A DNA stretch of 64,000 bases from Nitrospirota bacterium (GTDB lineage: Bacteria > Nitrospirota > UBA9217): contig JAOUEV010000002.1 of NCBI GenBank assembly GCA_029858565.1, positions 1-64,000 of the forward strand, written 5' to 3'. A program made the translations under genes and the position numbers. Below, in pieces: positions 1-64,000 of the stretch; within the stretch, counting starts at the first letter, position 1, and each line of letters starts with the position of its first letter. The notes below the pieces were generated by a model. It was not told the origin of the DNA. It did not search any database and saw only the letters and a program-made list of their open reading frames with translations.

Positions 1-367
1 GGCCGCTCAGCATCCTGTTGCTGAGCCTCTCCTTTCCTGTCGCGGCCATGATAAGCGCGGCGAAGAGGGGCGACAGGGAGATGAACAGGGCCGAGTGGGA
101 TGCCGATGAATAGTGCAGGCCGTACATGAACAGGATGTTGTAAAGCGTGATGCCGATGAGGCCGAGGCGGACGAGCGGCAGCCGGTCTCCGCGGCTGATC
201 GGCACGAAGTTGCCGGTCAGGACCGCGACCAGAAGCAGGAAGATCCCGGCGGACAGGAACCGGGCGATCGTGAAGCTCAGCGGCAGGAATTCCGCCAGAC
301 TGTACTTTACGATCGCGAAGTTCATGCCCCATACCAGGGCGACGAAGAGGAGACGGAAATCAAGCAT
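1..367 (-). CDS. EamA/DMT-family permease (3' part missing)
   Basis: The reading frame starts at ATG 367 and stays open to the window edge, giving the first 122 residues of an integral membrane protein. It opens MLDFRLLFVALVWGMNFAIV, the usual first helix of EamA drug/metabolite transporters. Further hydrophobic helices follow, with a SASHSALFISLSPLFAAL segment typical of the family. EamA proteins normally have ten helices in two repeats, so more than half lies outside the window. The substrate cannot be inferred. The gene is divergent from the downstream ntrB-like gene across a repeat-rich spacer. The family call is firm. Confidence 0.85.
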   Translation of the reverse strand, partial: MLDFRLLFVALVWGMNFAIVKYSLAEFLPLSFTIARFLSAGIFLLLVAVLTGNFVPISRGDRLPLVRLGLIGITLYNILFMYGLHYSSASHSALFISLSPLFAALIMAATGKERLSNRMLSG

Positions 368-481
368 AGTGCGGAGTGCGGAGTGCGAAGTGCGAAATAA
401 GAATTACATCTCCCTCTCCCTTAGGGAGAGGGCTGGGGTGTGGGTACTCCGCATTCCGCACTCCGCACTTCGCACTTGCGA
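367..481. repeat. Inverted heptamer arrays around a palindrome
   Basis: The left array (367-398) holds about four tandem GTGCGRA-type heptamers. The right array (447-481) holds the same unit in inverse orientation. Between them is a perfect palindrome, CCCTCTCCC-tta-GGGAGAGGG (412-432). The arms could pair into a long hairpin. The element lies between two divergent genes and has no coding capacity. Confidence 0.8.
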
Positions 482-502
482 AACTACTTTACACGAATTG
501 CC

Positions 503-531
503 TTGAATACTCAATTGTATTGTGCTATCAA
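503..531 (+). promoter_or_regulatory. Candidate sigma-70 promoter of the ntrBC-like pair
   Basis: TTGAAT (503-508), a 17-bp spacer and TATCAA (526-531). Transcription would start at about 538, the A of the proposed ntrB start codon, so the mRNA would be leaderless. This is a by-eye match only. Confidence 0.4.
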
Positions 532-537
532 TAGGTT

Positions 538-1638
538 ATGCATGGTGTAAAACAGCAGATCAAGGATCTTGCGGCTGATATTCTTGCCGGGATCGTGGAC
601 GGCGTGGTGGTCATCGATGAGAACGGCGGTGTGGTCATATGGAACCGTACAGCCGAGGAGATGACCGGGATCGCGGCGGCGGACGCCATCGGAAAGACCT
701 CGCAGCTGGTCTTTGCGGAGAATCCCGCGGTGGTCGCCCAGATCAGCAAGACCCTTGAATCGGGGCGTTCCTATTCCGACTATGAGGCGGAGCTCTCGGT
801 CAAACATCGTCCTCCGGTACCGGTCGGTCTGGTGACCACGGTACTGCTGAGCAGGACCGGTTCACCGCTCGGCGTATTGCTTACGATCCGGGACCAGACC
901 GGCGTGCGGGACCTGAAGGACCGCATCCGCCGGGCCGACCGTCTCGCAGCCATCGGCCAGATCGCGGCGGGGATCGCCCATGAGATCAAAAACCCCCTTG
1001 TGGGGATCCGCGGGGCCGCCCAGCTGCTGCAGTCGGAGCTCAGGGACGAGGCAAAGGGCGGTCTGTCGGAGTACCTGGATGTCATTGTAAAGGAAGCGGA
1101 CCGTTTGAACCAGGTGCTCGAAGGGATACTGGACTTCACGCGCATGAAACCGCTCGATGTGAAGCCCTTCAATATCCACGCCATGCTGGACCGCGCGCTG
1201 GTGCTGAACGAGGGGACGGCGCGGCAGAACAACATCGTCCTTGCCCGGGAATACGATCCCAGCCTTCCGGAAGTGCTGGGGAGCCGGGATCAGCTGGTGC
1301 AGGTGTTCCTGAACATCATCAAGAATGCCGTGGAGGCCATGCCCGGCGGCGGCAAGCTCACGGTGGTGACCCGCATGTCGGACCTCTTCACGAGCGTCCA
1401 GGCGGACGACAAGAAGCACCGGCTCATGGTGGTCAAGGTCAGCGACACAGGCGCGGGGATCAAGCAGGAGGATCTCCAGAACATCTTCGCTCCCTTTTTC
1501 ACCACCAAGGACCGCGGCGTGGGACTGGGACTGGCACTGTCCTACCAGATCGTGCAGGAGCACCTGGGTACGATACGCGTGGAGAGCGGCGAGGGCGTGG
1601 GCACGACCTTCAGTGTTTACTTGCCGCTGGCGTTCTAA
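538..1638 (+). CDS. NtrB-like PAS sensor histidine kinase
   Basis: A cytoplasmic sensor kinase of 366 residues. A PAS domain covers roughly residues 12-125. The HisKA H-box AAGIAHEIKNPL follows, with phospho-acceptor His148. The HATPase domain shows the N-box LNIIKNAVEAMP, the G1 box VSDTGAGI and the G2 region GVGLGLALSYQIVQ. No transmembrane segment is visible, as in NtrB (GlnL). It lies just upstream of a sigma-54 response regulator and should phosphorylate it. A role in nitrogen control is possible but not shown, because no glnA or glnB is nearby. The start has no clear ribosome site and sits at the predicted transcription start. Confidence 0.9.
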   Translation: MHGVKQQIKDLAADILAGIVDGVVVIDENGGVVIWNRTAEEMTGIAAADAIGKTSQLVFAENPAVVAQISKTLESGRSYSDYEAELSVKHRPPVPVGLVTTVLLSRTGSPLGVLLTIRDQTGVRDLKDRIRRADRLAAIGQIAAGIAHEIKNPLVGIRGAAQLLQSELRDEAKGGLSEYLDVIVKEADRLNQVLEGILDFTRMKPLDVKPFNIHAMLDRALVLNEGTARQNNIVLAREYDPSLPEVLGSRDQLVQVFLNIIKNAVEAMPGGGKLTVVTRMSDLFTSVQADDKKHRLMVVKVSDTGAGIKQEDLQNIFAPFFTTKDRGVGLGLALSYQIVQEHLGTIRVESGEGVGTTFSVYLPLAF

Positions 1639-1677
1639 TGCAGAATGTGGAATGCGGAATACGGAATGGAAAGTATC

Positions 1678-3126
1678 ATGACAAATGAGCGAGTGCTGAT
1701 AGTCGATGACGACGAAAGCGTGCGCTGGGTCCTGAAAAAGGCCCTGGAAAAGGAAGGCATTGACGCGCTCCTTGCCCGGGATGGTCAGGAGGCCTTTGCC
1801 CGGCTGAGCGAGGAGGGCATCGCCCTGGTTCTCATGGACATCCGGATGCCGGGGATGTCCGGGCTCGAGGCGCTCGAACGGATCCGCACCGAGGGCAGGG
1901 ACGTGGCCGTGATCATCATGACCGCCCAGGCCACGATGCAGAACGCCATCGAGGCAATGCGGCGCGGCGCCTATGATTATATCACCAAGCCCTTTGACCT
2001 CGACGAGGTGAACATCCTGGTGAAGAAAGCGCTCGACGTCCGCAGGCTGTCCAAAGAGGTTGACACGCTGCGGGCGGAAGTGCGGGAGAAATATGAGGGC
2101 GGCCTGATCGGGAACACGCCGTCCATGCAGGAGATCTATAAGACCATCGGTAGGGTCGCCGAGAGCGATGCCACGGTCCTGATCCACGGCGAGAGCGGCA
2201 CGGGCAAGGAACTGGTGTCGAGGGCCATCCACTATCACAGCAGGCGCTCGGGACGTCCTTTTGTCGCGGTGAACTCGGCCGCGATCCCCTCGGAGTTGCT
2301 CGAGAGCGAGCTCTTCGGCCACGAGAAAGGTTCGTTCACCGGCGCGGTGGCGAGGAAAATAGGGAAGTTCGAGGCCGCGGCCGGGGGCACGCTGTTCCTT
2401 GACGAGATCGGGGACATGAGCATGCCGCTCCAGGGAAAACTGCTGCGGGTGCTGCAGGAAAAAGAGTTCGAGCGCGTCGGCGGCACCGAGCCCATCCGGA
2501 CCGATGTGCGGGTGATCGCCGCGACGCACCATACCCTTGAAAAGATGGTCCGGGGCAGCCGGTTCCGCGAGGACCTCTTCTACCGCCTGAACGTGATCCA
2601 GATCAATATTCCGCCGCTGCGGAAACGGAAGGATGACATCATCCCGCTTGCGGAACACTTTCTGCGGAAGCACCAGGCAGGCCGCGGCGGCGTCCGCAAG
2701 GCGCTGACGCCGGAGACCCAGAAGGTCCTGCGGGCCTACGACTGGCCGGGCAATGTGCGGGAGCTTGAGAACGCGGTGCAGCGCGCTGTCACGCTTTCCC
2801 AGGGCGACAAGATATTCCCCGACTCCCTGCCGCCCCAGATCTTCAAGCCCGGCCAGGGGGTTTCCATCTCCTTTGAGAACTTCCTTGAAGAAAAGCTTTC
2901 TGACCTTGTGGACCGCCTCGGCGGACTGGACCAGGGGGACATCTACGACATGGTCATCCAGCGGGTCGAAAAACCGCTGATCACACTGGTGCTCAGGAAG
3001 ACCGAGGGCAACCAGGTCCGAGCTGCAAGCCTGCTGGGCATCAACCGGAACACCCTCAGGAAGAAGATCAAGGAGCTGGGGATCAAGGGACCGTTCAATG
3101 GCGAGGAAGAGAACGAAGAAGAGTAG
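1678..3126 (+). CDS. NtrC-family sigma-54 response regulator
   Basis: A transcription activator of 482 residues. The receiver domain has acidic residues DDD near residue 10 and phospho-acceptor Asp54 in LVLMDIRMPG. The central AAA+ domain has Walker A GESGTGKE, the sigma-54 contact loop GSFTGA and Walker B LFLDEIGD. A C-terminal Fis-type helix-turn-helix (VRAASLLGINRNTLRKKI) follows. The start chosen is ATG 1678, which has a GGAATGGAAAG Shine-Dalgarno region. An earlier in-frame ATG at 1645 lies inside a GGAAT-type repeat and would add a non-family leader. It is the cognate partner of the kinase upstream and likely activates sigma-54 promoters elsewhere. Confidence 0.95.
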   Translation: MTNERVLIVDDDESVRWVLKKALEKEGIDALLARDGQEAFARLSEEGIALVLMDIRMPGMSGLEALERIRTEGRDVAVIIMTAQATMQNAIEAMRRGAYDYITKPFDLDEVNILVKKALDVRRLSKEVDTLRAEVREKYEGGLIGNTPSMQEIYKTIGRVAESDATVLIHGESGTGKELVSRAIHYHSRRSGRPFVAVNSAAIPSELLESELFGHEKGSFTGAVARKIGKFEAAAGGTLFLDEIGDMSMPLQGKLLRVLQEKEFERVGGTEPIRTDVRVIAATHHTLEKMVRGSRFREDLFYRLNVIQINIPPLRKRKDDIIPLAEHFLRKHQAGRGGVRKALTPETQKVLRAYDWPGNVRELENAVQRAVTLSQGDKIFPDSLPPQIFKPGQGVSISFENFLEEKLSDLVDRLGGLDQGDIYDMVIQRVEKPLITLVLRKTEGNQVRAASLLGINRNTLRKKIKELGIKGPFNGEEENEEE

Positions 3127-3219
3127 GTAAGGATCAGGAAAGCAGGACAAGGGCTAGTGAAGCAAAAGAAGGGCTAGAGCGGTAAGTGATAAGCAGTAAA
3201 AAGAACCATAAAAGCAAAA

Positions 3220-3249
3220 CCCGCAGCGGATGGACCGCAGCGGGCTTTT
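3220..3249. terminator. Bidirectional rho-independent terminator
   Basis: The stem is CCCGCAGCGG (3220-3229) and CCGCAGCGGG (3235-3244), with one central mismatch and a 5-nt loop. It is followed by TTTT on the plus strand and, read leftward, by GTTTTGCTTTT. It lies between the convergent ntrC-like and nitroreductase genes and can serve both. Confidence 0.75.
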
Positions 3250-3273
3250 CGTTTCATACAGGATTCTCCGGAG

Positions 3274-3897
3274 TCAGTCCAGCCGTTTCACCTTCATGTC
3301 CAGCGGATGTTTCTGCGGGCCCGAGCCGACCTTGACCGGCACGCCCACTGGCACCACGGCCATGAACTCTCCTTCCGGTTCTCCGAGAAACCGGAGCACA
3401 TCATCCTTGATCAGATAGAGGATCCCGAGCCAGACCGTGCCGAGGCCCAGGGAGGTTGCCGCAAGCAGAATGTTCTGCACTGCCGCGGCCGAGCTCTGGA
3501 TCTCCATGGTGCGGAAAAAGTCGTGGGCCATCTCCTTTTCCACCTGGAACAGGTCCGTGCCGTGGCGGATCAGGTCTCCGGTGTTCGCCACCGCTATTAC
3601 CACGGGAGCGGACAGGATGCTTTTGGCGCCCATGCGCAGGAGCGCAGCCGCCGGGCGGGGCAGGTCCGCTGACTTCGCGGTCACCAGCTGGGCAAGTTCG
3701 CTCTTTTTAGCGCCCCGCAGCACAATGAACCGCCAGGCCTGCTGATTATGGGCAGAGGGCGCCAGGTTCGCCGCCTGAAGCAGCGCCTGGACCTGCGCCT
3801 CCGGGACATCGTCCTTGGCAAAGGTCCTGACGCTCCTGCGGGCCCTGATCGTCCGCAGGGTGTCGTTCTGCGTGAATACCGAATCGTCGTGGATCAT
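3274..3897 (-). CDS. Nitroreductase-family flavoprotein
   Basis: A protein of 207 residues, the usual family size. The N-terminal FMN-binding motif RARRSVRTFAKDDVP is followed by LAPSAHNQQAWRFIVL, both diagnostic of FMN-dependent nitroreductases. The segment SLGLGTVWLGILY near residue 150 is also typical. The family reduces nitro compounds, quinones or flavins with NAD(P)H; the real substrate is unknown. It lies 9 nt downstream of a cytochrome c gene on the same strand and probably shares its mRNA. That pairing is unusual, and no functional link is established. Confidence 0.9.
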   Translation of the reverse strand: MIHDDSVFTQNDTLRTIRARRSVRTFAKDDVPEAQVQALLQAANLAPSAHNQQAWRFIVLRGAKKSELAQLVTAKSADLPRPAAALLRMGAKSILSAPVVIAVANTGDLIRHGTDLFQVEKEMAHDFFRTMEIQSSAAAVQNILLAATSLGLGTVWLGILYLIKDDVLRFLGEPEGEFMAVVPVGVPVKVGSGPQKHPLDMKVKRLD

Positions 3898-3906
3898 GGA
3901 TATCCT

Positions 3907-4278
3907 CTATTTCTTCGTTGCCAGCGTTCGGAGATAGGAAATGATCCTCCAGATCTCATCGTCCTTCAGATTGCCGCTCCAACCCGGCATGCCGCCCTTG
4001 CGGCCTTTTGAGATGGTCTGGAAAACATCAGCGTCCGTACCGCCGTAGGTCCACTGGTCATCGGTCAGGTTCGGTCCTGCGATGCCCGTGGCGTCGCCTG
4101 CGTGACAATCCGTGCAATTGGCGTCGAAGAGCTTTTCGCCCGCTTTGATCGCCTCGGCATTTCCTGCAAAAGGATTCTTGGTGTTGTCCGCAGCGATCGC
4201 GATGGTAAAGGACAGGGAGATCAGCAACAATCCCGAAAGGAAGCAACAGCGAGGCAGGTCCTTAATTCCGGTTTTCAT
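3907..4278 (-). CDS. Periplasmic monoheme cytochrome c (class I)
   Basis: A 123-residue protein with a cleavable signal peptide ending near AIAADN. There is one heme site, CTDCH, near residue 56. A likely axial Met lies in GGMPGWSGNLKDDEIW, followed by the C-terminal helix IISYLRTLA, as in small cytochrome c/c6 electron carriers. The start is preceded by AAGGAGGAG. It is first in a probable two-gene unit with the nitroreductase. It is likely a periplasmic electron shuttle. Confidence 0.92.
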   Translation of the reverse strand: MKTGIKDLPRCCFLSGLLLISLSFTIAIAADNTKNPFAGNAEAIKAGEKLFDANCTDCHAGDATGIAGPNLTDDQWTYGGTDADVFQTISKGRKGGMPGWSGNLKDDEIWRIISYLRTLATKK

Positions 4279-4400
4279 AATCTCCTCCTTGTGGGTAGGG
4301 TGTGGATAGCTCTTGTGGAAGATTACCTCACTGGCGGGAAAATGTAAATCCTCTTGTTCCAGGCAGGACGACAGCGTGAATGGTGCGGGGACGAGTGTTT

Positions 4401-4922
4401 CTAGCAGGCGCCGGCGGGAGTGCAGACCTTGTCGATCCTGAGCAGGACGACCTCGCCCATCTTTTCCGTGGATATGAGCATGTTAATGTCTCCGGACTTG
4501 CCCGGGCCGTCGTACTTAAGCGTGGCCGGGACCTCGATCTGGCTTTCTCCGGTCTCGAAGGTATGATAGACCGAGCGCCGGATGGCGCAGCCGGAACAGT
4601 GGACCGTACCGCCGCAGCCTTCGGGAAGGCGGGAGTAGGCGCATTCAAAGACCACGCCGCCGAGCTTCTTTATGACATCCTCGGGCTTCTTGTTCAGAAA
4701 GCTGTAGCCGAGAGCGTTCGCCGCTTCCACAGTGGCGTTATTGTCAACGACAAAGATCGGCGCGGGAAGCCGGTCGATAAAGGTCTGGAGCGGCACCCCC
4801 ATCTGGAACACCAAGAGCTCGGAACAGCTCGAACAGAGCGGAAGGCTGATCCGCCGGTCCGTGGACCTGCCGCTTTCGTTGGGGGACATCTCGTTATTGC
4901 ACCAGCTGCAATGGATCGTCAT
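4401..4922 (-). CDS. PAS-domain protein with cysteine motifs
   Basis: A soluble 173-residue protein. Its N-terminus carries two CxxC pairs (CSWCN and CSSCSEL), suggesting a zinc ribbon. A PAS core follows (LPAPIFVVDNNATVEAANA). A third cysteine group, CAYSRLPEGCGG...CSGCAIRRSV, sits inside the PAS region, and the protein ends in CTPAGAC. There is no output domain, so it may be a stand-alone redox or metal sensor; that is inference. It begins 8 nt after the cystathionine gamma-synthase gene and is probably co-transcribed with it. Confidence 0.75.
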   Translation of the reverse strand: MTIHCSWCNNEMSPNESGRSTDRRISLPLCSSCSELLVFQMGVPLQTFIDRLPAPIFVVDNNATVEAANALGYSFLNKKPEDVIKKLGGVVFECAYSRLPEGCGGTVHCSGCAIRRSVYHTFETGESQIEVPATLKYDGPGKSGDINMLISTEKMGEVVLLRIDKVCTPAGAC

Positions 4923-4930
4923 GCCGTCCT

Positions 4931-6139
4931 CTAGATCTTTTCCAGCGCCTGCTGGAGGTCCGTGATAAGGTCGTCAACGTCCTCGAGGCCCAGTGCCAGG
5001 CGGACAAGGTTGTCGGACATACCGATCTTCTTCCGGTAATCCTCGGGGTAGTCGAAGAAGGACATCATCCACATCTGGGTCACCAGGCTTTCGCTGCCTC
5101 CCAGGCTGGGGGTGATCAGGAACAGTTCGAGATTGTCGATGAACTTCCGGGTCTTGGCGTCATCGCCCTTGAGCAGGAACGTGACTACGCTGCCGAATCC
5201 CTTCATCTGCGCCTTTGCAATGGCGCGGTCCGGGTGGGAGTCCAGTCCTGGGTACCAGACCTTCTCGATCTTGGGATGCCCTTCGAGCATCTTCGCGACA
5301 GCCATGCCGGCCTCATTGTGGTGCTTCATCCGGAGACCGAAGGTCTTGAGCCCCCGCTCCAGCAGGAACGCGGTGAGCGGTCCGGGGGTGGCGCCGATCA
5401 TGCGCTGCATACGGTAAATATCGTTCACCAGCTTATCCGAGCCAAGGGCGACACCCGCCAGCAGGTCATTGTGGCCGCCGAGATATTTCGTTGCCGAGTG
5501 GATCACCACGTCCACGCCCAGGTCGAGCGGCCGGATGTTGTACGGTGTTGCCAAGGTGGCGTCGATGATGGTCATGACATTGTGCTTTTTCGCTACCTTC
5601 ACCACCGCGGGCAGGTCCAGGCAGCGGAGATACGGGTTCGTGGGCGACTCGGTGAAGATGATGTTCGTGTTCGGCTGGATCGCCTTTTCGATCGCCTCTG
5701 CCGTGGGGTCGGCCATGGAGACCTTGATGCCGAACTCGGCAAGAAGGTTCGCGGCGAAGTCCCGGGTCTGGCGGTAGCAGTCGCTGGTGAAGATGATGTG
5801 GCCGTCCCTGCGCATGAAGGTCATGATCGTCAGGATGACCGCGGCCATGCCGGTGGAGAACAGGACCGCGCGTTCGGCGCCCTCGACCGCGGCAAGCTTG
5901 CGCTCGCACTCGGTCTGGGTGGGATTCCCGTACCGGCCGTACTCGTGCTCGCGGATGACCCTGCCTTCGCTCTTGGCCTTCATGAAGTCGTAGACTTCCT
6001 GGGTATTGTTGAAGTAGTAGTTCGATGTATGGGCGATCGGCGTGGACACGGCGTAATGGGCGTGTTCCACGCGGTCGATGCCGTGGATGCCGAGGGTCGC
6101 GGCCTTCCAGTTCTTGGGGTTCGAGGGCTTCTTGGACAT
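4931..6139 (-). CDS. Cystathionine gamma-synthase family enzyme, plant-like
   Basis: A PLP enzyme of 402 residues in the Cys/Met metabolism family. The Schiff-base lysine is Lys218 in HSATKYLGGHND. The motifs EYGRYGNPT, SDCYRQTR and FTESPTNPYLRC resemble plant cystathionine gamma-synthase, which uses O-phosphohomoserine, more than the enterobacterial O-succinylhomoserine enzyme (comparison from memory). The start chosen is ATG 6139, behind an AAGGAGAAGGAAG ribosome site; an upstream in-frame start adds a non-conserved leader. Threonine synthase lies next upstream on the same strand, and it competes for O-phosphohomoserine in plants. An O-acylhomoserine sulfhydrylase activity is not excluded. 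Confidence 0.88.
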   Translation of the reverse strand: MSKKPSNPKNWKAATLGIHGIDRVEHAHYAVSTPIAHTSNYYFNNTQEVYDFMKAKSEGRVIREHEYGRYGNPTQTECERKLAAVEGAERAVLFSTGMAAVILTIMTFMRRDGHIIFTSDCYRQTRDFAANLLAEFGIKVSMADPTAEAIEKAIQPNTNIIFTESPTNPYLRCLDLPAVVKVAKKHNVMTIIDATLATPYNIRPLDLGVDVVIHSATKYLGGHNDLLAGVALGSDKLVNDIYRMQRMIGATPGPLTAFLLERGLKTFGLRMKHHNEAGMAVAKMLEGHPKIEKVWYPGLDSHPDRAIAKAQMKGFGSVVTFLLKGDDAKTRKFIDNLELFLITPSLGGSESLVTQMWMMSFFDYPEDYRKKIGMSDNLVRLALGLEDVDDLITDLQQALEKI

Positions 6140-6233
6140 TCTTCCTTCTCCTTCTTCCAATCCTTCTTGCTGCGGATTGCTCCCTGATATATGGCGAATC
6201 AACGGCTATACGGCAAAGACAACTACGTTTTTT

Positions 6234-6322
6234 GCACGAAGGCACGAAGTCACGAAGGAATTCAATGACCGAACTGAGGATTTTGTTTTTCTTCGTGTGC
6301 TTCGTGGCTTCGTGCGAGTGAA
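6234..6322. repeat. Inverted octamer (CACGAAG-core) arrays, copy A
   Basis: Three tandem octamers with core CACGAAG lie at about 6234-6258. Three inverse units (CTTCGTGT, GCTTCGTG, GCTTCGTG) lie at about 6291-6316. The arms can pair into a long hairpin. The element fills the spacer between threonine synthase and cystathionine gamma-synthase. A related copy lies at 51072-51190. Confidence 0.8.
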
Positions 6323-6363
6323 TGGTTTAAGTCTTGTTTTGCTCCTACAGTATGGTCTGTACT

Positions 6364-7710
6364 TTACAGCTGTAACTCTTTCTTCTTCTTGAGCGATTCC
6401 GCGAGCGCCTTCTTGACCGCGTCCACCGTGGCCGGCAGCTCGATGGGCCTGTTCGCGTATTTTCCGGGGAAGTCGAGCTTTCCCTCATGGTACTGGACCT
6501 TGAAGTCCGTGAACTTGAGGCCGTGGGCCGTGGAGATGACCACGACCTTCTCGGTCTTGTCGATCTTGCCGGATTTGATCAGCTTCATCATCGCGGCAAG
6601 CGCAACGCCGGTGTGGGGGCAGTTGAACATGCCGGTCATATCGCCCAGCATGGCCGCGTCGGCCAGCTCCTGTTCCGTGGCGTCCATCACGATGCCGTCG
6701 AACTTTCGGAGGGTGCGGATCGCCTTTTCGATGCTGACCGGGTTGCCGATCTGGATCGCCGAGGCGAGGGTCTTCTGCGCCTGTACGGGCTCGAAACTCT
6801 CGAAGTTCTTCATGTAGGACCGGTAGAGCGGGTTGGCGCGCTCCGCCTGGGCCACGACAATACGCGGGAGTTTCGTGATGATCCCCAGGTCGCGCATCAT
6901 GAGCAGGCCGCTTCCCAATGCTGAAACGTTGCCGAGGTTCCCGCCGGGGATGATGATGACATCGGGCACTTCCCAGTCGAACTGCTGCACGATCTCGATG
7001 CCCACGGTCTTCTGGCCTTCGATCCTGAGCGAGTTCATGGAGTTCGCGAGATAGATGGTCTCGTCCTTGGTGATCTCCTGCACCACTTTCATGCAGCCGT
7101 CGAAATCCGTGTCCAGGGACAGCACCAGCGCGCCGTTGGCAATGGGCTGGACGAGCTGGGCGATGGATATCTTGCCCTTCGGGAGCAGGACGATGGACTG
7201 GATGCCGGCCGCGGCGCAGTAGGTTGCCAGTGCCGCTGATGTATCGCCGGTGGATGCGCAGGCAACAGCCTGGATCGGCGCGCCTTCGCTGATCATCTGC
7301 TTCACCTGGGATACGAGCACGGTCATGCCCAGGTCCTTGAAGGACCCGCTGTGGGAGTTGCCGCAGAGCTTGATCCAGAGACTGTCGAGCCCGATGATCT
7401 TGCCGAGCCGTTCGGCCCAGAAGAGGTTCGTGGCGCCTTCGTAGAGCGAGACGATATTGTCGTTCTCGATGTTCGGCAGGACCCATTCCTTCTTGCCCCA
7501 GATGCCGGAGCCGTAGGGCCATTCCGTGGACTTGTACCGGTCCTCGAACAGCTTCATCCAGGCCTTGGCGCTCCGGTGGGCAAGGGCCTGCATGTCGTGC
7601 CGCACTTCGAGCAGCGAGTTGCAGCCCGTGCACCGGTAGATGACCTTGTTCAGGGGATAGGTCTCGTTGCACTTCTCGTTGATGCACTGGAACCATGCGC
7701 GGTAGGACAT
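6364..7710 (-). CDS. thrC: Threonine synthase, plant-like type
   Basis: Converts O-phosphohomoserine to threonine with PLP. The protein has 448 residues. A putative N-terminal zinc-ribbon is formed by C9, C14, C27 and C30. PLP Lys125 lies in [54 protein letters not shown] and the glycine loop PGGNLGN strongly recall plant threonine synthase. The start is ATG 7710, with GGAG upstream; a longer frame to 7806 gives a basic, non-conserved leader. The next gene downstream is a plant-like cystathionine gamma-synthase, so both sides of the Thr/Met branch point are adjacent. Confidence 0.95.
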
Positions 7711-7937
7711 AGGATCGGATCTCCGTAAAGGTTCTCGGTGCATGCCGCGCCGCCTCCCCAGACAGCGCGGAAATGCCCGTAAAATCGTAGACAAGAACAA
7801 TACCACAGTGAACTGCCGGGACGCAATTTAAAAAAAGGGCCGCGGGGCCAATGTGAAGATGCGGGAAATCAGGCGGAATAACGGGATGGTCAGGCAGGGC
7901 TTTTCTTTTTCCCGGGCCTCCGGTATGATATCCCGTG

Positions 7938-9041
7938 ATGAAACAGGGGCAGAAGCCGTCATCGCCGGATATCAAAGCGCTCGCAGAAGCAGTGCAGCGG
8001 CTTTCTCATCTCCTGACAAGGGAACGGGAGCGGCTGCCCGACGCCTACCTCAACGACCATGAGCTTCGTCAGGCGTACCTTCAGTATTTTCTGCCGGTCA
8101 ATCGCGCCAAGATCATTGTGCCGCTTCAGGAACTATCCCTTCACCCCGCGGGGCTCCTGTCGGGCTGCATGCTGCGGGTGCTCGACATCGGCTCCGGCCC
8201 GGGCACGTCGATCCTCGGGATCCTCGACTTCTTTGAAAAGCGGGGAACACCTCCCATTCTTGAATTCACGGCAGTGGATGCGGTACCCGGGAATTTATCA
8301 GAAGCAGAACGATTGTTCAGGGCTGCCGCCGCGGGTTATGGGAGCAAGGCTTCGATCAAAACGATGGTCCGGTCGTTCGGCGAGGGATCGGGCCGCGTGG
8401 AAGGGACCTTTGACCTCATTGTCCTGTCCAATGTCCTGAATGAGCTCTTTCACGACAAGCCGGACCGGAACCAGCGACGTGCCGGGGTCCTGGCGGATCT
8501 GCTCAAGACTTCGCTGGCAGCAACCGGCTCTTGCATCATCATCGAGCCTTCGCTTCGCGAAACATCGCGGGACCTCCTTTCCCTCCGCGATGCTCTGGTC
8601 ATTGCGGGCTTTACCATCTATTCCCCCTGTCTGACGCAGGAACCCTGTCCCGCGCTGGTCAATCCCAGGGATTGGTGCCATGAGGACCGCCCCTGGGAAG
8701 CTCCGCAGCTCATCCGGGAGATCGACAGCCTCATCGGTTTGCGCAAGGATTCTCTGAAGTTCTCCTATCTGGTTGTCCGGCGGGATACCAGGGCAGTTGG
8801 GGGTCCTTTCCCCGAGGGAGCTTTTCGCGTGGTGAGCGAACCGCTGGTTACCAAGGGCAAAAGAGAACTGTTCCTCTGCGGGACGGGAGGCCGTAGGCAG
8901 GTCATGCGACAGGACAAGGATGCGTCGCCCGAGAACGCAGCCTTTACCGAACTGCTTCGCGGAGATGTCGTGCGGTTCAAAGGACTGGTGGATGAAGTAA
9001 AACGCTTGCGGGTGACAAAAGAGACCGTTGTCATCCTATGA
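7938..9041 (+). CDS. Rsm22-family SAM-dependent methyltransferase
   Basis: A protein of 367 residues in the Rsm22 family, linked to small-subunit ribosome maturation. The SAM-binding motif I is RVLDIGSGPGTS near residue 88, followed by EFTAVDAV. The post-motif LIVLSNVLNELF and the family signature NPRDWCHEDRPWEAP are present. A GTG directly precedes the chosen ATG. The next gene encodes another rRNA methyltransferase, only 13 nt away, suggesting co-expression for ribosome modification. The family call is good; the target base is unknown. Confidence 0.85.
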   Translation: MKQGQKPSSPDIKALAEAVQRLSHLLTRERERLPDAYLNDHELRQAYLQYFLPVNRAKIIVPLQELSLHPAGLLSGCMLRVLDIGSGPGTSILGILDFFEKRGTPPILEFTAVDAVPGNLSEAERLFRAAAAGYGSKASIKTMVRSFGEGSGRVEGTFDLIVLSNVLNELFHDKPDRNQRRAGVLADLLKTSLAATGSCIIIEPSLRETSRDLLSLRDALVIAGFTIYSPCLTQEPCPALVNPRDWCHEDRPWEAPQLIREIDSLIGLRKDSLKFSYLVVRRDTRAVGGPFPEGAFRVVSEPLVTKGKRELFLCGTGGRRQVMRQDKDASPENAAFTELLRGDVVRFKGLVDEVKRLRVTKETVVIL

Positions 9042-9054
9042 AGATATATAATCC

Positions 9055-9762
9055 ATGAACCTTATCCTGCTCTTTCCCGAAGACATCCTGGAGAACGGCC
9101 GCGCGCGGCTCGCGGGCTATCGTCTCAAACACGTGCTCGAGGTCCATCGCGCAGCGGTCGGCGACAGGCTCGTCGTGGGCATGGTGAACGGTGCCAGGGG
9201 AACGGGGACCGTGACCGCGATCAACAGGGAAGCGCTTGAACTGGACCTGCTGCTCAACGAGCAGCCGTCAGCTCCCCTGGCAATGACGGTCATATTGGCC
9301 CTGCCTCGGCCCAAGGTGATGCGCAGGGTCCTGTTCTCGCTTACGGTGTTGGGCGTCAAGAAGATCATTCTGATAAATTCCCAGCGCGTGGAAAAAAGCT
9401 ATTGGCAGACGCCGTTCCTGGGCGTGGATGCGGTGACGCGGCAGCTTGTCCTCGGTCTTGAGCAGGCCCGCGACACCGTGCTGCCCGACGTGCTGCTGCG
9501 CGAGCGGTTCAAGCCTTTTGTGGAGGACGAACTGCCGGAGATCCTCAGGGGAACCGCAGCGCTGCTCGCACATCCTTACACCGACCAGCCCTGCCCGCGC
9601 GGCATCAACCGGCCGGTCACGCTGGCTGTGGGGCCTGAGGGCGGTTTTATCCCCTACGAGGTCGGGAGGTTCCGGGAGATCGGGTTCACTCCGGTATCGC
9701 TTGGTGAACGCATTCTGAATGTGGAGAACGCGATACCTGCGCTCATCTCCACGCTGCAATGA
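9055..9762 (+). CDS. rsmE: 16S rRNA (uracil-1498-N3)-methyltransferase RsmE
   Basis: A SPOUT-class methyltransferase of 235 residues that modifies U1498 of 16S rRNA in the decoding region. The N-terminal PUA-like part has HVLEVHRAAVGDRLVVG. The knot domain has ALPRPKVMRRVLFSLTVLGV, IILINSQRVEKSYW, the hallmark VGPEGGFIPYEV and the C-terminal SLGERILNVENAIPALI. The usual RILR-ETA motif reads RILNVENA here, a modest deviation. It follows the Rsm22-family gene closely. Confidence 0.92.
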   Translation: MNLILLFPEDILENGRARLAGYRLKHVLEVHRAAVGDRLVVGMVNGARGTGTVTAINREALELDLLLNEQPSAPLAMTVILALPRPKVMRRVLFSLTVLGVKKIILINSQRVEKSYWQTPFLGVDAVTRQLVLGLEQARDTVLPDVLLRERFKPFVEDELPEILRGTAALLAHPYTDQPCPRGINRPVTLAVGPEGGFIPYEVGRFREIGFTPVSLGERILNVENAIPALISTLQ

Positions 9763-9825
9763 CCATCTCCTGACCGGTGATCGCAGCACGGACGGCGGGA
9801 AGGTTCGTTGGGAAAGAGCGGTTTA

Positions 9826-9854
9826 TTGACGGGGACCGCCGCAACGTATATTAT
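9826..9854 (+). promoter_or_regulatory. Candidate sigma-70 promoter before the decayed sensor gene
   Basis: TTGACG (9826-9831), a 17-bp spacer and TATTAT (9849-9854). It points at the composite pseudogene starting at 9982. The 9763-9981 interval has no other feature I can support. Confidence 0.45.
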
Positions 9855-9981
9855 AGAGCCGTCAACAGAGGCCGTATTCCCCTGTGCTGCAGGCCAGACC
9901 ATTATGCCGGGCAAGCGCGTGCCCTCGGATGTTGACGTCGTTCTGTCCGAACAGTAGCGGGGCCTCGGACGGCGGAACAGA

Positions 9982-10402
9982 ATGAAAAAAAAGATCATCA
10001 TCAGCATCTTTTCCCTACCTCGCCGTCACCGGCGGCGCCTATCTCTTTTTCGCGATCAGCCATAGTGCGGCACACTTGAACGACCTGATCCTTCTTCATC
10101 AGGTCGAGCTCATGCGGGAGAAACTGGCCCTCAATATCTATCAGATACGGAAGGACCTCTATTCACTCTCTACCGCATTCCCGGAAAGCGCGGATGTGAT
10201 GCGCGGCCGTGTGAGGAAGGCGGAAATAGCGATCAACGCGTGGTTTAACTGCCACCACACCACCCTCGTGAATGATCGTCTTTTCGATCTGCAGGCTCAA
10301 ATAGCCGACTACAGCAGGAGCGTGAAAGAGGCGATAGTATTGCGATGAGATTCCGGGCAGTTCCGCGAAGCTGCCGCACAGACCACGATCATCGGCGAGT
10401 CG
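9982..10402 (+). pseudogene. Remnant of a membrane sensor N-terminus
   Basis: ATG 9982 opens MKKKIIISIFS and then runs out of frame. A +1 shift near 10012-10019 restores LAVTGGAYLFFAISHSAAHL and an amphipathic helical stretch (LNDLILLHQVELMREKLALN), as expected for the first membrane helix and periplasmic helical bundle of a sensor kinase or chemoreceptor. The frame is then cut by TGA at 10346-10348 and continues as DSGQFREAAAQTTIIGESL. No kinase or signalling domain follows; the frame runs straight into the tail of an NtrC-type regulator. It is therefore a broken gene with an internal deletion. Confidence 0.65.
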
Positions 10403-11088
10403 CTGATCGCCACGACGAACATGAACCTGGCCGATGCGGTAAAAGGGGGGACGTTCAGAAAAGACTTTTATTACCGTCTCAACAGCTTCCATCTTATCGT
10501 GCCGCCGCTCCGTGAACGGCGCGAGGACATACTGCCGCTGGTCCGTCACTTCCTGGCGCATTTTTCGAAGAAGTATAACAAGAAGAATCCCATAATCCTG
10601 TCCCAGGATGCCGAGAAGGCCATGGTTTCCTACGCCTGGCCGGGGAACATCCGGGAAATGAAGAACTGCGTGGAGCGGCTCATTGTGCTGGGGATCGAAG
10701 GAGAGATCCTCGCAAGCCATTTGCCGCATCACTGGGCGGCGGAGCGAAAGGTCAGGTCCTGCCTGAGAGACGGCAATTTGTACTGCCTGACGCAGGCATT
10801 TCCCTGGATGATCTGGAGCGGGATATCATCCTTCAGGCGCTGGACAAGACCGACGGCAACAAGGCGCAGGCCGCGAAGCTCCTGAACATCACCTACGACA
10901 CCCTTCGGTACCAGGTGAAGAAGTTCGGTCTGGAATGGAGGCGGGGACCGGCTGAAGGCAAGAAGGTAAATGACCCGGACGCGGCCGGACAGCATCGGAT
11001 CTTGAATCGCTGGTCCGAAACCGCAATAGTTACAATAAAAGCTACACACCACCCGCTGCCGAACTCTGTTTCCCCGAAATATCCCTGA
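10403..11088 (+). pseudogene. Remnant of an NtrC-family regulator C-terminal half
   Basis: The sequence begins abruptly inside the AAA+ domain (IATTNMNLADAV), without receiver domain, Walker A or GAFTGA loop. FRKDFYYRLNSFHLIVPPLR and YAWPGNIREMKNCVERL follow, the conserved AAA+ C-terminal elements. A second frameshift near 10735-10755 moves the frame to QVLPERRQF and a Fis-type HTH (NKAQAAKLLNITYDTLRYQV). The tail overlaps the convergent receiver gene. It is in frame with the upstream sensor remnant apart from the TGA, so a deletion probably fused the two. Confidence 0.75.
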
Positions 11089-11425
11089 CCATAGCAAGGA
11101 CCTCATCGATTTCGAATGGTTTCGGAAGATAGCGGCATCCGCGGCTTTGCAGGAAGTTGATCTTGTTCTCGTCGAGGTAGACCGCGGTCATGATGATTAT
11201 CGCGGTGCAAGGCGAGTCCTTCTGAATGGTCTCCATCAGATCGAGCCCATTGGCATCAGGAAGGTTCACGTCAAGAAAGCGGATCCCATAGGGGCTAGCC
11301 GAAATTTCCCGAAGCGCTTCCCTCCCCGTGGTAACCGCGGTAACGTCAAATCCCGCGTGCTTGAGCGTCTTGGACGGCGAGTAGAGGATCAGCGTCTCAT
11401 CATCGACCAGTAATATTCTTGTCAT
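11042..11425 (-). CDS. Stand-alone response regulator receiver domain
   Basis: A 127-residue single-domain CheY-like protein. It has ILLVDDETLI near the start, phospho-acceptor Asp in FLDVNLPDANG, the switch Thr in IIIMTA and the conserved Lys in YLPKPFEIDEV. No output domain is present. The alternative start at 11434 adds three residues. It is convergent with the decayed NtrC-like gene and overlaps its 3' end, so it may once have been part of the same signalling locus. It remains intact while its neighbours have decayed. Confidence 0.85.
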   Translation of the reverse strand: MTRILLVDDETLILYSPSKTLKHAGFDVTAVTTGREALREISASPYGIRFLDVNLPDANGLDLMETIQKDSPCTAIIIMTAVYLDENKINFLQSRGCRYLPKPFEIDEVLAMVRDISGKQSSAAGGV

Positions 11426-11521
11426 CAGATTCACCCAGCCGCGACTGTTGATTCCTGTTCAATAAGCAAATCTTATACCTAGGCGATGATCGCACGTTCT
11501 TCGAATAGTGGCTTCCGCTCC

Positions 11522-11539
11522 GGTGCACTGCAGTGCACC
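11522..11539. repeat. Perfect 18-bp palindrome
   Basis: GGTGCACTG followed by CAGTGCACC is a perfect palindrome with no spacer. It lies about 97 bp upstream of the receiver gene start and before the decayed cytochrome. It could be a dimeric operator or a relic; nothing identifies the binding protein. Confidence 0.6.
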
Positions 11540-11572
11540 AGTACGCATTTCCTCTGATGTCGCTGGTCTCCC

Positions 11573-11930
11573 GTGTTTTCCACCCTTCCCATGGATTCAG
11601 CAACGGAATCAATTGATAGCGCAGCGATAGGCAATTTCAACGATGTAAGTGCCGAGGTTCTATGGCAAGTCGAGCGCGACAGCCGGATGTGCCACTGCGT
11701 CCTGTCATGGTGCGGATCTTGGCGGTGTCGCCGGCAGCGGTCCGTCCTGTACCAAGTGTCATATGGGCGGGATCTACTCCGTGCATCCGACGGACTGGGC
11801 TGCTGATATTGCGCTGCATAAGACCTGCGTGGCATCCAAGGGCAGCAGTGAATGCGCCAATGCCGTCTGTCACGGCACAACGCTCACCAGCGTATCGCTC
11901 AGCGGCCCGAGCTGCTATGCCTGTCACTAG
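11573..11930 (+). pseudogene. Degenerate multiheme cytochrome c fragment
   Basis: From 11649 the frame holds four heme-type motifs: CATASCH, CTKCH, CANAVCH and CYACH, alternating Cx4CH with CxxCH, then stops at once. There is no signal peptide, and TAA at 11646-11648 blocks the frame upstream. Just before, another frame encodes SAAIGNFND, a motif I associate with large multiheme cytochromes of metal-reducing bacteria, suggesting a frameshift near 11645. It is probably a surviving piece of a much longer secreted cytochrome. If translated from GTG 11649 it would be a 93-residue protein without an export signal. Confidence 0.6.
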
Positions 11931-11974
11931 CATACTGTGAAGCGGAACGGCGATTTGCACTGTGCAGCGATGAG

Positions 11975-12004
11975 GAGGCGTTTTCATGCGCCTCTTTATT
12001 TTTA
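11975..12004 (+). terminator. Rho-independent terminator
   Basis: GAGGCG (11975-11980) and CGCCTC (11989-11994) form a stem with an 8-nt loop, followed by TTTATTTTTATT. It is oriented for rightward transcription, downstream of the cytochrome fragment and convergent with argB. Confidence 0.65.
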
Positions 12005-12024
12005 TTACAGAACCGGAGTCTTAT

Positions 12025-12906
12025 CTAGAGCGTGATCTCGGTGCCGATGCCGGCCTGGGTGAAGATCTCGAGCAGGAGCGCGTGGGGGATCCGGCCGTCG
12101 ATGATGTGGACCTTGACGCAGCCGGCTTCGAGCGCGTCAAAGCAGGATTTGGTCTTGGGAAGCATGCCGCCGCTCACGGTCCCGGCCTTGACCATGCTTT
12201 CCACCTTCTTCTTGTTCAGCGACGGGATGAGGTTCTTGTCCTTGTCCAGGATGCCCGCGGTGTCGGTCAGCAGGATGAGCTTCTCGGCCTTGAGCGCGCC
12301 TGCGACAGCGCCTGCCACGAGATCAGCGTTGATGTTGTAGGTCTCGCCTTTTCCGCCCACGCCCACCGGCGCGATCACGGGAATGAACCCGCCCTGGTCC
12401 AGCGCCTGCAGCGCGCCCGGCCGCACCTCGGTCACCTCGCCCACGAGCCCGATGTCGATGATCTCGGTCTCGCCGGTCTCCTCGGAGGTCTTGGTCATCT
12501 TGAGCTTCCGCGCCTGGACCAGGCCGCCGTCCTTGCCGGTGAGTCCCACGGCCTTGCCGCCGGCCTGGTTGATCAGGTTCACGATCTCCTTGTTCACCTT
12601 GCCGCCCAGCACCATCTCCACGATGTCCATGGTCTCTTCGTCCGTGACCCGCTGGCCCGAGACAAAGGTCGCCTTTTTGCCCATGCGCTCCATGGTCTTC
12701 CCGATCTGCGGGCCGCCGCCGTGAACGATCACCGGGTTGATCCCGATATACCGCAGCAGCACAACGTCCTGGGCAAAGGACTGCTTCAGGTTCTCGTCGA
12801 TCATGGCGTTGCCGCCGTACTTGATCACGAAGGTCTTGCCCCGAAAGGTCTGGATGTAGGGAAGGGCCTCGATAAGGGTCTTTGCTTTTTCGATCAGTTT
12901 TTCCAT
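12025..12906 (-). CDS. argB: Acetylglutamate kinase
   Basis: Phosphorylates N-acetyl-L-glutamate, the second step of arginine biosynthesis. The protein has 293 residues, with the amino-acid-kinase motifs [10 protein letters not shown] near the N-terminus and [27 protein letters not shown] and [19 protein letters not shown] match the substrate and ATP sites. An N-terminal helix precedes the kinase core, as in hexameric arginine-inhibited forms (inference). It begins 15 nt after hslU, making it the last gene of an xerC-hslV-hslU-argB run. Confidence 0.96.
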
Positions 12907-12921
12907 GGAAACCTCAACACA

Positions 12922-14274
12922 TTATAAAATATATCTGCTCAGATCCTCGCTCTTCGCGATGTCCGCAAGCCGGTCCCGCACATAGGCCGCATTGATGACC
13001 ACCTTCACGCCTTTCTGTTCCGGGGCAGTGAAGGATATCTCGTCGAGCAGACGCTCCATGACCGTGTGGAGCCTGCGCGCGCCGATGTTCTCGGTCCGCT
13101 CGTTCACCTGCGCCGCAGTGGCCGCGACGGCCTCGATGCCGTCAGGGGTGAAGTCCAGGGTGACCTCTTCTGTCGCAAGCAGCGCGATGCTCTGCTTGAT
13201 CAGCGCGTTCTGCGGTTCCGTCAGGATGCGCACGAACTCCTCCTGGCCGAGTGAGTCAAGCTCCACGCGGATCGGGAAGCGGCCCTGGAGCTCCGGGATC
13301 AGGTCCGAGGGCTTGGCCACATGGAAAGCTCCGGCCGCGATGAACAGCACGTGATCGGTCCTGACCGGGCCGTACTTGGTGTTGACCGTCGAGCCCTCCA
13401 CGATCGGCAGCAGGTCTCGCTGGACGCCTTCCCGGGAGACGTCGGGACCCCGGCCGCCCTCGCGGCCCGCGATCTTGTCGATCTCGTCAAGGAACACGAT
13501 CCCTGATTGCTCGATCCGCTTGAGCGCCTCGCGCACCGCCTTGTCCATGTCGATGAGTTTTGTAGCTTCTTCCTGCACCAGGAACCGAAGGGCCTCGGGG
13601 ACCTTCAACTTTCGCTTCTTGGTCTTTTCGGGAAGGAACCCGCCGAGCATCTCCTTCAGGTTCATCTCGATCTCTTCCATGCCCACGTTCGAGATGATGC
13701 CGAAGGGCATCACTTTTTCCTTGGCGTCGATCTCCACGAGCCGCTCATCGAGCTTCCCGCTGCGCAGCTGCTGGCGGAGCTTTTCCCGCGTTCCGGTCTG
13801 CTGCTCATGGCGTTTCTGTTCGTCCTCGGGCGTTTCCTCGGCGCTCAGCGTCCGGATCGGCGGAAGGAGCAGGTCGAGCAAGCGCTCTTCGGCCAGTGCC
13901 GCGGCCTTTTCCTGCACCTCGGCCTGCATCTCGTCCTTGACCATGTTGATGCCGATCTCGGTCAGGTCCCGGATGATCGAGTCCACGTCGCGGCCCACGT
14001 AGCCCACTTCAGTGAACTTCGAGGCCTCGATCTTGAGGAACGGGGCGCTCACGAGCCGGGCGAGCCGGCGGGCGATCTCGGTCTTGCCCACGCCTGTCGG
14101 GCCGATCATGATGATGTTCTTCGGCATCACCTCGTCCCGCAGGTCATCGGCCAGACGCTGTCTGCGCCAGCGGTTCCGGAGGGCGATGGCAACGGCGCGC
14201 TTGGCCTTGTGCTGGCCGATGATGTACTTGTCCAGCTCTTCGACGATCTGGCGCGGTGTAAGGGTGTTGTTCAT
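12922..14274 (-). CDS. hslU: HslU, ATPase of the HslUV protease
   Basis: AAA+ unfoldase of 450 residues that feeds proteins into HslV. Walker A is [10 protein letters not shown] with Lys64, Walker B is [13 protein letters not shown], and sensor 2 lies in [16 protein letters not shown]. The family I-domain lies between the two Walker motifs. The C-terminus LSRYIL matches the tail that docks into HslV. Its ATG overlaps the hslV stop by 4 nt (ATGA), implying translational coupling. Confidence 0.97.
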
Positions 14275-14816
14275 AGCAGTTCTTCCACCGTGATCTCCCT
14301 GTTCGTATAGATGCAGATGTCCGATGCGATCTTCATGGACTCCTCGACGATCCGGCGCGCGGCGAAATCGGTGTTCTCGACGAGCGCCCGGGCCGCGGCA
14401 AGGGCGTAGGGCCCGCCGGAGCCTATGGCGGCGATGCCGTTCTCCGGCTCGATAACGTCGCCGTTGCCTGACAGCACGAAGGTCCGTTCGTTGTCCGCAA
14501 CGATCATGAGCGCTTCGAGCCGCCGAAGCACTTTGTCGGTCCGCCAGTCCTTGGCAAGCTCGACCGCGGCGCGGGTAAGGTTGCCCCGATACTGCTCGAG
14601 CTTGGTCTCGAACTTCTCGAAGAGCGTGAAAGCGTCCGCTGTGGCGCCGGCGAATCCGGTCAGGATCCGGTCACCGTACATCTTGCGCACCTTGACGGCA
14701 TTATGCTTCATGACCGTGGCGCCCACGGTCACCTGGCCGTCGCCGCCGATGGCGGTCTTGTTGTTCCGCCTGACGCAGAGGATGGTGGTCGCGTGCATGG
14801 TGGTGATCTCGTTCAT
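14271..14816 (-). CDS. hslV: HslV, proteolytic subunit of the HslUV protease
   Basis: Threonine peptidase of 181 residues, proteasome beta-like. The catalytic Thr lies in [11 protein letters not shown] and would be exposed by N-terminal processing. GGDGQVTVG and [14 protein letters not shown] are family hallmarks. The chosen start gives a 9-residue extension; a second ATG at 14798 would leave the short Met-His-Ala seen in many homologues, and either is possible. It is coupled to hslU by a 4-nt overlap and lies 83 nt after xerC, the order known from Bacillus codV-clpQ-clpY. Confidence 0.96.
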
Positions 14817-14899
14817 AGGAACTCCCGGGAAATGCCTGTCAGGTCTTATCTCGGTCTTGTGTTTTCCCGACCTACCCTTGATTTCTTGCGCTTCAGGTC

Positions 14900-15787
14900 T
14901 TATGCTTTGTTTTTCTTCGCTCTCGGATGCGCCTTGTCATAGGTCTCCATGAGCGAATCCAGGTTCAGATGGGTGTACCGCTGGGTCGTGGACAGGCTCG
15001 CGTGTCCCAGGAGTTCCTGGATCGACCTGAGGTCAGCTCCGGACTCCAGAAGGTGCGTCGCGTAACTGTGACGAAGCGTATGAGGGCTTGCCGTGTGCGA
15101 TAAACCCAGTTTTTTCCGATAGTTTCCTAAAATACGCTGAACGGTCCGGACTGTCAAGCGTTTTCCCGAAGGGTTGGTGAATACCGCTCCATCGCCGGTG
15201 GAAACAGCCTTTCCCGCGCAGTATGCGTCTATCGCATCAAGGGCCTTGTTGCCAACGGGAACGATCCGCTCCTTGCGGCCTTTCCCTCTGATGCGGACCA
15301 AGTGGCCATTGCGGTCTATATCCTCATGGTTCATGCCCACAAGTTCACTTACCCGGATGCCCGTGGAATAGAGCGTTTCCAGAACAGCGCGGTCCCGAAG
15401 CGCTTCGCGCTGGTCTTCCGAGGGAGCCTGCATAAGCCTGAACGCGTCGTCGACCGTCAGGACCGAGGGAAGCCGCTTGTCCTGCCGCGGCGTCGCGAGG
15501 AGCTTCGCGGGATTCCGGTCAAGGACTCCCTGACGGTTCAGATAGGAGAAAAAAGCGCGCACCGCGGAAAGCTTGCGGCTGATCGTGGACTTCCTGAGCT
15601 TGAGGTCCATCAGGTGGCCCAGGAACGAGCGCAGGTCCTGATGGGTGATGGCATCAACAGTGATCGTGCCGAAGAAGGACGCGAACTGGTCGAGGTCGGT
15701 GCTATAGCCCCGTTCGGTGTTGGCAGAGACGTTCCTCCCGTCCTTGAGATGCCGGAGAAACGCCGCGATATGCTCTTGCAGGGACAT
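14900..15787 (-). CDS. xerC: Tyrosine recombinase XerC
   Basis: Site-specific recombinase of 295 residues that resolves chromosome dimers at dif. The SAM-like core-binding domain covers residues 1-95. The catalytic set is R145 (STGIRVSEL), K169 (GKGRKER), H236 and R239 ([10 protein letters not shown]), H262 ([11 protein letters not shown]) and nucleophile Y271. The start at ATG 15787 gives the standard XerC length; a longer open frame to 16195 overlaps the kinase gene upstream and lacks homology. It leads the xerC-hslV-hslU-argB run. Confidence 0.95.
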
Positions 15788-15840
15788 GCAATACTCTATC
15801 CCATCAAGAGCGGTTTTGCAAGGCAGGGAAGGCAGGAAGC

Positions 15841-18081
15841 TCAGGAGGTCGAACGCGCGGCGCCGGGGCCAGCCGATGAGAAGGCCTTTTTGACCATGAC
15901 GGCAAGGTCGACATTGGTAAAGGGCTTTTGCATGAAACCGAGCGCGCCCATGCGCAGCAGCTCGTCGATGCCCGCGAAGTTCTTGTTGCTGTAGCCCGAA
16001 TAGAGCAGTATCCGTACCGCGGGATCGATGTTCCTGAGCGCGTGGAACACCTCGGTGCCGCCCATCTTGGGCATGACCATGTCCAGGATCACGAGCTGGA
16101 TGTCGTCCTTCCTCTCCCGGTAAAGGTTGATCCCCACGGGACCGCTCTCGGAAAGAAGCACGGTATAGCCGAGCGGCGTCAGGATGTCCCTGCACAGTTC
16201 GCGCACATCAGCCTCATCATCGATCACCAGGATGGTGCCGGTACCCTTGAGGTCCTCGGGCGCGTTCAGGATCTCTCCGGCCGAGGTCTTTGTTACGGGC
16301 AAGTATACGTTGAATCGGGTGCCCTGCCCGGGTTCACTGTAGAGATTGATATAACCGCCGTGCTTGTTCACGACCGACTGCACGATATAGAGACCCAGTC
16401 CTGTTCCCTTGCCCACGTCCTTGGTCGTGTAGAAGGGATCGAAGATCCTGGTCTGGGTCTCCGTATCGATCCCGGCTCCGGCATCGGAAACGGAAAGCCG
16501 GATGAAGGGGTCCGGATCACCCGCCGCCTGGCCGTTCGCTGATGCGCCGATGACCGCTGTTTCGATGACCATCTTCCCGCCGTCAGGCATGGCGTCGCGT
16601 GCATTGACGGCCAGGTTGATGATGACCTGCTGGATCTGCGCCGGATCCCCGTTCGTGAGCGGCAGGTGCTCGTCAAGGTGGACCGCGATATCGATGTTCT
16701 TGGGCATGCTGCGGAGCAGCAGTTCCATGGAGCTGTTCACGAGCTCATTCACCTGCACCGGACGGGTCTGGAGCTTTTCCTTCCGGGTGATGGTCAATAT
16801 CTTTTTCCCGAACTCAGCGCCCCGTTTTGCCGCGTTATGGATGATCGAGGCGGGCTTGAACAGGGGGTCGCCTTCGCTCAGTGATTTCAGCAGGATGCTT
16901 GAGTAGCCGAGGATCGCGGTCAGAAGATTGTTGAAGTCGTGGGCCATGCCGCCGGCAAGGGTGCCCACAGCTTCAAGTTTCTGAGAACGGATCAAACGTT
17001 CTTCGAGCCGTTTTTTCTCGGTGACATCGATAAGGTAGCCGTCAAAGCCGGAGACCTGTCCTGATGCATCCGACCGGGGATAGAGCGAAAGCGAGACATG
17101 GAGCTCGGCACCGCCCCGGCCGACAGCGCGGTCCTCAATGTGCAGGCCCTTTTCCGCCGATGCCCTGCGCAGGCAGTCGGTGGCCGGGCGTTCACCGATA
17201 AGGATGTCGCATAATCCGGAAGCATCGCCGAAAAGGTCGCGAAAACGCCCGTTCCGTTCGACAATGGTCCCGTGCTCGTCGATGCGGAAGATCCCGTGCT
17301 CGACGCGTTCAAAGAGCGAACGTATCCGCTGGTCCGAATCGGTCAGCTGCTGTTCGCGGTCGCGGACCGTGACCAGGAGGTGACGGAATTCCCGGGAGAG
17401 GTCAGCGATCTCTCCCTCGCCAAGTGCTGCAGGCAGGGAGTGCGGGTCAAGATTTCCTTCCTGGAACAGGGCCACGGACCGATGCAGGGCCATGACGGGT
17501 TTTATGACCAGGCGTCCCATGAGGATGTTGATCAGGACGATCGCCGCAAAGGCGACGAGCGCGGTAACTGCGACATTGACCGTGATGATATTGCGTATGT
17601 CCTGTTTGATCGATGCCGACGATAGAAGAAGACGCACATAGCCGATGGGAAAGCCCGAGGTGTCACCGTCCGGCCGGAACAGAATGGGTTCGTAAAAATC
17701 ATATCCGCCCGTGACCGGAAAGGATATCGCATCGTTTGCAGACCGGTAATGGAGAAGCGCGCGGGGGTCGGGAGCATCCTGGAGCCGCTCGAAGGGATAT
17801 GCGTCGATGGGGTCCCAGACGTTCGAGAAAACCTGGATCTGCATCACATCAGGCGCCTGGATGATGGCCGCGGCCTTTTTGATGAGGTTCAGATCCTCCT
17901 TGAGGAGGCCTTCTTCGGCGGATTTCGCCAGCGCATAGGACAATGCTGATCCGCGGATCACCCGTCCCTGATACTTGCTGCGGTTATAGGTGGAGATGAA
18001 GAGGGCGGTGCTGATCGCGCTGACCGCAATGATGATCAGCGCGACGGTCAGCGAGACCTTGGCGTGGAGGGTCAGTCTCAT
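15841..18081 (-). CDS. Hybrid sensor histidine kinase with C-terminal receiver
   Basis: A membrane kinase of 746 residues. It has a first TM helix (VALIIIAVSAISTALFI), a periplasmic sensor domain of about 140 residues, a second TM near residue 180 and a HAMP-like linker. A PAS domain (FERVEHGIFRIDEHG), the HisKA box GGMAHDFNNLLTAI and an HATPase domain (SVSDAGAGI, GTGLGLYIVQ) follow. The C-terminal receiver has ILVIDDEAD, LVILDMVMPKMGG and QKPF. The start overlaps the stop of the PstS-like gene by 4 nt, so the two are translationally coupled. The binding protein may present the signal to this kinase; that is inference. Confidence 0.92.
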   Translation of the reverse strand: MRLTLHAKVSLTVALIIIAVSAISTALFISTYNRSKYQGRVIRGSALSYALAKSAEEGLLKEDLNLIKKAAAIIQAPDVMQIQVFSNVWDPIDAYPFERLQDAPDPRALLHYRSANDAISFPVTGGYDFYEPILFRPDGDTSGFPIGYVRLLLSSASIKQDIRNIITVNVAVTALVAFAAIVLINILMGRLVIKPVMALHRSVALFQEGNLDPHSLPAALGEGEIADLSREFRHLLVTVRDREQQLTDSDQRIRSLFERVEHGIFRIDEHGTIVERNGRFRDLFGDASGLCDILIGERPATDCLRRASAEKGLHIEDRAVGRGGAELHVSLSLYPRSDASGQVSGFDGYLIDVTEKKRLEERLIRSQKLEAVGTLAGGMAHDFNNLLTAILGYSSILLKSLSEGDPLFKPASIIHNAAKRGAEFGKKILTITRKEKLQTRPVQVNELVNSSMELLLRSMPKNIDIAVHLDEHLPLTNGDPAQIQQVIINLAVNARDAMPDGGKMVIETAVIGASANGQAAGDPDPFIRLSVSDAGAGIDTETQTRIFDPFYTTKDVGKGTGLGLYIVQSVVNKHGGYINLYSEPGQGTRFNVYLPVTKTSAGEILNAPEDLKGTGTILVIDDEADVRELCRDILTPLGYTVLLSESGPVGINLYRERKDDIQLVILDMVMPKMGGTEVFHALRNIDPAVRILLYSGYSNKNFAGIDELLRMGALGFMQKPFTNVDLAVMVKKAFSSAGPGAARSTS

Positions 18082-18950
18082 TTAGCGTCCCCAAGGGAGA
18101 CGATGTTCTTCGAGCTGATGAAACGCTGGCCATCGGCGCTGAGCGCGAATTCAACGAACTTCCTGACCTGCGGTTTCGGGTCCTTTGGCAGGAGCAGGAA
18201 CAAGGGACGCTTGAGCGGATAGGTGTTCCGGACGATGCTCCTTATCGAGGGTCTCACGCCGTCCACCTGAAGCATTTTAACCTTGCGGTGCTGGGCGCTG
18301 CTGAATCCGGTAGTGGCAAATCCTTCCGGCGTCCGTTCTATCATCTGCTCCACGATGCCGGTGGACGAAACAAAGGATGCGTGCGGCGTTTCGACAGGCT
18401 CCTTGCCGCCGAGCAGGAGCGTTCGCATGGAACCTTCGACACCGGAAAGGCCTTTGCGGGCGCGGGAAACAAATACTTTCATTCGCAGGTCCGGCCCGCC
18501 CATGTTTTTCCAGTTCGTGATGCTGCCGGCATAGATGGACCTCGCTTGGGCAAGGGAGATCGTCGAAGCGGTATTCGTCGGATGAACGATGAATACCAGC
18601 GCGTCCCAGGCAACCTGGACAAAGGTGATATCCGTTGGATCGTCAACTGCCCGGGGTCTGCACGCTGCCGCGAAGTCAACATTGCCGCTCCGGAGGTCCT
18701 CGATGCCCACAACGCTGCCGCCGCCGCGCACCAGTACCCTGGTCCCGGACCGGCGTTCGTACTCTTTCGCGAGGTCAGTCAGGTAGCCTACGTTGCTGAC
18801 CGAGCACCCGCTGCCGGTGATGACCGTGCGGGGATCTGCAAGCGCGATCGCTGCGGAGAGAACAAGGATGAGGACGATCGCCGTGAGTATCCCGACGAAA
18901 GAACCGGCGCGACCTCGCCTGGTGCAAGGGACGGGAGCTCTGGGCGGCAT
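18078..18950 (-). CDS. PstS-like periplasmic substrate-binding protein
   Basis: A 290-residue PstS-family solute-binding protein. A signal helix (GILTAIVLILVLSAAIALA) precedes the mature region. SGCSVSNVGYLTDLAKEYER, VRGGGSVVGIEDL, FAAACRP and SIYAGSITNWKNMGGPD match PstS-like phosphate or oxyanion binders. No permease or ATPase genes are adjacent. Instead it is coupled to a hybrid sensor kinase, so it may act as a receptor rather than a transporter subunit. The ligand is uncertain. Confidence 0.85.
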   Translation of the reverse strand: MPPRAPVPCTRRGRAGSFVGILTAIVLILVLSAAIALADPRTVITGSGCSVSNVGYLTDLAKEYERRSGTRVLVRGGGSVVGIEDLRSGNVDFAAACRPRAVDDPTDITFVQVAWDALVFIVHPTNTASTISLAQARSIYAGSITNWKNMGGPDLRMKVFVSRARKGLSGVEGSMRTLLLGGKEPVETPHASFVSSTGIVEQMIERTPEGFATTGFSSAQHRKVKMLQVDGVRPSIRSIVRNTYPLKRPLFLLLPKDPKPQVRKFVEFALSADGQRFISSKNIVSLGDAK

Positions 18951-19126
18951 GGGGTCTCCGACTGCTTCAGGTTGGACGTATAAGCACTGTCAGAATAGCA
19001 TGGTTGGTTCGCAGTGGCAAGGGGGGCGGTCAAAAATCAAGGCTAATTCGCGGAGCCGAGGGAATGCAATAAAATGCATTGCCGGCAGCTGCAGAGAAAC
19101 GCGCGAGAAAGGTCAGGTGTGCGCGA

Positions 19127-21418
19127 TCATGGCGCCGGGGAAGTATCGTTCCCCCCCTGTCCCTCGGGTTTCGGCTCTTCCTTGTACCCGCATTCCTTCT
19201 TGTAACAGGCGATATAGGGTCCGGTCTTCTTGGAGAACTTTTCCGTGAGAAAGGGAGCGCCGCACTGGGGGCAGGGACGGGGCACGGGCTTGTACCAAAC
19301 GGCGAACTTGCAGTCCGGATAGTTGGCGCAGGAGTAGAACATCTTGCCGAAGCGGGACCGGCGTTCGACGATCTTGCCGCCGTCCTCGGGGCAGAGCACG
19401 CCGGTGGACATACCCTGGGTATGGCTGCACTCGGGATATTTGGAGCAGGCAAGGAACTTCCCGAACCTGCCGCGCTTCACGACCATGCCGGAGCCGCACT
19501 TGGGGCAGAGCTCGTCGGTCGTTTCCTCGGGAGCTGCCTGGACCTCGCCGTTCTCAGTGCGGATGAAGGGCCTGGTGCTCTTGCACTCCGGATAGCCCGA
19601 GCAGGCAAGGAACTGTCCGTTCCTGCCCCATTTGACCACCATGGGCTTGCCGCACTTCTCGCAGGCGATGTCCGTGGGGACCTGCTCGGCCTTGAAATCC
19701 TTCATGTCGGCGAGGGCCGCGGCAAGGTCCTTGGCAAATGGCGTATAGAAGTCGCGGACCGCCGTCACCCATTGCATGGAGCCTTCCTCGATCTTGTCGA
19801 GATCTTCCTCCATCTGCGCGGTGAAAGTGACATCCAAGATGTTGGCAAAGTGCTGGATCAGGAGTTTGTTGATCAGTTCGCCGAGCTCCGTGGGCCGGAA
19901 CTTGTTCTCGACCTTGGCAGCGTAGTCCCGGTCCTGGATGGTCGAGATGATCGCGGCATAGGTGCTGGGCCTGCCGATGCCCTTTTCTTCGAGCGTTTTC
20001 ACGAGCAGCGCCTCGGAATAGCGCGGCGGCGGCTGGGTGAAGTGCTGTTTGGGATCGAGCTTCACAAGCTTGAGCGTCTCTCCCTCGTTGAGCGGCGGAA
20101 GCACGGCCTCGCCGCTCTCCTCGTCCTGTGCCTGCGGTTCCTCAGGCTTTTCCTCGATGTAGACCGCCATGAATCCCGGGAACTTGACCACCGAACCGGT
20201 GGCGCGGAAGACGTACCCTCCGGCGGTGATGTCCGCAGAGGTCTGGTCGATGACCGCGGGGTTCATCTGGCTGGCAACGAAACGGTTCCAGATGAGCTTG
20301 TAGAGCTTATACTGGTCCGCCTCGAGGTATTCTTTGACGGCGTCGGGTTCGCGCATCGCCGAGGTGGGCCGGATGGCCTCATGGGCTTCCTGGGCGCTCT
20401 TTCCGCTCTTGTACACCGGCGGGTCCGCGGGAAGATAGTCCTTGCCGTATTTCGACGCGATCAGCTCGCGGGCCTCGTCCTGCGCTTCCTTGCCCACGCG
20501 CGTCGCGTCGGTACGCATGTAGGTGATGAGACCGACCGCGCCTTCCTTGCCCAGGTCCACGCCTTCATAGAGCGATTGGGCAATGCCCATGGTGCGCTTT
20601 GCCGTGTACCCGAGCTTGCGGCCGGCTTCCTGCTGGAGCTTGCTGGTGGTGAAGGGGGGGACGGGATTCCTGCGCCGCTCTTTTTTCTCGACCCGCGTGA
20701 CCACATAGGGCTTGTTCTCCAGGGCCGCGAGGATCGCCTTGACCTCGTCGTTGTTCTTGACGCGGAGCTTTTCTTCGTCCTTCCTGAGCAGCTTTGCCTC
20801 GAACTGCGGCGGGACCGCTCCTTCCAGCAGCGCGGTGAGGGACCAGAACTCCTCGGGCTTGAACGCCCGGATCTCGTCCTCCCGTTCGCAGATCAGCCGC
20901 ACGGCAACGGACTGGACCCTGCCCGCGGAAAGCCCGCGGCGGACCTTTTTCCAGAGAATGGGGCTGATCTGATAGCCCACCAGCCGGTCGAGGATCCGGC
21001 GCGCCTGCTGGGCGTCAACCTTATGGACGTCGATCTTGCCGGGATGTTCTACGGCCTGCAGGATCGCTTTTTTGGTGATCTCGTTGAACAGGACACGGAA
21101 AACGGCGTCAGGATCGACGGACTTGGACACGACCTCGGCCACATGGGCCGCGATCGCCTCTCCCTCGCGGTCGGGGTCCGTCGCGATCAGTACTCGGTCG
21201 GCTTTCTTGGCCGCGGACTTGAGCTCGTTCACGACCTTTGCCTTGCCCTTGATCTGGATATAGGAGGGCTCGAAGTCCTTCTCGATGTCCACGCCCAGCT
21301 TGCTCTTGGGCAGGTCCATGATATGGCCGACCGACGCCTTGACCGTGTAATCCTTGCCCAGGTACTTGCCGATGGTCTTGGCCTTGGCAGGCGATTCAAC
21401 GATAACGAGTGATTTCAT
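19127..21418 (-). CDS. topA: DNA topoisomerase I
   Basis: Type IA topoisomerase of 763 residues that relaxes negative supercoils. The N-terminal Toprim domain has VIVESPAKAKTIGKYLG and the acidic triad ATDPDREGEA. The active-site tyrosine is Tyr300 in GLITYMRTDATRV. The C-terminus carries four zinc-ribbon repeats beginning CEKCGKPM, CPKCGSGM, CPEDGGKI and CPQCGAPF. The third has D in place of the second Cys, so it may not bind zinc fully. The order dprA-smg-(hydrolase)-topA follows a common bacterial neighbourhood. Confidence 0.97.
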   Translation of the reverse strand: MKSLVIVESPAKAKTIGKYLGKDYTVKASVGHIMDLPKSKLGVDIEKDFEPSYIQIKGKAKVVNELKSAAKKADRVLIATDPDREGEAIAAHVAEVVSKSVDPDAVFRVLFNEITKKAILQAVEHPGKIDVHKVDAQQARRILDRLVGYQISPILWKKVRRGLSAGRVQSVAVRLICEREDEIRAFKPEEFWSLTALLEGAVPPQFEAKLLRKDEEKLRVKNNDEVKAILAALENKPYVVTRVEKKERRRNPVPPFTTSKLQQEAGRKLGYTAKRTMGIAQSLYEGVDLGKEGAVGLITYMRTDATRVGKEAQDEARELIASKYGKDYLPADPPVYKSGKSAQEAHEAIRPTSAMREPDAVKEYLEADQYKLYKLIWNRFVASQMNPAVIDQTSADITAGGYVFRATGSVVKFPGFMAVYIEEKPEEPQAQDEESGEAVLPPLNEGETLKLVKLDPKQHFTQPPPRYSEALLVKTLEEKGIGRPSTYAAIISTIQDRDYAAKVENKFRPTELGELINKLLIQHFANILDVTFTAQMEEDLDKIEEGSMQWVTAVRDFYTPFAKDLAAALADMKDFKAEQVPTDIACEKCGKPMVVKWGRNGQFLACSGYPECKSTRPFIRTENGEVQAAPEETTDELCPKCGSGMVVKRGRFGKFLACSKYPECSHTQGMSTGVLCPEDGGKIVERRSRFGKMFYSCANYPDCKFAVWYKPVPRPCPQCGAPFLTEKFSKKTGPYIACYKKECGYKEEPKPEGQGGNDTSPAP

Positions 21419-21466
21419 AGGGGCATACCTTTTTTTCCGCAGAGCGAAGAATTGGCCGGCGGTGCA

Positions 21467-22474
21467 TTACCGTAGGTGGTCGGCCTTATGCTGTTCTTCC
21501 ACGTTGCTGTAAATGGACGAGGAGATCAACTGGATCGCCTCATTCAGGTTTTCGTAGCTCTTGCCCCGCGAGAGGACGCAGAGGATGTACGGATGGCGGG
21601 GAAAATAGACGATACCGCAATCGTGCAGTTCAGCGACGCCGTCTTGTCCTCCTTCGCCGAACTTATGCGCCACAGCGATATTGTCCGGAACTCCTGCAAC
21701 GATCCCTGCTTTGAAATCTCCCCTGGTCAGCAGGTCAAGGGCCTTTTCCGACAGTTCCCTGTTCAGATACGACGCATTATAGAGGATCCGGAGGAATGTT
21801 GCGAACTGTTTTGCCGATATCATCTGATCCGGGTTGTCGAGAGTGCTCATCTTGATCCCAAGATCGCTGTATACTCGATGGTAGATGCGAGGATCAATGA
21901 TCCCTTCCAGTTCGTTGAAAGCGTTGTTGTCGGAGTAGAGGATCATCCTTGAGACAAGCTCTTCCACGGTATAGGATGCGCCGCGACTGAGTGTTTTCGC
22001 GGGTTTTATCGCCTGCATGGCATTCAAGTCGTTCCTGCCATCATAGCGGACCTTATATTGCAGGAACCCCGGGGACCGCTCCTGCTGTTTGAACGCGGCG
22101 ATCAAAAGCGGCATTTTCAACAGGCTTACGGGACGGTAATTCTCAACATCGCCGACGGAGAACCAGAGGCCGTCGTTCAATTCTCGAAAATAGACAGATA
22201 TCGATTCTATTTTCAGCTCCTTGCGGGTCTGCTCCACGAAGTTCGTAACGGAGGTCTCGAACGGCTTCAGGGTCTTTTTGCGTATAGATGCTTTCGCGCT
22301 GTCGCATTCAAGGAGTGGATTGATGAGGGTAAACCCGCTTTCACGCGTTTCCGAGAACACGGTCGGATCGTCATCCTCGCCGAGGTGGCGGATATCGATC
22401 AGCCAGCCGAGCAGTAGGCCGAACGCCATGCAGACAAGGCCGAAAAGCGAGAGCTGATAGATTTTATTCTTCAT
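21467..22474 (-). CDS. Class A beta-lactamase-fold serine hydrolase
   Basis: A membrane-anchored protein of 335 residues. An N-terminal helix (LSLFGLVCMAFGLLLGWLI) is followed by a periplasmic beta-lactamase-like domain. The SxxK motif is S117-L-L-K120, the SDN motif is S181-D-N183, and the third motif reads K271-F-G273 instead of K(T/S)G. That change, and the surrounding HKFGEGG, are common in non-beta-lactamase hydrolases of this fold. It is therefore probably a peptidase or peptidoglycan-related enzyme, not a resistance gene. ATG 22474 is chosen over 22507. It sits between smg and topA, where an extra gene is not usual. Confidence 0.85.
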   Translation of the reverse strand: MKNKIYQLSLFGLVCMAFGLLLGWLIDIRHLGEDDDPTVFSETRESGFTLINPLLECDSAKASIRKKTLKPFETSVTNFVEQTRKELKIESISVYFRELNDGLWFSVGDVENYRPVSLLKMPLLIAAFKQQERSPGFLQYKVRYDGRNDLNAMQAIKPAKTLSRGASYTVEELVSRMILYSDNNAFNELEGIIDPRIYHRVYSDLGIKMSTLDNPDQMISAKQFATFLRILYNASYLNRELSEKALDLLTRGDFKAGIVAGVPDNIAVAHKFGEGGQDGVAELHDCGIVYFPRHPYILCVLSRGKSYENLNEAIQLISSSIYSNVEEQHKADHLR

Positions 22475-22594
22475 GTCCTGGTTGCTGCATATAGGGTTTG
22501 GGACCAATATGCCGGGGTATCAGGCCGTGACGGGGGCGCCGCTGCCGCTGCGTTCCGCGTGGTCCGCGACCCCGTTCGAAGCCGGCTTCACAAC

Positions 22595-23068
22595 CTAATT
22601 CCACACCGTTCCCATGTTGTCCAGCGCCGTCGACGAAAGCTCATCGTGCTCCCCATTGTCCGTAAAGAGGCTGAGCGCTACCAGGGATTTCATCTCTCCC
22701 GCCTCGATCCGTCCCGATCGGAGGGACAGAGCCTTTTCGATGAGGTCCTCACGATGGCCGGTGGTGATGATGCCCAGCTGCGCGAGTTTCGTGACAAAAC
22801 CGAAGGCGTCGATGGTGAACCGGGCGCGCTCATGGGTGCTCATGGCGCGCATGCCCGCACCGGCAGGGGGAAGCGGATACTCCCGGGATTCGTCCGGCGT
22901 CGTTTCCGTGAGCGACTGCATGAAGGTGAGCGCGGCATCGGCCTCGTGCAGCCGGTACCCGCTGCTGACGAGCGACTCCATGATCCTTCCCTCATCGCTG
23001 AAGAGTTCCTGTTTGTTCTGTACCTGGTCCGCGATAAGCGATACCAGGTTCATGATCCGTTCGTCCAC
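22595..23068 (-). CDS. smg: Smg/DUF494-family protein
   Basis: An acidic cytoplasmic protein of 157 residues. It has the Smg pattern: an N-terminal helical repeat (MDERIMNLVSLIADQV), a middle segment with MRAMSTHERARFTIDAFGF, and a C-terminal helical part (EMKSLVALSLF). The molecular role of Smg is unknown. Its place directly after dprA and before topA is the arrangement seen in proteobacteria, which supports the assignment. It starts 69 nt after the dprA stop. Confidence 0.85.
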   Translation of the reverse strand: MDERIMNLVSLIADQVQNKQELFSDEGRIMESLVSSGYRLHEADAALTFMQSLTETTPDESREYPLPPAGAGMRAMSTHERARFTIDAFGFVTKLAQLGIITTGHREDLIEKALSLRSGRIEAGEMKSLVALSLFTDNGEHDELSSTALDNMGTVWN

Positions 23069-23137
23069 TCTGGGCTCCTTGCTCGTTCCCTTGCGATGTC
23101 CAGGTCCGGAGGGCGGGGGAACCCCGCCGCGAACCGC

Positions 23138-24238
23138 TTATTCCGAATCCCGCACAAAATACTTTCCGGGAAGCTGTTTGACAAGACCTTTCAGCTCCAG
23201 GAGCGTCAGCATGCTCCCGGTCCTTGACGCATTACCGCCTGTTTCCGATGCAACCTGATCAATATGCTTTGCTTCCATGCCGAGCGCCAGGAAGGTCCTG
23301 CGTTCGTCCTCGCTCATCTCCGGGAGCGGCCGGGACCGGTCGGCTGCAGGAACTGCATCCGGTCTCCCGATCCGGGAAAGGATATCCCCGGCATGTTCGA
23401 CAAGGACCGCGCCTTTCTTGATCAGGCTGTTCGGACCGCGGCTGGTGGGCGAACCCACATTGCCCGGTACTGCAAAGAGCGTTCTGCCCTGTTTTACAGC
23501 ATAGTCGGCAGTGATGAGCGATCCGCTGTCCTCTGTTGCCTCGATGATCACGGTCCCGCGGGACAGACCGCTGATGATGCGGTTTCGCGCCGGAAAGTAG
23601 CCGCTCTCCGGAGGGGTTCCGAAGGGATTTTCGGTCACCACGGCGCCGGAAGCGGCAATGCGCTCCATGAGCTCCCGGTTCTCGGGAGGATAGGCCACGT
23701 CGATCCCGCATCCGAGCACTGCTATCGTCCTGCCTTTTGCTGCCAGGGCCCCCAGATGCGCCTGGGTATCGATGCCCCGTGCCATGCCTGATACGATGGT
23801 GATGCCTGCTCGGGCAAGCTCCCGGGCCATGCGGCCGGCAACGGTCGTACCGTAGGGCGTGGGAGTCCTGGTGCCCACGATGGCCAGCGCCTGATCGTCC
23901 GCTGCCGCGATGTTCCCCCGTATATAAAGGAAGACCGGCGAGTCGCTGGTCCCGCGCAATCCCGCGGGATAGGACGGATCATCATCGGTAACGACGGAAA
24001 CACCCGCTGCCCGCGCCATCTCCAGCTCGCGCTCGGCATGTTCGCGCCAGCTGTGGCCGGCGATGATACCGGCCAGCCGTTCGCTGACACCGGACTCCCG
24101 AAGGTCGCTTGCCGACGCGCCAAGGGCCGCCCGGGGCGAGCCGAATAGGCTGACCAGCTTCCGGAATGTCGTTCTGCCGACCCCGGGAACGCTGATCAAT
24201 CCGATCCAGGAGAGCGTCTTTTCTGGGTCCTCTGTCAT
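23138..24238 (-). CDS. dprA: DNA-processing protein DprA
   Basis: A protein of 366 residues that loads RecA on incoming single-stranded DNA during transformation. The N-terminal HhH/SAM part includes LISVPGVGRTTFRKLVSLFG. The Rossmann-like core has AIVGTRTPTPYG, SGMARGIDTQAHLGAL, TIAVLGCGIDVAYPPEN and FPARNRIISGLSRG. The C-terminal winged-helix-like domain has HIDQVASETGGNASRTGSML. All core DprA motifs are intact. No other competence genes are in the window. Confidence 0.96.
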   Translation of the reverse strand: MTEDPEKTLSWIGLISVPGVGRTTFRKLVSLFGSPRAALGASASDLRESGVSERLAGIIAGHSWREHAERELEMARAAGVSVVTDDDPSYPAGLRGTSDSPVFLYIRGNIAAADDQALAIVGTRTPTPYGTTVAGRMARELARAGITIVSGMARGIDTQAHLGALAAKGRTIAVLGCGIDVAYPPENRELMERIAASGAVVTENPFGTPPESGYFPARNRIISGLSRGTVIIEATEDSGSLITADYAVKQGRTLFAVPGNVGSPTSRGPNSLIKKGAVLVEHAGDILSRIGRPDAVPAADRSRPLPEMSEDERRTFLALGMEAKHIDQVASETGGNASRTGSMLTLLELKGLVKQLPGKYFVRDSE

Positions 24239-24294
24239 GATGAACCGGGTTTGAGCGCTTAGGGATAGGAATTATACAGGAGCGGAAGGGAGAG

Positions 24295-24975
24295 TCAAGG
24301 CTTTTTTCTGATGCGGCTCCAGAGCGCGGGCAGGAGCGTGAACGCAGCGAGGATCCCGAGGGCGAGAAGCACGCGCGGGGAAAGGATGTCTCCGACGTTT
24401 TTCACCGATTCGAGCTGGTGGCCGGCAAAGGCGAATGCCGCTGTTCCGGGAATGATGCCGACCGCGGTGGTCCAGGTGAAGAGCCCGAGGGAGACGCGCG
24501 TCAGGCCCGAAAGAAAGTTCACGAGAAAAAAGGGGAACAAGGGGATGAGGCGGAGCGTGAGGAGGTACCGCCCGCCGTTCCGGTCCATCTCCGAATTGAA
24601 CCTGGCGAGCTGCGCCGCATAGCGTTCCTGGACGCGGGAGCCGATCAGGTACCTTGCCGAGAGGAAGGACAGGACTGCTCCGCAGGTGGCGCCGACAACA
24701 ACGCAGAGGACCGCGGGAACGGTCCCGAAGAGATAGCCTCCGGCAAGGGTCATGACCGCGCCTCCGGGGAGGGAAAAGGCCACGACCGCGATGTACACCA
24801 GGATGTAGACAATGAACGAGAGCGTCCGGTGACCCTCGACCCAGGACAGGAGCGCTTCGCGGTTTCGCTGAAGATTCTCCAGCGTCAGGGAATCAGCAAG
24901 GCCCGAGAAACGGAGTCCTGCGATCAGGGCGACGAACAGGACGAGGAGCGAGATCTTTTTTGCATGTGCGGTCAT
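24295..24975 (-). CDS. TVP38/TMEM64-family membrane protein
   Basis: An integral membrane protein of 226 residues with about five or six hydrophobic helices. The VTT/SNARE-associated core motif is visible as SLPGGAVMTLAGGYLFG and LRLIPLFPFFLVNFLSGL. The family belongs to the DedA superfamily, whose members act as lipid scramblases or flux proteins; the substrate here is unknown. It follows a MerA-like flavoprotein gene by 88 nt. This pairing recurs in bacterial genomes (from memory) and suggests a shared role. Confidence 0.9.
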   Translation of the reverse strand: MTAHAKKISLLVLFVALIAGLRFSGLADSLTLENLQRNREALLSWVEGHRTLSFIVYILVYIAVVAFSLPGGAVMTLAGGYLFGTVPAVLCVVVGATCGAVLSFLSARYLIGSRVQERYAAQLARFNSEMDRNGGRYLLTLRLIPLFPFFLVNFLSGLTRVSLGLFTWTTAVGIIPGTAAFAFAGHQLESVKNVGDILSPRVLLALGILAAFTLLPALWSRIRKKP

Positions 24976-25063
24976 AGGTACCCAGGATTCTGTCGAGGGA
25001 GCTGGAAGGTCTTTGCGTGTTTGCGCGAGCCCATGTTCAGATTTTGCTTATCTTAAGATCCTG

Positions 25064-26497
25064 CTACGATCTCTTTCCCAGGATCTTCGCCGCCAGCTTC
25101 ACGAACGGATTGTTCCGGAGGCGGTCGATATAGTATCGCTTCGCCGGCTGGCGCACCACATCGGTGTAGGTCGGGTAAATATGGATCATCTGGGCGATCG
25201 CGGAAAACGGCAGGTTCAGGTGCCGCAGCACCTGCGCTTCGTGAATGATATCACCGGCGCGCTCGCCGAGAATATGGGCGCCCAGCAGTTTGCCGTCCGG
25301 CGCGATAATATATTTGGCAAGACCCGCCTCGGTGCTGTCGGTCCTGCCCCGGTCCATTTCGCCGTATCCCATGCGGTAGACGCTGACCTTGTCGCCATAG
25401 CGCTCGCGGGCCTCCTCTTCGGTCATGCCCGCATGGGCCAGTTCCGGGTCGGTGAAGGTGCACCAGGCGACCAGGTCGTAGCTGACCTTCTTCTTAAAGG
25501 GCAGGAACATGTTCCTCGTGGCCGTGACCGCCTGGTACTCGGTCATGTGGCTGAACTGGTAGGGCCCGACCACGTCGCCGCAGGCAAAGATGTTCGGCGC
25601 AGTGGTGCGGAGATGGTGATCGGTCACCACGCCCTTGGGACCGTACTGGACGCCTGCTTTTTCCAGGTCCAGCCCCTCCACGTTGGGTTTTCGGCCCGAG
25701 GCTATGAGCAGCGCCGAGGCCTTGAGCTCCTCTTGCTGCTTTTGCCGGGTCTCCACGGTCAGAGCGATCTCCTGGCCGGCCCGGACAGCCTTGAGCGCCC
25801 GGGTGCTGGTCAGGATCTGCAGGCCTTCCGCCGCAAGCTGTTTAGCGAGCAGTTCCGCAAGCTCCCGGTCGTCGCGTGCCAGGATCCGGTCTCCCATCTC
25901 AACGACCGTGGTGGCGACCCCGAGCCGGTTGTACGCGGAAGCAAGCTCGATCCCGATGGGGCCGCCGCCCAGGACGATGAGGGACGGGGGAAGCGTCTCG
26001 ATCTCGAAGATGTTCTCATTGGTGAAGAACGGGACCGTGGAGAGACCTTCGAGGGGCGGTACGAATGCCGAGCTTCCTGTACAGAGCATGAAGTATCTTG
26101 ACGAGATCGTTCTTCCGCCAAGCTCGATGTGATGGGCATCGAGGAACCGGGGGGAACCGAAGAGCACGGTGATCCCGGCTTTTTCGAATACCGGGGCGGG
26201 ATGGCTGTCGTAGACCTTTTTGACCGCTCCGCGCACGTACTGCATCACGTTCCGCGCCGAAACGCTCCCGTTGTTCAGTTCCAGGCCGTAGGTATGCAGG
26301 TGCTTTGCCTGGTGGGCCGCGGCCGCGGCCTTGAGCAGGGCCTTGCTCGGGATGCAGCCTGCATTGGTGCATTCGCCGCCGAGACGGTTCTTCTCGATCA
26401 TGGCGACCTTTTTGCCGAAGCCCGCGGCGACCTTGGACGAGACGAACCCGCCTGCGCCGGCTCCGATGGCGATCATGTCGTAGTCATAGGACGGCAT
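25064..26497 (-). CDS. MerA/Lpd-like FAD disulfide oxidoreductase
   Basis: A flavoprotein of 477 residues in the class I pyridine nucleotide-disulfide oxidoreductase family. It has an N-terminal FAD motif (IAIGAGAGGFVSSKVAAGFG), the redox-active pair C43-x4-C48 in GGECTNAGCIPSKAL, and an NAD(P) motif (LIVLGGGPIGIELASAYNRLG). A second FAD motif is ANIFACGDVVGPYQ. The C-terminal dimerisation domain ends with IHIYPTYTDVVRQPA. The C-terminal CC pair of mercuric reductase and the HPxxE of Lpd are not seen at the very end. The true substrate is therefore open; it sits upstream of the TVP38 protein. Confidence 0.88.
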   Translation of the reverse strand: MPSYDYDMIAIGAGAGGFVSSKVAAGFGKKVAMIEKNRLGGECTNAGCIPSKALLKAAAAAHQAKHLHTYGLELNNGSVSARNVMQYVRGAVKKVYDSHPAPVFEKAGITVLFGSPRFLDAHHIELGGRTISSRYFMLCTGSSAFVPPLEGLSTVPFFTNENIFEIETLPPSLIVLGGGPIGIELASAYNRLGVATTVVEMGDRILARDDRELAELLAKQLAAEGLQILTSTRALKAVRAGQEIALTVETRQKQQEELKASALLIASGRKPNVEGLDLEKAGVQYGPKGVVTDHHLRTTAPNIFACGDVVGPYQFSHMTEYQAVTATRNMFLPFKKKVSYDLVAWCTFTDPELAHAGMTEEEARERYGDKVSVYRMGYGEMDRGRTDSTEAGLAKYIIAPDGKLLGAHILGERAGDIIHEAQVLRHLNLPFSAIAQMIHIYPTYTDVVRQPAKRYYIDRLRNNPFVKLAAKILGKRS

Positions 26498-26643
26498 AGT
26501 ACCTCCGCAGCAAATAAAACCGATGAGAATCCCTGTCCCGCGACGAGGCCAGGATGCAAAAGAATACGATCGAAGCGGTACTGCCCTTCTGTGTGTCTTC
26601 TCGGTGCAGTATGAGACCGGGTTGCTTCAGCTCACCTGAAGAA

Positions 26644-27351
26644 TTACAATTTATCCTTTTGTATTCTACCACAGATATCCCGGAGTATCGGCATGGTCCG
26701 CGATCTCTCGAAAGCCGTTCCCCTGCTCCGCTCGTACAGCTCCAGCAGGTCATCGATCCGGTCCACATCCTGCCACCGCGGCAGCAGATGCACCCTGTAT
26801 CCCGATCGGGCCAGTATCCGCATGGTCTGGTCGAACACCACGCTTGTGCTCCAGGGGATGCCGCGAAAGACCTCGGGCCGGAAGGGGGCCTTCCTGAGCC
26901 CGATGAGGTAGTAGCCGCCGTCGAGCGCCGGGCCGATGACCGCGTCATTTCGCTCCAGTGCGTCGAGGGCCTCGGCGAGAACAGCCGAAGGAAGATCGGG
27001 AAGGTCGCTGCCGATCAGGATCGCACGGGAGGCATTGGAGGAAAAGGCGGAGCGAAAAGCGTTCTCCATGCGTTCGCCCAGGTCAGCGCCCTGCTGGGGA
27101 TGGCAGCGGCGTTCCTTGCCGAGCCAGCGGACGACCATTTCCCGAGCATCAGGAGGGTCGTGAAAGACAACAACCTCCCGGCAGCTTGCATCAATGGTTT
27201 CCAGCATATCAAGGCAGAAACTGCGATAAAGTTCGAGCGTTGTCTCATTGCCCAGTACAGCGGCAAGACGCGTCTTCACCCTGCCCGGGACCGGGGCCTT
27301 GATAAAGAGCATGACCAATGATGGGCCGGACATGAATGGGGGAACCGACAT
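26644..27351 (-). CDS. TIGR04282-type glycosyltransferase (selenodomain-associated transferase 1)
   Basis: A protein of about 235 residues. The N-terminal VMLFIKAPVPGRVKTRLA motif, ILIGSDLPDLP and the nucleotide-sugar motif IGPALDGGYYLIGL mark the small GT-A family often found beside ArsS-type radical SAM genes. The start is uncertain; in-frame ATGs lie at 27381, 27351 and 27333. It is in the same leftward block as the ArsS-like protein and a second transferase, consistent with a pathway that glycosylates a small metabolite. The product is unknown. Confidence 0.82.
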   Translation of the reverse strand: MSVPPFMSGPSLVMLFIKAPVPGRVKTRLAAVLGNETTLELYRSFCLDMLETIDASCREVVVFHDPPDAREMVVRWLGKERRCHPQQGADLGERMENAFRSAFSSNASRAILIGSDLPDLPSAVLAEALDALERNDAVIGPALDGGYYLIGLRKAPFRPEVFRGIPWSTSVVFDQTMRILARSGYRVHLLPRWQDVDRIDDLLELYERSRGTAFERSRTMPILRDICGRIQKDKL

Positions 27352-27465
27352 GGGATATGCCTTCACCTGCGATCCGGGCAATTCACAACCCCTTCCCCGG
27401 CAATGGACGCGGTCGGATGCCTGCGGGGCAGGGGATCGGGCTGTTTCACCGGTTCTTCCTTCATA

Positions 27466-28176
27466 TCAGCGGGTCACTTCGATGAACTCCATCCAGGACA
27501 CCGCGCGTTCGCCGGTGTTGTCCGAATCGTTCATGATGGCGATGCGTGCCCTGGCAGGGGGGGCTTTTTTGAACGCTTTCCGGTAATCGGCCAGGATGTC
27601 GATCTCCTCATCCACCCAGGTCCCCGCCTTTGCCGGTCCGGTCTCGAGAAGCACCATCATGGCCCGGTCCGTATACGGACTGATCACGAACCGGTCCGGG
27701 TCCTCCCTGCTGGCCCAGACGTAGCTCAGGCTGCTGTGGGGAGGGTACTCTCCGTACAGACTTTTCGCGAGTCCGTATTTGACGCTTTCACCGAATCCTG
27801 CCTTGTCAGGTTCATACTCGAACATGACGTACACGCGGAGAGGATAGTCGTCGCCCTGCTTTGACCGCACATCGGCTTTTGCATAGATATTGCGGACCTT
27901 CCAGCGCCACCGGACCCGGGGATGCTCGCTGACGAGAAAGGGTTCCCGGTAAACGATGGCCGATGCGGAGGCGTCGCTCTCTGTCCTGAGCACATGGCGG
28001 TCGCCATCCCGTTCGATCGTGTAGGTGGAATGGGACTTGATCTTGGGGAAGGTGAAGGGCTTCCAGCTGCCCAGGGAAGAGAAATCCTCGTGGAAGAGGA
28101 CGGCGTTGTCATCGGCAGACGCGGGGAACGCGATCATGACGATCGCTGCCAGGCAGAGAAGGAACCGGGATCTCAT
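27466..28176 (-). CDS. DUF3047-family secreted protein
   Basis: A 236-residue exported protein with a clear signal peptide (FLLCLAAIVMIAFPASA). The mature part is beta-rich: FHEDFSSLGSWKPFTFPKI, PRVRWRWKVRNIY, LRVYVMFEY and LSYVWASR are the DUF3047 pattern. Function is unknown; the fold resembles carbohydrate-binding jelly rolls (inference). It starts 21 nt after the ArsS-like gene and is in the same unit. Confidence 0.85.
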   Translation of the reverse strand: MRSRFLLCLAAIVMIAFPASADDNAVLFHEDFSSLGSWKPFTFPKIKSHSTYTIERDGDRHVLRTESDASASAIVYREPFLVSEHPRVRWRWKVRNIYAKADVRSKQGDDYPLRVYVMFEYEPDKAGFGESVKYGLAKSLYGEYPPHSSLSYVWASREDPDRFVISPYTDRAMMVLLETGPAKAGTWVDEEIDILADYRKAFKKAPPARARIAIMNDSDNTGERAVSWMEFIEVTR

Positions 28177-28197
28177 GATGGACCCTCCCGAAGGATG

Positions 28198-29181
28198 TCA
28201 TGCTGTGGCGCCGGTGCAGGTGGAGCCGTGGCCGGCGGTGCAGCCGTAGCAGTGGTCCCCTACCTGGATCGTTCTGCTCGCAAGGGACTCATAGGAAAAG
28301 GACCGAATATGGCCAGACGCTGCGGGTTCCACGGTCATGCCGAGGATCTGGTTGAAATCGCAGTCGTACAGCCTGCCGTCCCATCCCACGCTTACCAGAG
28401 TGCGGCACATGACGCCTTCGAGCGTGGCGGGATTAAAGGAACCGGAGAGCAGATCGTGATATTTGTCCAGGTCGTTGGAGCGCACCAGCCGGTCGCGGAA
28501 CCGTCCGACCGGCATGTTGGTGATGGCATAGAGCGAGGTAAAGGAGATCCCGTAGGTATCGCGCAGGACGCGGCGGTAGTCCTGTTCCAATGCAGCCTGA
28601 TGAGGGGGGAGAAAGGGCCCCGCAGGGTTATATACAAGGTGCAGAGGATGATCCGCCTGCGAGCCGTAGCCCAGGCTGTTCAGCCTGCGAAGAGAGTCAA
28701 TGCATCGGGAGAACGTGCCGCTTCCGCGCATCCGGTCAACATTGTCCTGCTGATAGCAGGGGAGCGATGCGATGAGCTCGACCTCCTGCGCCCGGTAAAG
28801 GACCGGCAGATCTTCCATCCCCGGTTCGTGCAGGACCGCGAGATTGGTGCGGACGATGATCCGCTTGCCGAGCTTCCGTGCCGCACTGACGAGCCTCCGG
28901 AACTGGGGATTGAGTTCCGGAGCTCCGCCGGTGATGTCGAGCGTCGCAATGGGATATCGGGCAAGGGTGTCGAGGACCGCATCGATAGTAGCGCTGTCCA
29001 TGATCTCCCGTCGTTCGGGGCCTGCTTCGACATGGCAGTGCGAGCACGAAAGGTTGCAGCGGTATCCCACATTCACCTGCAGGGTCATGATGCCCTGGGC
29101 CGTGAGCGGCTGATTGCTCACCGAGAGGACCCGTTGACGAAAGGAAGCCCGGAGAGGGGGCTGTTGTCTAAGCGTGATCAT
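28198..29181 (-). CDS. ArsS-like radical SAM protein
   Basis: A radical SAM enzyme of 327 residues, of the family named for arsenosugar biosynthesis ArsS. The cluster ligands are in GYRCNLSCSHCHVEAGP (CxxxCxxC), and LDITGGAPELNP follows. The C-terminal cysteine domain has GVMCRTLVSVGWDG, YDCDFNQILGM and HCYGCTAGHGSTC. No arsM-like methyltransferase is visible nearby, so the arsenic link rests only on family naming. Two flanking transferases of the selenodomain-associated types support the family call. Confidence 0.85.
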   Translation of the reverse strand: MITLRQQPPLRASFRQRVLSVSNQPLTAQGIMTLQVNVGYRCNLSCSHCHVEAGPERREIMDSATIDAVLDTLARYPIATLDITGGAPELNPQFRRLVSAARKLGKRIIVRTNLAVLHEPGMEDLPVLYRAQEVELIASLPCYQQDNVDRMRGSGTFSRCIDSLRRLNSLGYGSQADHPLHLVYNPAGPFLPPHQAALEQDYRRVLRDTYGISFTSLYAITNMPVGRFRDRLVRSNDLDKYHDLLSGSFNPATLEGVMCRTLVSVGWDGRLYDCDFNQILGMTVEPAASGHIRSFSYESLASRTIQVGDHCYGCTAGHGSTCTGATA

Positions 29182-29289
29182 GGCACCTATGCTCCTGCAG
29201 GGGATCGGAAACCTGTCCGGCAGAACCGTTCTTCGTCTGCACTATACCACAGTCCGCTCGGTGGCCGCCACCTCGGGAGGCCGCGGCGT

Positions 29290-29982
29290 TCACCGGTAGA
29301 ACCGTGCCAGCCGTTCCGGCGGTGTCCCGAGGCAGTACAGCAGCTGCAGCAGCCAGTTGCGCGCGGTCGCGTAGAGCACGCCTTCCCGTTCCCATCTGCG
29401 CGGCGAGGTCATGACCTTCGCGGGAAGGATGCTGACCCGGTCCCCCCGTTTGCGGATGCGGGTCATGAGTTCCACGTCCTCCATGATCGCCATGTCGCCG
29501 TAGCCGCCGATGCGCCGGAAGTACGATTTCTTGATGAAAATGGACTGGTCGCCGAAGGGTACGCGGGTGATCCGTGTCCTGCAGGCAGCGTAGCGCTCGG
29601 TGATGCGGAAGATGCGCCGGTCCGAGAGTATGCCGAGATCAAAGGCGCCGCCGACAAAGCGTTCGCCGCTCATGGCTGCGGCGATCAGTTCGAAAGCGTT
29701 CCAGGGAAGGAACGTGTCTGCATGCTGGAACAGCAGGATGTCGCCGGTGGCCAGGGCCGCGCCTGCATTCATCTGTTGTGCCCTGCCCGGCGCGGAGACC
29801 GCGGTCAGAACGCGGGCATGATCGATTGCAGCGATCGTGCTCTTACCGGGGTCGCCGTCGACAACGATGATCTCCGGATCGATGTCAGCTGCCAGGGCGC
29901 GCAGATGGCCGATGAGCTTGTTGATGCTCTCGGCCTCGCGAAGGACCGGGATGATGACCGAGATGCTAGCGGGGGTGCTTAT
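29290..29982 (-). CDS. TIGR04283-type family 2 glycosyltransferase, apparent ATA start
   Basis: A GT-A protein of 230 residues. The N-terminus reads STPASISVIIPVLREAESIN, followed by IIVVDGDPG and the acceptor-side motifs LLFQHADTFLP and PFGDQSIFIKKSYF. The frame has no ATG, GTG, TTG or CTG between an upstream TGA and this conserved start. An ATA codon at 29982-29980 sits 7 nt after AGGAG, exactly where a start is expected. The first ATG (29772) would remove the nucleotide-binding strand. The gene overlaps the end of the DUF1499 gene by 17 nt. It is the second transferase flanking the ArsS-like gene. Confidence 0.8.
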   Translation of the reverse strand: MSTPASISVIIPVLREAESINKLIGHLRALAADIDPEIIVVDGDPGKSTIAAIDHARVLTAVSAPGRAQQMNAGAALATGDILLFQHADTFLPWNAFELIAAAMSGERFVGGAFDLGILSDRRIFRITERYAACRTRITRVPFGDQSIFIKKSYFRRIGGYGDMAIMEDVELMTRIRKRGDRVSILPAKVMTSPRRWEREGVLYATARNWLLQLLYCLGTPPERLARFYR

Positions 29983-30433
29983 GGTTCTGCTCCTGGTGCA
30001 GGCGTTCCCAGATCATGCGGATCGTTTCAACGCGCTTCCGGTTGACGCCCAGATCGGAATATCCGAGCCGGGACGCTGATCGCACATGGATGACCTGCTC
30101 CCGGGTATCGATAAGGAACTCGAGATCATCAACGAACCGGAGCAGGAGGCTGGTGCACTCTGCGTGAAGATAGCCGCCGGATTCCGTCACGATCTTCGTG
30201 CGCTTCAGCAGGGCAAGGACCGCATGCAGGTCAGCCATCGCTTCAGCCGCAGTGCCGGAGAACCGGAGCGGTTCGATGGCATGGTCCTGGTCAGTGCTCT
30301 GGCTGGAAACGCAGTTGGGCGACGCGGGGCAGGGCGGGAGCCTGCCATCAAGAGGACCGGTGCGGGATGGGCGTGCTCCGGAACAGCCGGACAGGATGAT
30401 CCCGGTGAACAGCATCAGGGAAAGGACCTTCAT
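29966..30433 (-). CDS. DUF1499-family lipoprotein
   Basis: A 155-residue protein with a lipoprotein signal (SLMLFTGIILSGC, lipobox LSGC). The DUF1499 core follows: PPCPASPNCVSSQ, IVTESGGYLHAECTS and FVDDLEFLID, with RSASRLGYSDLGVNRKRVE near the end. DUF1499 proteins have no firm function. The stop codon overlaps the start of the glycosyltransferase gene. It starts 23 nt after nth. Confidence 0.88.
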   Translation of the reverse strand: MKVLSLMLFTGIILSGCSGARPSRTGPLDGRLPPCPASPNCVSSQSTDQDHAIEPLRFSGTAAEAMADLHAVLALLKRTKIVTESGGYLHAECTSLLLRFVDDLEFLIDTREQVIHVRSASRLGYSDLGVNRKRVETIRMIWERLHQEQNHKHPR

Positions 30434-30456
30434 GGTCGATCAGCCACCTCGTGCGT

Positions 30457-31092
30457 CTACTTGTTCGCAGACGGGCAGATATCGCTCAGAACGCAGGCGT
30501 CATGCTTCGGCTTCCGGGCCTGGCACACGGCCCGGCCATGGTAGATGAGGAGATGGGACAGTGCCCCCCAGGATCTCCGCGGCGTCGCCGCCAGGAGATC
30601 CTGCTCGACCTTGACCGGATCATCATGGCGGGTCAGGCCCAGGAGCTTCGCGAGCCGCTTCACATGGGTATCCACGGCAATACCTTCGTCCTTGCCAAAG
30701 GCGTCGTGCAGTACGATGTTCGCCGTCTTGCGCGCCACCCCGGGCAGGGTGACGAGTTCCTCCATGGTCTGCGGGACCTTGCCGCCGAAAGTATCCCGGA
30801 TCATGGCCGCGGTCCGCTGGATGCTCTTTGCCTTGTTGTTGAAGAAATTGACCGAACGGATGTCCTGGGCGAGCTTTTCCGGCGGCGTATTCGCAAAGGC
30901 CTCGATCGTCCGGTATTTCTTAAAGAGTCCCGGCGTGACCTTGTTCACCTGTACGTCCGTGGTCTGCGCCGACAGGATGGTCGCCACGAGGAGCTCGAAG
31001 GGGGTCGTGAAATCGAGCGCGGTGCGGGGCTTGCCGTCATAGGCCTTTTTCAGCCGCTGGAGAATGATCCTGATCTTCTCTGGACGGTCCAT
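30457..31092 (-). CDS. nth: Endonuclease III
   Basis: A base-excision repair glycosylase/AP lyase of 211 residues. It has the early TTDVQVNKVTP segment, the helix-hairpin-helix LPGVARKTANIVLHDAFG with catalytic Lys, and the catalytic Asp in IAVDTHVKRLA. The C-terminal [4Fe-4S] cysteines lie in VCQARKPKHDACVLSDICP. It follows the multiheme cytochrome gene by 15 nt, an odd but tight arrangement. Confidence 0.95.
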   Translation of the reverse strand: MDRPEKIRIILQRLKKAYDGKPRTALDFTTPFELLVATILSAQTTDVQVNKVTPGLFKKYRTIEAFANTPPEKLAQDIRSVNFFNNKAKSIQRTAAMIRDTFGGKVPQTMEELVTLPGVARKTANIVLHDAFGKDEGIAVDTHVKRLAKLLGLTRHDDPVKVEQDLLAATPRRSWGALSHLLIYHGRAVCQARKPKHDACVLSDICPSANK

Positions 31093-31107
31093 GGGTCCTC
31101 CCCGCGC

Positions 31108-31893
31108 TCAATACTTGTGACAGTTCATGCAGAGGTCCATGGTCGACCGTGCTTCAAAACGAAAGAGCTTGCGGAAGTCGGAGCTGTGCGGAAAATGGCA
31201 GCTGGCGCAGGAGAACGGCCTCCCCTCGCGCAGAGGGTCGTCGGGCGGGAAGATATCCTTGCCGATCCGGTCCTTCCGGACCTGGCCCAGAGGATGTCCC
31301 GATTGGGTGAATCCCGCGATGGCGTGGGGACGTTTCGTGACCTGGTCGTGGCACTCGGTGCAGAGCTCGAACATCGGCTTGAGCAGCATCGCCATGTTAT
31401 CCGATGAATGGGGATCATGACAGGAGAAGCACATGCCTCCGGCGACCGGGACGTGGCTATTTTTCAGGGAGAAGCCTGCTTTGCTGTGGCACTTTTCGCA
31501 CTGATCCGGGACCTCGGCGCTCAGGAGCTTCGGCTTGGCGGAGGCGTGGGGATTGTGGCATGCGGTACAGCCTAAGGCCAGGGCGGGATGGACGTTTTTC
31601 CGCGTGAAAAGGGTCTTGTCGTGGCAGCCGTAGCAGAGATCGGGCTGAGGCGCCAGGAGCCCCCGCGGGGTCGTTGTCTTGTGCGGAATGGTCGCGTCCG
31701 CGATTCCCGAATGGCAGGAGGAGCATCCCATCTGGACCGCGCCATGGACCACCGGCCGGTTCTTGAGGATCGCTTCATGGCATTTGAGGCAATCAGCATC
31801 CTGGGCGCCTGAATATGCCGCTGAAAAACAGGAAGCAAGGACCAGAACAGTGATGCACAAGGGACGCCTCAGGAATGGACTGGACCAGGACAT
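31108..31893 (-). CDS. Nine-heme periplasmic cytochrome c
   Basis: A 261-residue exported protein with a signal peptide (ITVLVLASCFSAAYSGA). Nine CxxCH motifs are visible: CLKCH, CSSCH, CYGCH, CTACH, CEKCH, CFSCH, CTECH, CASCH and CMNCH, the last four residues from the C-terminus. Repeats of the form CxxCHxPH (CTACHNPHAS, CFSCHDPHSS, CASCHFPHSS) are the doubled-CXXCH type. It probably carries electrons across the periplasm. No membrane anchor or partner oxidoreductase gene is adjacent. Confidence 0.93.
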   Translation of the reverse strand: MSWSSPFLRRPLCITVLVLASCFSAAYSGAQDADCLKCHEAILKNRPVVHGAVQMGCSSCHSGIADATIPHKTTTPRGLLAPQPDLCYGCHDKTLFTRKNVHPALALGCTACHNPHASAKPKLLSAEVPDQCEKCHSKAGFSLKNSHVPVAGGMCFSCHDPHSSDNMAMLLKPMFELCTECHDQVTKRPHAIAGFTQSGHPLGQVRKDRIGKDIFPPDDPLREGRPFSCASCHFPHSSDFRKLFRFEARSTMDLCMNCHKY

Positions 31894-32024
31894 AAGCGGC
31901 CTCCGGTGCCGGGGAACAGGAATTCGAAAGAATACGGCTGATTGTAACCTATTTTGATGCCGGCCGCAACTCCGTTCCCGCTGCGACAGGTCCGGGGAGG
32001 GACCCTGCCCGGGCTGTTTTTTGT

Positions 32025-32053
32025 TTGACAGCCCCCGATGTCTACCTTAATAT
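32025..32053 (+). promoter_or_regulatory. Consensus sigma-70 promoter
   Basis: TTGACA (32025-32030), a 17-bp spacer and TAATAT (32048-32053). The match is very strong. It coincides with the first codons of the 118-residue frame below, so either that frame starts later (GTG 32061) or the match is fortuitous. Confidence 0.5.
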
Positions 32054-32381
32054 TCATTTCGTGACCGACCCCACGCGGAACAATAATGATGAAGACTGGG
32101 CCTTCGGGGACGTTTGGAAGCAGGGTTCTCCCGATGACACGGGAACCGGTGAACCGGTCCGCTTTATGGAGGTCCTGCGAGGGGACACGGGCAGGGGCTT
32201 CGATGATTCCCTGATGCTGGACATGGTGGGATATCTCGGCTCCCTTGGCATCCGCGCCACCTATGACTCCTTCTCGCTCGGCATGGAGCCGGCGGCGATC
32301 AACACCTATGTACTGAAGGTCGAGGAAGGGAAGGAAGAAGAAGCGGTCAGGCTGCTGAAAGAAAAAAGCAATATGGGGTAA
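32025..32381 (+). CDS. Hypothetical protein, 118 residues or shorter
   Basis: Not recognised. The frame from TTG 32025 has a conserved-looking start (YLNIHFVTDPTRNNNDEDW) and a C-terminal alpha-beta segment (INTYVLKVEEGKEEEAVRLL). It has no signal peptide or membrane helix. The start is doubtful: there is no Shine-Dalgarno site, and a strong promoter lies on the first codons. GTG 32061 is an alternative. The gene lies 84 nt upstream of an osmC-like gene. Confidence 0.5.
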   Translation: MTAPDVYLNIHFVTDPTRNNNDEDWAFGDVWKQGSPDDTGTGEPVRFMEVLRGDTGRGFDDSLMLDMVGYLGSLGIRATYDSFSLGMEPAAINTYVLKVEEGKEEEAVRLLKEKSNMG

Positions 32382-32465
32382 GCTGTAAGGGGTAAGGGGT
32401 GGACAACAAGGAGCACACTGAAAACCTGCGTAATCCTTGATCCTATTTTTTATCATGGAGGCATC

Positions 32466-32939
32466 ATGTCTGAAGAAAAGGAATTATCTGCGCTCGAAGG
32501 CGACCTGGAGCAGTATAAGTCGAAGATCTCCCAGGTGAACAAGGCGACGCTCACCTGGGACAAGGATCTCATCTTCATCGGCCGGACGAACCGGGGGTAT
32601 GAGATCGAGTTCGATGCCGCCCAGCAGTGGGGCTGCTCTCCCACCGAGAGCCTGCTGCTCTCGGTCGCGGGATGCATGGGCATCGACATGGTCTCGTTCC
32701 TCAAGAAGATGAAGTGCGAGATCAAGACGTACAAGATGGACATCATGGGCGAACGGAACCCCACGCCGCCGCAGTATTACACCTCCATCGAGATGGTCAT
32801 CTCGGTCACGGGCTCGGGGTTGACGGCCAAAAAGCTCGAGCGGGCCGCGGCCCTGTCCCATGAAAAGTACTGCTCGGTCTACCATACCTTGCGCAAGGAC
32901 ATCAACGTGAAGGTGGATTACACGTTCGAGAACACCTGA
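32466..32939 (+). CDS. OsmC-family protein
   Basis: A protein of 157 residues in the OsmC/Ohr superfamily, thiol peroxidases or related proteins. The first family cysteine lies in QQWGCSPTESLLLSVAGC, with the second cysteine of that segment on the adjacent helix. YKMDIMGERNP and ERAAALSHEKYCSVYHTL continue the fold; the latter holds the position of the second redox Cys (SHEKYCSV). The start has a GGAGGCATC ribosome site. It is followed at once by a phospholipase D-like gene. Confidence 0.9.
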   Translation: MSEEKELSALEGDLEQYKSKISQVNKATLTWDKDLIFIGRTNRGYEIEFDAAQQWGCSPTESLLLSVAGCMGIDMVSFLKKMKCEIKTYKMDIMGERNPTPPQYYTSIEMVISVTGSGLTAKKLERAAALSHEKYCSVYHTLRKDINVKVDYTFENT

Positions 32940-32940
32940 C

Positions 32941-34068
32941 GTGGCCACTGTCCGCCTTCTAAAGAACGGCGCCGAGGTCTTTCCGGCGATGCTCAACGCG
33001 ATCGATGAGGCCCGCGCGTCGATCGTGCTGGAAATGTACATTTTCTCCGATGATGGGACCGGGCGCGAGGTGCGATCGCACCTTTCCCGCGCAGCTGCCA
33101 GAGGCGTGGAGGTGCGGGTCCTTGTGGACGCCGTCGGTTCCTGGGCCCTTTCCGAGGGATTCTGGGATGAACTGACCGGCGCGGGCGGCCAGGTGAAAGC
33201 TTTCCGCCCCATGTCCAGCGGCCTCTTTGTGTTCCGCAATCACCGCAAGCTGCTGCTGGTCGACGACCGGCTCGCGTTCATCGGCGGATTGAACATATCG
33301 GACGAGTATTATGCCGGCCGGGACGGCGAGGCACCATGGCGGGACAATGCCCTGGAAATCACCGGCTACGAGCTGGTGCGACTCCGCCGGTCCTTCAGCA
33401 GGATGTGGCTCCGCGCAGATCTTCCGGTGAGCACGACGCGGCTTATCATGCGCCGGTCCTACGGCTTGCGGCCGCGGCCCGGCCAGCGGATCCGCTTCCT
33501 GGAGAGCGGCCCCGAGGACCCGCTGCACTCTGTTCGCAAGGGATATCGGCAGATCATCGGGGACGCTACGGGGTCCATCGACCTGGCCATGGGATACTTC
33601 TTTCCCCACGGCAGGCTGCTCCGGGCGCTCAAACGCGCCGCGCGTCACGGTATCCGCGTACGGGTGCTTCTGACGCAGCGCAGCGATGTGCCGCTGGCCC
33701 GGTGGGCCGCGCGGGGGCTCTACGGGAAGATGCTGCGGGCGGGCATCGAGATCTGGGAATACCGGCCGGCCATGCTGCACGCCAAACTGGCGATCATCGA
33801 CGACACGGTGATCACCGGTTCCGCGAACCTCGACATCCGCAGCGGCCGGATCAATTATGAGCTGGTGACCGTGGTACGGAACGAGGCCCTTGCAGGCCAG
33901 GCGCGCGCTGATTTCGAGGCCGATCTGCTGGAGTCCGACCGGATCGAGATAACTGCATGGAGGGAGCGCCCTCCCGGCCAGCGCTTCAAGGAATGGATCA
34001 GCGCCTGGATCGTGGCGCGGCTTGATATTTTTTTCGCCCGCGCGGAGATGGCGCGGTTGATGAGATGA
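32941..34068 (+). CDS. Phospholipase D / cardiolipin synthase family protein
   Basis: A protein of 375 residues with two HKD motifs: HRKLLLVDDRLAFIGGLN in the first half and HAKLAIIDDTVITGSANLD in the second. These are the catalytic sites of cardiolipin synthases and other PLD enzymes. No N-terminal transmembrane pair is present, so it resembles the ClsB type more than ClsA (inference). The GTG start lies 2 nt after the osmC stop, so it is co-translated. The C-terminal RLDIFFARAEMARLM is amphipathic and may touch the membrane. Confidence 0.9.
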   Translation: MATVRLLKNGAEVFPAMLNAIDEARASIVLEMYIFSDDGTGREVRSHLSRAAARGVEVRVLVDAVGSWALSEGFWDELTGAGGQVKAFRPMSSGLFVFRNHRKLLLVDDRLAFIGGLNISDEYYAGRDGEAPWRDNALEITGYELVRLRRSFSRMWLRADLPVSTTRLIMRRSYGLRPRPGQRIRFLESGPEDPLHSVRKGYRQIIGDATGSIDLAMGYFFPHGRLLRALKRAARHGIRVRVLLTQRSDVPLARWAARGLYGKMLRAGIEIWEYRPAMLHAKLAIIDDTVITGSANLDIRSGRINYELVTVVRNEALAGQARADFEADLLESDRIEITAWRERPPGQRFKEWISAWIVARLDIFFARAEMARLMR

Positions 34069-34118
34069 TACAATTGCGGATTTCGGATTGTAGATTGCGG
34101 ATTGTATAGGAGGATAAC

Positions 34119-34691
34119 TTGAAAGTAAAAGGTACCAAGACCGAGAAGAACCTGCTTGCTGCTTTTGCCGGAGAATCGCAGGCGCGGAACCGATACACCT
34201 TCTTTGCGAGCACCGCGAAGAAAGAAGGCTTTGAGCAGATCGCGGCGATATTCCTTGAGACCGCTGAGAACGAGAAGGAACATGCCAAGCGGTTCTTCAA
34301 GTTCCTTGAAGGCGGCATGGCGGAGATCACCGCGACCTTCCCCGCGGGCAGGATCGGCACCACTGCGGAGAACCTGGAAGCTTCGGCCGCGGGCGAACAC
34401 GAGGAGTGGAAGGACCTCTATCCGGGATTTGCCAGAGTGGCCGAGTCGGAAGGGTTTCCCGAGATCGCGACCGCCTTCCGGTACATCGCCTCGGTCGAGG
34501 TGGAGCATGAGAAGCGCTATCGCAAGCTGCTCGAGAATCTGCGGCAAGGGAAGGTTTTCAAGAAGGACGCGTCAGCATCCTGGAAGTGCCGGAATTGCGG
34601 GTATCACATGAACGGGCAGGAACCGCCCGACGTCTGCCCCTCCTGCCTCCATCCAAAGGATTATTTCGAGCTGAATGCGGAGAACTATTGA
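34119..34691 (+). CDS. rbr: Rubrerythrin
   Basis: A non-heme iron peroxidase of 190 residues, typical of anaerobes. The N-terminal ferritin-like domain has diiron ligands in [22 protein letters not shown] and VEVEHEKRY. The C-terminal rubredoxin domain has CRNCGY and CPSCLHP. The start is TTG 34119, with a perfect AGGAGG site 5 nt upstream. It reduces hydrogen peroxide using electrons from NAD(P)H via rubredoxin or a reductase. A short GCGGATT-type repeat lies between it and the PLD gene. Confidence 0.96.
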
Positions 34692-34778
34692 TGCCCTTTC
34701 GGTGCGGCGGAAGATTTCCCTCTTGCAATGAACATGCGCTTCTCCCTATAATGCCCCATTGGGATTTAAGGAGGTTGT

Positions 34779-35117
34779 ATGGCGATGACGGTAGAAATGG
34801 AATATAAGGTCAAAGAGGCGCCTGTCTGCCCCCACTGCAAGGGTACGATGGAAAAGATGGATTCGCGCCACCTGGACTGGGGGACCACGTTCCTCTGGGT
34901 CTGCTTCAACAATAACTGCACCTTCTTCATGAAGGGCTGGAAGCACATGATGGACACCTATGGCCAGCTGGTCTCGTACCGGTACATGGTCACGCCTGAC
35001 AACGGCACCCAGGGTGTGGTCCCGGCTTTCAGCCATGAGTATCTCCAGACGCACGGGAAGACCAGGAACAGGTTCATGGAGTCCGATGTCCCGGTGGATG
35101 GAGGGGACGAAGAGTAA
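34779..35117 (+). CDS. Zinc-ribbon protein of unknown function
   Basis: A 112-residue soluble protein. An N-terminal zinc ribbon is formed by CPHCKGTM and, about 30 residues on, a Cys pair in LWVCFNNNC. TFFMKGWKHMMDTYGQ and a C-terminal segment with FSHEYLQTHGKTRNRF follow. I do not recognise a named family. The ATG is preceded by AAGGAGGTTGT. It follows rubrerythrin and ends before a strong terminator, so it closes this rightward unit. Confidence 0.75.
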   Translation: MAMTVEMEYKVKEAPVCPHCKGTMEKMDSRHLDWGTTFLWVCFNNNCTFFMKGWKHMMDTYGQLVSYRYMVTPDNGTQGVVPAFSHEYLQTHGKTRNRFMESDVPVDGGDEE

Positions 35118-35148
35118 CTCGGTCGTTCGGCGTGAACAGCAATGACGA

Positions 35149-35185
35149 AGCCCCTGGTGGACCAATCCCGCCAGGGGCTTTTTTT
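35149..35185 (+). terminator. Rho-independent terminator
   Basis: AGCCCCTGG (35149-35157) pairs perfectly with CCAGGGGCT (35171-35179), followed by a run of seven T. It ends the rubrerythrin/zinc-ribbon unit. Confidence 0.85.
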
Positions 35186-35312
35186 CACGATGAGGTGTTG
35201 CACCGGTGTGTTGCCGGAAGCGATGATGCGTGCCTGTCAGCTCGCCGGTGACAGGGGGAAAAGAGTATCGATACGCTTCTTTCTGTGTCTCAGCTGTTTG
35301 CGGCGTGGAGCT

Positions 35313-38006
35313 TTACTCGCCGGAGCTTTTGTCTGCCGCTGCCACCTGCACTGCGCAGACCTTCAGCTCGGGGATCTTGACCGTTGGGTCGAGTGCGTCG
35401 TTGGTGATCACGTTCGCCGCTGCCTCGGCGTAATGCATGGGGATGAAGATCGTGCCGGGCGGCACCATAGCCGAGATCCTGGCTGAGATCTCGATCACCC
35501 CGCGTTTCGAACGGACCTTCACTTTCCCGCCGTCCCTGATCTCCAGACGCACTGCATCCGCCTCGTTGATCTCCGCATAGGCCTTGCCGGCACGCTTCTC
35601 GATCGGCTCCACCCGCCGGGTCATGGAACCGGAGTGGTACTGATAGAGGTTCCTGCCCGTTGTCAGCACAAAGGGATATTCGTCGCTTGTTACCTCGGCG
35701 GGCTCCCGGTACTCCACCGGCACGAAGGGCACCCTGCCTTTGGGGAACCCGTCCTTGTACAGGAACTCGGTTCCGGGGTGATCGGGCGCTGGGCAGGGCC
35801 AGGCAATGCCCCGGGATTTGATGCGTTCATAGGATATCCCTGACAGAGCCGGCCAGAGCCTGCGGAATTCCTCGAACACCAGCTCGGGAGACCGGTACTC
35901 CATGGGGTATCCGAGATGGCGCGACAGGGCCATGATGATCGACAGGTCGTCCCAGGCGTCTCCCGGCGGATTCACCGCTTTGCGCACGCGCTGGACCCTC
36001 CGGTCGGTATTCGTGAAGGTGCCTTCCTTTTCATAGGAGCAGGCGGCAGGCAGGACCACGTGCGCGTATTTCGCGGTCTCGGTCATGAAGATGTCCTGCA
36101 CCACCAGGAACTCAAGATCCTGAAGCGCCTTGATCGTGTGGTGCTGGTTGGGGTCGGTCAGGACCGGGTTCTCGCCCATGATATAGAGCGCCTTGAGCCT
36201 GCCGTCGGCCGCGGCATTGATCATCTCGGTGGTGGTGAGGCCGGGCTTCGGCGGAAGCGTCACGCCCCAGGCTTCCTCGAACTTTTTCCGCACCGCGGGA
36301 TCATCCACCTTCTGGTATCCCGGGAATACGTTGGGCGCGCAGGCGGCGTCCGATGCCCCCTGTACATTGTTCTGGCCCCGGAGCGGGTTCACGCCGGTGT
36401 GGGGTCTGCCGATATTGCCGGTGAGGGTAGCCAGGTTCGCGATGGCCTTCACGTTGTCGGTGCCGCAGGTATGCTGGGTAATGCCCATGGTGTAGAAGAT
36501 CCCGGCCGTGCGCGACGCGCCGTAGATCCTTGCCGCACGGATGATGTCGTCCTTTGCAACGCCGGTGATGCGGCTGACCCGTTCCGGCGTGAAGTCCCGG
36601 ACCGCGTCCTTCCATGCCTCATAGCCTTCGGTCTTGTCCCGGATGAAATCGTCGTTGCGCAGCCCCTCGTCGGAGATCACCTTCGCCATGCCGTTCAGGA
36701 GCGCCACGTCCGTGCCCGGCCGGAGCGGCAGGTACAGCTCGCTGAACTTCGTCATGGGAACCCGGCGCGGGTCGGCAACGATGATCTTCGCGCCTTTCCG
36801 GAACGCCTTGATCATGCGGTTCGCGATGACCGGGTGGGTCTCCTTGGTGTTCGAGCCGATGATGAACAGGACCTCCATGCCCTCGATCTCACGGATCGAG
36901 TTCGTCATGGCTCCTGAACCGAAGATGGCGGCCAGACCGGCCACCGTGGGGGAGTGTCAGAGCCGCGCGCAGTGGTCCACGTTGTTCGTGCCGACCCCCG
37001 CGCGCAGCAGCTTCTGGAACAGGTAGTTCTCTTCGTTCGTGCACCGTGCCGAGGAAAGTCCGCCGATCGCGTCCGGCCCGCGCTCCTCCCGGATCTTTTT
37101 GAGCCAGGCAGAAACATACTCAAGCGCAGCGGTCCAGGAGGTCTCTTCGAAATTGCCGCTGGCCCGCCGGATGAGCGGTTTGGTAAGGCGCTCGGGGCTC
37201 TTCACAAAGGGATAGCCGAACCTTCCCTTGACGCACAGGAGCCCCTCGTTCCAGGCCCAGGGTTTCGATGATATCCTGATGATCTCGTTGTTCCTGGCGT
37301 GGACCGTGATGTTGCAGCCTGTTCCGCAGTAGGGGCAGACCGTCTCGGTCTCCCTGACGCCTTCGTACCGGCCTTTTCCTTTCCAGAGTTTTCCCGTGAG
37401 AGCGCCGGTGGGACAGACCGAGACGCACTGTCCGCAGAATTCGCAGTCAAGGTCGTCCTCAAAAGGGGTGGTGATCTTTGCCTTGAACCCGCGGTATCCG
37501 AAGTCAATGGCCTCCACGCCCTGCACTTCGTCGCAGATCTTGACGCACCGGCCGCAGAGAATGCATTTCTCCAGGTCGCGCTCGATAAAGGGGTTCCCGT
37601 CGCGCTTGGAATAGATCCTGCGCTCGCCGGGATAGCGTTCTCCCTTCACCCCATAGGTGTAGGCAAGTTCCTGGAGCTGGCAGCTGCCGGTCGCCTGGCA
37701 GGTCATGCAGTCGTTGGGATGGTCGGACAATATCAGCTCCAGCACGAACCTGCGGTGCTCTTCGAGCCGGGGGGTCATGGTCGTCACTTCCATGCCCTCG
37801 GTCACCGGCGTGGTGCACGACGCGATCGGACGGGGCAGGCCCTTTACCTCGACCACGCAGAGCCTGCAGCCGCCGAAGGGCGTGAGCTGGGGATGGCGGC
37901 AGAGGTTCGGGATCGCGATGCCATGGCGGTTCGCCGCCTCCATCACCGTGAGGTTGTCCGGGACGGTAAGTGCTTTCCCGTTTATGGTTATGGTCACCAT
38001 TGCCAT
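35313..38006 (-). CDS. NAD-linked formate dehydrogenase large subunit, selenocysteine form
   Basis: The molybdenum or tungsten bis-MGD catalytic subunit of a cytoplasmic formate dehydrogenase, 897 residues if UGA is read through. The order is an N-terminal [2Fe-2S] domain (C36 onwards, FGGCRLCVVEV), a His/Cys [4Fe-4S] site (DHPNDCMTCQATGSC), two [4Fe-4S] sites (CILCGRCVKIC, CEFCGQCVSVC), the MGD-proximal cluster (CPYCGTGC) and the catalytic domains. At codon 350 (36959-36957) UGA falls in NNVDHCARL-U-HSPTVAGL, where formate dehydrogenases have the Sec or Cys metal ligand. The frame resumes without change, and a SECIS-like hairpin follows. The start is ATG 38006, with GGAG 8 nt upstream. It is third in a NuoE-NuoF-FdhA-like operon. 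Confidence 0.93.
36927..36959 (-). promoter_or_regulatory. UGA codon and SECIS-like hairpin of the formate dehydrogenase gene
   Basis: On the minus strand UGA (36959-36957) is followed after 18 nt by a hairpin with loop GGUCU. The stem is GGUGGCC/GGCCGCC, spanning 36945-36927, with one G-U pair. The loop and 18-nt spacing match what I recall for the Escherichia coli fdhF SECIS. Confidence 0.85.
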
Positions 38007-38011
38007 AGGAT

Positions 38012-39790
38012 CTACTCCCGCTCCACCGCGCCGAACTTGCACACATCGAAACAGGCGCCGCAGCGCACACACTTTGCCGGGTCGATCTTGTGGGGTTTCT
38101 TCTTTTCCCCCGAGACCGCGCCTGAGGGGCAGGCCTTGAGGCAGGAGCCGCAGGCCTTGCATTTCGCCGCGTCGATGGAATAGGTCAGCAGCCCCTTGCA
38201 GACCTTGGCCGGGCACTTCCGGTCCCGGATATGAGCGTCGTACTCGTCACGGAAGTACTTGATCGTTGAAAGCACCGGATTCGGAGCGGTCTGACCCAGG
38301 CCGCAGAGCGACAGGGACTTGATGCCGCCGGACAGCTCCTCGAGCAGTTCGATATCGTTCGGGCTGCCCTTGCCCGAGGTGATCCGCTCCAGGGTTTCGA
38401 GCAGACGCTTGGTTCCCACGCGGCAGGGCACGCATTTGCCGCAGGACTCGGCCTGGGTGAACTGGACGAAGTACTTGGCAACGTTCACCATGCAGTCATC
38501 GGCATCGAGCACGATCATGCCGCCGGACCCGACGATGGACCCGGCCTTGGCAAGGGCCTCATAGTCCATGGTGATGTCCATCATGCTTGCCGGAATGCAG
38601 CCGCCCGAAGGCCCGCCGGTCTGGACCGCCTTGAAGGGCTTGCCGCTTTCGATGCCGCCGCCGATCTCCTCGATGATCTCCCGGAGCGTGATGCCCATGG
38701 GGACCTCGATCAGACCGGGATTCTTGATCTTGCCGGTGAGCGCGAAGACCTTGGTGCCTCTGGACCGTTCGGTCCCGAATCCCGCATACCACCCGCATCC
38801 GTTCCTGATGATGTGGGGGATGTTCGCAAGGGTCTCGACGTTATTGATCACCGTGGGTTTCTGCCACAGTCCTTTGTTCACCGGGAAGGGCGGTTTGGGC
38901 CGGGGCATTCCCCGCTGACCCTCGATGGAGGCAATGAGCGCGGTCTCCTCGCCGCAGACGAATGCGCCCGCGCCGAGCTTGATCTTGATATCGAAATCGA
39001 ACTTCGAACGGAAGATCCCTTTTCCCAGGTATCCCCGGGAGCGCGCCTGGTCCAGGGCCATCCTGAGCCGCTCGACCGCAAGGGGATATTCGGCCCGGAT
39101 GTACACATAGCCGTGGCCGGCCTGGATGGCGTAGGCGCCGATGATCATGCCTTCGATCACGGCGTGGGGGCTGCCCTCGATCACCGCCCGGTCCATGAAC
39201 GCGCCGGGATCGCCCTCGTCGGCGTTGCAGATGATGTACTTGACGTCGCTCTTCGCTTTTCTGCCGAGCTCCCATTTGAGCCCGGTCGGGAATCCAGCGC
39301 CTCCCCGGCCCCGAAGGCCGGACATCTTGATCTCCTCGATAATCTCTTCAGGGGTGCGGGACGCAAGCACATCCCGGGCGGCCTCGTAGCCTTTTACCGA
39401 TTCATAGGCATCAATGCTCTCGGGATCGATCCTTCCGCAGTCCGCGAGCACGACCTTCACCTGTTTCCTGTAGAACGAATCATAGGCCGCGTCAACAAGC
39501 CAATCCTTCACGACCTTGCCGCCGATGAGGTGCTCCTGCACGATGCGGGCGACCATGTCGGGCTTCACATACTGATACACGGTCTTGGTCCCGTCCCGAT
39601 GCACCTCCACCAGCACGTCCCGGGCGCAGAGGCCGAGACAGCCGACCTGATGGGAAGAGCAGTTCTCCAGCACCTTCGCGGCGACCTGTGTCCGTCCCAG
39701 CTCCGCATTGAAGGCGTCGAGGACCTGCTTGCCGCCGGCGGCGATCCCCGCCGGGCCCATGCAGACGCGTATGATCATGTGGGGATTCAA
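38012..39790 (-). CDS. NuoF-like diaphorase subunit of formate dehydrogenase
   Basis: An FMN and NAD(H)-binding subunit of 592 residues. The N-terminal thioredoxin-like [2Fe-2S] part has CSSHQVGCLGLC. The NuoF core has GLRGRGGAGFPTGLKW, CNADEGDPGAFMDR and GAGAFVCGEETALIASIEG. SCGKCVPCRVG carries the N3-type [4Fe-4S] cluster. Two C-terminal [4Fe-4S] sites follow (CKACGSCLKACP, CVRCGACFDVC). It passes electrons between the large subunit and NAD+. The start is TTG 39790 with GAGG upstream, or ATG 39778. It overlaps the preceding gene by 4 nt and ends 5 nt before the large subunit gene. Confidence 0.94.
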   Translation of the reverse strand: MNPHMIIRVCMGPAGIAAGGKQVLDAFNAELGRTQVAAKVLENCSSHQVGCLGLCARDVLVEVHRDGTKTVYQYVKPDMVARIVQEHLIGGKVVKDWLVDAAYDSFYRKQVKVVLADCGRIDPESIDAYESVKGYEAARDVLASRTPEEIIEEIKMSGLRGRGGAGFPTGLKWELGRKAKSDVKYIICNADEGDPGAFMDRAVIEGSPHAVIEGMIIGAYAIQAGHGYVYIRAEYPLAVERLRMALDQARSRGYLGKGIFRSKFDFDIKIKLGAGAFVCGEETALIASIEGQRGMPRPKPPFPVNKGLWQKPTVINNVETLANIPHIIRNGCGWYAGFGTERSRGTKVFALTGKIKNPGLIEVPMGITLREIIEEIGGGIESGKPFKAVQTGGPSGGCIPASMMDITMDYEALAKAGSIVGSGGMIVLDADDCMVNVAKYFVQFTQAESCGKCVPCRVGTKRLLETLERITSGKGSPNDIELLEELSGGIKSLSLCGLGQTAPNPVLSTIKYFRDEYDAHIRDRKCPAKVCKGLLTYSIDAAKCKACGSCLKACPSGAVSGEKKKPHKIDPAKCVRCGACFDVCKFGAVERE

Positions 39791-40248
39791 ATCTTTTTCC
39801 TCAGGTTCTTGATCTCCCGGATGGCTATATCGGTGGTGGCCTTGCCGTGGACCGCGCCGTCCACGAGCACGACGGGCGCGAAACTGCAGAAGCCGAGACA
39901 GGCGACCTTGTCGAGCGTTATCAGGCCGTCATCAGTGGTGTCCTGTTCGCCCGCGAGGTGCAGCTCGCGTTGGATGCCGCTGATGATGCGGTCCGCGCCC
40001 CGCACATGGCAGGCCGTACCGCAGCAGGCCGTCACCTTGTGCCTGCCCACGGGCTTGAGGCGGAACTGGGCGTAGAAGGTGGCGACGCCGTAGAAGCGGC
40101 TCGCTGCTATGCCGAGCTCGCGGGAGAAAAGCATTACCGCATCCCGGGGAATGTAACCAAAGGCTTCCTGGGTGTCCTGGAGAAGGGAGATGATGTTGCC
40201 GCCGGTCTCCCGGTGGCGTTCGATGAGTTCGCGCAGTCTTGATTCCAT
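39787..40248 (-). CDS. NuoE-like [2Fe-2S] subunit of formate dehydrogenase
   Basis: A 24-kDa-type subunit of 153 residues. LLQDTQEAFGYIP near the N-terminus and SRFYGVATFYAQFRLKPVG are family hallmarks. The [2Fe-2S] ligands are in CCGTACHVRGA and ACLGFCSFAPVV. It is first in a three-gene operon with the NuoF-like and catalytic subunits, the composition of FdsGBA-type soluble NAD-dependent formate dehydrogenases. No good Shine-Dalgarno site precedes ATG 40248. Confidence 0.93.
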   Translation of the reverse strand: MESRLRELIERHRETGGNIISLLQDTQEAFGYIPRDAVMLFSRELGIAASRFYGVATFYAQFRLKPVGRHKVTACCGTACHVRGADRIISGIQRELHLAGEQDTTDDGLITLDKVACLGFCSFAPVVLVDGAVHGKATTDIAIREIKNLRKKI

Positions 40249-40452
40249 AAGAATTATTTATGTGACGATTAATAGTACCATGGCTGGAGTAAATACAAAA
40301 GAAAAAGTCACTTATTTACACATGTTCGCTGTTTTGAATATATATTCCGAGACAGCATAACTTATGTAGCCGCAGTTTTACCCAGCGTCTTCCTGCGAGG
40401 CATGTTGATGGGGGCGCTGCTGCCGGAATGGTGTATTATCGACCCTTTCCAT

Positions 40453-40481
40453 TTGACCGTCATGGTCATACAGGTTATGAT
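40453..40481 (+). promoter_or_regulatory. Sigma-70 promoter with inverted repeat, upstream of AOR
   Basis: TTGACC (40453-40458), a 17-bp spacer and TATGAT (40476-40481). An inverted repeat, TGACC-gtcat-GGTCA (40454-40468), overlaps the -35 box and could be an operator. Predicted transcription begins at or next to ATG 40487, so the AOR mRNA would be leaderless. Confidence 0.6.
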
Positions 40482-40486
40482 TTCGA

Positions 40487-42178
40487 ATGAACGGATGGCA
40501 TGGAAAAATGCTGGTCGTGGACCTGTCAGCGCGAGCGGTTCATGATCAGCCGATCGCGCAGGAAACACTCGCCGCCTGGCTCGGCGGCAGGGGGCTTGGC
40601 GATCACCTGATGGCTGATCGCATCACCCTGGACCCCTTTGACGAGGAGATGCCGCTCTTGTTCAGCGTGGGTCCGCTCTGCGGCACCGCGGCCCCCACGT
40701 CGTCGCGCATGTCCGTGGTCTCCCGCTCTCCGCTCACGGGCACCATCTTCGACTCTTCCGTGGGCGGTCATCTGCCGCTCAAGCTCAAGCAGGCCGGGTA
40801 CGATTCGGTGATGATCATTGGCAAGGCAAGTTCACCGGTCTATCTCGCGATAACCGATGACGCGGCGGAGATCAGGGATGCAGCCCATCTCTGGGGCAAG
40901 GGCACCGGCGAAACGATCTCGGCGCTTGAAAAGGATGGCGAGGTCGCCTGCATCGGTCCGGCAGGGGAAAGGCTCGCGCTGATCTCGAACATCATGATCG
41001 GCACGGGCAATTCCGTGGGCCGCGGCGGCATGGGCGCTGTCATGGGCTCCAAGAACCTCAAAGCGATCGTGGTAAAGGGCTCGAAGAAACCGTCGATAGC
41101 CGACGAGGGCATGTTCAAGAAGGCCTATGACGATGTGCTGCGGCTGCTGAAGGCGTCGCCCGTGGTCATGGGCGAACTGGGCCTTGCCGAGTACGGCACC
41201 GCGGCGCTCGTGGATATCGTGGACGAGCGCAGGATGACGCCGACCGAGAACTTCCGGAAGACCTATTTCCCTGCTGCCCATGCCTATTCCGGCCCGAGCC
41301 TCAGGAAGCTCTACGGTTCGAAAAAAGAAGGCTGCGCCATCTGTCCGATCCAGTGCAAGAAGGTCACGTCCTGCGGCAGGCCCATGCCTGAGTTCGAGAC
41401 CCTGTCGCACTTCGGCGCCTTGAACGGAAATGACGATCCCGAGTCCATTGTGAAGGCAAACCTGCTGTGCAACAATCTGGGACTGGACACCATATCGACA
41501 GCATCGACCATTGCCGCCTACGGCGAGTCCCGGGGCAGGTTCCTGGGCCCTGACGAGATCCTGGAGATGGTCAGGAAGATCGCTTATCGCGAGGGCGACG
41601 GGGACAAACTTGCGGAAGGTTCGAAGCGTTACTGCGAGTCCATATCCCACCCGGAATTTTCCATGACCGTGAAGGGCCTGGAGCTTCCTGCGTACGATCC
41701 TCGCGGCTCCTACGGCATGGCCCTGGCCTATGGCACCTCGAACCGCGGGGCCTGCCATTTGCGTGCCTATCCCATCAGTCAGGAGATCCTGCGAAAGCCT
41801 GTTGCGACCGACCGGTTCAGCTTCGACGGCAAGGCCCGGCTGATCAAGGTCTGCGAGGACACGAACGCGGTCATTGATTCGCTCGCGGTCTGCAAATTCG
41901 CCTTCCTTGGCGCGTCGGTCGAGGAATACGCGCAGCTGCTTGCTGCTGCCACGGGCAGGGAATACACCGGCCAGGAGCTTCTCAAGATCGGCGAACGCAT
42001 TATCGAGCGCGAGCGGCAGTATAACAGTATGAACGGGTTCTCGGAAAAGGACGATCTTCTTCCGGAGCGGTTCTTCACTGATGCGGGGAGCTCGGGCGAA
42101 GGCATCGATGTCCCGGCGATCGATAAGAAGCGTTATCAGGAGGAGATGGAGAAGTATTATAGGATCAGAAGGCAGTAG
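40487..42178 (+). CDS. Aldehyde:ferredoxin oxidoreductase family protein
   Basis: A tungsten-pterin enzyme of 563 residues that oxidises aldehydes or reduces carboxylates with ferredoxin. It begins MNGWHGKMLVVDLSARAV, the standard AOR start. RMSVVSRSPLTGTIFDSS and GRGGMGAVMGSKNLKAI match the pterin site. The [4Fe-4S] ligands are in CAICPIQCKK and, distally, SLAVCKFAFLG. The gene is divergent from the formate dehydrogenase operon, so two W/Mo-pterin enzymes share a regulatory spacer. The exact substrate is unknown; several AOR subtypes exist. Confidence 0.94.
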   Translation: MNGWHGKMLVVDLSARAVHDQPIAQETLAAWLGGRGLGDHLMADRITLDPFDEEMPLLFSVGPLCGTAAPTSSRMSVVSRSPLTGTIFDSSVGGHLPLKLKQAGYDSVMIIGKASSPVYLAITDDAAEIRDAAHLWGKGTGETISALEKDGEVACIGPAGERLALISNIMIGTGNSVGRGGMGAVMGSKNLKAIVVKGSKKPSIADEGMFKKAYDDVLRLLKASPVVMGELGLAEYGTAALVDIVDERRMTPTENFRKTYFPAAHAYSGPSLRKLYGSKKEGCAICPIQCKKVTSCGRPMPEFETLSHFGALNGNDDPESIVKANLLCNNLGLDTISTASTIAAYGESRGRFLGPDEILEMVRKIAYREGDGDKLAEGSKRYCESISHPEFSMTVKGLELPAYDPRGSYGMALAYGTSNRGACHLRAYPISQEILRKPVATDRFSFDGKARLIKVCEDTNAVIDSLAVCKFAFLGASVEEYAQLLAAATGREYTGQELLKIGERIIERERQYNSMNGFSEKDDLLPERFFTDAGSSGEGIDVPAIDKKRYQEEMEKYYRIRRQ

Positions 42179-42231
42179 CCAGTAGCCGGTAGCCAGAACA
42201 CCTGGAAGCCAGAGGCTTCAGCCTGCGGGGT

Positions 42232-42444
42232 TCATGACCCCCACGTGGTGGTCCACTTGAGAAAGAGCAGGACCCAGGGCGTAAGATGCAGGAACAGGTC
42301 GAACCAGTCGATGGGCCGCTTGAGCGTGCCGTTCTTGAGCATCACCAGCTTTTCCCAGAGATGGGGCGGGGCAAAGGGCGCGAGGCCGAGGGTCAGACAG
42401 AGGAACACGAACATGGCCCAGGGTTGTTCCGCAATGTAGTGCAT
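42232..42444 (-). CDS. Small membrane protein, 70 residues
   Basis: The start is ATG 42444, with GGAGG 6 nt upstream. A first helix (PWAMFVFLCLTLGLAPF) and a second (WFDLFLHLTPWVLLFLKW) flank a short polar loop, PPHLWEKLVMLKNGTLKRP. I recall near-identical small proteins in many anaerobes, sometimes labelled RND-transporter-associated, but no function is established. The longer open frame to 42651 overlaps the divergent selenoprotein gene and is not real upstream of this start. Confidence 0.8.
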   Translation of the reverse strand: MHYIAEQPWAMFVFLCLTLGLAPFAPPHLWEKLVMLKNGTLKRPIDWFDLFLHLTPWVLLFLKWTTTWGS

Positions 42445-42539
42445 GATGGCCTCCGTTAAGCTATTATACCGCGCCGGCGGAAAACCGGGAAAGGAAAAAC
42501 CTGTTCGCGCGAGACGATCTTGACTTGAGGGTTCACAGT

Positions 42540-42977
42540 ATGAGCGAAAATACCGAAAAAGCACTTGCCACATTTCTCGACGGTTTCTCCTGAGCACAGG
42601 CGATCCTGTCCGTGTACGGGGAGCGGTCCGGTCTGGACCGTGAAACAGCATTGCGCATTGCCGGAGCTTTCGGCGCCGGACTGGCCAGGACCGGACAGAC
42701 CTGCGGGGCAGTCACCGGTGCGCTTATGGTCATCGGGCTGCATCACGCCAAATTGAAGAAAGGCGATGACGACGGCCGCGAGCGCGCCTATGCTCTTGCC
42801 CAGGAGTTCATGGACGCGTTCAAGGCACGGAACCGGTCGCTGGTCTGCAACGAGCTTCTGGGCGTTGATGTGAGCATGGTCGAGGGAATGAAGGCGGTCC
42901 GCGAAAAGGACCTGTTCAGGACGGTCTGTCCCAAATTCGTCAGGGACGCAGGGGAAGTGCTGGAAGAGCTTGTCTGA
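42540..42977 (+). CDS. C_GCAxxG_C_C redox protein with selenocysteine
   Basis: A protein of 145 residues if UGA at 42591-42593 (codon 18) is read as Sec. The start is ATG 42540, with a GAGGG site. The context FLDGFS-U-AQAILSVYGE aligns UGA with the first conserved Cys of the C_GCAxxG_C_C family (usual form NCAQAV). The other conserved sites are present: GQTCGAVTGALM, SLVCNELLG and RTVCPKFV. A perfect hairpin with loop GGUCU follows 36 nt after UGA. Without read-through, the shorter frame from GTG 42612 would lack the first redox residue and any ribosome site. It is a predicted thiol/selenol redox protein of unknown partner. Confidence 0.9.
42591..42640 (+). promoter_or_regulatory. UGA codon and SECIS-like hairpin of the C_GCAxxG gene
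   Basis: UGA (42591-42593) is followed by CGGUCC (42624-42629), loop GGUCU (42630-42634) and GGACCG (42635-42640). The stem is perfect. The UGA-to-loop distance is 36 nt, near the upper end of the range I recall for bacterial SECIS elements. Confidence 0.8.
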
Positions 42978-42988
42978 TCGTTGCGGCC

Positions 42989-43633
42989 TTACCCCCCGTT
43001 TTTTGAAAGCCTTTCAAAATCTTTGCCCAATTCACTCCAGTCCTGTTCCTGCAGGTTCATGATCCGTTCCTTGATGCGTTTTACCGCTTTGGCAACATCC
43101 TTTTCTTTTTCCAGTTCATAGAACGAACGAACCGCGGCAAAGGCCCGGTCAGTATAGTCCGGTATCGGCACCAGCACGTCGTCACGCCGGGAATAATAGG
43201 GGTCTTCACCGGGCGCGCAGGCCGCGGCGAAGACATTATATTGCCGGCAGGCAATAGGCCTGACCGCATGGACCGAGCAGGCGCGGTCCACCAGGAAGGG
43301 GCAGGGGTCGTTCCTGCGATGGTCACTGCATCGGCGGAGCACAGTTGAGCGCGCGGCTTTGTCAAGCTTCTCGAATATATACCACCGCAGTCCGGGCAGC
43401 TCATGGGGGTAGAGCGGAATATCTGGCTGATGGCAGCAGACATCGCAGCCCGGTGAACAAGCGAGTTTTTGCTTTCGCTTTTTCTCCCGGTCCCGGACAG
43501 CCACAGCGACACCTGTGTCAATGATGGCATAGCTGTCGAGCAGGGCCGGCAGCCATGAAAGGCGCTGTTCGTCCCCGGGGAAGTGCTGCCTCCGGGAGAG
43601 GCCGGATGATGATTTGCCGGAAGGTGTTTTCAT
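42989..43633 (-). CDS. YkgJ-family cysteine cluster protein
   Basis: A protein of 214 residues with the YkgJ/FliB cysteine pattern: CSPGCDVCCHQPDIPLYPHE, CPFLVDRACSVHAVRPIACR and later QYNVFAAAC. These cysteines likely bind a metal or Fe-S cluster. A C-terminal helix (AKAVKRIKERIMNLQEQ) is predicted. ATG 43633 is preferred to 43696, which adds a non-conserved leader. It is convergent with the selenoprotein gene, 11 nt away. The function is unknown. Confidence 0.85.
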   Translation of the reverse strand: MKTPSGKSSSGLSRRQHFPGDEQRLSWLPALLDSYAIIDTGVAVAVRDREKKRKQKLACSPGCDVCCHQPDIPLYPHELPGLRWYIFEKLDKAARSTVLRRCSDHRRNDPCPFLVDRACSVHAVRPIACRQYNVFAAACAPGEDPYYSRRDDVLVPIPDYTDRAFAAVRSFYELEKEKDVAKAVKRIKERIMNLQEQDWSELGKDFERLSKNGG

Positions 43634-43855
43634 AGGACAGTGTTTGAGCTTGCTTGCTCGCTCCTGAACAATAACATGGCTGTTTGAAAAAGACAACGGG
43701 GTGAAACTTTTGATGTATGATCGGGGCAGATATGGTCAGCAGTGCAACGCCGTATTGCTCCTCCTAACCGTTGAGAGACAGAAAAACCCTTCAAAAGCTC
43801 TCAGGCCGGAGTGGGTTGCGCAGCGGTGCTATACTTAAAATAACAGGAGGCGAAT

Positions 43856-44275
43856 ATGATGGAATTGATCCTTGGTATAGGAGTAGGCGCCTTTGTCATC
43901 TATTCGGGATTCAATATCGCCTATCTCGTCAGCATGAGGAGGACGAGCGAACGATTGGGCGAGCTCGTACGGAATTCCGAGGGAAACTTGAACAGGACCC
44001 TGGAGGGGCTTGCGAGCACGCTGGAGAATCTGCGCACGATCAGCGGCAATGTCAGCGACGTGACTGAGGATGTCCGGCAGATATCGCAGACCGTCGCGAA
44101 TGTGGAGCGGGTCATGCGTGAGTCTCTTGTTCAGATGCAGGAACGCTTCGGTGACGCAGCCGAGGCGAATATTGCCGGACTGAGGGCCGGCATCACCACG
44201 GGAGTGGCAGCACTGGTAAGGAATCTCCAGGAAGAAAGGAGGGATGATCATGAAAGAGGAACTGGTAAAACGTGA
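43856..44275 (+). CDS. Membrane-anchored coiled-coil protein (DUF948-like)
   Basis: A 139-residue protein with one N-terminal helix (LILGIGVGAFVIYSGFNIAYLV) and a long helical region (LEGLASTLENLRTISGNVS, VTEDVRQISQTVANVERVM) with heptad character. The ATG has an AGGAGG site upstream. It overlaps the next gene, a YtxH protein, by 26 nt, the usual DUF948-YtxH pairing. It probably sits in the cell envelope; no enzymatic motif is present. Confidence 0.75.
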   Translation: MMELILGIGVGAFVIYSGFNIAYLVSMRRTSERLGELVRNSEGNLNRTLEGLASTLENLRTISGNVSDVTEDVRQISQTVANVERVMRESLVQMQERFGDAAEANIAGLRAGITTGVAALVRNLQEERRDDHERGTGKT

Positions 44276-44531
44276 ACGCTCGATCTGGGTCCCCTTCCTC
44301 ATCGGCAGTGCGGTAGGGGCGGGCGTGGCGCTGCTGCTTGCGCCCAAGTCCGGGAAGGAGCTCCGCAAGGATATCAAGGACATCGCGGGCTCGACCCGGG
44401 ACAGGATCTCGACGACCGTTGAAAAGGGCAGGGAAATATATGATGAGAGCCTGACCGCGGTCAAGGATGCAGTCGAAGCAGGGAAGATGGCATACATTCA
44501 GGAGCGGGAGAAACATCTGAAAGCCGCATGA
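44250..44531 (+). CDS. YtxH-domain protein
   Basis: A 93-residue protein with a glycine-rich membrane segment (VPFLIGSAVGAGVALLLAPKSGKELR) diagnostic of YtxH, then an amphipathic helix. ATG 44250 follows AGGAGGGATG; ATG 44244 is two codons earlier. It overlaps the DUF948-like gene. In firmicutes YtxH is a general stress protein; its role here is not known. Confidence 0.85.
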   Translation: MKEELVKRERSIWVPFLIGSAVGAGVALLLAPKSGKELRKDIKDIAGSTRDRISTTVEKGREIYDESLTAVKDAVEAGKMAYIQEREKHLKAA

Positions 44532-44540
44532 ATGATGCTG

Positions 44541-44573
44541 AGAGCGCGTTGGGCAGCGAGCGACGCGCTCTTT
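44541..44573 (+). terminator. Stem-loop terminator after the ytxH-like gene
   Basis: AGAGCGCGT (44541-44549) pairs with ACGCGCTCT (44563-44571), followed by only a short TTT. It is a plausible but weak rho-independent terminator. Confidence 0.5.
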
Positions 44574-44607
44574 CTGTGTCCCGGCACCGGTCAGGCACCG
44601 GGCCATC

Positions 44608-46083
44608 CTAGATCCGCAGCAGCGTTGGATCGGTGTGGGGGATGAACACGGCTCCCCGGAACTCCTTCATGAACTCCGGGTCATCATGCATGTGCTTGTA
44701 GGTGATCCGCTCGATGAGAGCGCTGGCGCGTTCGGCCAGCGACGCGTCCTCGAGCAGCATGCGGCAGCCTGCGAGGGATGTGTTGCCCAGTGCCTGCACC
44801 TGTTCAGCGGGCCAGGCGGGAACCATGCCGATCGCGGCCGCTTTTTTGACATTGATGCCGGTCCCGAGCGCGCCGGAAACGTATACCCGCGCAATATGGC
44901 CGAAGGATACGCCGACGGAGCGCGTGAGCGTCAGGAGCAGTGTGAACATGGCTGCCTTGGACCGCAGGAAGTTCTGTATCTCCCCCTGAGTGATCTTGAG
45001 CGGGCTTCCGCCGCCGCAGGACAGGGTCAAGGTCCGCTCGCCATCCGCCACGGATACCTGCTCGCCGTCCCGCAGAACGCCGGTCTGATCGATCATGCCT
45101 GCCTGGTACAATTCGTAAACAAGACTGATCATGCCCGAACCGCAGATGCCTTCCGGTTCCGCATTGTCAAAGGTACTGCAGGTGACCGCTCCTCCGGAGA
45201 TCGTCAGGTCGTAGATGATGCCCGTTGTCGCCCGTTTCCCGATCCGCGATATCCCTTCCTCCAGCGCCGGTCCGGCGGCTCCCGCGCCGACGATCATCCA
45301 GTCACTGTTCCCGATCACGATCTCGGCGTTGGTGCCTACGTCGACGAGCAGTTGTATGTCCGTTGAGCGGTCCATGTCCGCCGCGATGATGCCTGCGGTG
45401 ATGTCCCCGCCCACGTAGCTTCCGGCGTTCGGAAAAGCGTAGATAACGCCTTCCGGGCAGATCCTGATCCCGAGGTTAGAGGCGGTCCGGAAGCCCGGAT
45501 CACGCACCACCGGGGTGAATGGGGCGACCGGTATCGTGGCCACATCGAGCCCGAGGAAAAAATGGGTCATGATCGTGTTGCCCCCAACGACCAGCGCGTG
45601 TATGTCCTCGGTGTTGATCCCGGCCATGCGGCAGAGGCCGGAGACCAGTTCATTGACGCCGTTCTTCAGGACACGGTAGACCTCTTCGCCGTTCCCGGTC
45701 ATGGTGTGGTGGAGCCGGGTAAGGACATCGCTTCCAAAATCTATCTGGGGATTCTCGACGGTTCTCGCTGCCACGTCCTTTGCCGCGAGGTTGTCATAGA
45801 GAAGACCCGCGAGGTTCGTGGTGCCGATATCGAGCGCCACGGAATAGGAGCGCTCCCGGCCGATGTCGATCAGCCGCGGGACCCCGAATGCGCTGCTGAT
45901 GATGCAGGAGAACGGCCGCCCGCGCTTTATGACCGCGGCCGACTTCCGCAGGACCGCAAGGGGTATGTGCAGACCGGGGAGTCCCAGGCTTTCCCGCAGC
46001 CGCTGGTCATGGGCACGGCGGTCGGAATCCGTGGCCCGGGGAAGCGAGATCGATTGGGAATATATAAGGGGCTGCGTAGGCAT
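44608..46083 (-). CDS. ASKHA/DUF4445 protein lacking the ferredoxin domain
   Basis: A protein of 491 residues of the RACo-like family, ATP-dependent reductive activators of corrinoid proteins. The ASKHA fold is clear: VALDIGTTNLAGLLYD, VGGNTIMTHFFLG, LVDVGTNAEIVIG, GISGGAV-like TISGGAVTC and SGALGTGINV. The usual N-terminal [2Fe-2S] domain is absent; the protein starts in the linker region, and only 65 nt separate it from the upstream gene. No corrinoid methyltransferase is adjacent. It follows the radical SAM gene on the same strand, perhaps by chance. Confidence 0.85.
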   Translation of the reverse strand: MPTQPLIYSQSISLPRATDSDRRAHDQRLRESLGLPGLHIPLAVLRKSAAVIKRGRPFSCIISSAFGVPRLIDIGRERSYSVALDIGTTNLAGLLYDNLAAKDVAARTVENPQIDFGSDVLTRLHHTMTGNGEEVYRVLKNGVNELVSGLCRMAGINTEDIHALVVGGNTIMTHFFLGLDVATIPVAPFTPVVRDPGFRTASNLGIRICPEGVIYAFPNAGSYVGGDITAGIIAADMDRSTDIQLLVDVGTNAEIVIGNSDWMIVGAGAAGPALEEGISRIGKRATTGIIYDLTISGGAVTCSTFDNAEPEGICGSGMISLVYELYQAGMIDQTGVLRDGEQVSVADGERTLTLSCGGGSPLKITQGEIQNFLRSKAAMFTLLLTLTRSVGVSFGHIARVYVSGALGTGINVKKAAAIGMVPAWPAEQVQALGNTSLAGCRMLLEDASLAERASALIERITYKHMHDDPEFMKEFRGAVFIPHTDPTLLRI

Positions 46084-46148
46084 AGGTCTCTGCGGTAGTG
46101 AACAATACCATGGGCAGGTCGGAATGGCAAGGAGATGAGACGGGGACT

Positions 46149-47741
46149 CTAGTCTTTAAAGCAGAAAGGGTCCTTTTCGGAGAAAATATCAAGACCGCTG
46201 CTTTTGGCTACGGCAAGGCAGCCCCCGCAGGCGATGCGGACGTCGCATCCACTGCAGGACGAAGGTCCGAGACGGTATCTCTGTGCAGCATCGGAGTCAT
46301 AGATCTCGCCGAGTGTTCGTTCGCGGATGTTCCCGATCGGTGACGGCAGCTTCCTGCAGGCATGCACCTCGCCGTCGGCAAGAAGGGTCACGAAGTTAAA
46401 GGCCGCTCCGCAGCCGTAGCCCGTGCATCCGCCAAAGAGGTCCATTCCCCGTTCGCGCAGGAGGACATTGATCAGGTTGTCCTTTGTGCCCATGACCGGA
46501 TTGGTCTCCGCCGCGGTGAGGTACTCTTCCAGGAAGCGGCGGTACCCGTTCCGTTCCGTCATGGCCAGGTTCGCGCCTTCTCCAAAGAGCGCCAGCCGGT
46601 TGAAATGGAAGGCATCGGTCCGGTCCCGGAGCGCCTCGGCAAGCGGGAGGACCTGGTCCCGGTTCCCGCTGGTGAGCGTCAGCATGACCATGGAGGAGAC
46701 CTTGAGCTCCTTCAGGAGATCGAGAAAATCCATGATGCGGTCGAAGTGGCCTGCGCCGCGGATGCCGTCATTGTGTTCCCGCAGCCCTTCGAGGCTCACC
46801 TGGAAGAACGAAGGCATGGCGATCGACAGGATCTCCTCAAGGCGCCGGCGGGGCGCGGGATTGCCCAGTATGGCCAGTCCGAAGTTGCGGTCCGCGGCGG
46901 CCCGGTAGATCTCCAGAAAATTCGGATGGAGAAGGGGATTGCCGCCGGTGAAGGAGACCGCGCCCTGAACATTCCGTGACCTGCAGAAGGCCCGCAGATC
47001 ATCGAGCACCCGCAGCGCGTTGTCGAGCGCGAGCGGAGAGCGGTCGCTCCGGTCGTAGCAATGCTTGCAGTGGAGATCGCAGACCTGGGTGATGTGCCAC
47101 TGGAGCGTGAACGACGGCGTGGACAGGAACTCGGCGTCACCGTCCCTCCGGCTGGTGAACACCGAGGGGTCTCTCCGGAGCAGTGACTGCGGGGCCAGGA
47201 CAAAGCCCTGCCGAACGGCCCGCTCGATCGCTCCGTCAACAGCGCCGATCGGAAGGCCCCCTTCGGCGGCGACCGCCTCGGACGGGATCTCCTCAAGGAC
47301 CATCTTAAGCACCAGCAGGTCCTCGTTCGTTGCCTGCCGGGCCCGCGGTCTGCCGGAGCGGGGATCGAACCAGAGCAGCAGCCGTTCCGGGGTCTCTTCA
47401 GGAGAAGCCGCGGCGCTCTCCGGGTTGGGTTCGAGAAAGCCGGCAAGACCGGACCAGCCCAGGCTGGGAACAGCCACCGTGGGATTGGCAGTGAGCCGGT
47501 CAACGTTGACCGGGATGCTGTCCGCCCGCTCGCTCAGGAGCGCATAGGCCCGTTCAAGCCGGATGAGCTCCGCAAGGTAGTCAGGGTCGGCGCCGGAGCC
47601 GGAGTCCCTGACAGCGGACAGGAGGGCATCGGGATCAGCGCTGCCCGCGCAGCGGTTGAGGGCCTGTTTCCATCTCGCGGGGCCGATGATGCGCTGTGTG
47701 GCGGCGTAGGCGGTCGGGCCCATGTGTTTGTTCGGGGTCAT
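46149..47741 (-). CDS. sbtM: SbtM-like radical SAM maturase of the SbtA peptide
   Basis: A protein of 530 residues. An N-terminal domain of about 230 residues precedes the radical SAM core, whose cluster ligands are in QVCDLHCKHCYDRSD (CxxxCxxC), followed by VSFTGGNPLLHPNF. The C-terminal SPASM-type region has GCTGYGCGAAFNF, EVHACRKLPSPIGNI and CSGCDVRIACGGC. It immediately follows the triple-UGA peptide gene, and the two match the SbtA/SbtM thio(seleno)oxazole pair as I remember it from protein-family databases. It would modify the peptide after leader recognition. The start is ATG 47741; a frame to 47798 runs through the intergenic hairpin. Confidence 0.85.
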   Translation of the reverse strand: MTPNKHMGPTAYAATQRIIGPARWKQALNRCAGSADPDALLSAVRDSGSGADPDYLAELIRLERAYALLSERADSIPVNVDRLTANPTVAVPSLGWSGLAGFLEPNPESAAASPEETPERLLLWFDPRSGRPRARQATNEDLLVLKMVLEEIPSEAVAAEGGLPIGAVDGAIERAVRQGFVLAPQSLLRRDPSVFTSRRDGDAEFLSTPSFTLQWHITQVCDLHCKHCYDRSDRSPLALDNALRVLDDLRAFCRSRNVQGAVSFTGGNPLLHPNFLEIYRAAADRNFGLAILGNPAPRRRLEEILSIAMPSFFQVSLEGLREHNDGIRGAGHFDRIMDFLDLLKELKVSSMVMLTLTSGNRDQVLPLAEALRDRTDAFHFNRLALFGEGANLAMTERNGYRRFLEEYLTAAETNPVMGTKDNLINVLLRERGMDLFGGCTGYGCGAAFNFVTLLADGEVHACRKLPSPIGNIRERTLGEIYDSDAAQRYRLGPSSCSGCDVRIACGGCLAVAKSSGLDIFSEKDPFCFKD

Positions 47742-47759
47742 AGGGTCCTGAAAATTATA

Positions 47760-47792
47760 ATCCCGGGCAGGATATTTGTCCATGCCCGGGAT
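47760..47792 (-). terminator. Inverted repeat between sbtA and sbtM, possible attenuator
   Basis: ATCCCGGGCA (47760-47769) and TGCCCGGGAT (47783-47792) form a perfect 10-bp stem with a 13-nt loop, followed on the minus strand by TATAATTTT. It could terminate some transcripts after sbtA and lower sbtM expression relative to the peptide. Confidence 0.6.
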
Positions 47793-47842
47793 CATCAAAA
47801 GGGTGCTCTGTTACGTGTCTGGTGGTGTCTTCTGCTCGTTTG

Positions 47843-47860
47843 ATAGTGCGACCGCACTAT
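47843..47860 (-). promoter_or_regulatory. SECIS-like hairpin at the end of sbtA
   Basis: On the minus strand AUAGUGC, loop GGUC and GCACUAU form a perfect 7-bp hairpin. It overlaps the UAG stop codon (47859-47857) and starts 14 nt after the third UGA, with 21 nt from UGA to loop. The loop resembles the GGUCU of the other two SECIS-like hairpins. Confidence 0.65.
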
Positions 47861-48051
47861 TTCTTGGTGCCGCCTCAGCTGCCGCCGGGCGCCTTTTCGC
47901 CGCCTCAGCCGCTCTTGGCAGGGGCATGCTGAGCGTCACCTTTTTTACCGCCTCAACCTGAAGCGCAGCCGCCAGCCATGAGGCTGGTGCCCGCCAGGAG
48001 ACCGGCAACGCCGAGCCCCGCCAGGAACTTTTTCAGATCCTGTGCGTCCAT
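47857..48051 (-). CDS. sbtA: SbtA-like RiPP precursor with three in-frame UGA codons
   Basis: A 64-residue peptide ending at UAG if UGA is read as Sec. The start is ATG 48051 behind a perfect GGAGG site. The leader MDAQDLKKFLAGLGVAGLLAG is followed by TSLMAGGCASG. The core has U33, U49 and U59, each followed by Gly-Gly: SG-U-GG, SG-U-GG and GS-U-GG, with Cys29 as a fourth possible modification site. The regular spacing and repeated context argue against chance stops. The radical SAM maturase SbtM lies just downstream. A standard gene caller would stop at residue 32. The product and activity are unknown. Confidence 0.88.
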
Positions 48052-48118
48052 AGGACACCTCCTTTCCCCTAGGGTGCTGAATCTACCTGCCCCGATGTGC
48101 AGGATGCTCGATAGAAAA

Positions 48119-48147
48119 AGGATATCAGCATGCGCCTGCGGAGTCAA
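48119..48147 (-). promoter_or_regulatory. Sigma-70 promoter of sbtA
   Basis: Reading leftward: TTGACT (48147-48142), a 17-bp spacer and TATCCT (48124-48119). It lies 68 nt upstream of the sbtA start and is divergent from msrA. Confidence 0.6.
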
Positions 48148-48207
48148 GGAAGGTATTTCCCGACGGCCCCGCTCCCGCGGATCGCGGCGATGAGGTATAA
48201 TGAAGAC

Positions 48208-48846
48208 ATGAAAACTCTTATAACCATAGGAATGCTCGGGCTTGCGCTGGGAGGTATGACCATGGCTTTCGCTGATGACAGGACCAAGGCCGCAGGCGCT
48301 CCTGCGGTGAAGCTTGAAAAAGCGACCGTTGCGGGCGGATGCTTCTGGTGCATGGAGCCGCCGTTCGACAAGTTGAAAGGCGTGATATCGACCACCTCGG
48401 GATACACGGGTGGCAGCACAAAGGACCCGAAGTATGAGGAAGTGTCAGCGGGAATGACAGGCCATGCCGAAGCAGTGGAGATCCTGTTCGATCCCGGCCG
48501 GATAACCTACGGGGAGATCCTCGATGTGTTCTGGCGGAACATCGATCCGACGGTGAAGAACCGTCAGTTCGTGGATTCGGGAAGCCAGTACCGGACCGCC
48601 ATCTTCTATCACAATGAAGAACAGCGGCGGATCGCCGAGGACTCGAAAAAACAGCTGGCAGCATCGGAAAAATTCCAGGGGAAGACCATTGTAACGGAGA
48701 TCGTTCCCGCGGGCACTTTCTATCCTGCCGAGGAATATCACCAGGACTATTACAAAAAGAGTCCGACGCGATACAAGTTCTATCGCTTTAATTCCGGCCG
48801 CGATCTGTACCTTGACAGGATCTGGGGCAAGGACCGCGAAAAGTGA
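48208..48846 (+). CDS. msrA: Secreted peptide methionine sulfoxide reductase A
   Basis: A protein of 212 residues with an N-terminal signal peptide (ITIGMLGLALGGMTMAFA), so it acts in the periplasm or is membrane-bound. The catalytic motif is GGCFWCMEPPF with Cys45. STTSGYTGGSTKDPKYEEV, GHAEAVEILFDP and QFVDSGSQYRTAIFYH are family signatures. It reduces methionine-S-sulfoxide in proteins. ATG 48208 is chosen because it opens the signal peptide. It is divergent from sbtA across a 156-bp spacer. Confidence 0.95.
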   Translation: MKTLITIGMLGLALGGMTMAFADDRTKAAGAPAVKLEKATVAGGCFWCMEPPFDKLKGVISTTSGYTGGSTKDPKYEEVSAGMTGHAEAVEILFDPGRITYGEILDVFWRNIDPTVKNRQFVDSGSQYRTAIFYHNEEQRRIAEDSKKQLAASEKFQGKTIVTEIVPAGTFYPAEEYHQDYYKKSPTRYKFYRFNSGRDLYLDRIWGKDREK

Positions 48847-48911
48847 GTCCGGCAGGAACGGGTGGCATCGTCTTGACGAAGAGGTCCGCAGTTCACTATA
48901 CTTCTTCCATC

Positions 48912-49439
48912 ATGGGAAAACGGTTGGCGATCGTTCTTGCCCTCGTAGGGATACTGCCCGCTCTTGTTGGCGACGCTATTGCTGCGGCCGACGACCGGAG
49001 GGTGGATGACATGTTCTGCGAGGGCAGTATGAGACTCTCTCTGCTCCTGGGGGGTGGACGGGCCTTTGACCAGGATTACCGTGTATACGGTATAGGCGTT
49101 GGATATTATTTCATCGACGGGCTGGAGGCGGGCCTTGAGGCCGAGACCTGGCAGGGCGCTCACCCGGGGATCAGGCGGGTCAGTCCTCAGGCCATGTACG
49201 TATTCCCCCTCGGTTCCCAGGTACGACCGTATCTTGGCGCATTCTATCGAAGAACATTTGTCCAGGACTACAAGAACCTCAGCGACGCCGGCGGCAGGGC
49301 AGGGATTCTGTTCCCTGTGGGCAGGTCTGCGTACCTGGGAGTGGGGGGTGTATACGAACAGCACATTGCCTGCGACCGTATTGTGTATGAATCCTGTTCA
49401 GAATCCTATCCCGAACTCACTATAGCCATTATCTTTTAA
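48912..49439 (+). CDS. Small outer-membrane beta-barrel-like protein
   Basis: A 175-residue exported protein with a signal peptide (LAIVLALVGILPALVGDAIA). The mature part has alternating beta-strand patterns: RVYGIGVGYYFIDGLEAGLE, VRPYLGAFYRRTF and AYLGVGGVYEQ, ending ELTIAIIF with a C-terminal Phe as in outer-membrane barrels. A CxxxxC pair (CDRIVYESC) lies near the end. The function is unknown. ATG 48912 is chosen; a GTG frame from 48843 overlaps the msrA stop region. Confidence 0.7.
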   Translation: MGKRLAIVLALVGILPALVGDAIAAADDRRVDDMFCEGSMRLSLLLGGGRAFDQDYRVYGIGVGYYFIDGLEAGLEAETWQGAHPGIRRVSPQAMYVFPLGSQVRPYLGAFYRRTFVQDYKNLSDAGGRAGILFPVGRSAYLGVGGVYEQHIACDRIVYESCSESYPELTIAIIF

Positions 49440-49658
49440 GCAGTTCCGCTTGCCGCAGTTCAAATTATCATGATAAAACAAAGCGCTTCACGGTTTTATC
49501 CATGAGCACTCCTGCTCCAAGGCCCTGAAGGTTCAGTCCAGAACACCGGGTTGTCTCATGGGGATAAATAGTAGTAGCGTACATGCAGTTTAAAGGTGTA
49601 TAATATTAGTTCTAAGGGCTGTAACATAGTAATTTCAATGAGTTCTAAAAACAGCCTC

Positions 49659-49687
49659 TTGAGCAGTTCCAGCGGGTGCAATATTAA
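49659..49687 (+). promoter_or_regulatory. Candidate promoter of the zinc-ribbon gene
   Basis: TTGAGC (49659-49664), a 17-bp spacer and TATTAA (49682-49687), 36 nt before the ATG at 49723. I see nothing else in 49440-49658. Confidence 0.4.
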
Positions 49688-49722
49688 TCCGAAATGTTTT
49701 CATGTAGTTACAAGGAGGGCCT

Positions 49723-50121
49723 ATGCAGGAGACCTATTCGGCAGGTTCGTCAATCGTTTCCCAGTGCACAAAATGCAAGATCAGCCTCGACCATACGGTC
49801 GTTGCCATGGCCGGTGAAGTGGTCGCCAAGGTCAAATGCAGGACCTGCGGCAGTACGCATAAATTCCGTGATCCAGCAGCGGTCAAAAAGCCGCGTGTGA
49901 GCCGCAAGAAGTCAACCGAACCGCCCGCCTCAGCGCTGTGGCAGGCATGCCTTGCCCAAGCCCGGGGTAAAGAGCTGGTCTATGCCATGACCGGACGGTA
50001 CCGCGTGGGCGACATCCTCATCCACGACAAGTTCGGCAAGGGCGTGGTCCGGAAACTGGCCATGAACAAATGCCACGTGGTGTTCGAGGACAAGGAACGA
50101 CTCATGGCGTCTGCGAACTGA
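49723..50121 (+). CDS. Zinc-ribbon protein with C-terminal KOW/CarD-like segment
   Basis: A soluble 132-residue protein. The N-terminal zinc ribbon is formed by CTKCKISLDH and CRTCGSTHKF. A basic linker (KKPRVSRKKS) follows. The C-terminus, YRVGDILIHDKFGKGVVRKL, then CHVVFEDKERLM, has the GD-H-FG-G-V pattern seen in SH3-like nucleic-acid-binding tails. I recall similar proteins in delta-group bacteria but no named function. The ATG has an AAGGAGG site. A terminator lies directly downstream. Confidence 0.75.
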   Translation: MQETYSAGSSIVSQCTKCKISLDHTVVAMAGEVVAKVKCRTCGSTHKFRDPAAVKKPRVSRKKSTEPPASALWQACLAQARGKELVYAMTGRYRVGDILIHDKFGKGVVRKLAMNKCHVVFEDKERLMASAN

Positions 50122-50160
50122 TCGGGAAACGATCCCGGACATTCTCTGTTCATCCAATTT

Positions 50161-50192
50161 AAAAAGCCTGATCTCATGATCGGGCTTTTTTA
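50161..50192 (+). terminator. Rho-independent terminator
   Basis: AAGCCtGATC and GATCgGGCTT form a stem with loop TCAT, followed by a T-run. It ends the zinc-ribbon gene. Confidence 0.8.
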
Positions 50193-50291
50193 TTATTCGC
50201 GGTCATCTCGATAAGGCCGGATCATCATGCTGCTCTACGTTGCCACCATCTGTCTAAGCGCGTTCCTGCTGTTCCAGGTCCAGCTGATGTC

Positions 50292-51050
50292 CTATTTCGC
50301 CAGGACCCTGCGCAGGAATGTTCGTGTCCGTTCCTGGCCCGGAGACGTGAAGATGCTCTCGGGTGGACCTTGCTCAACGATCTCCCCTTTGTCAAAGACA
50401 ACGACCTCGTGCGCGATTTCCCGTGCAAAGCCCATCTCATGGGTTGAAATGAGCGTTGTCATCCCTTCCTGGTACACCAGGTCCCTGATCACCGCCAGCA
50501 CATCCCCCACGGTCTCCGGATCGAGCGACGCCGTCGGCTCGTCAAAGAGCATTGCCTGGGGACGCATGGCCAGAGCCCGGGCAATGGCAACGCGCTGCTG
50601 TTCCCCGCCCGAGAGCGTTGCCGGCCGTGCCAGTGCTTTGCTCTCCAGATTGATCCTCCTGAGGAACGACAACGCGTCCTTTTCCGCGGTTCCGCGGTCA
50701 ATGCCGAGCACCCTCACCGGCGCTTCGACCACGTTCTCCAGCACGGTCATATGCGGGAAAAGATTGAACTGCTGAAAGACCATCCCGACCTTGAGCCGCA
50801 CCTGACGTATCGCCTCGGCGTCCTCCCGCGACGGCCGGCTGCGGTTCAGCGAATGGAGCGCGATCTCCGCCACATCGATCTCGCCCTGCTCAAAGTGCTC
50901 GAGCCCGTTGATGCACCGGAGAAGCGTGCTCTTGCCGCTGCCCGACGGCCCGATCAGCACGATCACTTCGCCTTTTTTCACCTCAAGGTCGATGCCCTGG
51001 AAGAGCTTGTGGTTGCCGAAGGATTTATAGAGGTTTCGGATCTTGATCAT
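50292..51050 (-). CDS. glnQ: Polar amino-acid ABC transporter ATPase (GlnQ type)
   Basis: ATP-binding subunit of 252 residues. It has Walker A LIGPSGSGKSTLLR, Q-loop VFQQFNLFPHMT, signature LSGGEQQRVAIARAL, Walker B AMLFDEPTASLDPE and the H-loop in LISTHEMGFA. It energises uptake of glutamine or a similar polar amino acid with the fused binding/permease protein encoded 174 nt upstream. A repeat array separates the two genes. Confidence 0.93.
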   Translation of the reverse strand: MIKIRNLYKSFGNHKLFQGIDLEVKKGEVIVLIGPSGSGKSTLLRCINGLEHFEQGEIDVAEIALHSLNRSRPSREDAEAIRQVRLKVGMVFQQFNLFPHMTVLENVVEAPVRVLGIDRGTAEKDALSFLRRINLESKALARPATLSGGEQQRVAIARALAMRPQAMLFDEPTASLDPETVGDVLAVIRDLVYQEGMTTLISTHEMGFAREIAHEVVVFDKGEIVEQGPPESIFTSPGQERTRTFLRRVLAK

Positions 51051-51071
51051 AATATCTTATCTACTTCCACA

Positions 51072-51190
51072 TCGTCCTCGCGCGAAGCCACGAAGCCACG
51101 AAGAACAGCGTTTAAACTCGATTCTGCCTGGATGTGAATTTGTCATTTGCTTTCCTTCGTGCGCTTCGTGACTTCGTGCGAGAATAGGGT
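51072..51190. repeat. Inverted octamer (CACGAAG-core) arrays, copy B
   Basis: Tandem octamers with CGCGAAG and CACGAAG cores lie at about 51077-51102. Inverse units CTTCGTGC, GCTTCGTG and ACTTCGTG lie at about 51156-51180. The architecture is the same as the element at 6234-6322: two inverted arrays of three octamers around a unique centre. It lies between the two ABC transporter genes. Confidence 0.8.
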
Positions 51191-51224
51191 TTGTGAACCT
51201 GTTCTGATTGCTTATCTGCAATTT

Positions 51225-52727
51225 CTATTTGTGTCCCTTGAGCTTTCTTTCCAATCTCCTCGCCATGATCGACAGCGGCCAGCTCATGCCGAAATAGAGC
51301 AATGCCACCACCAGCCCCAGCTCGAAGTACCGGAGCGTGGTGGCTGCAAGGATGCTGTAGGTCTTGGTCAGCTCCACCATGGCTATCACCGAAACTATCG
51401 AAGAATCCTTAAAGAGCGCGATGAAGTCGTTGGTAACGGCCGGAAGGCTGATGCGGAAGGCCTGCGGCAGGATGATGCGCCGGAGCGCAAGGAGCCGCGG
51501 CATGCCGAGCGACAGGGCGGCCTCCATCTGGCCTTTGGGCACTGCCTCGATGCCTCCGCGGTAGACTTCTGCCTCATAGGCCGCGTAGTTCATGCCCAGG
51601 CCGATGATGGCTGCCGCGAACGGCGAAAGCACGATCCCGATGTTCGGCAGGCCGTAATAGATAATGAAGAGCTGGATCAGGAGCGGCGTGCCGCGATAGA
51701 CCTCGATATAAACGGCTGAGGCTGCGCTCAATGCCCCTGGTCCGTACATGCGCAGGAATGCCAGGCAGATGCCGAGGCCTATGGCCAATGCCATGGAAAT
51801 GATTGACAGGACCACGGTCATTCCCGCGCCTTTGAGCAGGGACGGCAGGAACGTCGAGAGCGGAGCTTCGTCGCTGTCGGTCCTGAGCTTTGACGCGGTG
51901 TCTGTGGCAGCAGCGGTCTCGAACAGCTTTGTCTGGGTCTTGTCCCAGAGGTCCCACTTGTCATAGATGTTCTTGAGCTCGCCGGTTCGCAGGAGCTTGT
52001 CAATGACCTTGTCGATCGCCTGCTTCAGCTCACGGTCGTCTTTTCTTATCGCGATGCCGTAGAACCCTTCGCCCTCAGGCGGGCCGACGTACTTGAGCCG
52101 CTTGTCCGGTTTTGCATAATAAGCGGTGATGGGGGTGTCCAGGAATGCCGCGTCTATCCTTCCGAGAGCCAGATCGTCGTAAGGCCAGACAGCTGAGTAG
52201 GACTTGAGGGTCACTCCGCCTATCTTCCTGAGCAGGGAATCGGCCATTGCGCCTGCAAGGGTGCCTACGGTCATTCCTTTCAGGTCAGCGATGGAATTGA
52301 TCCTGGTCTCGTCCTTTCGCACCACCAGCTGGAGCGTATATACATAGTAGGGCCGGGACATGAGCACGCGCTTCTGGCGCTCGGGGATGATCTCCAGCCC
52401 GTTCATGGCAATGTCGTAATTGCCCCGCTCAAGGCCAGGCACCAGGCTGTCCCACTCCGTCTGGACCACCTGCGCCCTGACACCGAGCTCCCGGGCGATG
52501 GCCTCGGCGATATCAGCCTCGAATCCGAGCAAACGGGAAGGGTCTTTTGGATCAGGGAAAGCCAGCGGCGCGCCGCCGGCAATATCGCAGCCCCAGAGCA
52601 GCACGCCGCGCTGCTTGATCGTGTCGAGTGTGGAGGGTGCGGCATTGGCTGATGCCGCGGCCAGCAGGAAGAAGAAAAGGGCCAGGACCGTTCTCAGAAG
52701 CCGGGAAGGCATGGAGAACAGTAGCAT
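51225..52727 (-). CDS. Fused amino-acid ABC binding protein-permease
   Basis: A protein of 500 residues that joins a periplasmic solute-binding domain to a permease domain. A signal peptide (LALFFFLLAAASANA) is followed by the binding domain (GFEADIAEAIARELG, NYDIAMNGLEIIPER, LKGMTVGTLAG). From about residue 300 a permease domain follows: GAGMTVVLSIISMALAIGLG, the EAA-type loop EAVPKGQMEAALSLGMP and several helices. The fusion is known in GlnH-GlnP-type systems. The partner ATPase gene lies downstream. An alternative start is five codons later. Confidence 0.93.
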   Translation of the reverse strand: MLLFSMPSRLLRTVLALFFFLLAAASANAAPSTLDTIKQRGVLLWGCDIAGGAPLAFPDPKDPSRLLGFEADIAEAIARELGVRAQVVQTEWDSLVPGLERGNYDIAMNGLEIIPERQKRVLMSRPYYVYTLQLVVRKDETRINSIADLKGMTVGTLAGAMADSLLRKIGGVTLKSYSAVWPYDDLALGRIDAAFLDTPITAYYAKPDKRLKYVGPPEGEGFYGIAIRKDDRELKQAIDKVIDKLLRTGELKNIYDKWDLWDKTQTKLFETAAATDTASKLRTDSDEAPLSTFLPSLLKGAGMTVVLSIISMALAIGLGICLAFLRMYGPGALSAASAVYIEVYRGTPLLIQLFIIYYGLPNIGIVLSPFAAAIIGLGMNYAAYEAEVYRGGIEAVPKGQMEAALSLGMPRLLALRRIILPQAFRISLPAVTNDFIALFKDSSIVSVIAMVELTKTYSILAATTLRYFELGLVVALLYFGMSWPLSIMARRLERKLKGHK

Positions 52728-53022
52728 TGAGCGAAGAGGCTGTCAAGAGCGGACCTTGACAATTACTGCCATATGTATATAATCGGACTTGCTCCATCTA
52801 TGTCGCTGACATCCTTCCGCTATTCTACTACAACGAAGTACAAGATATACAGGATCGCGAGGTGTTGCATCGATTCGAGGATGATACTTTGGTGCCTGTT
52901 CGGGTCGGGTACCGTGATGCTGCGTGACGGGAAATGGCAAAGGCTGCGAAAGGTAAGTGGGATCCAGAGAAGCGTTTATGGTATATCCAATTCGGAAGAA
53001 TCAATAACACAGAGCTGGCAAA
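52728..53022. other. Stretch without a supported gene
   Basis: This AT-richer interval separates the ABC transporter from the accessory island. Short open frames exist on both strands, but none shows a recognisable fold or a ribosome site. It may hold the decayed 5' part of the Mrr-like gene whose 3' end follows. Confidence 0.5.
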
Positions 53023-53086
53023 GTTTATCGTATCATAAACCACGCTCTCGGAAAAAGTTTATGATAGCAATAACCGGTTTATGATA
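53023..53086. repeat. Clustered GTTTATGATA repeats
   Basis: GTTTATGATA occurs at 53057-53066 and 53077-53086, 20 bp apart. Its inverse, TATCATAAAC, lies at 53031-53040 and forms an imperfect palindrome with GTTTATCGTA at 53023. The set looks like an array of operator half-sites. Confidence 0.6.
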
Positions 53087-53262
53087 CAACAGGAACATTC
53101 AGCCCGGCTGCGATCAAAGAGGCCACCCGCGATGGAGCGCCACCGATTGACCTGGTTGACGGGGACCAACTTGCGGAGAAACTCAAGGAGCTTGGACTCG
53201 GCCTCAAGAAAGAAATGGTAGAAAAAGTCAGCATTGACAAGGATTGGTTTAGGAACCTATAA
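53074..53262 (+). pseudogene. C-terminal remnant of an Mrr-like restriction endonuclease
   Basis: The open stretch reads TTGTFSPAAIKEATRDGAPP, then IDLVDGDQLAEKLKELGLGL and ends WFRNL. This is the C-terminal end of Mrr-type endonuclease domains, where the ID(L)-DG-xLAxLL motif closes the fold. The catalytic D-QxK core, which should lie upstream, is missing. A TAA interrupts the frame just before 53074, so only the tail survives. Confidence 0.7.
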
Positions 53263-53268
53263 AAAGTC

Positions 53269-53315
53269 TTGACGACTCAGCCTGGCCGGTGTATCTTCAA
53301 TGTAGATACATTGAG
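53269..53315 (+). promoter_or_regulatory. Promoter and operator of the mazEF-like module
   Basis: TTGACG (53269-53274), a 17-bp spacer and TATCTT (53292-53297). Two overlapping palindromes cover the -10 box and start site: TGTATCT/AGATACA (53290-53310) and TCAATGTA/TACATTGA (53298-53315). This fits autorepression by the antitoxin complex. Confidence 0.65.
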
Positions 53316-53327
53316 GGAGGCTGTGTT

Positions 53328-53570
53328 ATGAAAACACGTGTTCAGAAATGGGGCAATAGTCTTGCTTTGCGCATTCCAAAAGCATTTGCGGACGAAGTCG
53401 GTTTGCTGAAAGATTCTTCTGTTGAGGTATCTCTGACGAATGGGAATCTTGTCGTCGTGCCAATTGAAAAACCGGGCGTGACCTTGAAAAAACTATTGGC
53501 GCAGATTACCGAAAACAATATTCATCACGAGGTAGACAGCGGACCCGCGGTTGGGAATGAAACATGGTAG
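53328..53570 (+). CDS. MazE/AbrB-type antitoxin
   Basis: An 80-residue antitoxin with the swapped-hairpin AbrB fold: RVQKWGNSLALRIPKAFADE at the N-terminus, then VEVSLTNGNLVVVP. The C-terminal tail, which should wrap around the toxin, is acidic and flexible. ATG 53328 follows GGGAGG. The gene overlaps the toxin gene by 7 nt, the usual antitoxin-first order, so translation is coupled. It should repress its own promoter at the palindromes just upstream. Confidence 0.9.
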   Translation: MKTRVQKWGNSLALRIPKAFADEVGLLKDSSVEVSLTNGNLVVVPIEKPGVTLKKLLAQITENNIHHEVDSGPAVGNETW

Positions 53571-53911
53571 ATCCCAAATCATATGTCCCCAAGCGGGGTG
53601 ACGTGGTTTGGATAACTTTAAACCCTCAAGCCGGGCACGAACAGGCGGGGCGAAGACCTGCTGTCGTTCTTTCGCCTCAACCGTACAATGAAAAGGTTGG
53701 CCTCGCCCTCCTCTGTCCCATCACAAATCAAATCAAAGGATATCCTTTTGAAGTTGTCATACCCCCCGACCTGAGCGTAACCGGAGCAATTCTTTCCGAT
53801 CAAGTGAAGAGTTTGGATTGGCGAACACGAAACGCGGAATTGATCGGCGTCTTGCCTCCCAAGACAATATCCGAAGTGCTGCAAAAAATCGGACTACTGC
53901 TTACACGGTAG
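53564..53911 (+). CDS. MazF/PemK-type endoribonuclease toxin
   Basis: A 115-residue toxin. VPKRGDVVWITLNPQAGHEQ and AGRRPAVVLSPQPYN are the MazF N-terminal signatures, with the catalytic Arg in GRRPAVVLS. LALLCPITNQIKGYPFEV and ILSDQVKSLDWRTRNAE complete the fold. It should cleave mRNA at short sequences; specificity cannot be read from sequence. It pairs with the antitoxin upstream. Confidence 0.92.
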   Translation: MVDPKSYVPKRGDVVWITLNPQAGHEQAGRRPAVVLSPQPYNEKVGLALLCPITNQIKGYPFEVVIPPDLSVTGAILSDQVKSLDWRTRNAELIGVLPPKTISEVLQKIGLLLTR

Positions 53912-53936
53912 TCCAGCATTCTCATAATACAAAGAA

Positions 53937-53999
53937 TATTTCAACCAGCGGCTCGACGCCAACACGGGCTGCGCCCGTGGGTCAGCCGCGCGTTAAAAC
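53937..53999. other. attC-like site
   Basis: The site runs from TTTCAAC to GCGTTAAAAC (53990-53999), imperfect outer complements. Inside, GCGGCT pairs with AGCCGC, and a perfect CACGGGC-tgc-GCCCGTG stem forms the tip. Size, nested arms and the GTT-type end resemble integron attC recombination sites. A gene begins 1 nt after it. No integrase is in the window. Confidence 0.45.
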
Positions 54000-54000
54000 T

Positions 54001-54471
54001 ATGAGAGCCAAAATTACAACCATAATCGCAACGAATGAAAGGAAGATGTGGAACGAGATACAGAAAGTATCATCTCTCATGTATGTTGCATCTCCAATCC
54101 TGATTTTCAAATCTCGGAATGGAGAGGAACTGCCTGAAAAATGGGAAATTGAGAAGCGATACCAGTTCCGGATTTATGCATTGGGTTTCGTGCCACTTGG
54201 TGCTCACGATATTGTCGTGAAAAAAATCGATCCAGATAAAAAAGAATTATTCACGAATGAATCCGGTTTTTTGGCAAAAACGTGGGACCACTTTATTCGG
54301 ATTGAACACATTGATGCGAATACCATCAGGTATTCCGATGAAATTGAAATAAAAGCTGGCATCCTTACTATATTTATCTGGCTATTTGCACATGTTTTCT
54401 ATAGGCACCGCCAAAAAAGGTGGAAAGCATTGTTCGTCAATGCGATCTGCCGATCAACTCAAAAATCCTGA
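54001..54471 (+). CDS. SRPBCC-like ligand-binding fold protein
   Basis: A 156-residue protein with the order expected of a polyketide cyclase/START-like fold: MRAKITTIIATNERKMWNEI, ILIFKSRNGEELPEKWEIEK, HDIVVKKIDPDKKELFTNES and IRYSDEIEIKAG. A C-terminal helix (ILTIFIWLFAHVFY) follows. No catalytic site is evident and the function is unknown. It is AT-richer than its neighbours and begins directly after the attC-like site, as a gene cassette would. Confidence 0.65.
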   Translation: MRAKITTIIATNERKMWNEIQKVSSLMYVASPILIFKSRNGEELPEKWEIEKRYQFRIYALGFVPLGAHDIVVKKIDPDKKELFTNESGFLAKTWDHFIRIEHIDANTIRYSDEIEIKAGILTIFIWLFAHVFYRHRQKRWKALFVNAICRSTQKS

Positions 54472-54607
54472 TCGAACGGCGAGACAGGTAGCTGTATTGC
54501 GCTGTCTCAAGGTATTCGGGAGCGATATCCCGGCTGATGACGCTGTAGGTTGCATCGAATTCCAGTGAGTCATGGGCGAGATCGATGAAGTTGAAGGTGT
54601 CTTTCAT
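54437..54607 (-). CDS. Short hypothetical frame (56 residues)
   Basis: The frame from ATG 54607 reads MKDTFNFIDLAHDSLEFDAT, continuing with VISRDIAPEYLETAQYSYLS. It has protein-like composition, but there is no clear ribosome site and the family is unknown. It overlaps the 3' end of the SRPBCC-like gene on the other strand. It may be the truncated start of a longer gene that was lost. Confidence 0.35.
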   Translation of the reverse strand: MKDTFNFIDLAHDSLEFDATYSVISRDIAPEYLETAQYSYLSRRSIRIFELIGRSH

Positions 54608-54666
54608 TGGCGAACTATAGGGGAAAGAGGCCGAATCGTCAACAGCGATAAACTAAATTCCCTCTG

Positions 54667-54710
54667 TTGACAAGTCCCGCTCATTCTGGCTATAATATGG
54701 CCAGAATGAG
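54667..54710 (+). promoter_or_regulatory. Consensus promoter with an 11-bp operator palindrome (relE-like module)
   Basis: TTGACA (54667-54672), an 18-bp spacer and TATAAT (54691-54696) are a full consensus match. A perfect inverted repeat, CTCATTCTGGC (54680-54690) and GCCAGAATGAG (54700-54710), flanks the -10 box. Transcription would start near 54703. Confidence 0.75.
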
Positions 54711-54993
54711 ATACGAGATTGTATTATCCCCAGAGGCAAACGAGGATTTAAAACGATTGAACGCTCATGACCGCGCGACAGTGCAGGATTTAATGAAAGT
54801 CCATCTGCGCCATGAGCCTGCAAAAATCAGTAAAAGTCGGATAAAAAGGTTGCGCGGCCTGAATCGCCCGCAGTACAGACTGCGCATTGATGAATATCGC
54901 ATCTTTTATGACGTTAGTGAAGATAGGGTAGAAATACTCGCCATAATCACCAAATCCGCAGCCGCAAAATGGCTTGAAGAAGTAGGAGAATAA
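54706..54993 (+). CDS. RelE/ParE-family toxin
   Basis: A 95-residue toxin. It opens MRYEIVLSPEANEDLKRLNA, continues RIKRLRGLNRPQYRLRIDEY and ends with RIFYDVSEDRVEILAI, the RelE/ParE fold with basic residues on the central sheet. ATG 54706 is preferred because the promoter's predicted start lies near 54703; ATG 54697 would not be on the transcript. The toxin precedes its antitoxin, the reverse of the common order. Whether it acts as a ribosome-dependent RNase or a gyrase inhibitor cannot be told. Confidence 0.88.
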   Translation: MRYEIVLSPEANEDLKRLNAHDRATVQDLMKVHLRHEPAKISKSRIKRLRGLNRPQYRLRIDEYRIFYDVSEDRVEILAIITKSAAAKWLEEVGE

Positions 54994-54995
54994 CG

Positions 54996-55229
54996 ATGAA
55001 AAAGATAGCATTGTCTGAGGTGAAGGATGACCTTTCCCGGTATTTACGCGCCGCCGAGAAAGAGGAAATTGTGATCACGCGCCATGGCAAGCCTGCCGGG
55101 GTTCTGATAGGATTCGAGTCAGAAGAGGATTGGTTTGACTATCGCTTGGAGAATGACCCCCGTTTTCTGAGTCGGATTCAGCAGGCACGCAATAGTATCA
55201 AAGCCGGAAAAGGAATAAAGCTGGAGTAG
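54996..55229 (+). CDS. Phd/YefM-type antitoxin
   Basis: A 77-residue antitoxin. The N-terminal DNA-binding part reads KKIALSEVKDDLSRYLRAAE, followed by IVITRHGKPAGVLIGFES, the hallmark Phd/YefM segment. The C-terminal toxin-binding tail has FLSRIQQARNSIKAGKGIK. It starts 2 nt after the toxin stop, with GGAG inside the toxin 3' end. The complex should bind the palindrome at 54680-54710. Confidence 0.9.
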   Translation: MKKIALSEVKDDLSRYLRAAEKEEIVITRHGKPAGVLIGFESEEDWFDYRLENDPRFLSRIQQARNSIKAGKGIKLE

Positions 55230-55298
55230 CCATAGACTCACCGATCCAACCACTTCTTTTGTTTCTTAACCGGAACTCTCCCGCAGCTTTCATCCCTG

Positions 55299-55328
55299 TT
55301 GCATTCCTTCCCGGTCATGGATTATAAT
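55299..55328 (+). promoter_or_regulatory. Promoter of the topoisomerase B-subunit gene
   Basis: TTGCAT (55299-55304), an 18-bp spacer and TATAAT (55323-55328). It lies 46 nt before the start codon. Confidence 0.6.
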
Positions 55329-55374
55329 CTGTCCGTTTGCAGAGGCCGGACCCTTCCGGCGAGGAGGAGTTGAT

Positions 55375-57270
55375 TTGGCAGCTACCTATACAGCAAAAGA
55401 CATCACGGTCCTGGAAGGACTGGAGCCGGTCCGCAAGCGGCCGGCAATGTATATCGGGTCCACGGACATCCGCGGGCTGCACCATCTCGTATGGGAAGTG
55501 CTCGACAACGCGGTTGACGAAGCATTGAACGGATTCTGCACGGCGATCACGCTGCGCATCGAGAAGGACGGCGGCGTGACCGTGACGGACAACGGCCGCG
55601 GCATCCCCGTGGACATCCATCCCAAGACCAAGCGTCCGGCGATCGAGACGATCCTCTGCACGCTCCACGCGGGCGGCAAGTTCGACCACACGGCCTACCG
55701 CTCCTCCGGCGGTCTGCACGGCGTGGGCGCGTCGGTGGTGAATGCCCTTGCCGAGGTCTTTATCGCACGGGTATGGCGCGACGGGTACGAGTGGACCCAG
55801 GAGTACACCCGCGGCAAGCCGAAGCATAATCTCAAGAAGGGCAAACCCACGAAGTCGCACGGTACGGAGATCTATTTCAAACCCGATACGGAGATCTTCT
55901 CCAAGACCCATTTCAACGCCAAGACCATCCTGGACGTGACCGAGAGCAAGGCTTTCCTGAACAAGGGCCTCAAGATCACCATCGAGAACGACCGGGACGG
56001 CGAGAAACCGGTCACCTTCAAGTACGACAACGGCATCCAGGACTATATCAAGCGAATTGTTTCTGCCACCACGGTGGTGAATGCCGAGCCTTTCTACTTC
56101 GAGAAAGAGGACGACTTCAAGATCGAGTGCGCCATGCACTGGACCCTGGCAACGGACATGGAGATCCATTCCTACGCCAACTCGATCAACACCTCCGACG
56201 GCGGCACCCATGAGCTCGCGGTGCGCGCCGGGCTGACCAAGGCGGTGCGGGCCTACGCGGAGCGCAAGAACCTGATCCCCAAGAACATCAAGACCATTGC
56301 TCCTGAGGACGTGTACGAAGGCCTCTACGGCATCGTGAGCGTGCTGGTCAAGAATCCCCAGTTCCAGGGCCAGACCAAGGAGAAGCTGAACAATCCCGAG
56401 ATCTCCTCGCCCATCGAGAACTCGGTCAAGAACGCCTGCGAGGCCTATCTGCTTGCCAACCCGACCATGTCCGACGCGGTGGTGAAGCGTGTGCTGCTGG
56501 CCTCAGAGGCGCGCATGGCGTCGCGGGCCGCCAAGGACAGCGTCACCCGGAAGCTGTCGTCGCTCAAGCTGAACCTTCCGGGCAAATTATCCGATTGCTC
56601 AACGAACAAGGTGGAGGACTCGGAGCTCTTTATTGTGGAAGGAGACTCCGCAGGCGGGTCCGCAAAGATGGCGCGCGACCGGAAGACCCAGGCGGTGCTG
56701 TCCTTGCGCGGCAAGATCCTGAACGTCGAGCACGTGGCGTCGCTTGAGAAGATCCAGTCGAACAACGAGATCAAGAACCTGTTGGCAACCTTCGGGTGCG
56801 GGTTGGGGGCCCATTTCGACCTGAACAAGCTCAGGTACAACCGCATCATCCTCATGACCGATGCGGACGTGGACGGCGCCCATATCAGCGTGCTGCTGCT
56901 TACCTTTATTTATCGGTACATGCCCGAGCTGATCAACAAGGGCCACGTATTCCTTGCCATGCCGCCGCTCTTCAGGATCGAGGTGGGCAAGGAGGTCATG
57001 TATGCCATGGATGACATGGAAAAGGAGAATATCCTGGCCAAGCTGAACAACCGAAAGTACGAGGTCGGTCGTTTCAAGGGACTGGGCGAAATGAATCCCG
57101 AGACGCTGAAGGAAACTACCATGAACCCCAAGACCCGCACGCTCATGAAGGTGCAGGTGCTGGACCACAAGGCCACCGGCGACGTGTTCGAGCGGCTCAT
57201 GGGCAAGGATCCCAAGGCCCGGTTCACCTTTATCCAGGAGCGGGCGGAGTACGCGGAACTGGATATCTAA
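55375..57270 (+). CDS. Type IIA topoisomerase B subunit (ParE/GyrB)
   Basis: ATPase subunit of DNA gyrase or topoisomerase IV, 631 residues. The GHKL ATPase domain has VLDNAVDEALNGF, VTDNGRGIPVD and SSGGLHGVGASVVNALAE. The Toprim domain has LFIVEGDSAGGSAK, the acidic LMTDADVDGAHI and YEVGRFKGLGEMNPETL. The length fits ParE or a GyrB without the large proteobacterial insertion, so the choice between them is left open. The start is TTG 55375, with GAGGAGG upstream. No A subunit is adjacent; toxin-antitoxin genes lie upstream. Confidence 0.95.
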   Translation: MAATYTAKDITVLEGLEPVRKRPAMYIGSTDIRGLHHLVWEVLDNAVDEALNGFCTAITLRIEKDGGVTVTDNGRGIPVDIHPKTKRPAIETILCTLHAGGKFDHTAYRSSGGLHGVGASVVNALAEVFIARVWRDGYEWTQEYTRGKPKHNLKKGKPTKSHGTEIYFKPDTEIFSKTHFNAKTILDVTESKAFLNKGLKITIENDRDGEKPVTFKYDNGIQDYIKRIVSATTVVNAEPFYFEKEDDFKIECAMHWTLATDMEIHSYANSINTSDGGTHELAVRAGLTKAVRAYAERKNLIPKNIKTIAPEDVYEGLYGIVSVLVKNPQFQGQTKEKLNNPEISSPIENSVKNACEAYLLANPTMSDAVVKRVLLASEARMASRAAKDSVTRKLSSLKLNLPGKLSDCSTNKVEDSELFIVEGDSAGGSAKMARDRKTQAVLSLRGKILNVEHVASLEKIQSNNEIKNLLATFGCGLGAHFDLNKLRYNRIILMTDADVDGAHISVLLLTFIYRYMPELINKGHVFLAMPPLFRIEVGKEVMYAMDDMEKENILAKLNNRKYEVGRFKGLGEMNPETLKETTMNPKTRTLMKVQVLDHKATGDVFERLMGKDPKARFTFIQERAEYAELDI

Positions 57271-57317
57271 GTTAAAGCGACACGTTTTAAATGGAAGAGC
57301 AAGGGATATTGAAAAGC

Positions 57318-57347
57318 GGCAGATCACCTGATCTGCCACTTTTTTTT
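57318..57347 (+). terminator. Rho-independent terminator
   Basis: GGCAGATCA (57318-57326) and TGATCTGCC (57329-57337) form a perfect stem, followed shortly by eight T. It ends the topoisomerase gene. Confidence 0.85.
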
Positions 57348-57592
57348 CAGATGCTCTATTGTCGAGGAAGAGGACGGAAAATCATTGTCTGCTTTTTTTC
57401 TAGTCCGCCGGTAATAAAGAGTAAGAGAGTTCATTTCTGGGCGTATAATTCATGCAATTTTAAGTTATCCACAGGAAAATATGTTATAACATGCGGTATT
57501 ATCTACAGCATATCTGGTTAAATTAAGAATGAATATAAATTAAAAAGTGTTAATACTTTGAGGAATATGTGAAAATTACCATATGGTTATGG
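57348..57592. other. AT-rich non-coding region with DnaA-box-like sequences
   Basis: There is no gene here. A consensus DnaA box, TTATCCACA (57465-57473), and a one-mismatch box, TTATCTACA (57499-57507), lie on the same strand, with the 12-bp palindrome ATGTTATAACAT (57481-57492) between them. The stretch is far more AT-rich than its surroundings and leads into the pilus promoter. Confidence 0.5.
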
Positions 57593-57621
57593 TTGACAAA
57601 GATGGATAAAAGGAGTATTAT
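57593..57621 (+). promoter_or_regulatory. Sigma-70 promoter of the pilus operon
   Basis: TTGACA (57593-57598), a 17-bp spacer and TATTAT (57616-57621). It leaves an untranslated leader of about 155 nt before the first subunit gene. I do not recognise a riboswitch in the leader. Confidence 0.65.
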
Positions 57622-57782
57622 TTAAGTAATAAAATTACTATATACAATAAATATTGTTTGCGCAGATGGCATTTGCGTAAGGGTGATGTGTTGATAAAAC
57701 GCACCACCTTTGGTTAATATAGAAAAAACAGTGTTGCAAAGACGTGCAGTCGTTGTTATTCAGAAGAAGGAGGATATTAACA

Positions 57783-58235
57783 ATGAAGAGTTTCTACTTA
57801 GTTGTGGCGGCGGCTTTAATGGTTGTGATGGCGGGCGGGGCGTGGGCAACGGATACGTCGGACCTGATCGTGACCGCGAATGTTTCGGATACCTGCACTA
57901 CAATAACCGACGGAACACCAGTGGCAATCGCGCTGGATCCTATGGCTGGAGGCGCCGTGACCAACGGCGGTGTAGCAGTTCAACCTAACATCAAGTGCAC
58001 CATGGGATCGACCCATGCGGTCTCTTGCTCATCGTTGAATACAAATAATTTGAAGAACGGCGCCAACCTGATCCCCTATATGTACAACGCAGGTTCTGTG
58101 TGCGGAACGAACATAACCGGCAACGGTTCCACTCCAGTCAACCTGACCATGGGTATTGACATTGCCAATGGCGCATATAGCGATTCTCCGGCTGGAGCGT
58201 ATAGCGACACGATCACGATAACCGTCACCTATTAA
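57783..58235 (+). CDS. Spore coat U (SCPU) domain pilus subunit 1
   Basis: A 150-residue exported protein. The signal peptide LVVAAALMVVMAGGAWA is followed by a beta-rich SCPU domain, starting VTANVSDTCTT and ending with the donor-strand-like TITITVTY. Cysteines near both ends suggest a disulfide. SCPU domains build archaic (Csu-type) chaperone-usher pili. The ATG has a perfect GAAGGAGG site. As the first gene of the operon it may be the major subunit, by analogy with CsuA/B. Confidence 0.88.
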   Translation: MKSFYLVVAAALMVVMAGGAWATDTSDLIVTANVSDTCTTITDGTPVAIALDPMAGGAVTNGGVAVQPNIKCTMGSTHAVSCSSLNTNNLKNGANLIPYMYNAGSVCGTNITGNGSTPVNLTMGIDIANGAYSDSPAGAYSDTITITVTY

Positions 58236-58294
58236 GAGCGTTCCTGATGCACAAATGAGGTGATGACCCACTTTAGCGTTCGAGAGTTTCTTTT

Positions 58295-58768
58295 ATGAAA
58301 AGATTGCAACAATATACAGCTGTCGCCATCGCGGTAGTAATATTGCTGGGAGGCGGAGCGCAGGCTGCGACCTTGACCCCGGCGGTGACCGCGACCGGAA
58401 CGGTGCTCGATACCTGTTCGTCTGCCGTGGGCGGCAGCATAACTTTCACGATCGATCCGTCGTTGGCCGGTCCTATAACGGCGGCGACGAATGCCGGCGG
58501 GAATACGGCGCCAACGGTCAAGTGCACGAAAAATCAGGTCCACGCCGTAACCTGCGCGTCAGCAACAGGAAACAAATTGACGATCGGCAACGACGGTGTG
58601 ACGGATCCTATCATCTATACGATCACCGGCTGCCCGGCGGGCATCACCGGGCAGGGCTTCGGGACCGCCACTCCCATCGACTTCGGGCTCTCGGTGGATG
58701 CCGCAGCGTATCAGAATGCGCTCGCGGGCGCCCATGTGGATACGATAACGGTCACCATAACGTACTGA
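58295..58768 (+). CDS. SCPU-domain pilus subunit 2
   Basis: A 157-residue exported protein with signal peptide TAVAIAVVILLGGGAQA. The SCPU domain includes VTATGTVLDTCSSAVGGSIT and KLTIGNDGVTDPIIYTITGC, ending VDTITVTITY. Its C-terminal half closely resembles the last domain of the large subunit at 59441 (KLTIGND versus QLTIGND), suggesting duplication within the operon. It is likely a minor or adaptor pilin. Confidence 0.88.
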   Translation: MKRLQQYTAVAIAVVILLGGGAQAATLTPAVTATGTVLDTCSSAVGGSITFTIDPSLAGPITAATNAGGNTAPTVKCTKNQVHAVTCASATGNKLTIGNDGVTDPIIYTITGCPAGITGQGFGTATPIDFGLSVDAAAYQNALAGAHVDTITVTITY

Positions 58769-58823
58769 TCAAAGAGCAGGATGTCAGCCTGCTGGAAGGA
58801 ACCCGTCGGGGGGGGGCGTTGAC

Positions 58824-59354
58824 GTGAAGAAGGTTCTGATCATAGCAGCCGCGGGGCTTCTTGGAAGCCTGATGGGAAACGCATGGGCGGCAACGCCGTC
58901 CGGCTTTTCGTCAACGAACATAACCCTGAGCGCTCAGGTGGATATCGCATGCCAGGAAGCGCAGAAGGGGACGTTCCCTGCCCCGCTCATCATTGACACC
59001 CAGTCCGCGGTCGAACAGGTCTTTCCGGCAAGTGTCGATGAAAAGATCGCGTGCACAAGCGGCACCGTATTCACGGTCAGGGTAACGAGCGCGAACGGCA
59101 GCGCTGTGAACCAGACCTGCACCTCCAGCGGGGTGAACTCCATGGCTCTGAAATCTCTGGGATCGCCAGCTGATGTGATAGCGTATACGTTCCTGTGTGC
59201 CGGCGATACCGATGGGCTCGGTCACTTTACCGGTGCAGGTTTCGGCATACCCAAGGCCATCGGCATGAGCATCAAAGTGGCTTCCGCTGATGCGCAGGCT
59301 GCCGTGGCGCACGCAGATTATGCTGACACGGTAACGATGACGATATTCTACTAG
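58824..59354 (+). CDS. SCPU-like pilus subunit 3
   Basis: A 176-residue exported protein with signal peptide VLIIAAAGLLGSLMGNAWA. The mature part, LSAQVDIACQEAQKGTF to ADTVTMTIFY, has the same fold outline but diverges from the first two subunits. The start is GTG 58824; a run of nine G lies just upstream, where a length change could affect expression. A terminator follows the gene. Confidence 0.8.
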   Translation: MKKVLIIAAAGLLGSLMGNAWAATPSGFSSTNITLSAQVDIACQEAQKGTFPAPLIIDTQSAVEQVFPASVDEKIACTSGTVFTVRVTSANGSAVNQTCTSSGVNSMALKSLGSPADVIAYTFLCAGDTDGLGHFTGAGFGIPKAIGMSIKVASADAQAAVAHADYADTVTMTIFY

Positions 59355-59389
59355 GATCGCCGGACCCACCGACAATCTGTGAACACGTG

Positions 59390-59426
59390 AACGCAGCATT
59401 TCGCATTGCATATGGCTGCGTTTTTT
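59390..59426 (+). terminator. Rho-independent terminator inside the pilus locus
   Basis: AACGCAGC (59390-59397) and GCTGCGTT (59415-59422) form a stem, followed by TTTTTTATTATA. It would separate the three small subunits from the tip, chaperone and usher genes, lowering their expression. Confidence 0.65.
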
Positions 59427-59440
59427 ATTATACTCTCATT

Positions 59441-60628
59441 ATGCAGAACATCCTGCCGACAGCACGCGTTTCAATTCATCGCGTCGTTCTGCTCCTGCTG
59501 GTAATGACGATTGCGCTAGCGACCGAGTGCCGTGCCCTTACGATAACGCCGGCATCCGGGGCACTGTCGCCCGATGCCACCCAGTTTCTTCCCTATACCG
59601 CCACGACCACGCTGACAGCGGGCGGCGTACCGGCTACTCCGCCCTATACCTGGTCGGCAACGGGTCTTCCCGCAGGGCTCGTGCTGAGCACCTCGGGCGC
59701 GAATAACGAGATCTGCGTGATAACAGGCACTCCGACGGCCTCCGGTACCTTTGCCGCGATCACGATCACGGTGACCGACAGTAAAGCTCCGACCGCGAGG
59801 ACGGCATCGGGCACGTATACGCTTATCATCAATCCCTCTTGCCGGTTCGCAGGCACCAATACCGGTTCCATCGCATTCGGGAGCGCGGGCAGCATCGATC
59901 CGTCGACCTCACCGGGACCCATCATGAACACCGTGACCACGCAGGTCAATTTTCAGTGCGGCGCAGGACTTGGGTATACTGTTGCGGTCACGAACCCTCC
60001 CGGCGCTTTGCAAATGACCGGCGCCAATACGATCCCCTTTACCCTGGGAATCGCCTCGGGTACGAGCGCGTCGGACTCGACGCTGATCCCGCTGCTCGGT
60101 CCGAGCGCAGCTCCGGTAATCCCTGCATCGACGATCTCCAATTACGAAAACTTCGTGGTGGGGACATCCACCATCGGTCCGCTCACGGTCAACATCAGCT
60201 GGGCCGGGGCAGCGCCCGGTTCTCTGAATGCCACGGTGAATGTCGCTCCTGCTACCGTTGCCGATGTCTGCAGTACCCCCGTGAACGGATCGATCACCTT
60301 CACCATCAATCCTGTTGCTGCCGGGCCGCTTCTGCCGAATACAACGCTCGACGGCTCGTCTCCCACGGTAAAATGCACCAACGGCCAGAACCATGGGGTG
60401 TCTTGTACTTCGGCTCATGGCTACCAGCTGACGATCGGGAACGACGGGGTGACCGATCCCATCGCTTACACGATCACCGGTTGCCCCGCGACGGTTACGG
60501 GCAGCGGGTTCCTGACCGCGACGCCGATCAATTTCGGGCTTTCGCTTAACGCGACCGGCGCCGGAGGGTATCAGGATGCGGCGGCGGGGCCGCATGTCGA
60601 CACGATTACCGTTGAGGTCACCTATTAA
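59441..60628 (+). CDS. Putative tip subunit: Ig-like domain plus two SCPU domains
   Basis: A 395-residue exported protein with signal peptide VVLLLLVMTIALATECRA. An N-terminal putative Ig (He_PIG) domain follows: PPYTWSATGLPAGLVLSTSG and ITGTPTASGTFAAITITVTD. A first SCPU-like domain begins at PSCRFAGTNTGSIAFG. A second begins at ADVCSTPVNGSITFTINPVA and ends VDTITVEVTY. Two-domain SCPU proteins of Csu pili (CsuE) form the tip adhesin, so this is the likely tip; the extra Ig domain is unusual. ATG 59441 is chosen over an upstream frame that runs through the terminator. Confidence 0.82.
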   Translation: MQNILPTARVSIHRVVLLLLVMTIALATECRALTITPASGALSPDATQFLPYTATTTLTAGGVPATPPYTWSATGLPAGLVLSTSGANNEICVITGTPTASGTFAAITITVTDSKAPTARTASGTYTLIINPSCRFAGTNTGSIAFGSAGSIDPSTSPGPIMNTVTTQVNFQCGAGLGYTVAVTNPPGALQMTGANTIPFTLGIASGTSASDSTLIPLLGPSAAPVIPASTISNYENFVVGTSTIGPLTVNISWAGAAPGSLNATVNVAPATVADVCSTPVNGSITFTINPVAAGPLLPNTTLDGSSPTVKCTNGQNHGVSCTSAHGYQLTIGNDGVTDPIAYTITGCPATVTGSGFLTATPINFGLSLNATGAGGYQDAAAGPHVDTITVEVTY

Positions 60629-60712
60629 GTGGGTCCTTCGCAGACTGCTCTGCTGATTGCGCGCACGAGCAGGAATTTAATGAGCGGAACATTGCTTAAA
60701 GGAGTATGCCGC

Positions 60713-61591
60713 ATGAGCACTCAGGCACAGGAACGAAGAACGATTTCCGCAGGACGCAAAGGTTCCTCCGCAGCGCAATGGGCGGTATCGGCAAGCATGG
60801 CGCCTTTCGCATTTCCTGCGCCGATACGTCAGATTGCGCTGCTGATGGTCCTCCTGTTCCTTTCCGTTCATACGGATTATGCGCGTGCTGCAGATTTTCA
60901 GATACAGCCGACGATGCTCGAACTGGGCGGCGGTGTTAAGAGCGGCGCGTTTTCCGTGATCAACAACGGCGATGAAAGCATCAATTTTCAGATTTCCGTC
61001 AAGGCCTGGAATCAAGATGTGAACGGCAAGGATGTATACGAGGATACGAAGGACATCATCTTCTTCCCGAAGATCATGACCACGGGTCCCCATGAACAAC
61101 GGGCAATTCGGATCGGATATAAGGCGCCCCTGTCGGTGAACGAGAAGACCTACCGGCTCTTTGTCGAAGAGATTCCGTCCCCTAAAAAAGAGGCGGACTC
61201 GAATGCCAAGAGCAAGATCAGTGCCGGTATCACAATTGCATTCCGATTCGCAACGCCTATCTTCGTAAAGCCGCTCAAACCGCAGGAGTCGGCGGTCGTC
61301 GAAAAGCTGGACATGACCCGGGGTGTGGTCAAGGCGATGATCAGGAATACGGGAAACGTTCATATCAAGCTGTCCAGTGTGCTGCTGCGGGGAAAGACAG
61401 CGGACGGAACCGTGCTGTTCTCAAAGGAAATAGCCGGCTGGTACATTCTGCAGGGCCTGTCGCTGCCCTATGAGGCGGCCATCCCGCTGGTAAACTGCAC
61501 GGACTTGGCAACGATCGAGGTGAGTGCCAAGCCCGAGAACCTTGCGATCAACAGGACTCTGAATGTCCAGAAAGATATGTGCGCAAAATAA
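60713..61591 (+). CDS. Periplasmic pilus chaperone (PapD/CsuC-like)
   Basis: A 292-residue protein. A long, partly basic N-terminal extension precedes the signal helix IRQIALLMVLLFLSVHTDYA. The chaperone part has FQIQPTMLELGGGVKSGAFS, the F1 strand area VYEDTKDIIFFPKIM and the conserved QRAIRIGYKAPLSVNEKTYR. It should hold SCPU subunits by donor-strand complementation and deliver them to the usher. ATG 60713 has a GGAG site; a later ATG at 60797 would shorten the extension. Its 3' end overlaps the usher gene by 29 nt. Confidence 0.88.
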   Translation: MSTQAQERRTISAGRKGSSAAQWAVSASMAPFAFPAPIRQIALLMVLLFLSVHTDYARAADFQIQPTMLELGGGVKSGAFSVINNGDESINFQISVKAWNQDVNGKDVYEDTKDIIFFPKIMTTGPHEQRAIRIGYKAPLSVNEKTYRLFVEEIPSPKKEADSNAKSKISAGITIAFRFATPIFVKPLKPQESAVVEKLDMTRGVVKAMIRNTGNVHIKLSSVLLRGKTADGTVLFSKEIAGWYILQGLSLPYEAAIPLVNCTDLATIEVSAKPENLAINRTLNVQKDMCAK

Positions 61592-64000
61592 CCGAGGTGT
61601 GCAGCTCCGGGCGTGTCGGGCACGGACCCCCCGGGGCATCTTGCTAGGCCTCCTGTCCTGTTCCGGCATTCTCCTGAGTGTTTTGTTCCTCGCTGTTCCT
61701 CTGGCAGGGGCCGGAGAAATACCTGCGGCAATGACCGGAACGGATCGGGCTTTGACCGGCAGTGGCGCCCTTCCTGACGGGAAAATAACCACCCCTGTCG
61801 TTATCAGCGTGATCGTCAATACGGTGCCAAAAGGCGATCTGTTCGCGGAATTGGACGATGAAGGAAAGGTATTCCTGCGAGCGGACGATTTCCGGGCACT
61901 GAACCTGAAGTTCAGCGACGCCCGTATCGTGCTGATCCATGGCGAGCAATACCTTCCTGCCGATGCGGTCCTCGAGGCCACGCCCGCATTCGACGACAAG
62001 AAACTTATCCTCTCGTTCATCGGCAAAACCACGGAAGCGCACAGAACCACTGCCGAGATCTTTCAGCTCCATGCCAAGCCGCAGAGTGTCTATTATCCCC
62101 GCGAAACGAGCGCATTTCTCAATTACGGCCTGACCTACGGAGAAACAAATCCGTTCGGATACACCTCCTTTTCGGCGACCAGCAAGGTCGGGGCGAGGAC
62201 CGGGGATACGTTCTTTGTTTCCGATTCGCTCTATTCGAAGACCGAGGTGGACCAGAAGTTCGTTCGTCTCCACAGCAGCGTCACCTACGAACACCGCAAT
62301 GACCTCCAGTGGCTTACGATGGGAGACCAGTTCGCGAGGTCCGGCGAACTTGGCAGCTCCGTGAACCTGGGCGGGATCGGATTTTCCAAGGTCTACAAGA
62401 TCGACCCCTATTTTATCACCCAGCCGGTATTTGGTCTTCAGGGATCAGTCATCTATCCTACCCAGGCAGAGATATATCTGGACGGCATCCTGGTGGGCCG
62501 GCAGCAGATCGCGCCTGGAACGTTCGATCTGAAGAACATCTACTCCTACACCGGAAGCCACCAGGTCGAGGTCGTGCTCAAGGACCCTTTTGGCAAGGAA
62601 CAGCGGATCACCTCTCCGGTATACTTCAACACGTTCATGCTCCGCCAGGGACTGCACGAATACAGTTACAATATCGGCTATGTGCGGGAACAATATGGTA
62701 TGGAGAGCAACGAATACGGCGAGCCTGCGTTCATAGCGTTCCACCGATACGGTGTCACGAACGCCCTGAACATCGGCGCGCAGGCGGAAGGATCCAATGG
62801 GGTCTATAACGGCGGCATCTCCACCTCGTTCCTCCTTTCCCGGATCGGAGCCTTCTCGCTGTCGTACGCGGCAAGCACCGCGAGCGGGGAAAAAGGATCG
62901 GCAGCCTCATTCCAGCATACCTACCAGTTCGGGACCTTCAGCACGAACCTGCGGGCACGCAGCTTCTCGCGGAACTACGCTACCGTCGCCGCTCCTGCAA
63001 GCACCGCACAGGAACAGACGAAACAGGAATCCGGCGCCGGGGCCGGTTTCCTGCTGCTGCCTGTCGGAAGCATCTCTCTGAACTACTCCGAACGGGAGAG
63101 CTATAGCGGCGACACAACACGGATTCTCTCCGCGCATTACAGCAGGACGCTTACCAGGATGGTAAGCTTGTTCGCCACGGCATCGGAGACACGGCAGGCG
63201 GAGCGGGTAAGGAGCTTTTTTGTCGGACTCAATTTCAACTTCGACAATCACCTGTATGGCGCGACCCAGTACACCAAGACGGGCGACATGAACATGCAGA
63301 CGGCCCAGATACAAAAGGATGTCCCGGTCGGGGAGGGGTTCGGCTATCGTGCGACAGCGAGCCGGACCGAGGTCAATGGGATGACGTCGAATTCACTAAA
63401 TCCTCATGCGCAGTATAACGGGCCGTACGGCATCTATTCCGTTGATGTGAATGCGCAGCGCTCTGCAGGGGGATCTCAGCAGATATACTCCGTGACCGCC
63501 GCAGGCGCACTGGTATATGCCGGAGGATTCTCCGGATTGTCCCGTCCGGTAAGTGACAGCTTCAGTATTGTTATGCTGGATAATGTGGCGGGTGCGACCG
63601 TGCTGAACAACAGCCAGGAGATCGGGACAACGGATGCTTCGGGCAAGGTAATCGTTCCGACAATTACCTCCTATGGCCAGAATATGATCACCGCGGATGT
63701 GCGGAACCTGCCTATGGAATACAGCATCTCGGGCATGAACAGGGCGCTATCCCCATCTCTCTGGAGCGGATCCTGTCTCGCTTTTGAGGCGGTCAAGATG
63801 CAGGCGGTCACCGGAAACCTTTTTGCTGTGAAGGACAGCCGAAGAACACCAATGGAATATGTTGAGATATCGATCAACGCCGCGGGAAGAACACTGACCT
63901 TCCCGACCGGCAAGAACGGTGAATTCTACATCGAGAATACCATTCCCAAGGATATGGCTGCGGGGGACGATCAGCAGAGCTGTTCGGCAATTGCCGAGCG
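61563..64000 (+). CDS. Outer-membrane usher (CsuD-like), 3' end missing
   Basis: An open frame of 812 residues that continues past the window. ATG 61563 overlaps the chaperone gene, with AGGA upstream. A signal helix (GILLSVLFLAVPLAGAG) precedes a usher N-terminal domain (VNTVPKGDLFAELDDEGKVF). The barrel region has YRPRETS-like VYYPRETSAFLNYGL, QAEIYLDGILVGRQQIAPGT and TGSHQVEVVLKDPFGKEQRI, the plug-proximal usher motif. The later part shows barrel strands and a C-terminal beta domain (IVMLDNVAGATVLNNSQEIG). It exports and assembles the pilus. Confidence 0.9.
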   Translation, partial: MSRKICAQNNRGVQLRACRARTPRGILLGLLSCSGILLSVLFLAVPLAGAGEIPAAMTGTDRALTGSGALPDGKITTPVVISVIVNTVPKGDLFAELDDEGKVFLRADDFRALNLKFSDARIVLIHGEQYLPADAVLEATPAFDDKKLILSFIGKTTEAHRTTAEIFQLHAKPQSVYYPRETSAFLNYGLTYGETNPFGYTSFSATSKVGARTGDTFFVSDSLYSKTEVDQKFVRLHSSVTYEHRNDLQWLTMGDQFARSGELGSSVNLGGIGFSKVYKIDPYFITQPVFGLQGSVIYPTQAEIYLDGILVGRQQIAPGTFDLKNIYSYTGSHQVEVVLKDPFGKEQRITSPVYFNTFMLRQGLHEYSYNIGYVREQYGMESNEYGEPAFIAFHRYGVTNALNIGAQAEGSNGVYNGGISTSFLLSRIGAFSLSYAASTASGEKGSAASFQHTYQFGTFSTNLRARSFSRNYATVAAPASTAQEQTKQESGAGAGFLLLPVGSISLNYSERESYSGDTTRILSAHYSRTLTRMVSLFATASETRQAERVRSFFVGLNFNFDNHLYGATQYTKTGDMNMQTAQIQKDVPVGEGFGYRATASRTEVNGMTSNSLNPHAQYNGPYGIYSVDVNAQRSAGGSQQIYSVTAAGALVYAGGFSGLSRPVSDSFSIVMLDNVAGATVLNNSQEIGTTDASGKVIVPTITSYGQNMITADVRNLPMEYSISGMNRALSPSLWSGSCLAFEAVKMQAVTGNLFAVKDSRRTPMEYVEISINAAGRTLTFPTGKNGEFYIENTIPKDMAAGDDQQSCSAIAE

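Follow-up and report, generated by a model that had tools for sequence, protein, structure and literature searches.

The window, by which we mean the whole 64,000-nucleotide stretch of Nitrospirota DNA that was analyzed, contains a short precursor gene, sbtA, on the minus strand (47857..48051; translated with TGA as U). The gene has 64 codons, runs from an ATG at 48051-48049 to a UAG stop at 47857-47859, and holds three in-frame UGA codons that are each predicted to encode selenocysteine (Sec): UGA1 at codon 33 (47953..47955), UGA2 at codon 49 (47905..47907) and UGA3 at codon 59 (47875..47877), all on the minus strand. Every UGA is followed by GGC and then by GGC or GGT. A strong Shine-Dalgarno site, AAAGGAGGTG, lies upstream of the ATG (48056..48065, minus strand) at the same position as in homologs. 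With UGA read as Sec, the product is MDAQDLKKFLAGLGVAGLLAGTSLMAGGCASGUGGKKGDAQHAPAKSGUGGEKAPGGSUGGTKK, in which the Sec/Gly core sites are SGUGG, SGUGG and GSUGG; the core consensus over the 187 UGA sites of homologs is S-[GSA]-U-[SG]-[GA]. An initial annotation of this DNA had described the frame, its UGA positions, Gly-Gly codons and stop, and the ribosome-binding site, all of which are borne out. It did not give the strand, which is the minus strand; the peptide is absent from a plus-strand reading of the same coordinates. The annotation had also recognized the gene as an SbtA precursor, and the leader indeed scores 43.1 bits against the TIGR04081 model (E = 2.5e-11; cut-off 30.5), so the frame is not a chance one. 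This is the only TIGR04081 match in the 3.9-Mb genome, and Pfam returns no family match to SbtA.

Directly downstream of sbtA lies sbtM (46149..47741, minus strand), the radical SAM/SPASM maturase that the annotation had placed there. It scores 694 bits against TIGR04082 (cut-off 350) and retains the invariant radical SAM and SPASM cysteines; its open reading frame begins at 47798, but translation probably starts at the 47741 ATG. With both family models above their cut-offs, profile matching makes the window sbtA an additional member of the already known SbtA/SbtM family. Between the two genes is a 13-bp inverted repeat (47757..47795, minus strand) that overlaps a near-consensus promoter-like TGGACA-17-TATAAT (47782-47754), and this combination may possibly serve expression control of sbtM. 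The methionine sulfoxide reductase A gene, msrA (48130-48846, plus strand), is divergent to sbtA and also adjoins it in three other loci (L054-L056). A RACo/AcsV-like corrinoid activation protein is encoded downstream of sbtM (44608-46083, minus strand) and near sbtM in L056 too, and redox proteins are found close to some Desulfobulbales loci. The order seen in the window is the common one: sbtA is directly upstream of sbtM in 56/76 loci and downstream in 5. Among the loci compared, we found no widely conserved third gene beside the pair and no recurring protease, transporter, immunity gene or metal gene.

SbtM proteins above the TIGR04082 cut-off occur in 27 of the 396 genomes of the phylum, and a scan with one genome per species yielded 80 loci, mainly from Desulfobacterota and Nitrospirota; the close relatives that bear names are Nitrospirae metagenome assemblies. 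From the surveyed loci we recovered 84 distinct SbtA precursors which, by a strict motif count, carry no Sec (5 precursors), one (6), two (33), three (38) or four (2). A 2026 review table enters the SbtA family with two Sec (PMC13188914). The three Sec of the window exceed this published entry yet are not exceptional in the family, three being the commonest count. The selenocysteine reading of the initial annotation is upheld by the homologs, in which UGA positions swap with Cys codons and not with Trp. For instance, the core positions are Cys only in L062, L063, L103 and L118, while Cys and Sec are mixed in L058 and L059. The selB gene is present in 12/12 tested genomes with Sec-containing precursors; we did not see SelB in the genomes of the Cys-only L063 and L118, and the Cys-only genome L062 retains split selB fragments. 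The same reading is upheld by the host genome, where selA, selB, selC and selD are all found: it encodes tRNA-Sec (selC), SelB, SelA and two SelD genes. The two selD genes (L049 and L050) differ from each other within this one genome, and each has an in-frame UGA and a SECIS element. Two formate dehydrogenase alpha genes of the genome also have an in-frame UGA; one of them lies in the window (35343-37343, minus strand), an fdhA selenoprotein gene with one UGA and the canonical SECIS GGUGGCC-GGUCU-GGCCGCC. The SECIS hairpins of the host fdhA and selD are ordinary; the loops in fdhA and in one selD are of the GGUC type.

We find that the N-terminal domain of SbtM (196 residues; 47121..47708, minus strand) resembles a protein family from other peptide pathways. 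Aligned by hhalign with ten HvfC-like proteins of the phylum, it matches at 96.5% (E = 8.3e-10) around L-A-R-L-E, against at most 0.3% for 13 control families and 0.8% for the SbtM catalytic core. The NCBIfam HvfC model NF050145 matches 3 of 18 SbtM members with a best E of 8.6e-4, scores that stay below its 142-bit cut-off. Modeled alone, the 196 residues reach a pLDDT of 87, and a Foldseek search of the PDB gives the TglHI complex as the sole confident match (8hci/8hi7; probability 1.00, E ~3e-3); from its domain make-up, chain A of that structure is probably TglI. Judged by profile alignment and predicted fold, the SbtM N-terminal domain is homologous to the HvfC/DUF2063 partners of MNIO enzymes, and we predict that it is the precursor-binding module. 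We found no earlier statement of this homology in the literature searched, a body that does not include the original SbtM paper, and no NF050145 match to a separate HvfC/BufC partner in the host genome (G000). In predicted structure, the catalytic part of SbtM is like CteB, SuiB and SkfB. The initial annotation had held the SbtA/SbtM pairing to be known only from family annotation, but the enzymology is published. As related in PMC11002830, SbtM removes four hydrogens from both Cys and Sec substrates in vitro (Lewis 2021); the Cys product was identified by NMR as a thiooxazole, and the Sec substrate undergoes the same mass loss. A band at ~305 nm of the SbtM product is common to bufferins and oxazolin (PMC13097082).

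The leader of SbtA carries a second signal. We assigned signal peptides by motif (basic n-region, hydrophobic stretch, lipobox Cys), and the window SbtA has all the features of the lipoprotein (SPII) type. Codons 1-28 (47968..48051, minus strand) encode the predicted lipoprotein signal peptide, with a KK n-region and the hydrophobic FLAGLGVAGLLAGTSLMAGG, and Cys29 (47965..47967, minus strand), within the motif M-A-G-G-C, is the lipobox cysteine and predicted lipidation site. Across the family, SbtA leaders have the appearance of export signals. Of 77 leaders, 48 have a lipobox Cys around residue 28 (44 by pattern and 4 by eye); the other 29 lack a Cys there and mostly have type-I-like sites, so the system can do without lipidation. 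The initial annotation had counted Cys29 as a potential fourth modified chalcogen residue. We ruled out this role for Cys29 because it sits in the lipobox, and since the cysteine is missing in the 29 of 77 homologs without a lipobox, a total of four such residues is unlikely. Few RiPP precursors have export signals, but bufferins do as a rule, and 16% of Buf2 have predicted lipoprotein signals (PMC12452194); for NedA, a RiPP bearing -4 Da rings, lipidation has been demonstrated (PMC12636315).

Based on these data, we propose that sbtA encodes an exported, membrane-anchored selenopeptide precursor in which SbtM would form selenooxazoles, with soft-metal sequestration as the likeliest job; as a whole we consider this reading probable, by a modest measure. 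SelB and tRNA-Sec would read all three UGAs as selenocysteine, and the precursor would be bound by the HvfC-like N-terminal domain of SbtM, whose radical SAM/SPASM domain would take four hydrogens from each Sec-Gly to give a selenooxazole (a thiooxazole in Cys homologs). As the leader doubles as a lipoprotein signal peptide, the general Sec (export), Lgt and Lsp enzymes would then export the precursor, lipidate Cys29 and cut the leader. The end product would be a short peptide that is anchored in the membrane and bears three selenooxazoles; in the periplasm these rings may trap a soft metal, for example Cu(I). We favor this job because the recognition domain, the ring and the export route are common with bufferins and oxazolins, and ring peptides of that type bind Cu(I) (PMC12538549). 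By analogy, the mature peptide may be a membrane-anchored selenium analog of a bufferin, although metal binding by the mature peptide, taken alone, is a nearly balanced question that tips slightly toward doubt; that no metal gene recurs next to sbtAM in the loci compared speaks against it. Family membership, the Sec machinery, SECIS conservation, the lipobox and the domain homology are sequence-based here, and ring formation comes from the in vitro work of others on a homolog; we infer the decoding of UGA1 and UGA2 as Sec, lipidation and metal binding.

The peptide could instead be exported as a selenium-based redox buffer that counters oxidative stress, tied to the divergent msrA and not a metal trap. 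The placement of msrA next to sbtA, in the window as in L054-L056, would suit such a role, as would the redox proteins near some Desulfobulbales loci. However, the msrA adjacency is limited to close relatives of the window, a chalcogen within a ring differs from a free thiol or selenol, and the related ring peptides bind Cu(I), as cited above; we regard a redox buffer as unlikely. A further possibility is a secreted selenium RiPP that works outside the cell as a bacteriocin or signal. The family carries the database name "selenobacteriocin" in the 2026 review table (PMC13188914), and SbtA is small, modified and equipped with an export signal. Yet sbtA and sbtM have no widely conserved companions, which fits the use of general export machinery and speaks against a bacteriocin: among the loci compared, genes for immunity, a dedicated transporter or a processing protease are not a recurring feature of the neighborhood. 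In addition, products of the 48/77 leaders with a lipobox would remain in the membrane, and the system is spread broadly over Nitrospirota and Desulfobacterota genomes, so that a bacteriocin or signal seems to us improbable.

The proposed selenooxazole peptide presupposes that each UGA is decoded as Sec. The bacterial SECIS (bSECIS) model has a loop of 3-9 nt with a G in its first two positions, a stem of at least 4 bp and a distance of 16-37 nt from the UGA (PMC13188914). Rfam gave no SECIS-type match, only chance matches. With a G in the loop and the bacterial distance from the UGA as the criterion, a SECIS-like hairpin is found at 172/187 UGA sites of 77 precursors, against 49±5 in codon shuffles; the 187 sites probably include a few terminal UGA stops. 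A peptide motif a few residues past Sec, GAGST or GAVST, is the translated hairpin (GGU GCA GGU AGC ACC). Stem pair 3-13 joins the last base of the Gly codon to the opening base of codon five; in a test anchored solely on this peptide motif, these two bases pair in 32/33 distinct sequences, compared to a shuffle mean of 20.4 and maximum of 26. The hairpin behind the last UGA often spans the stop codon and untranslated sequence. As judged from these pairings, the family has a covarying SECIS at each UGA, of which the GAGST motif is the coding shadow. Two variants were also observed: in L082, L107, L129 and L095, sbtA apparently uses UGA as both Sec codon and final stop, and in L013, L018, L060, L084, L100 and L137, tandem UGAs 3-6 codons apart have one SECIS hairpin in common.

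The window's lineage, which comprises the window, L003, L007/L136, L008 and L010 (eight genes), has a clear SECIS hairpin at the last UGA only, and this hairpin is near-identical in the eight genes. In the window it is AUAGUGC-GGUC-GCACUAU (47843..47860, minus strand), an 8-bp perfect inverted repeat that spans the UAG stop, with its loop 21 nt past UGA3. UGA3 agrees with the bSECIS model (GGUC loop, 7 bp, 21 nt) at -7.6 kcal/mol, a value equaled by 4% of shuffles. The hairpin at UGA2 fits formally (loop GGCA, 21 nt), but so do those of 14% of codon shuffles, and at UGA1 we found no hairpin that fits the model, a point that the initial annotation had passed over. Compared with synonymous controls, internal UGA sites give z = -0.8 in the window's lineage versus z = -9.1 in the rest of the family. 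In L008 the terminal hairpin carries a compensatory change (UCGUGC-GGUC-GCACGA) and is retained with the last UGA replaced by GAA. The genome of one relative has an SbtA paralog with canonical internal SECIS (L137), on a different contig from sbtM, and an sbtM-linked copy (L138) that differs from it in internal SECIS. Since L137 and the host fdhA and selD have ordinary SECIS, we consider altered SelB specificity an unlikely reason for the absent SECIS at UGA1 and UGA2.

Because UGA1 has no hairpin that fits the model and the UGA2 hairpin is matched by 14% of shuffles, the case for Sec at these two sites is drawn from conservation. Were translation to terminate at UGA1 in this lineage, only a 32-residue fragment would be made and the remainder would be decaying, an idea to which the missing SECIS at UGA1 and the GAA codon of L008 lend some weight. 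Against it, the core repeats, internal UGAs and terminal hairpin are kept in genera g1, g2 and g7 and in paralogs, a pattern that needs read-through of UGA1, and neither sbtM nor the Sec machinery is disrupted. The peptide past the first UGA, on whose conservation the initial annotation had made its reading depend, is kept in homologs, and termination at UGA1 is in our view very unlikely. That UGA is read as another residue such as Trp or Cys, through misreading or a reassigned code, would accommodate a UGA1 without SECIS but is scarcely credible in a genome with the full Sec pathway and further UGA selenoproteins with canonical SECIS, and in a family whose homologs exchange Sec for Cys and not Trp.

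If the internal UGAs are read as Sec, they might be decoded without a bSECIS of their own, either through a stop-codon hairpin that serves all UGAs (over at most ~100 nt) or through a small hairpin beginning right at the UGA; we offer this as a speculation and think it doubtful. In this lineage, a 27-nt hairpin adjacent to the internal UGAs has a summed z of -5.2 versus synonymous controls (0.0 elsewhere in the family). This signal is post hoc, driven by a few sites and of little strength in the window gene itself (ranks 0.38 and 0.22), and is only a lead. If true, either decoding mode would break the 16-37 nt bacterial SECIS rule. With three UGAs in 64 codons and one clear SECIS, the window's lineage is a natural test of the reach of bacterial SECIS elements.

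Compared with the published SbtA/SbtM system (TIGR04081/TIGR04082; Lewis et al. 2021), the window's genes are alike in precursor leader, U-Gly-Gly core and adjacent radical SAM/SPASM maturase. They differ in having three Sec versus two in the table, in the lipoprotein-type leader pointed out here and in a UGA1 without a recognizable SECIS. What our analysis adds to the known family is the export leader, the link to MNIO partners, the SECIS anatomy and the puzzling decoding of UGA1 in the window's lineage. Similarly to SbtA/SbtM, the bufferins (BufA/BufB/BufC) have a precursor with an export signal, a Cys-derived thiooxazole and a DUF2063-type partner that corresponds to the SbtM N-terminal domain. 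However, their ring is made by an MNIO multi-iron enzyme whereas SbtM is a radical SAM enzyme, they contain sulfur and not selenium, and their partner is a separate protein where SbtM has a fused domain. The bufferin precursor families are also unrelated in sequence to SbtA, which does not belong to the BufA type. The oxazolins and lipo-NedA (HvfABC type; DAG-RiPPs) share repeated short X-Cys-Gly units and an HvfC partner that resembles the SbtM N-terminal domain, and NedA has a lipoprotein signal, as is predicted for the window SbtA; unlike SbtA/SbtM, they have EGKCG repeats and an MNIO enzyme, and selenium is absent. CteB, SuiB and SkfB, which form thioether or carbon-carbon links, combine a catalytic fold with an N-terminal substrate-binding domain as SbtM does, but the SbtM domain is longer and HvfC-like. 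The reaction of the SbtA family was known, and the link to the copper-sequestering bufferins gives SbtA a concrete, testable job. If true, chalcogen-oxazole metallophores have been built twice in nature by unrelated catalysts, once with selenium.
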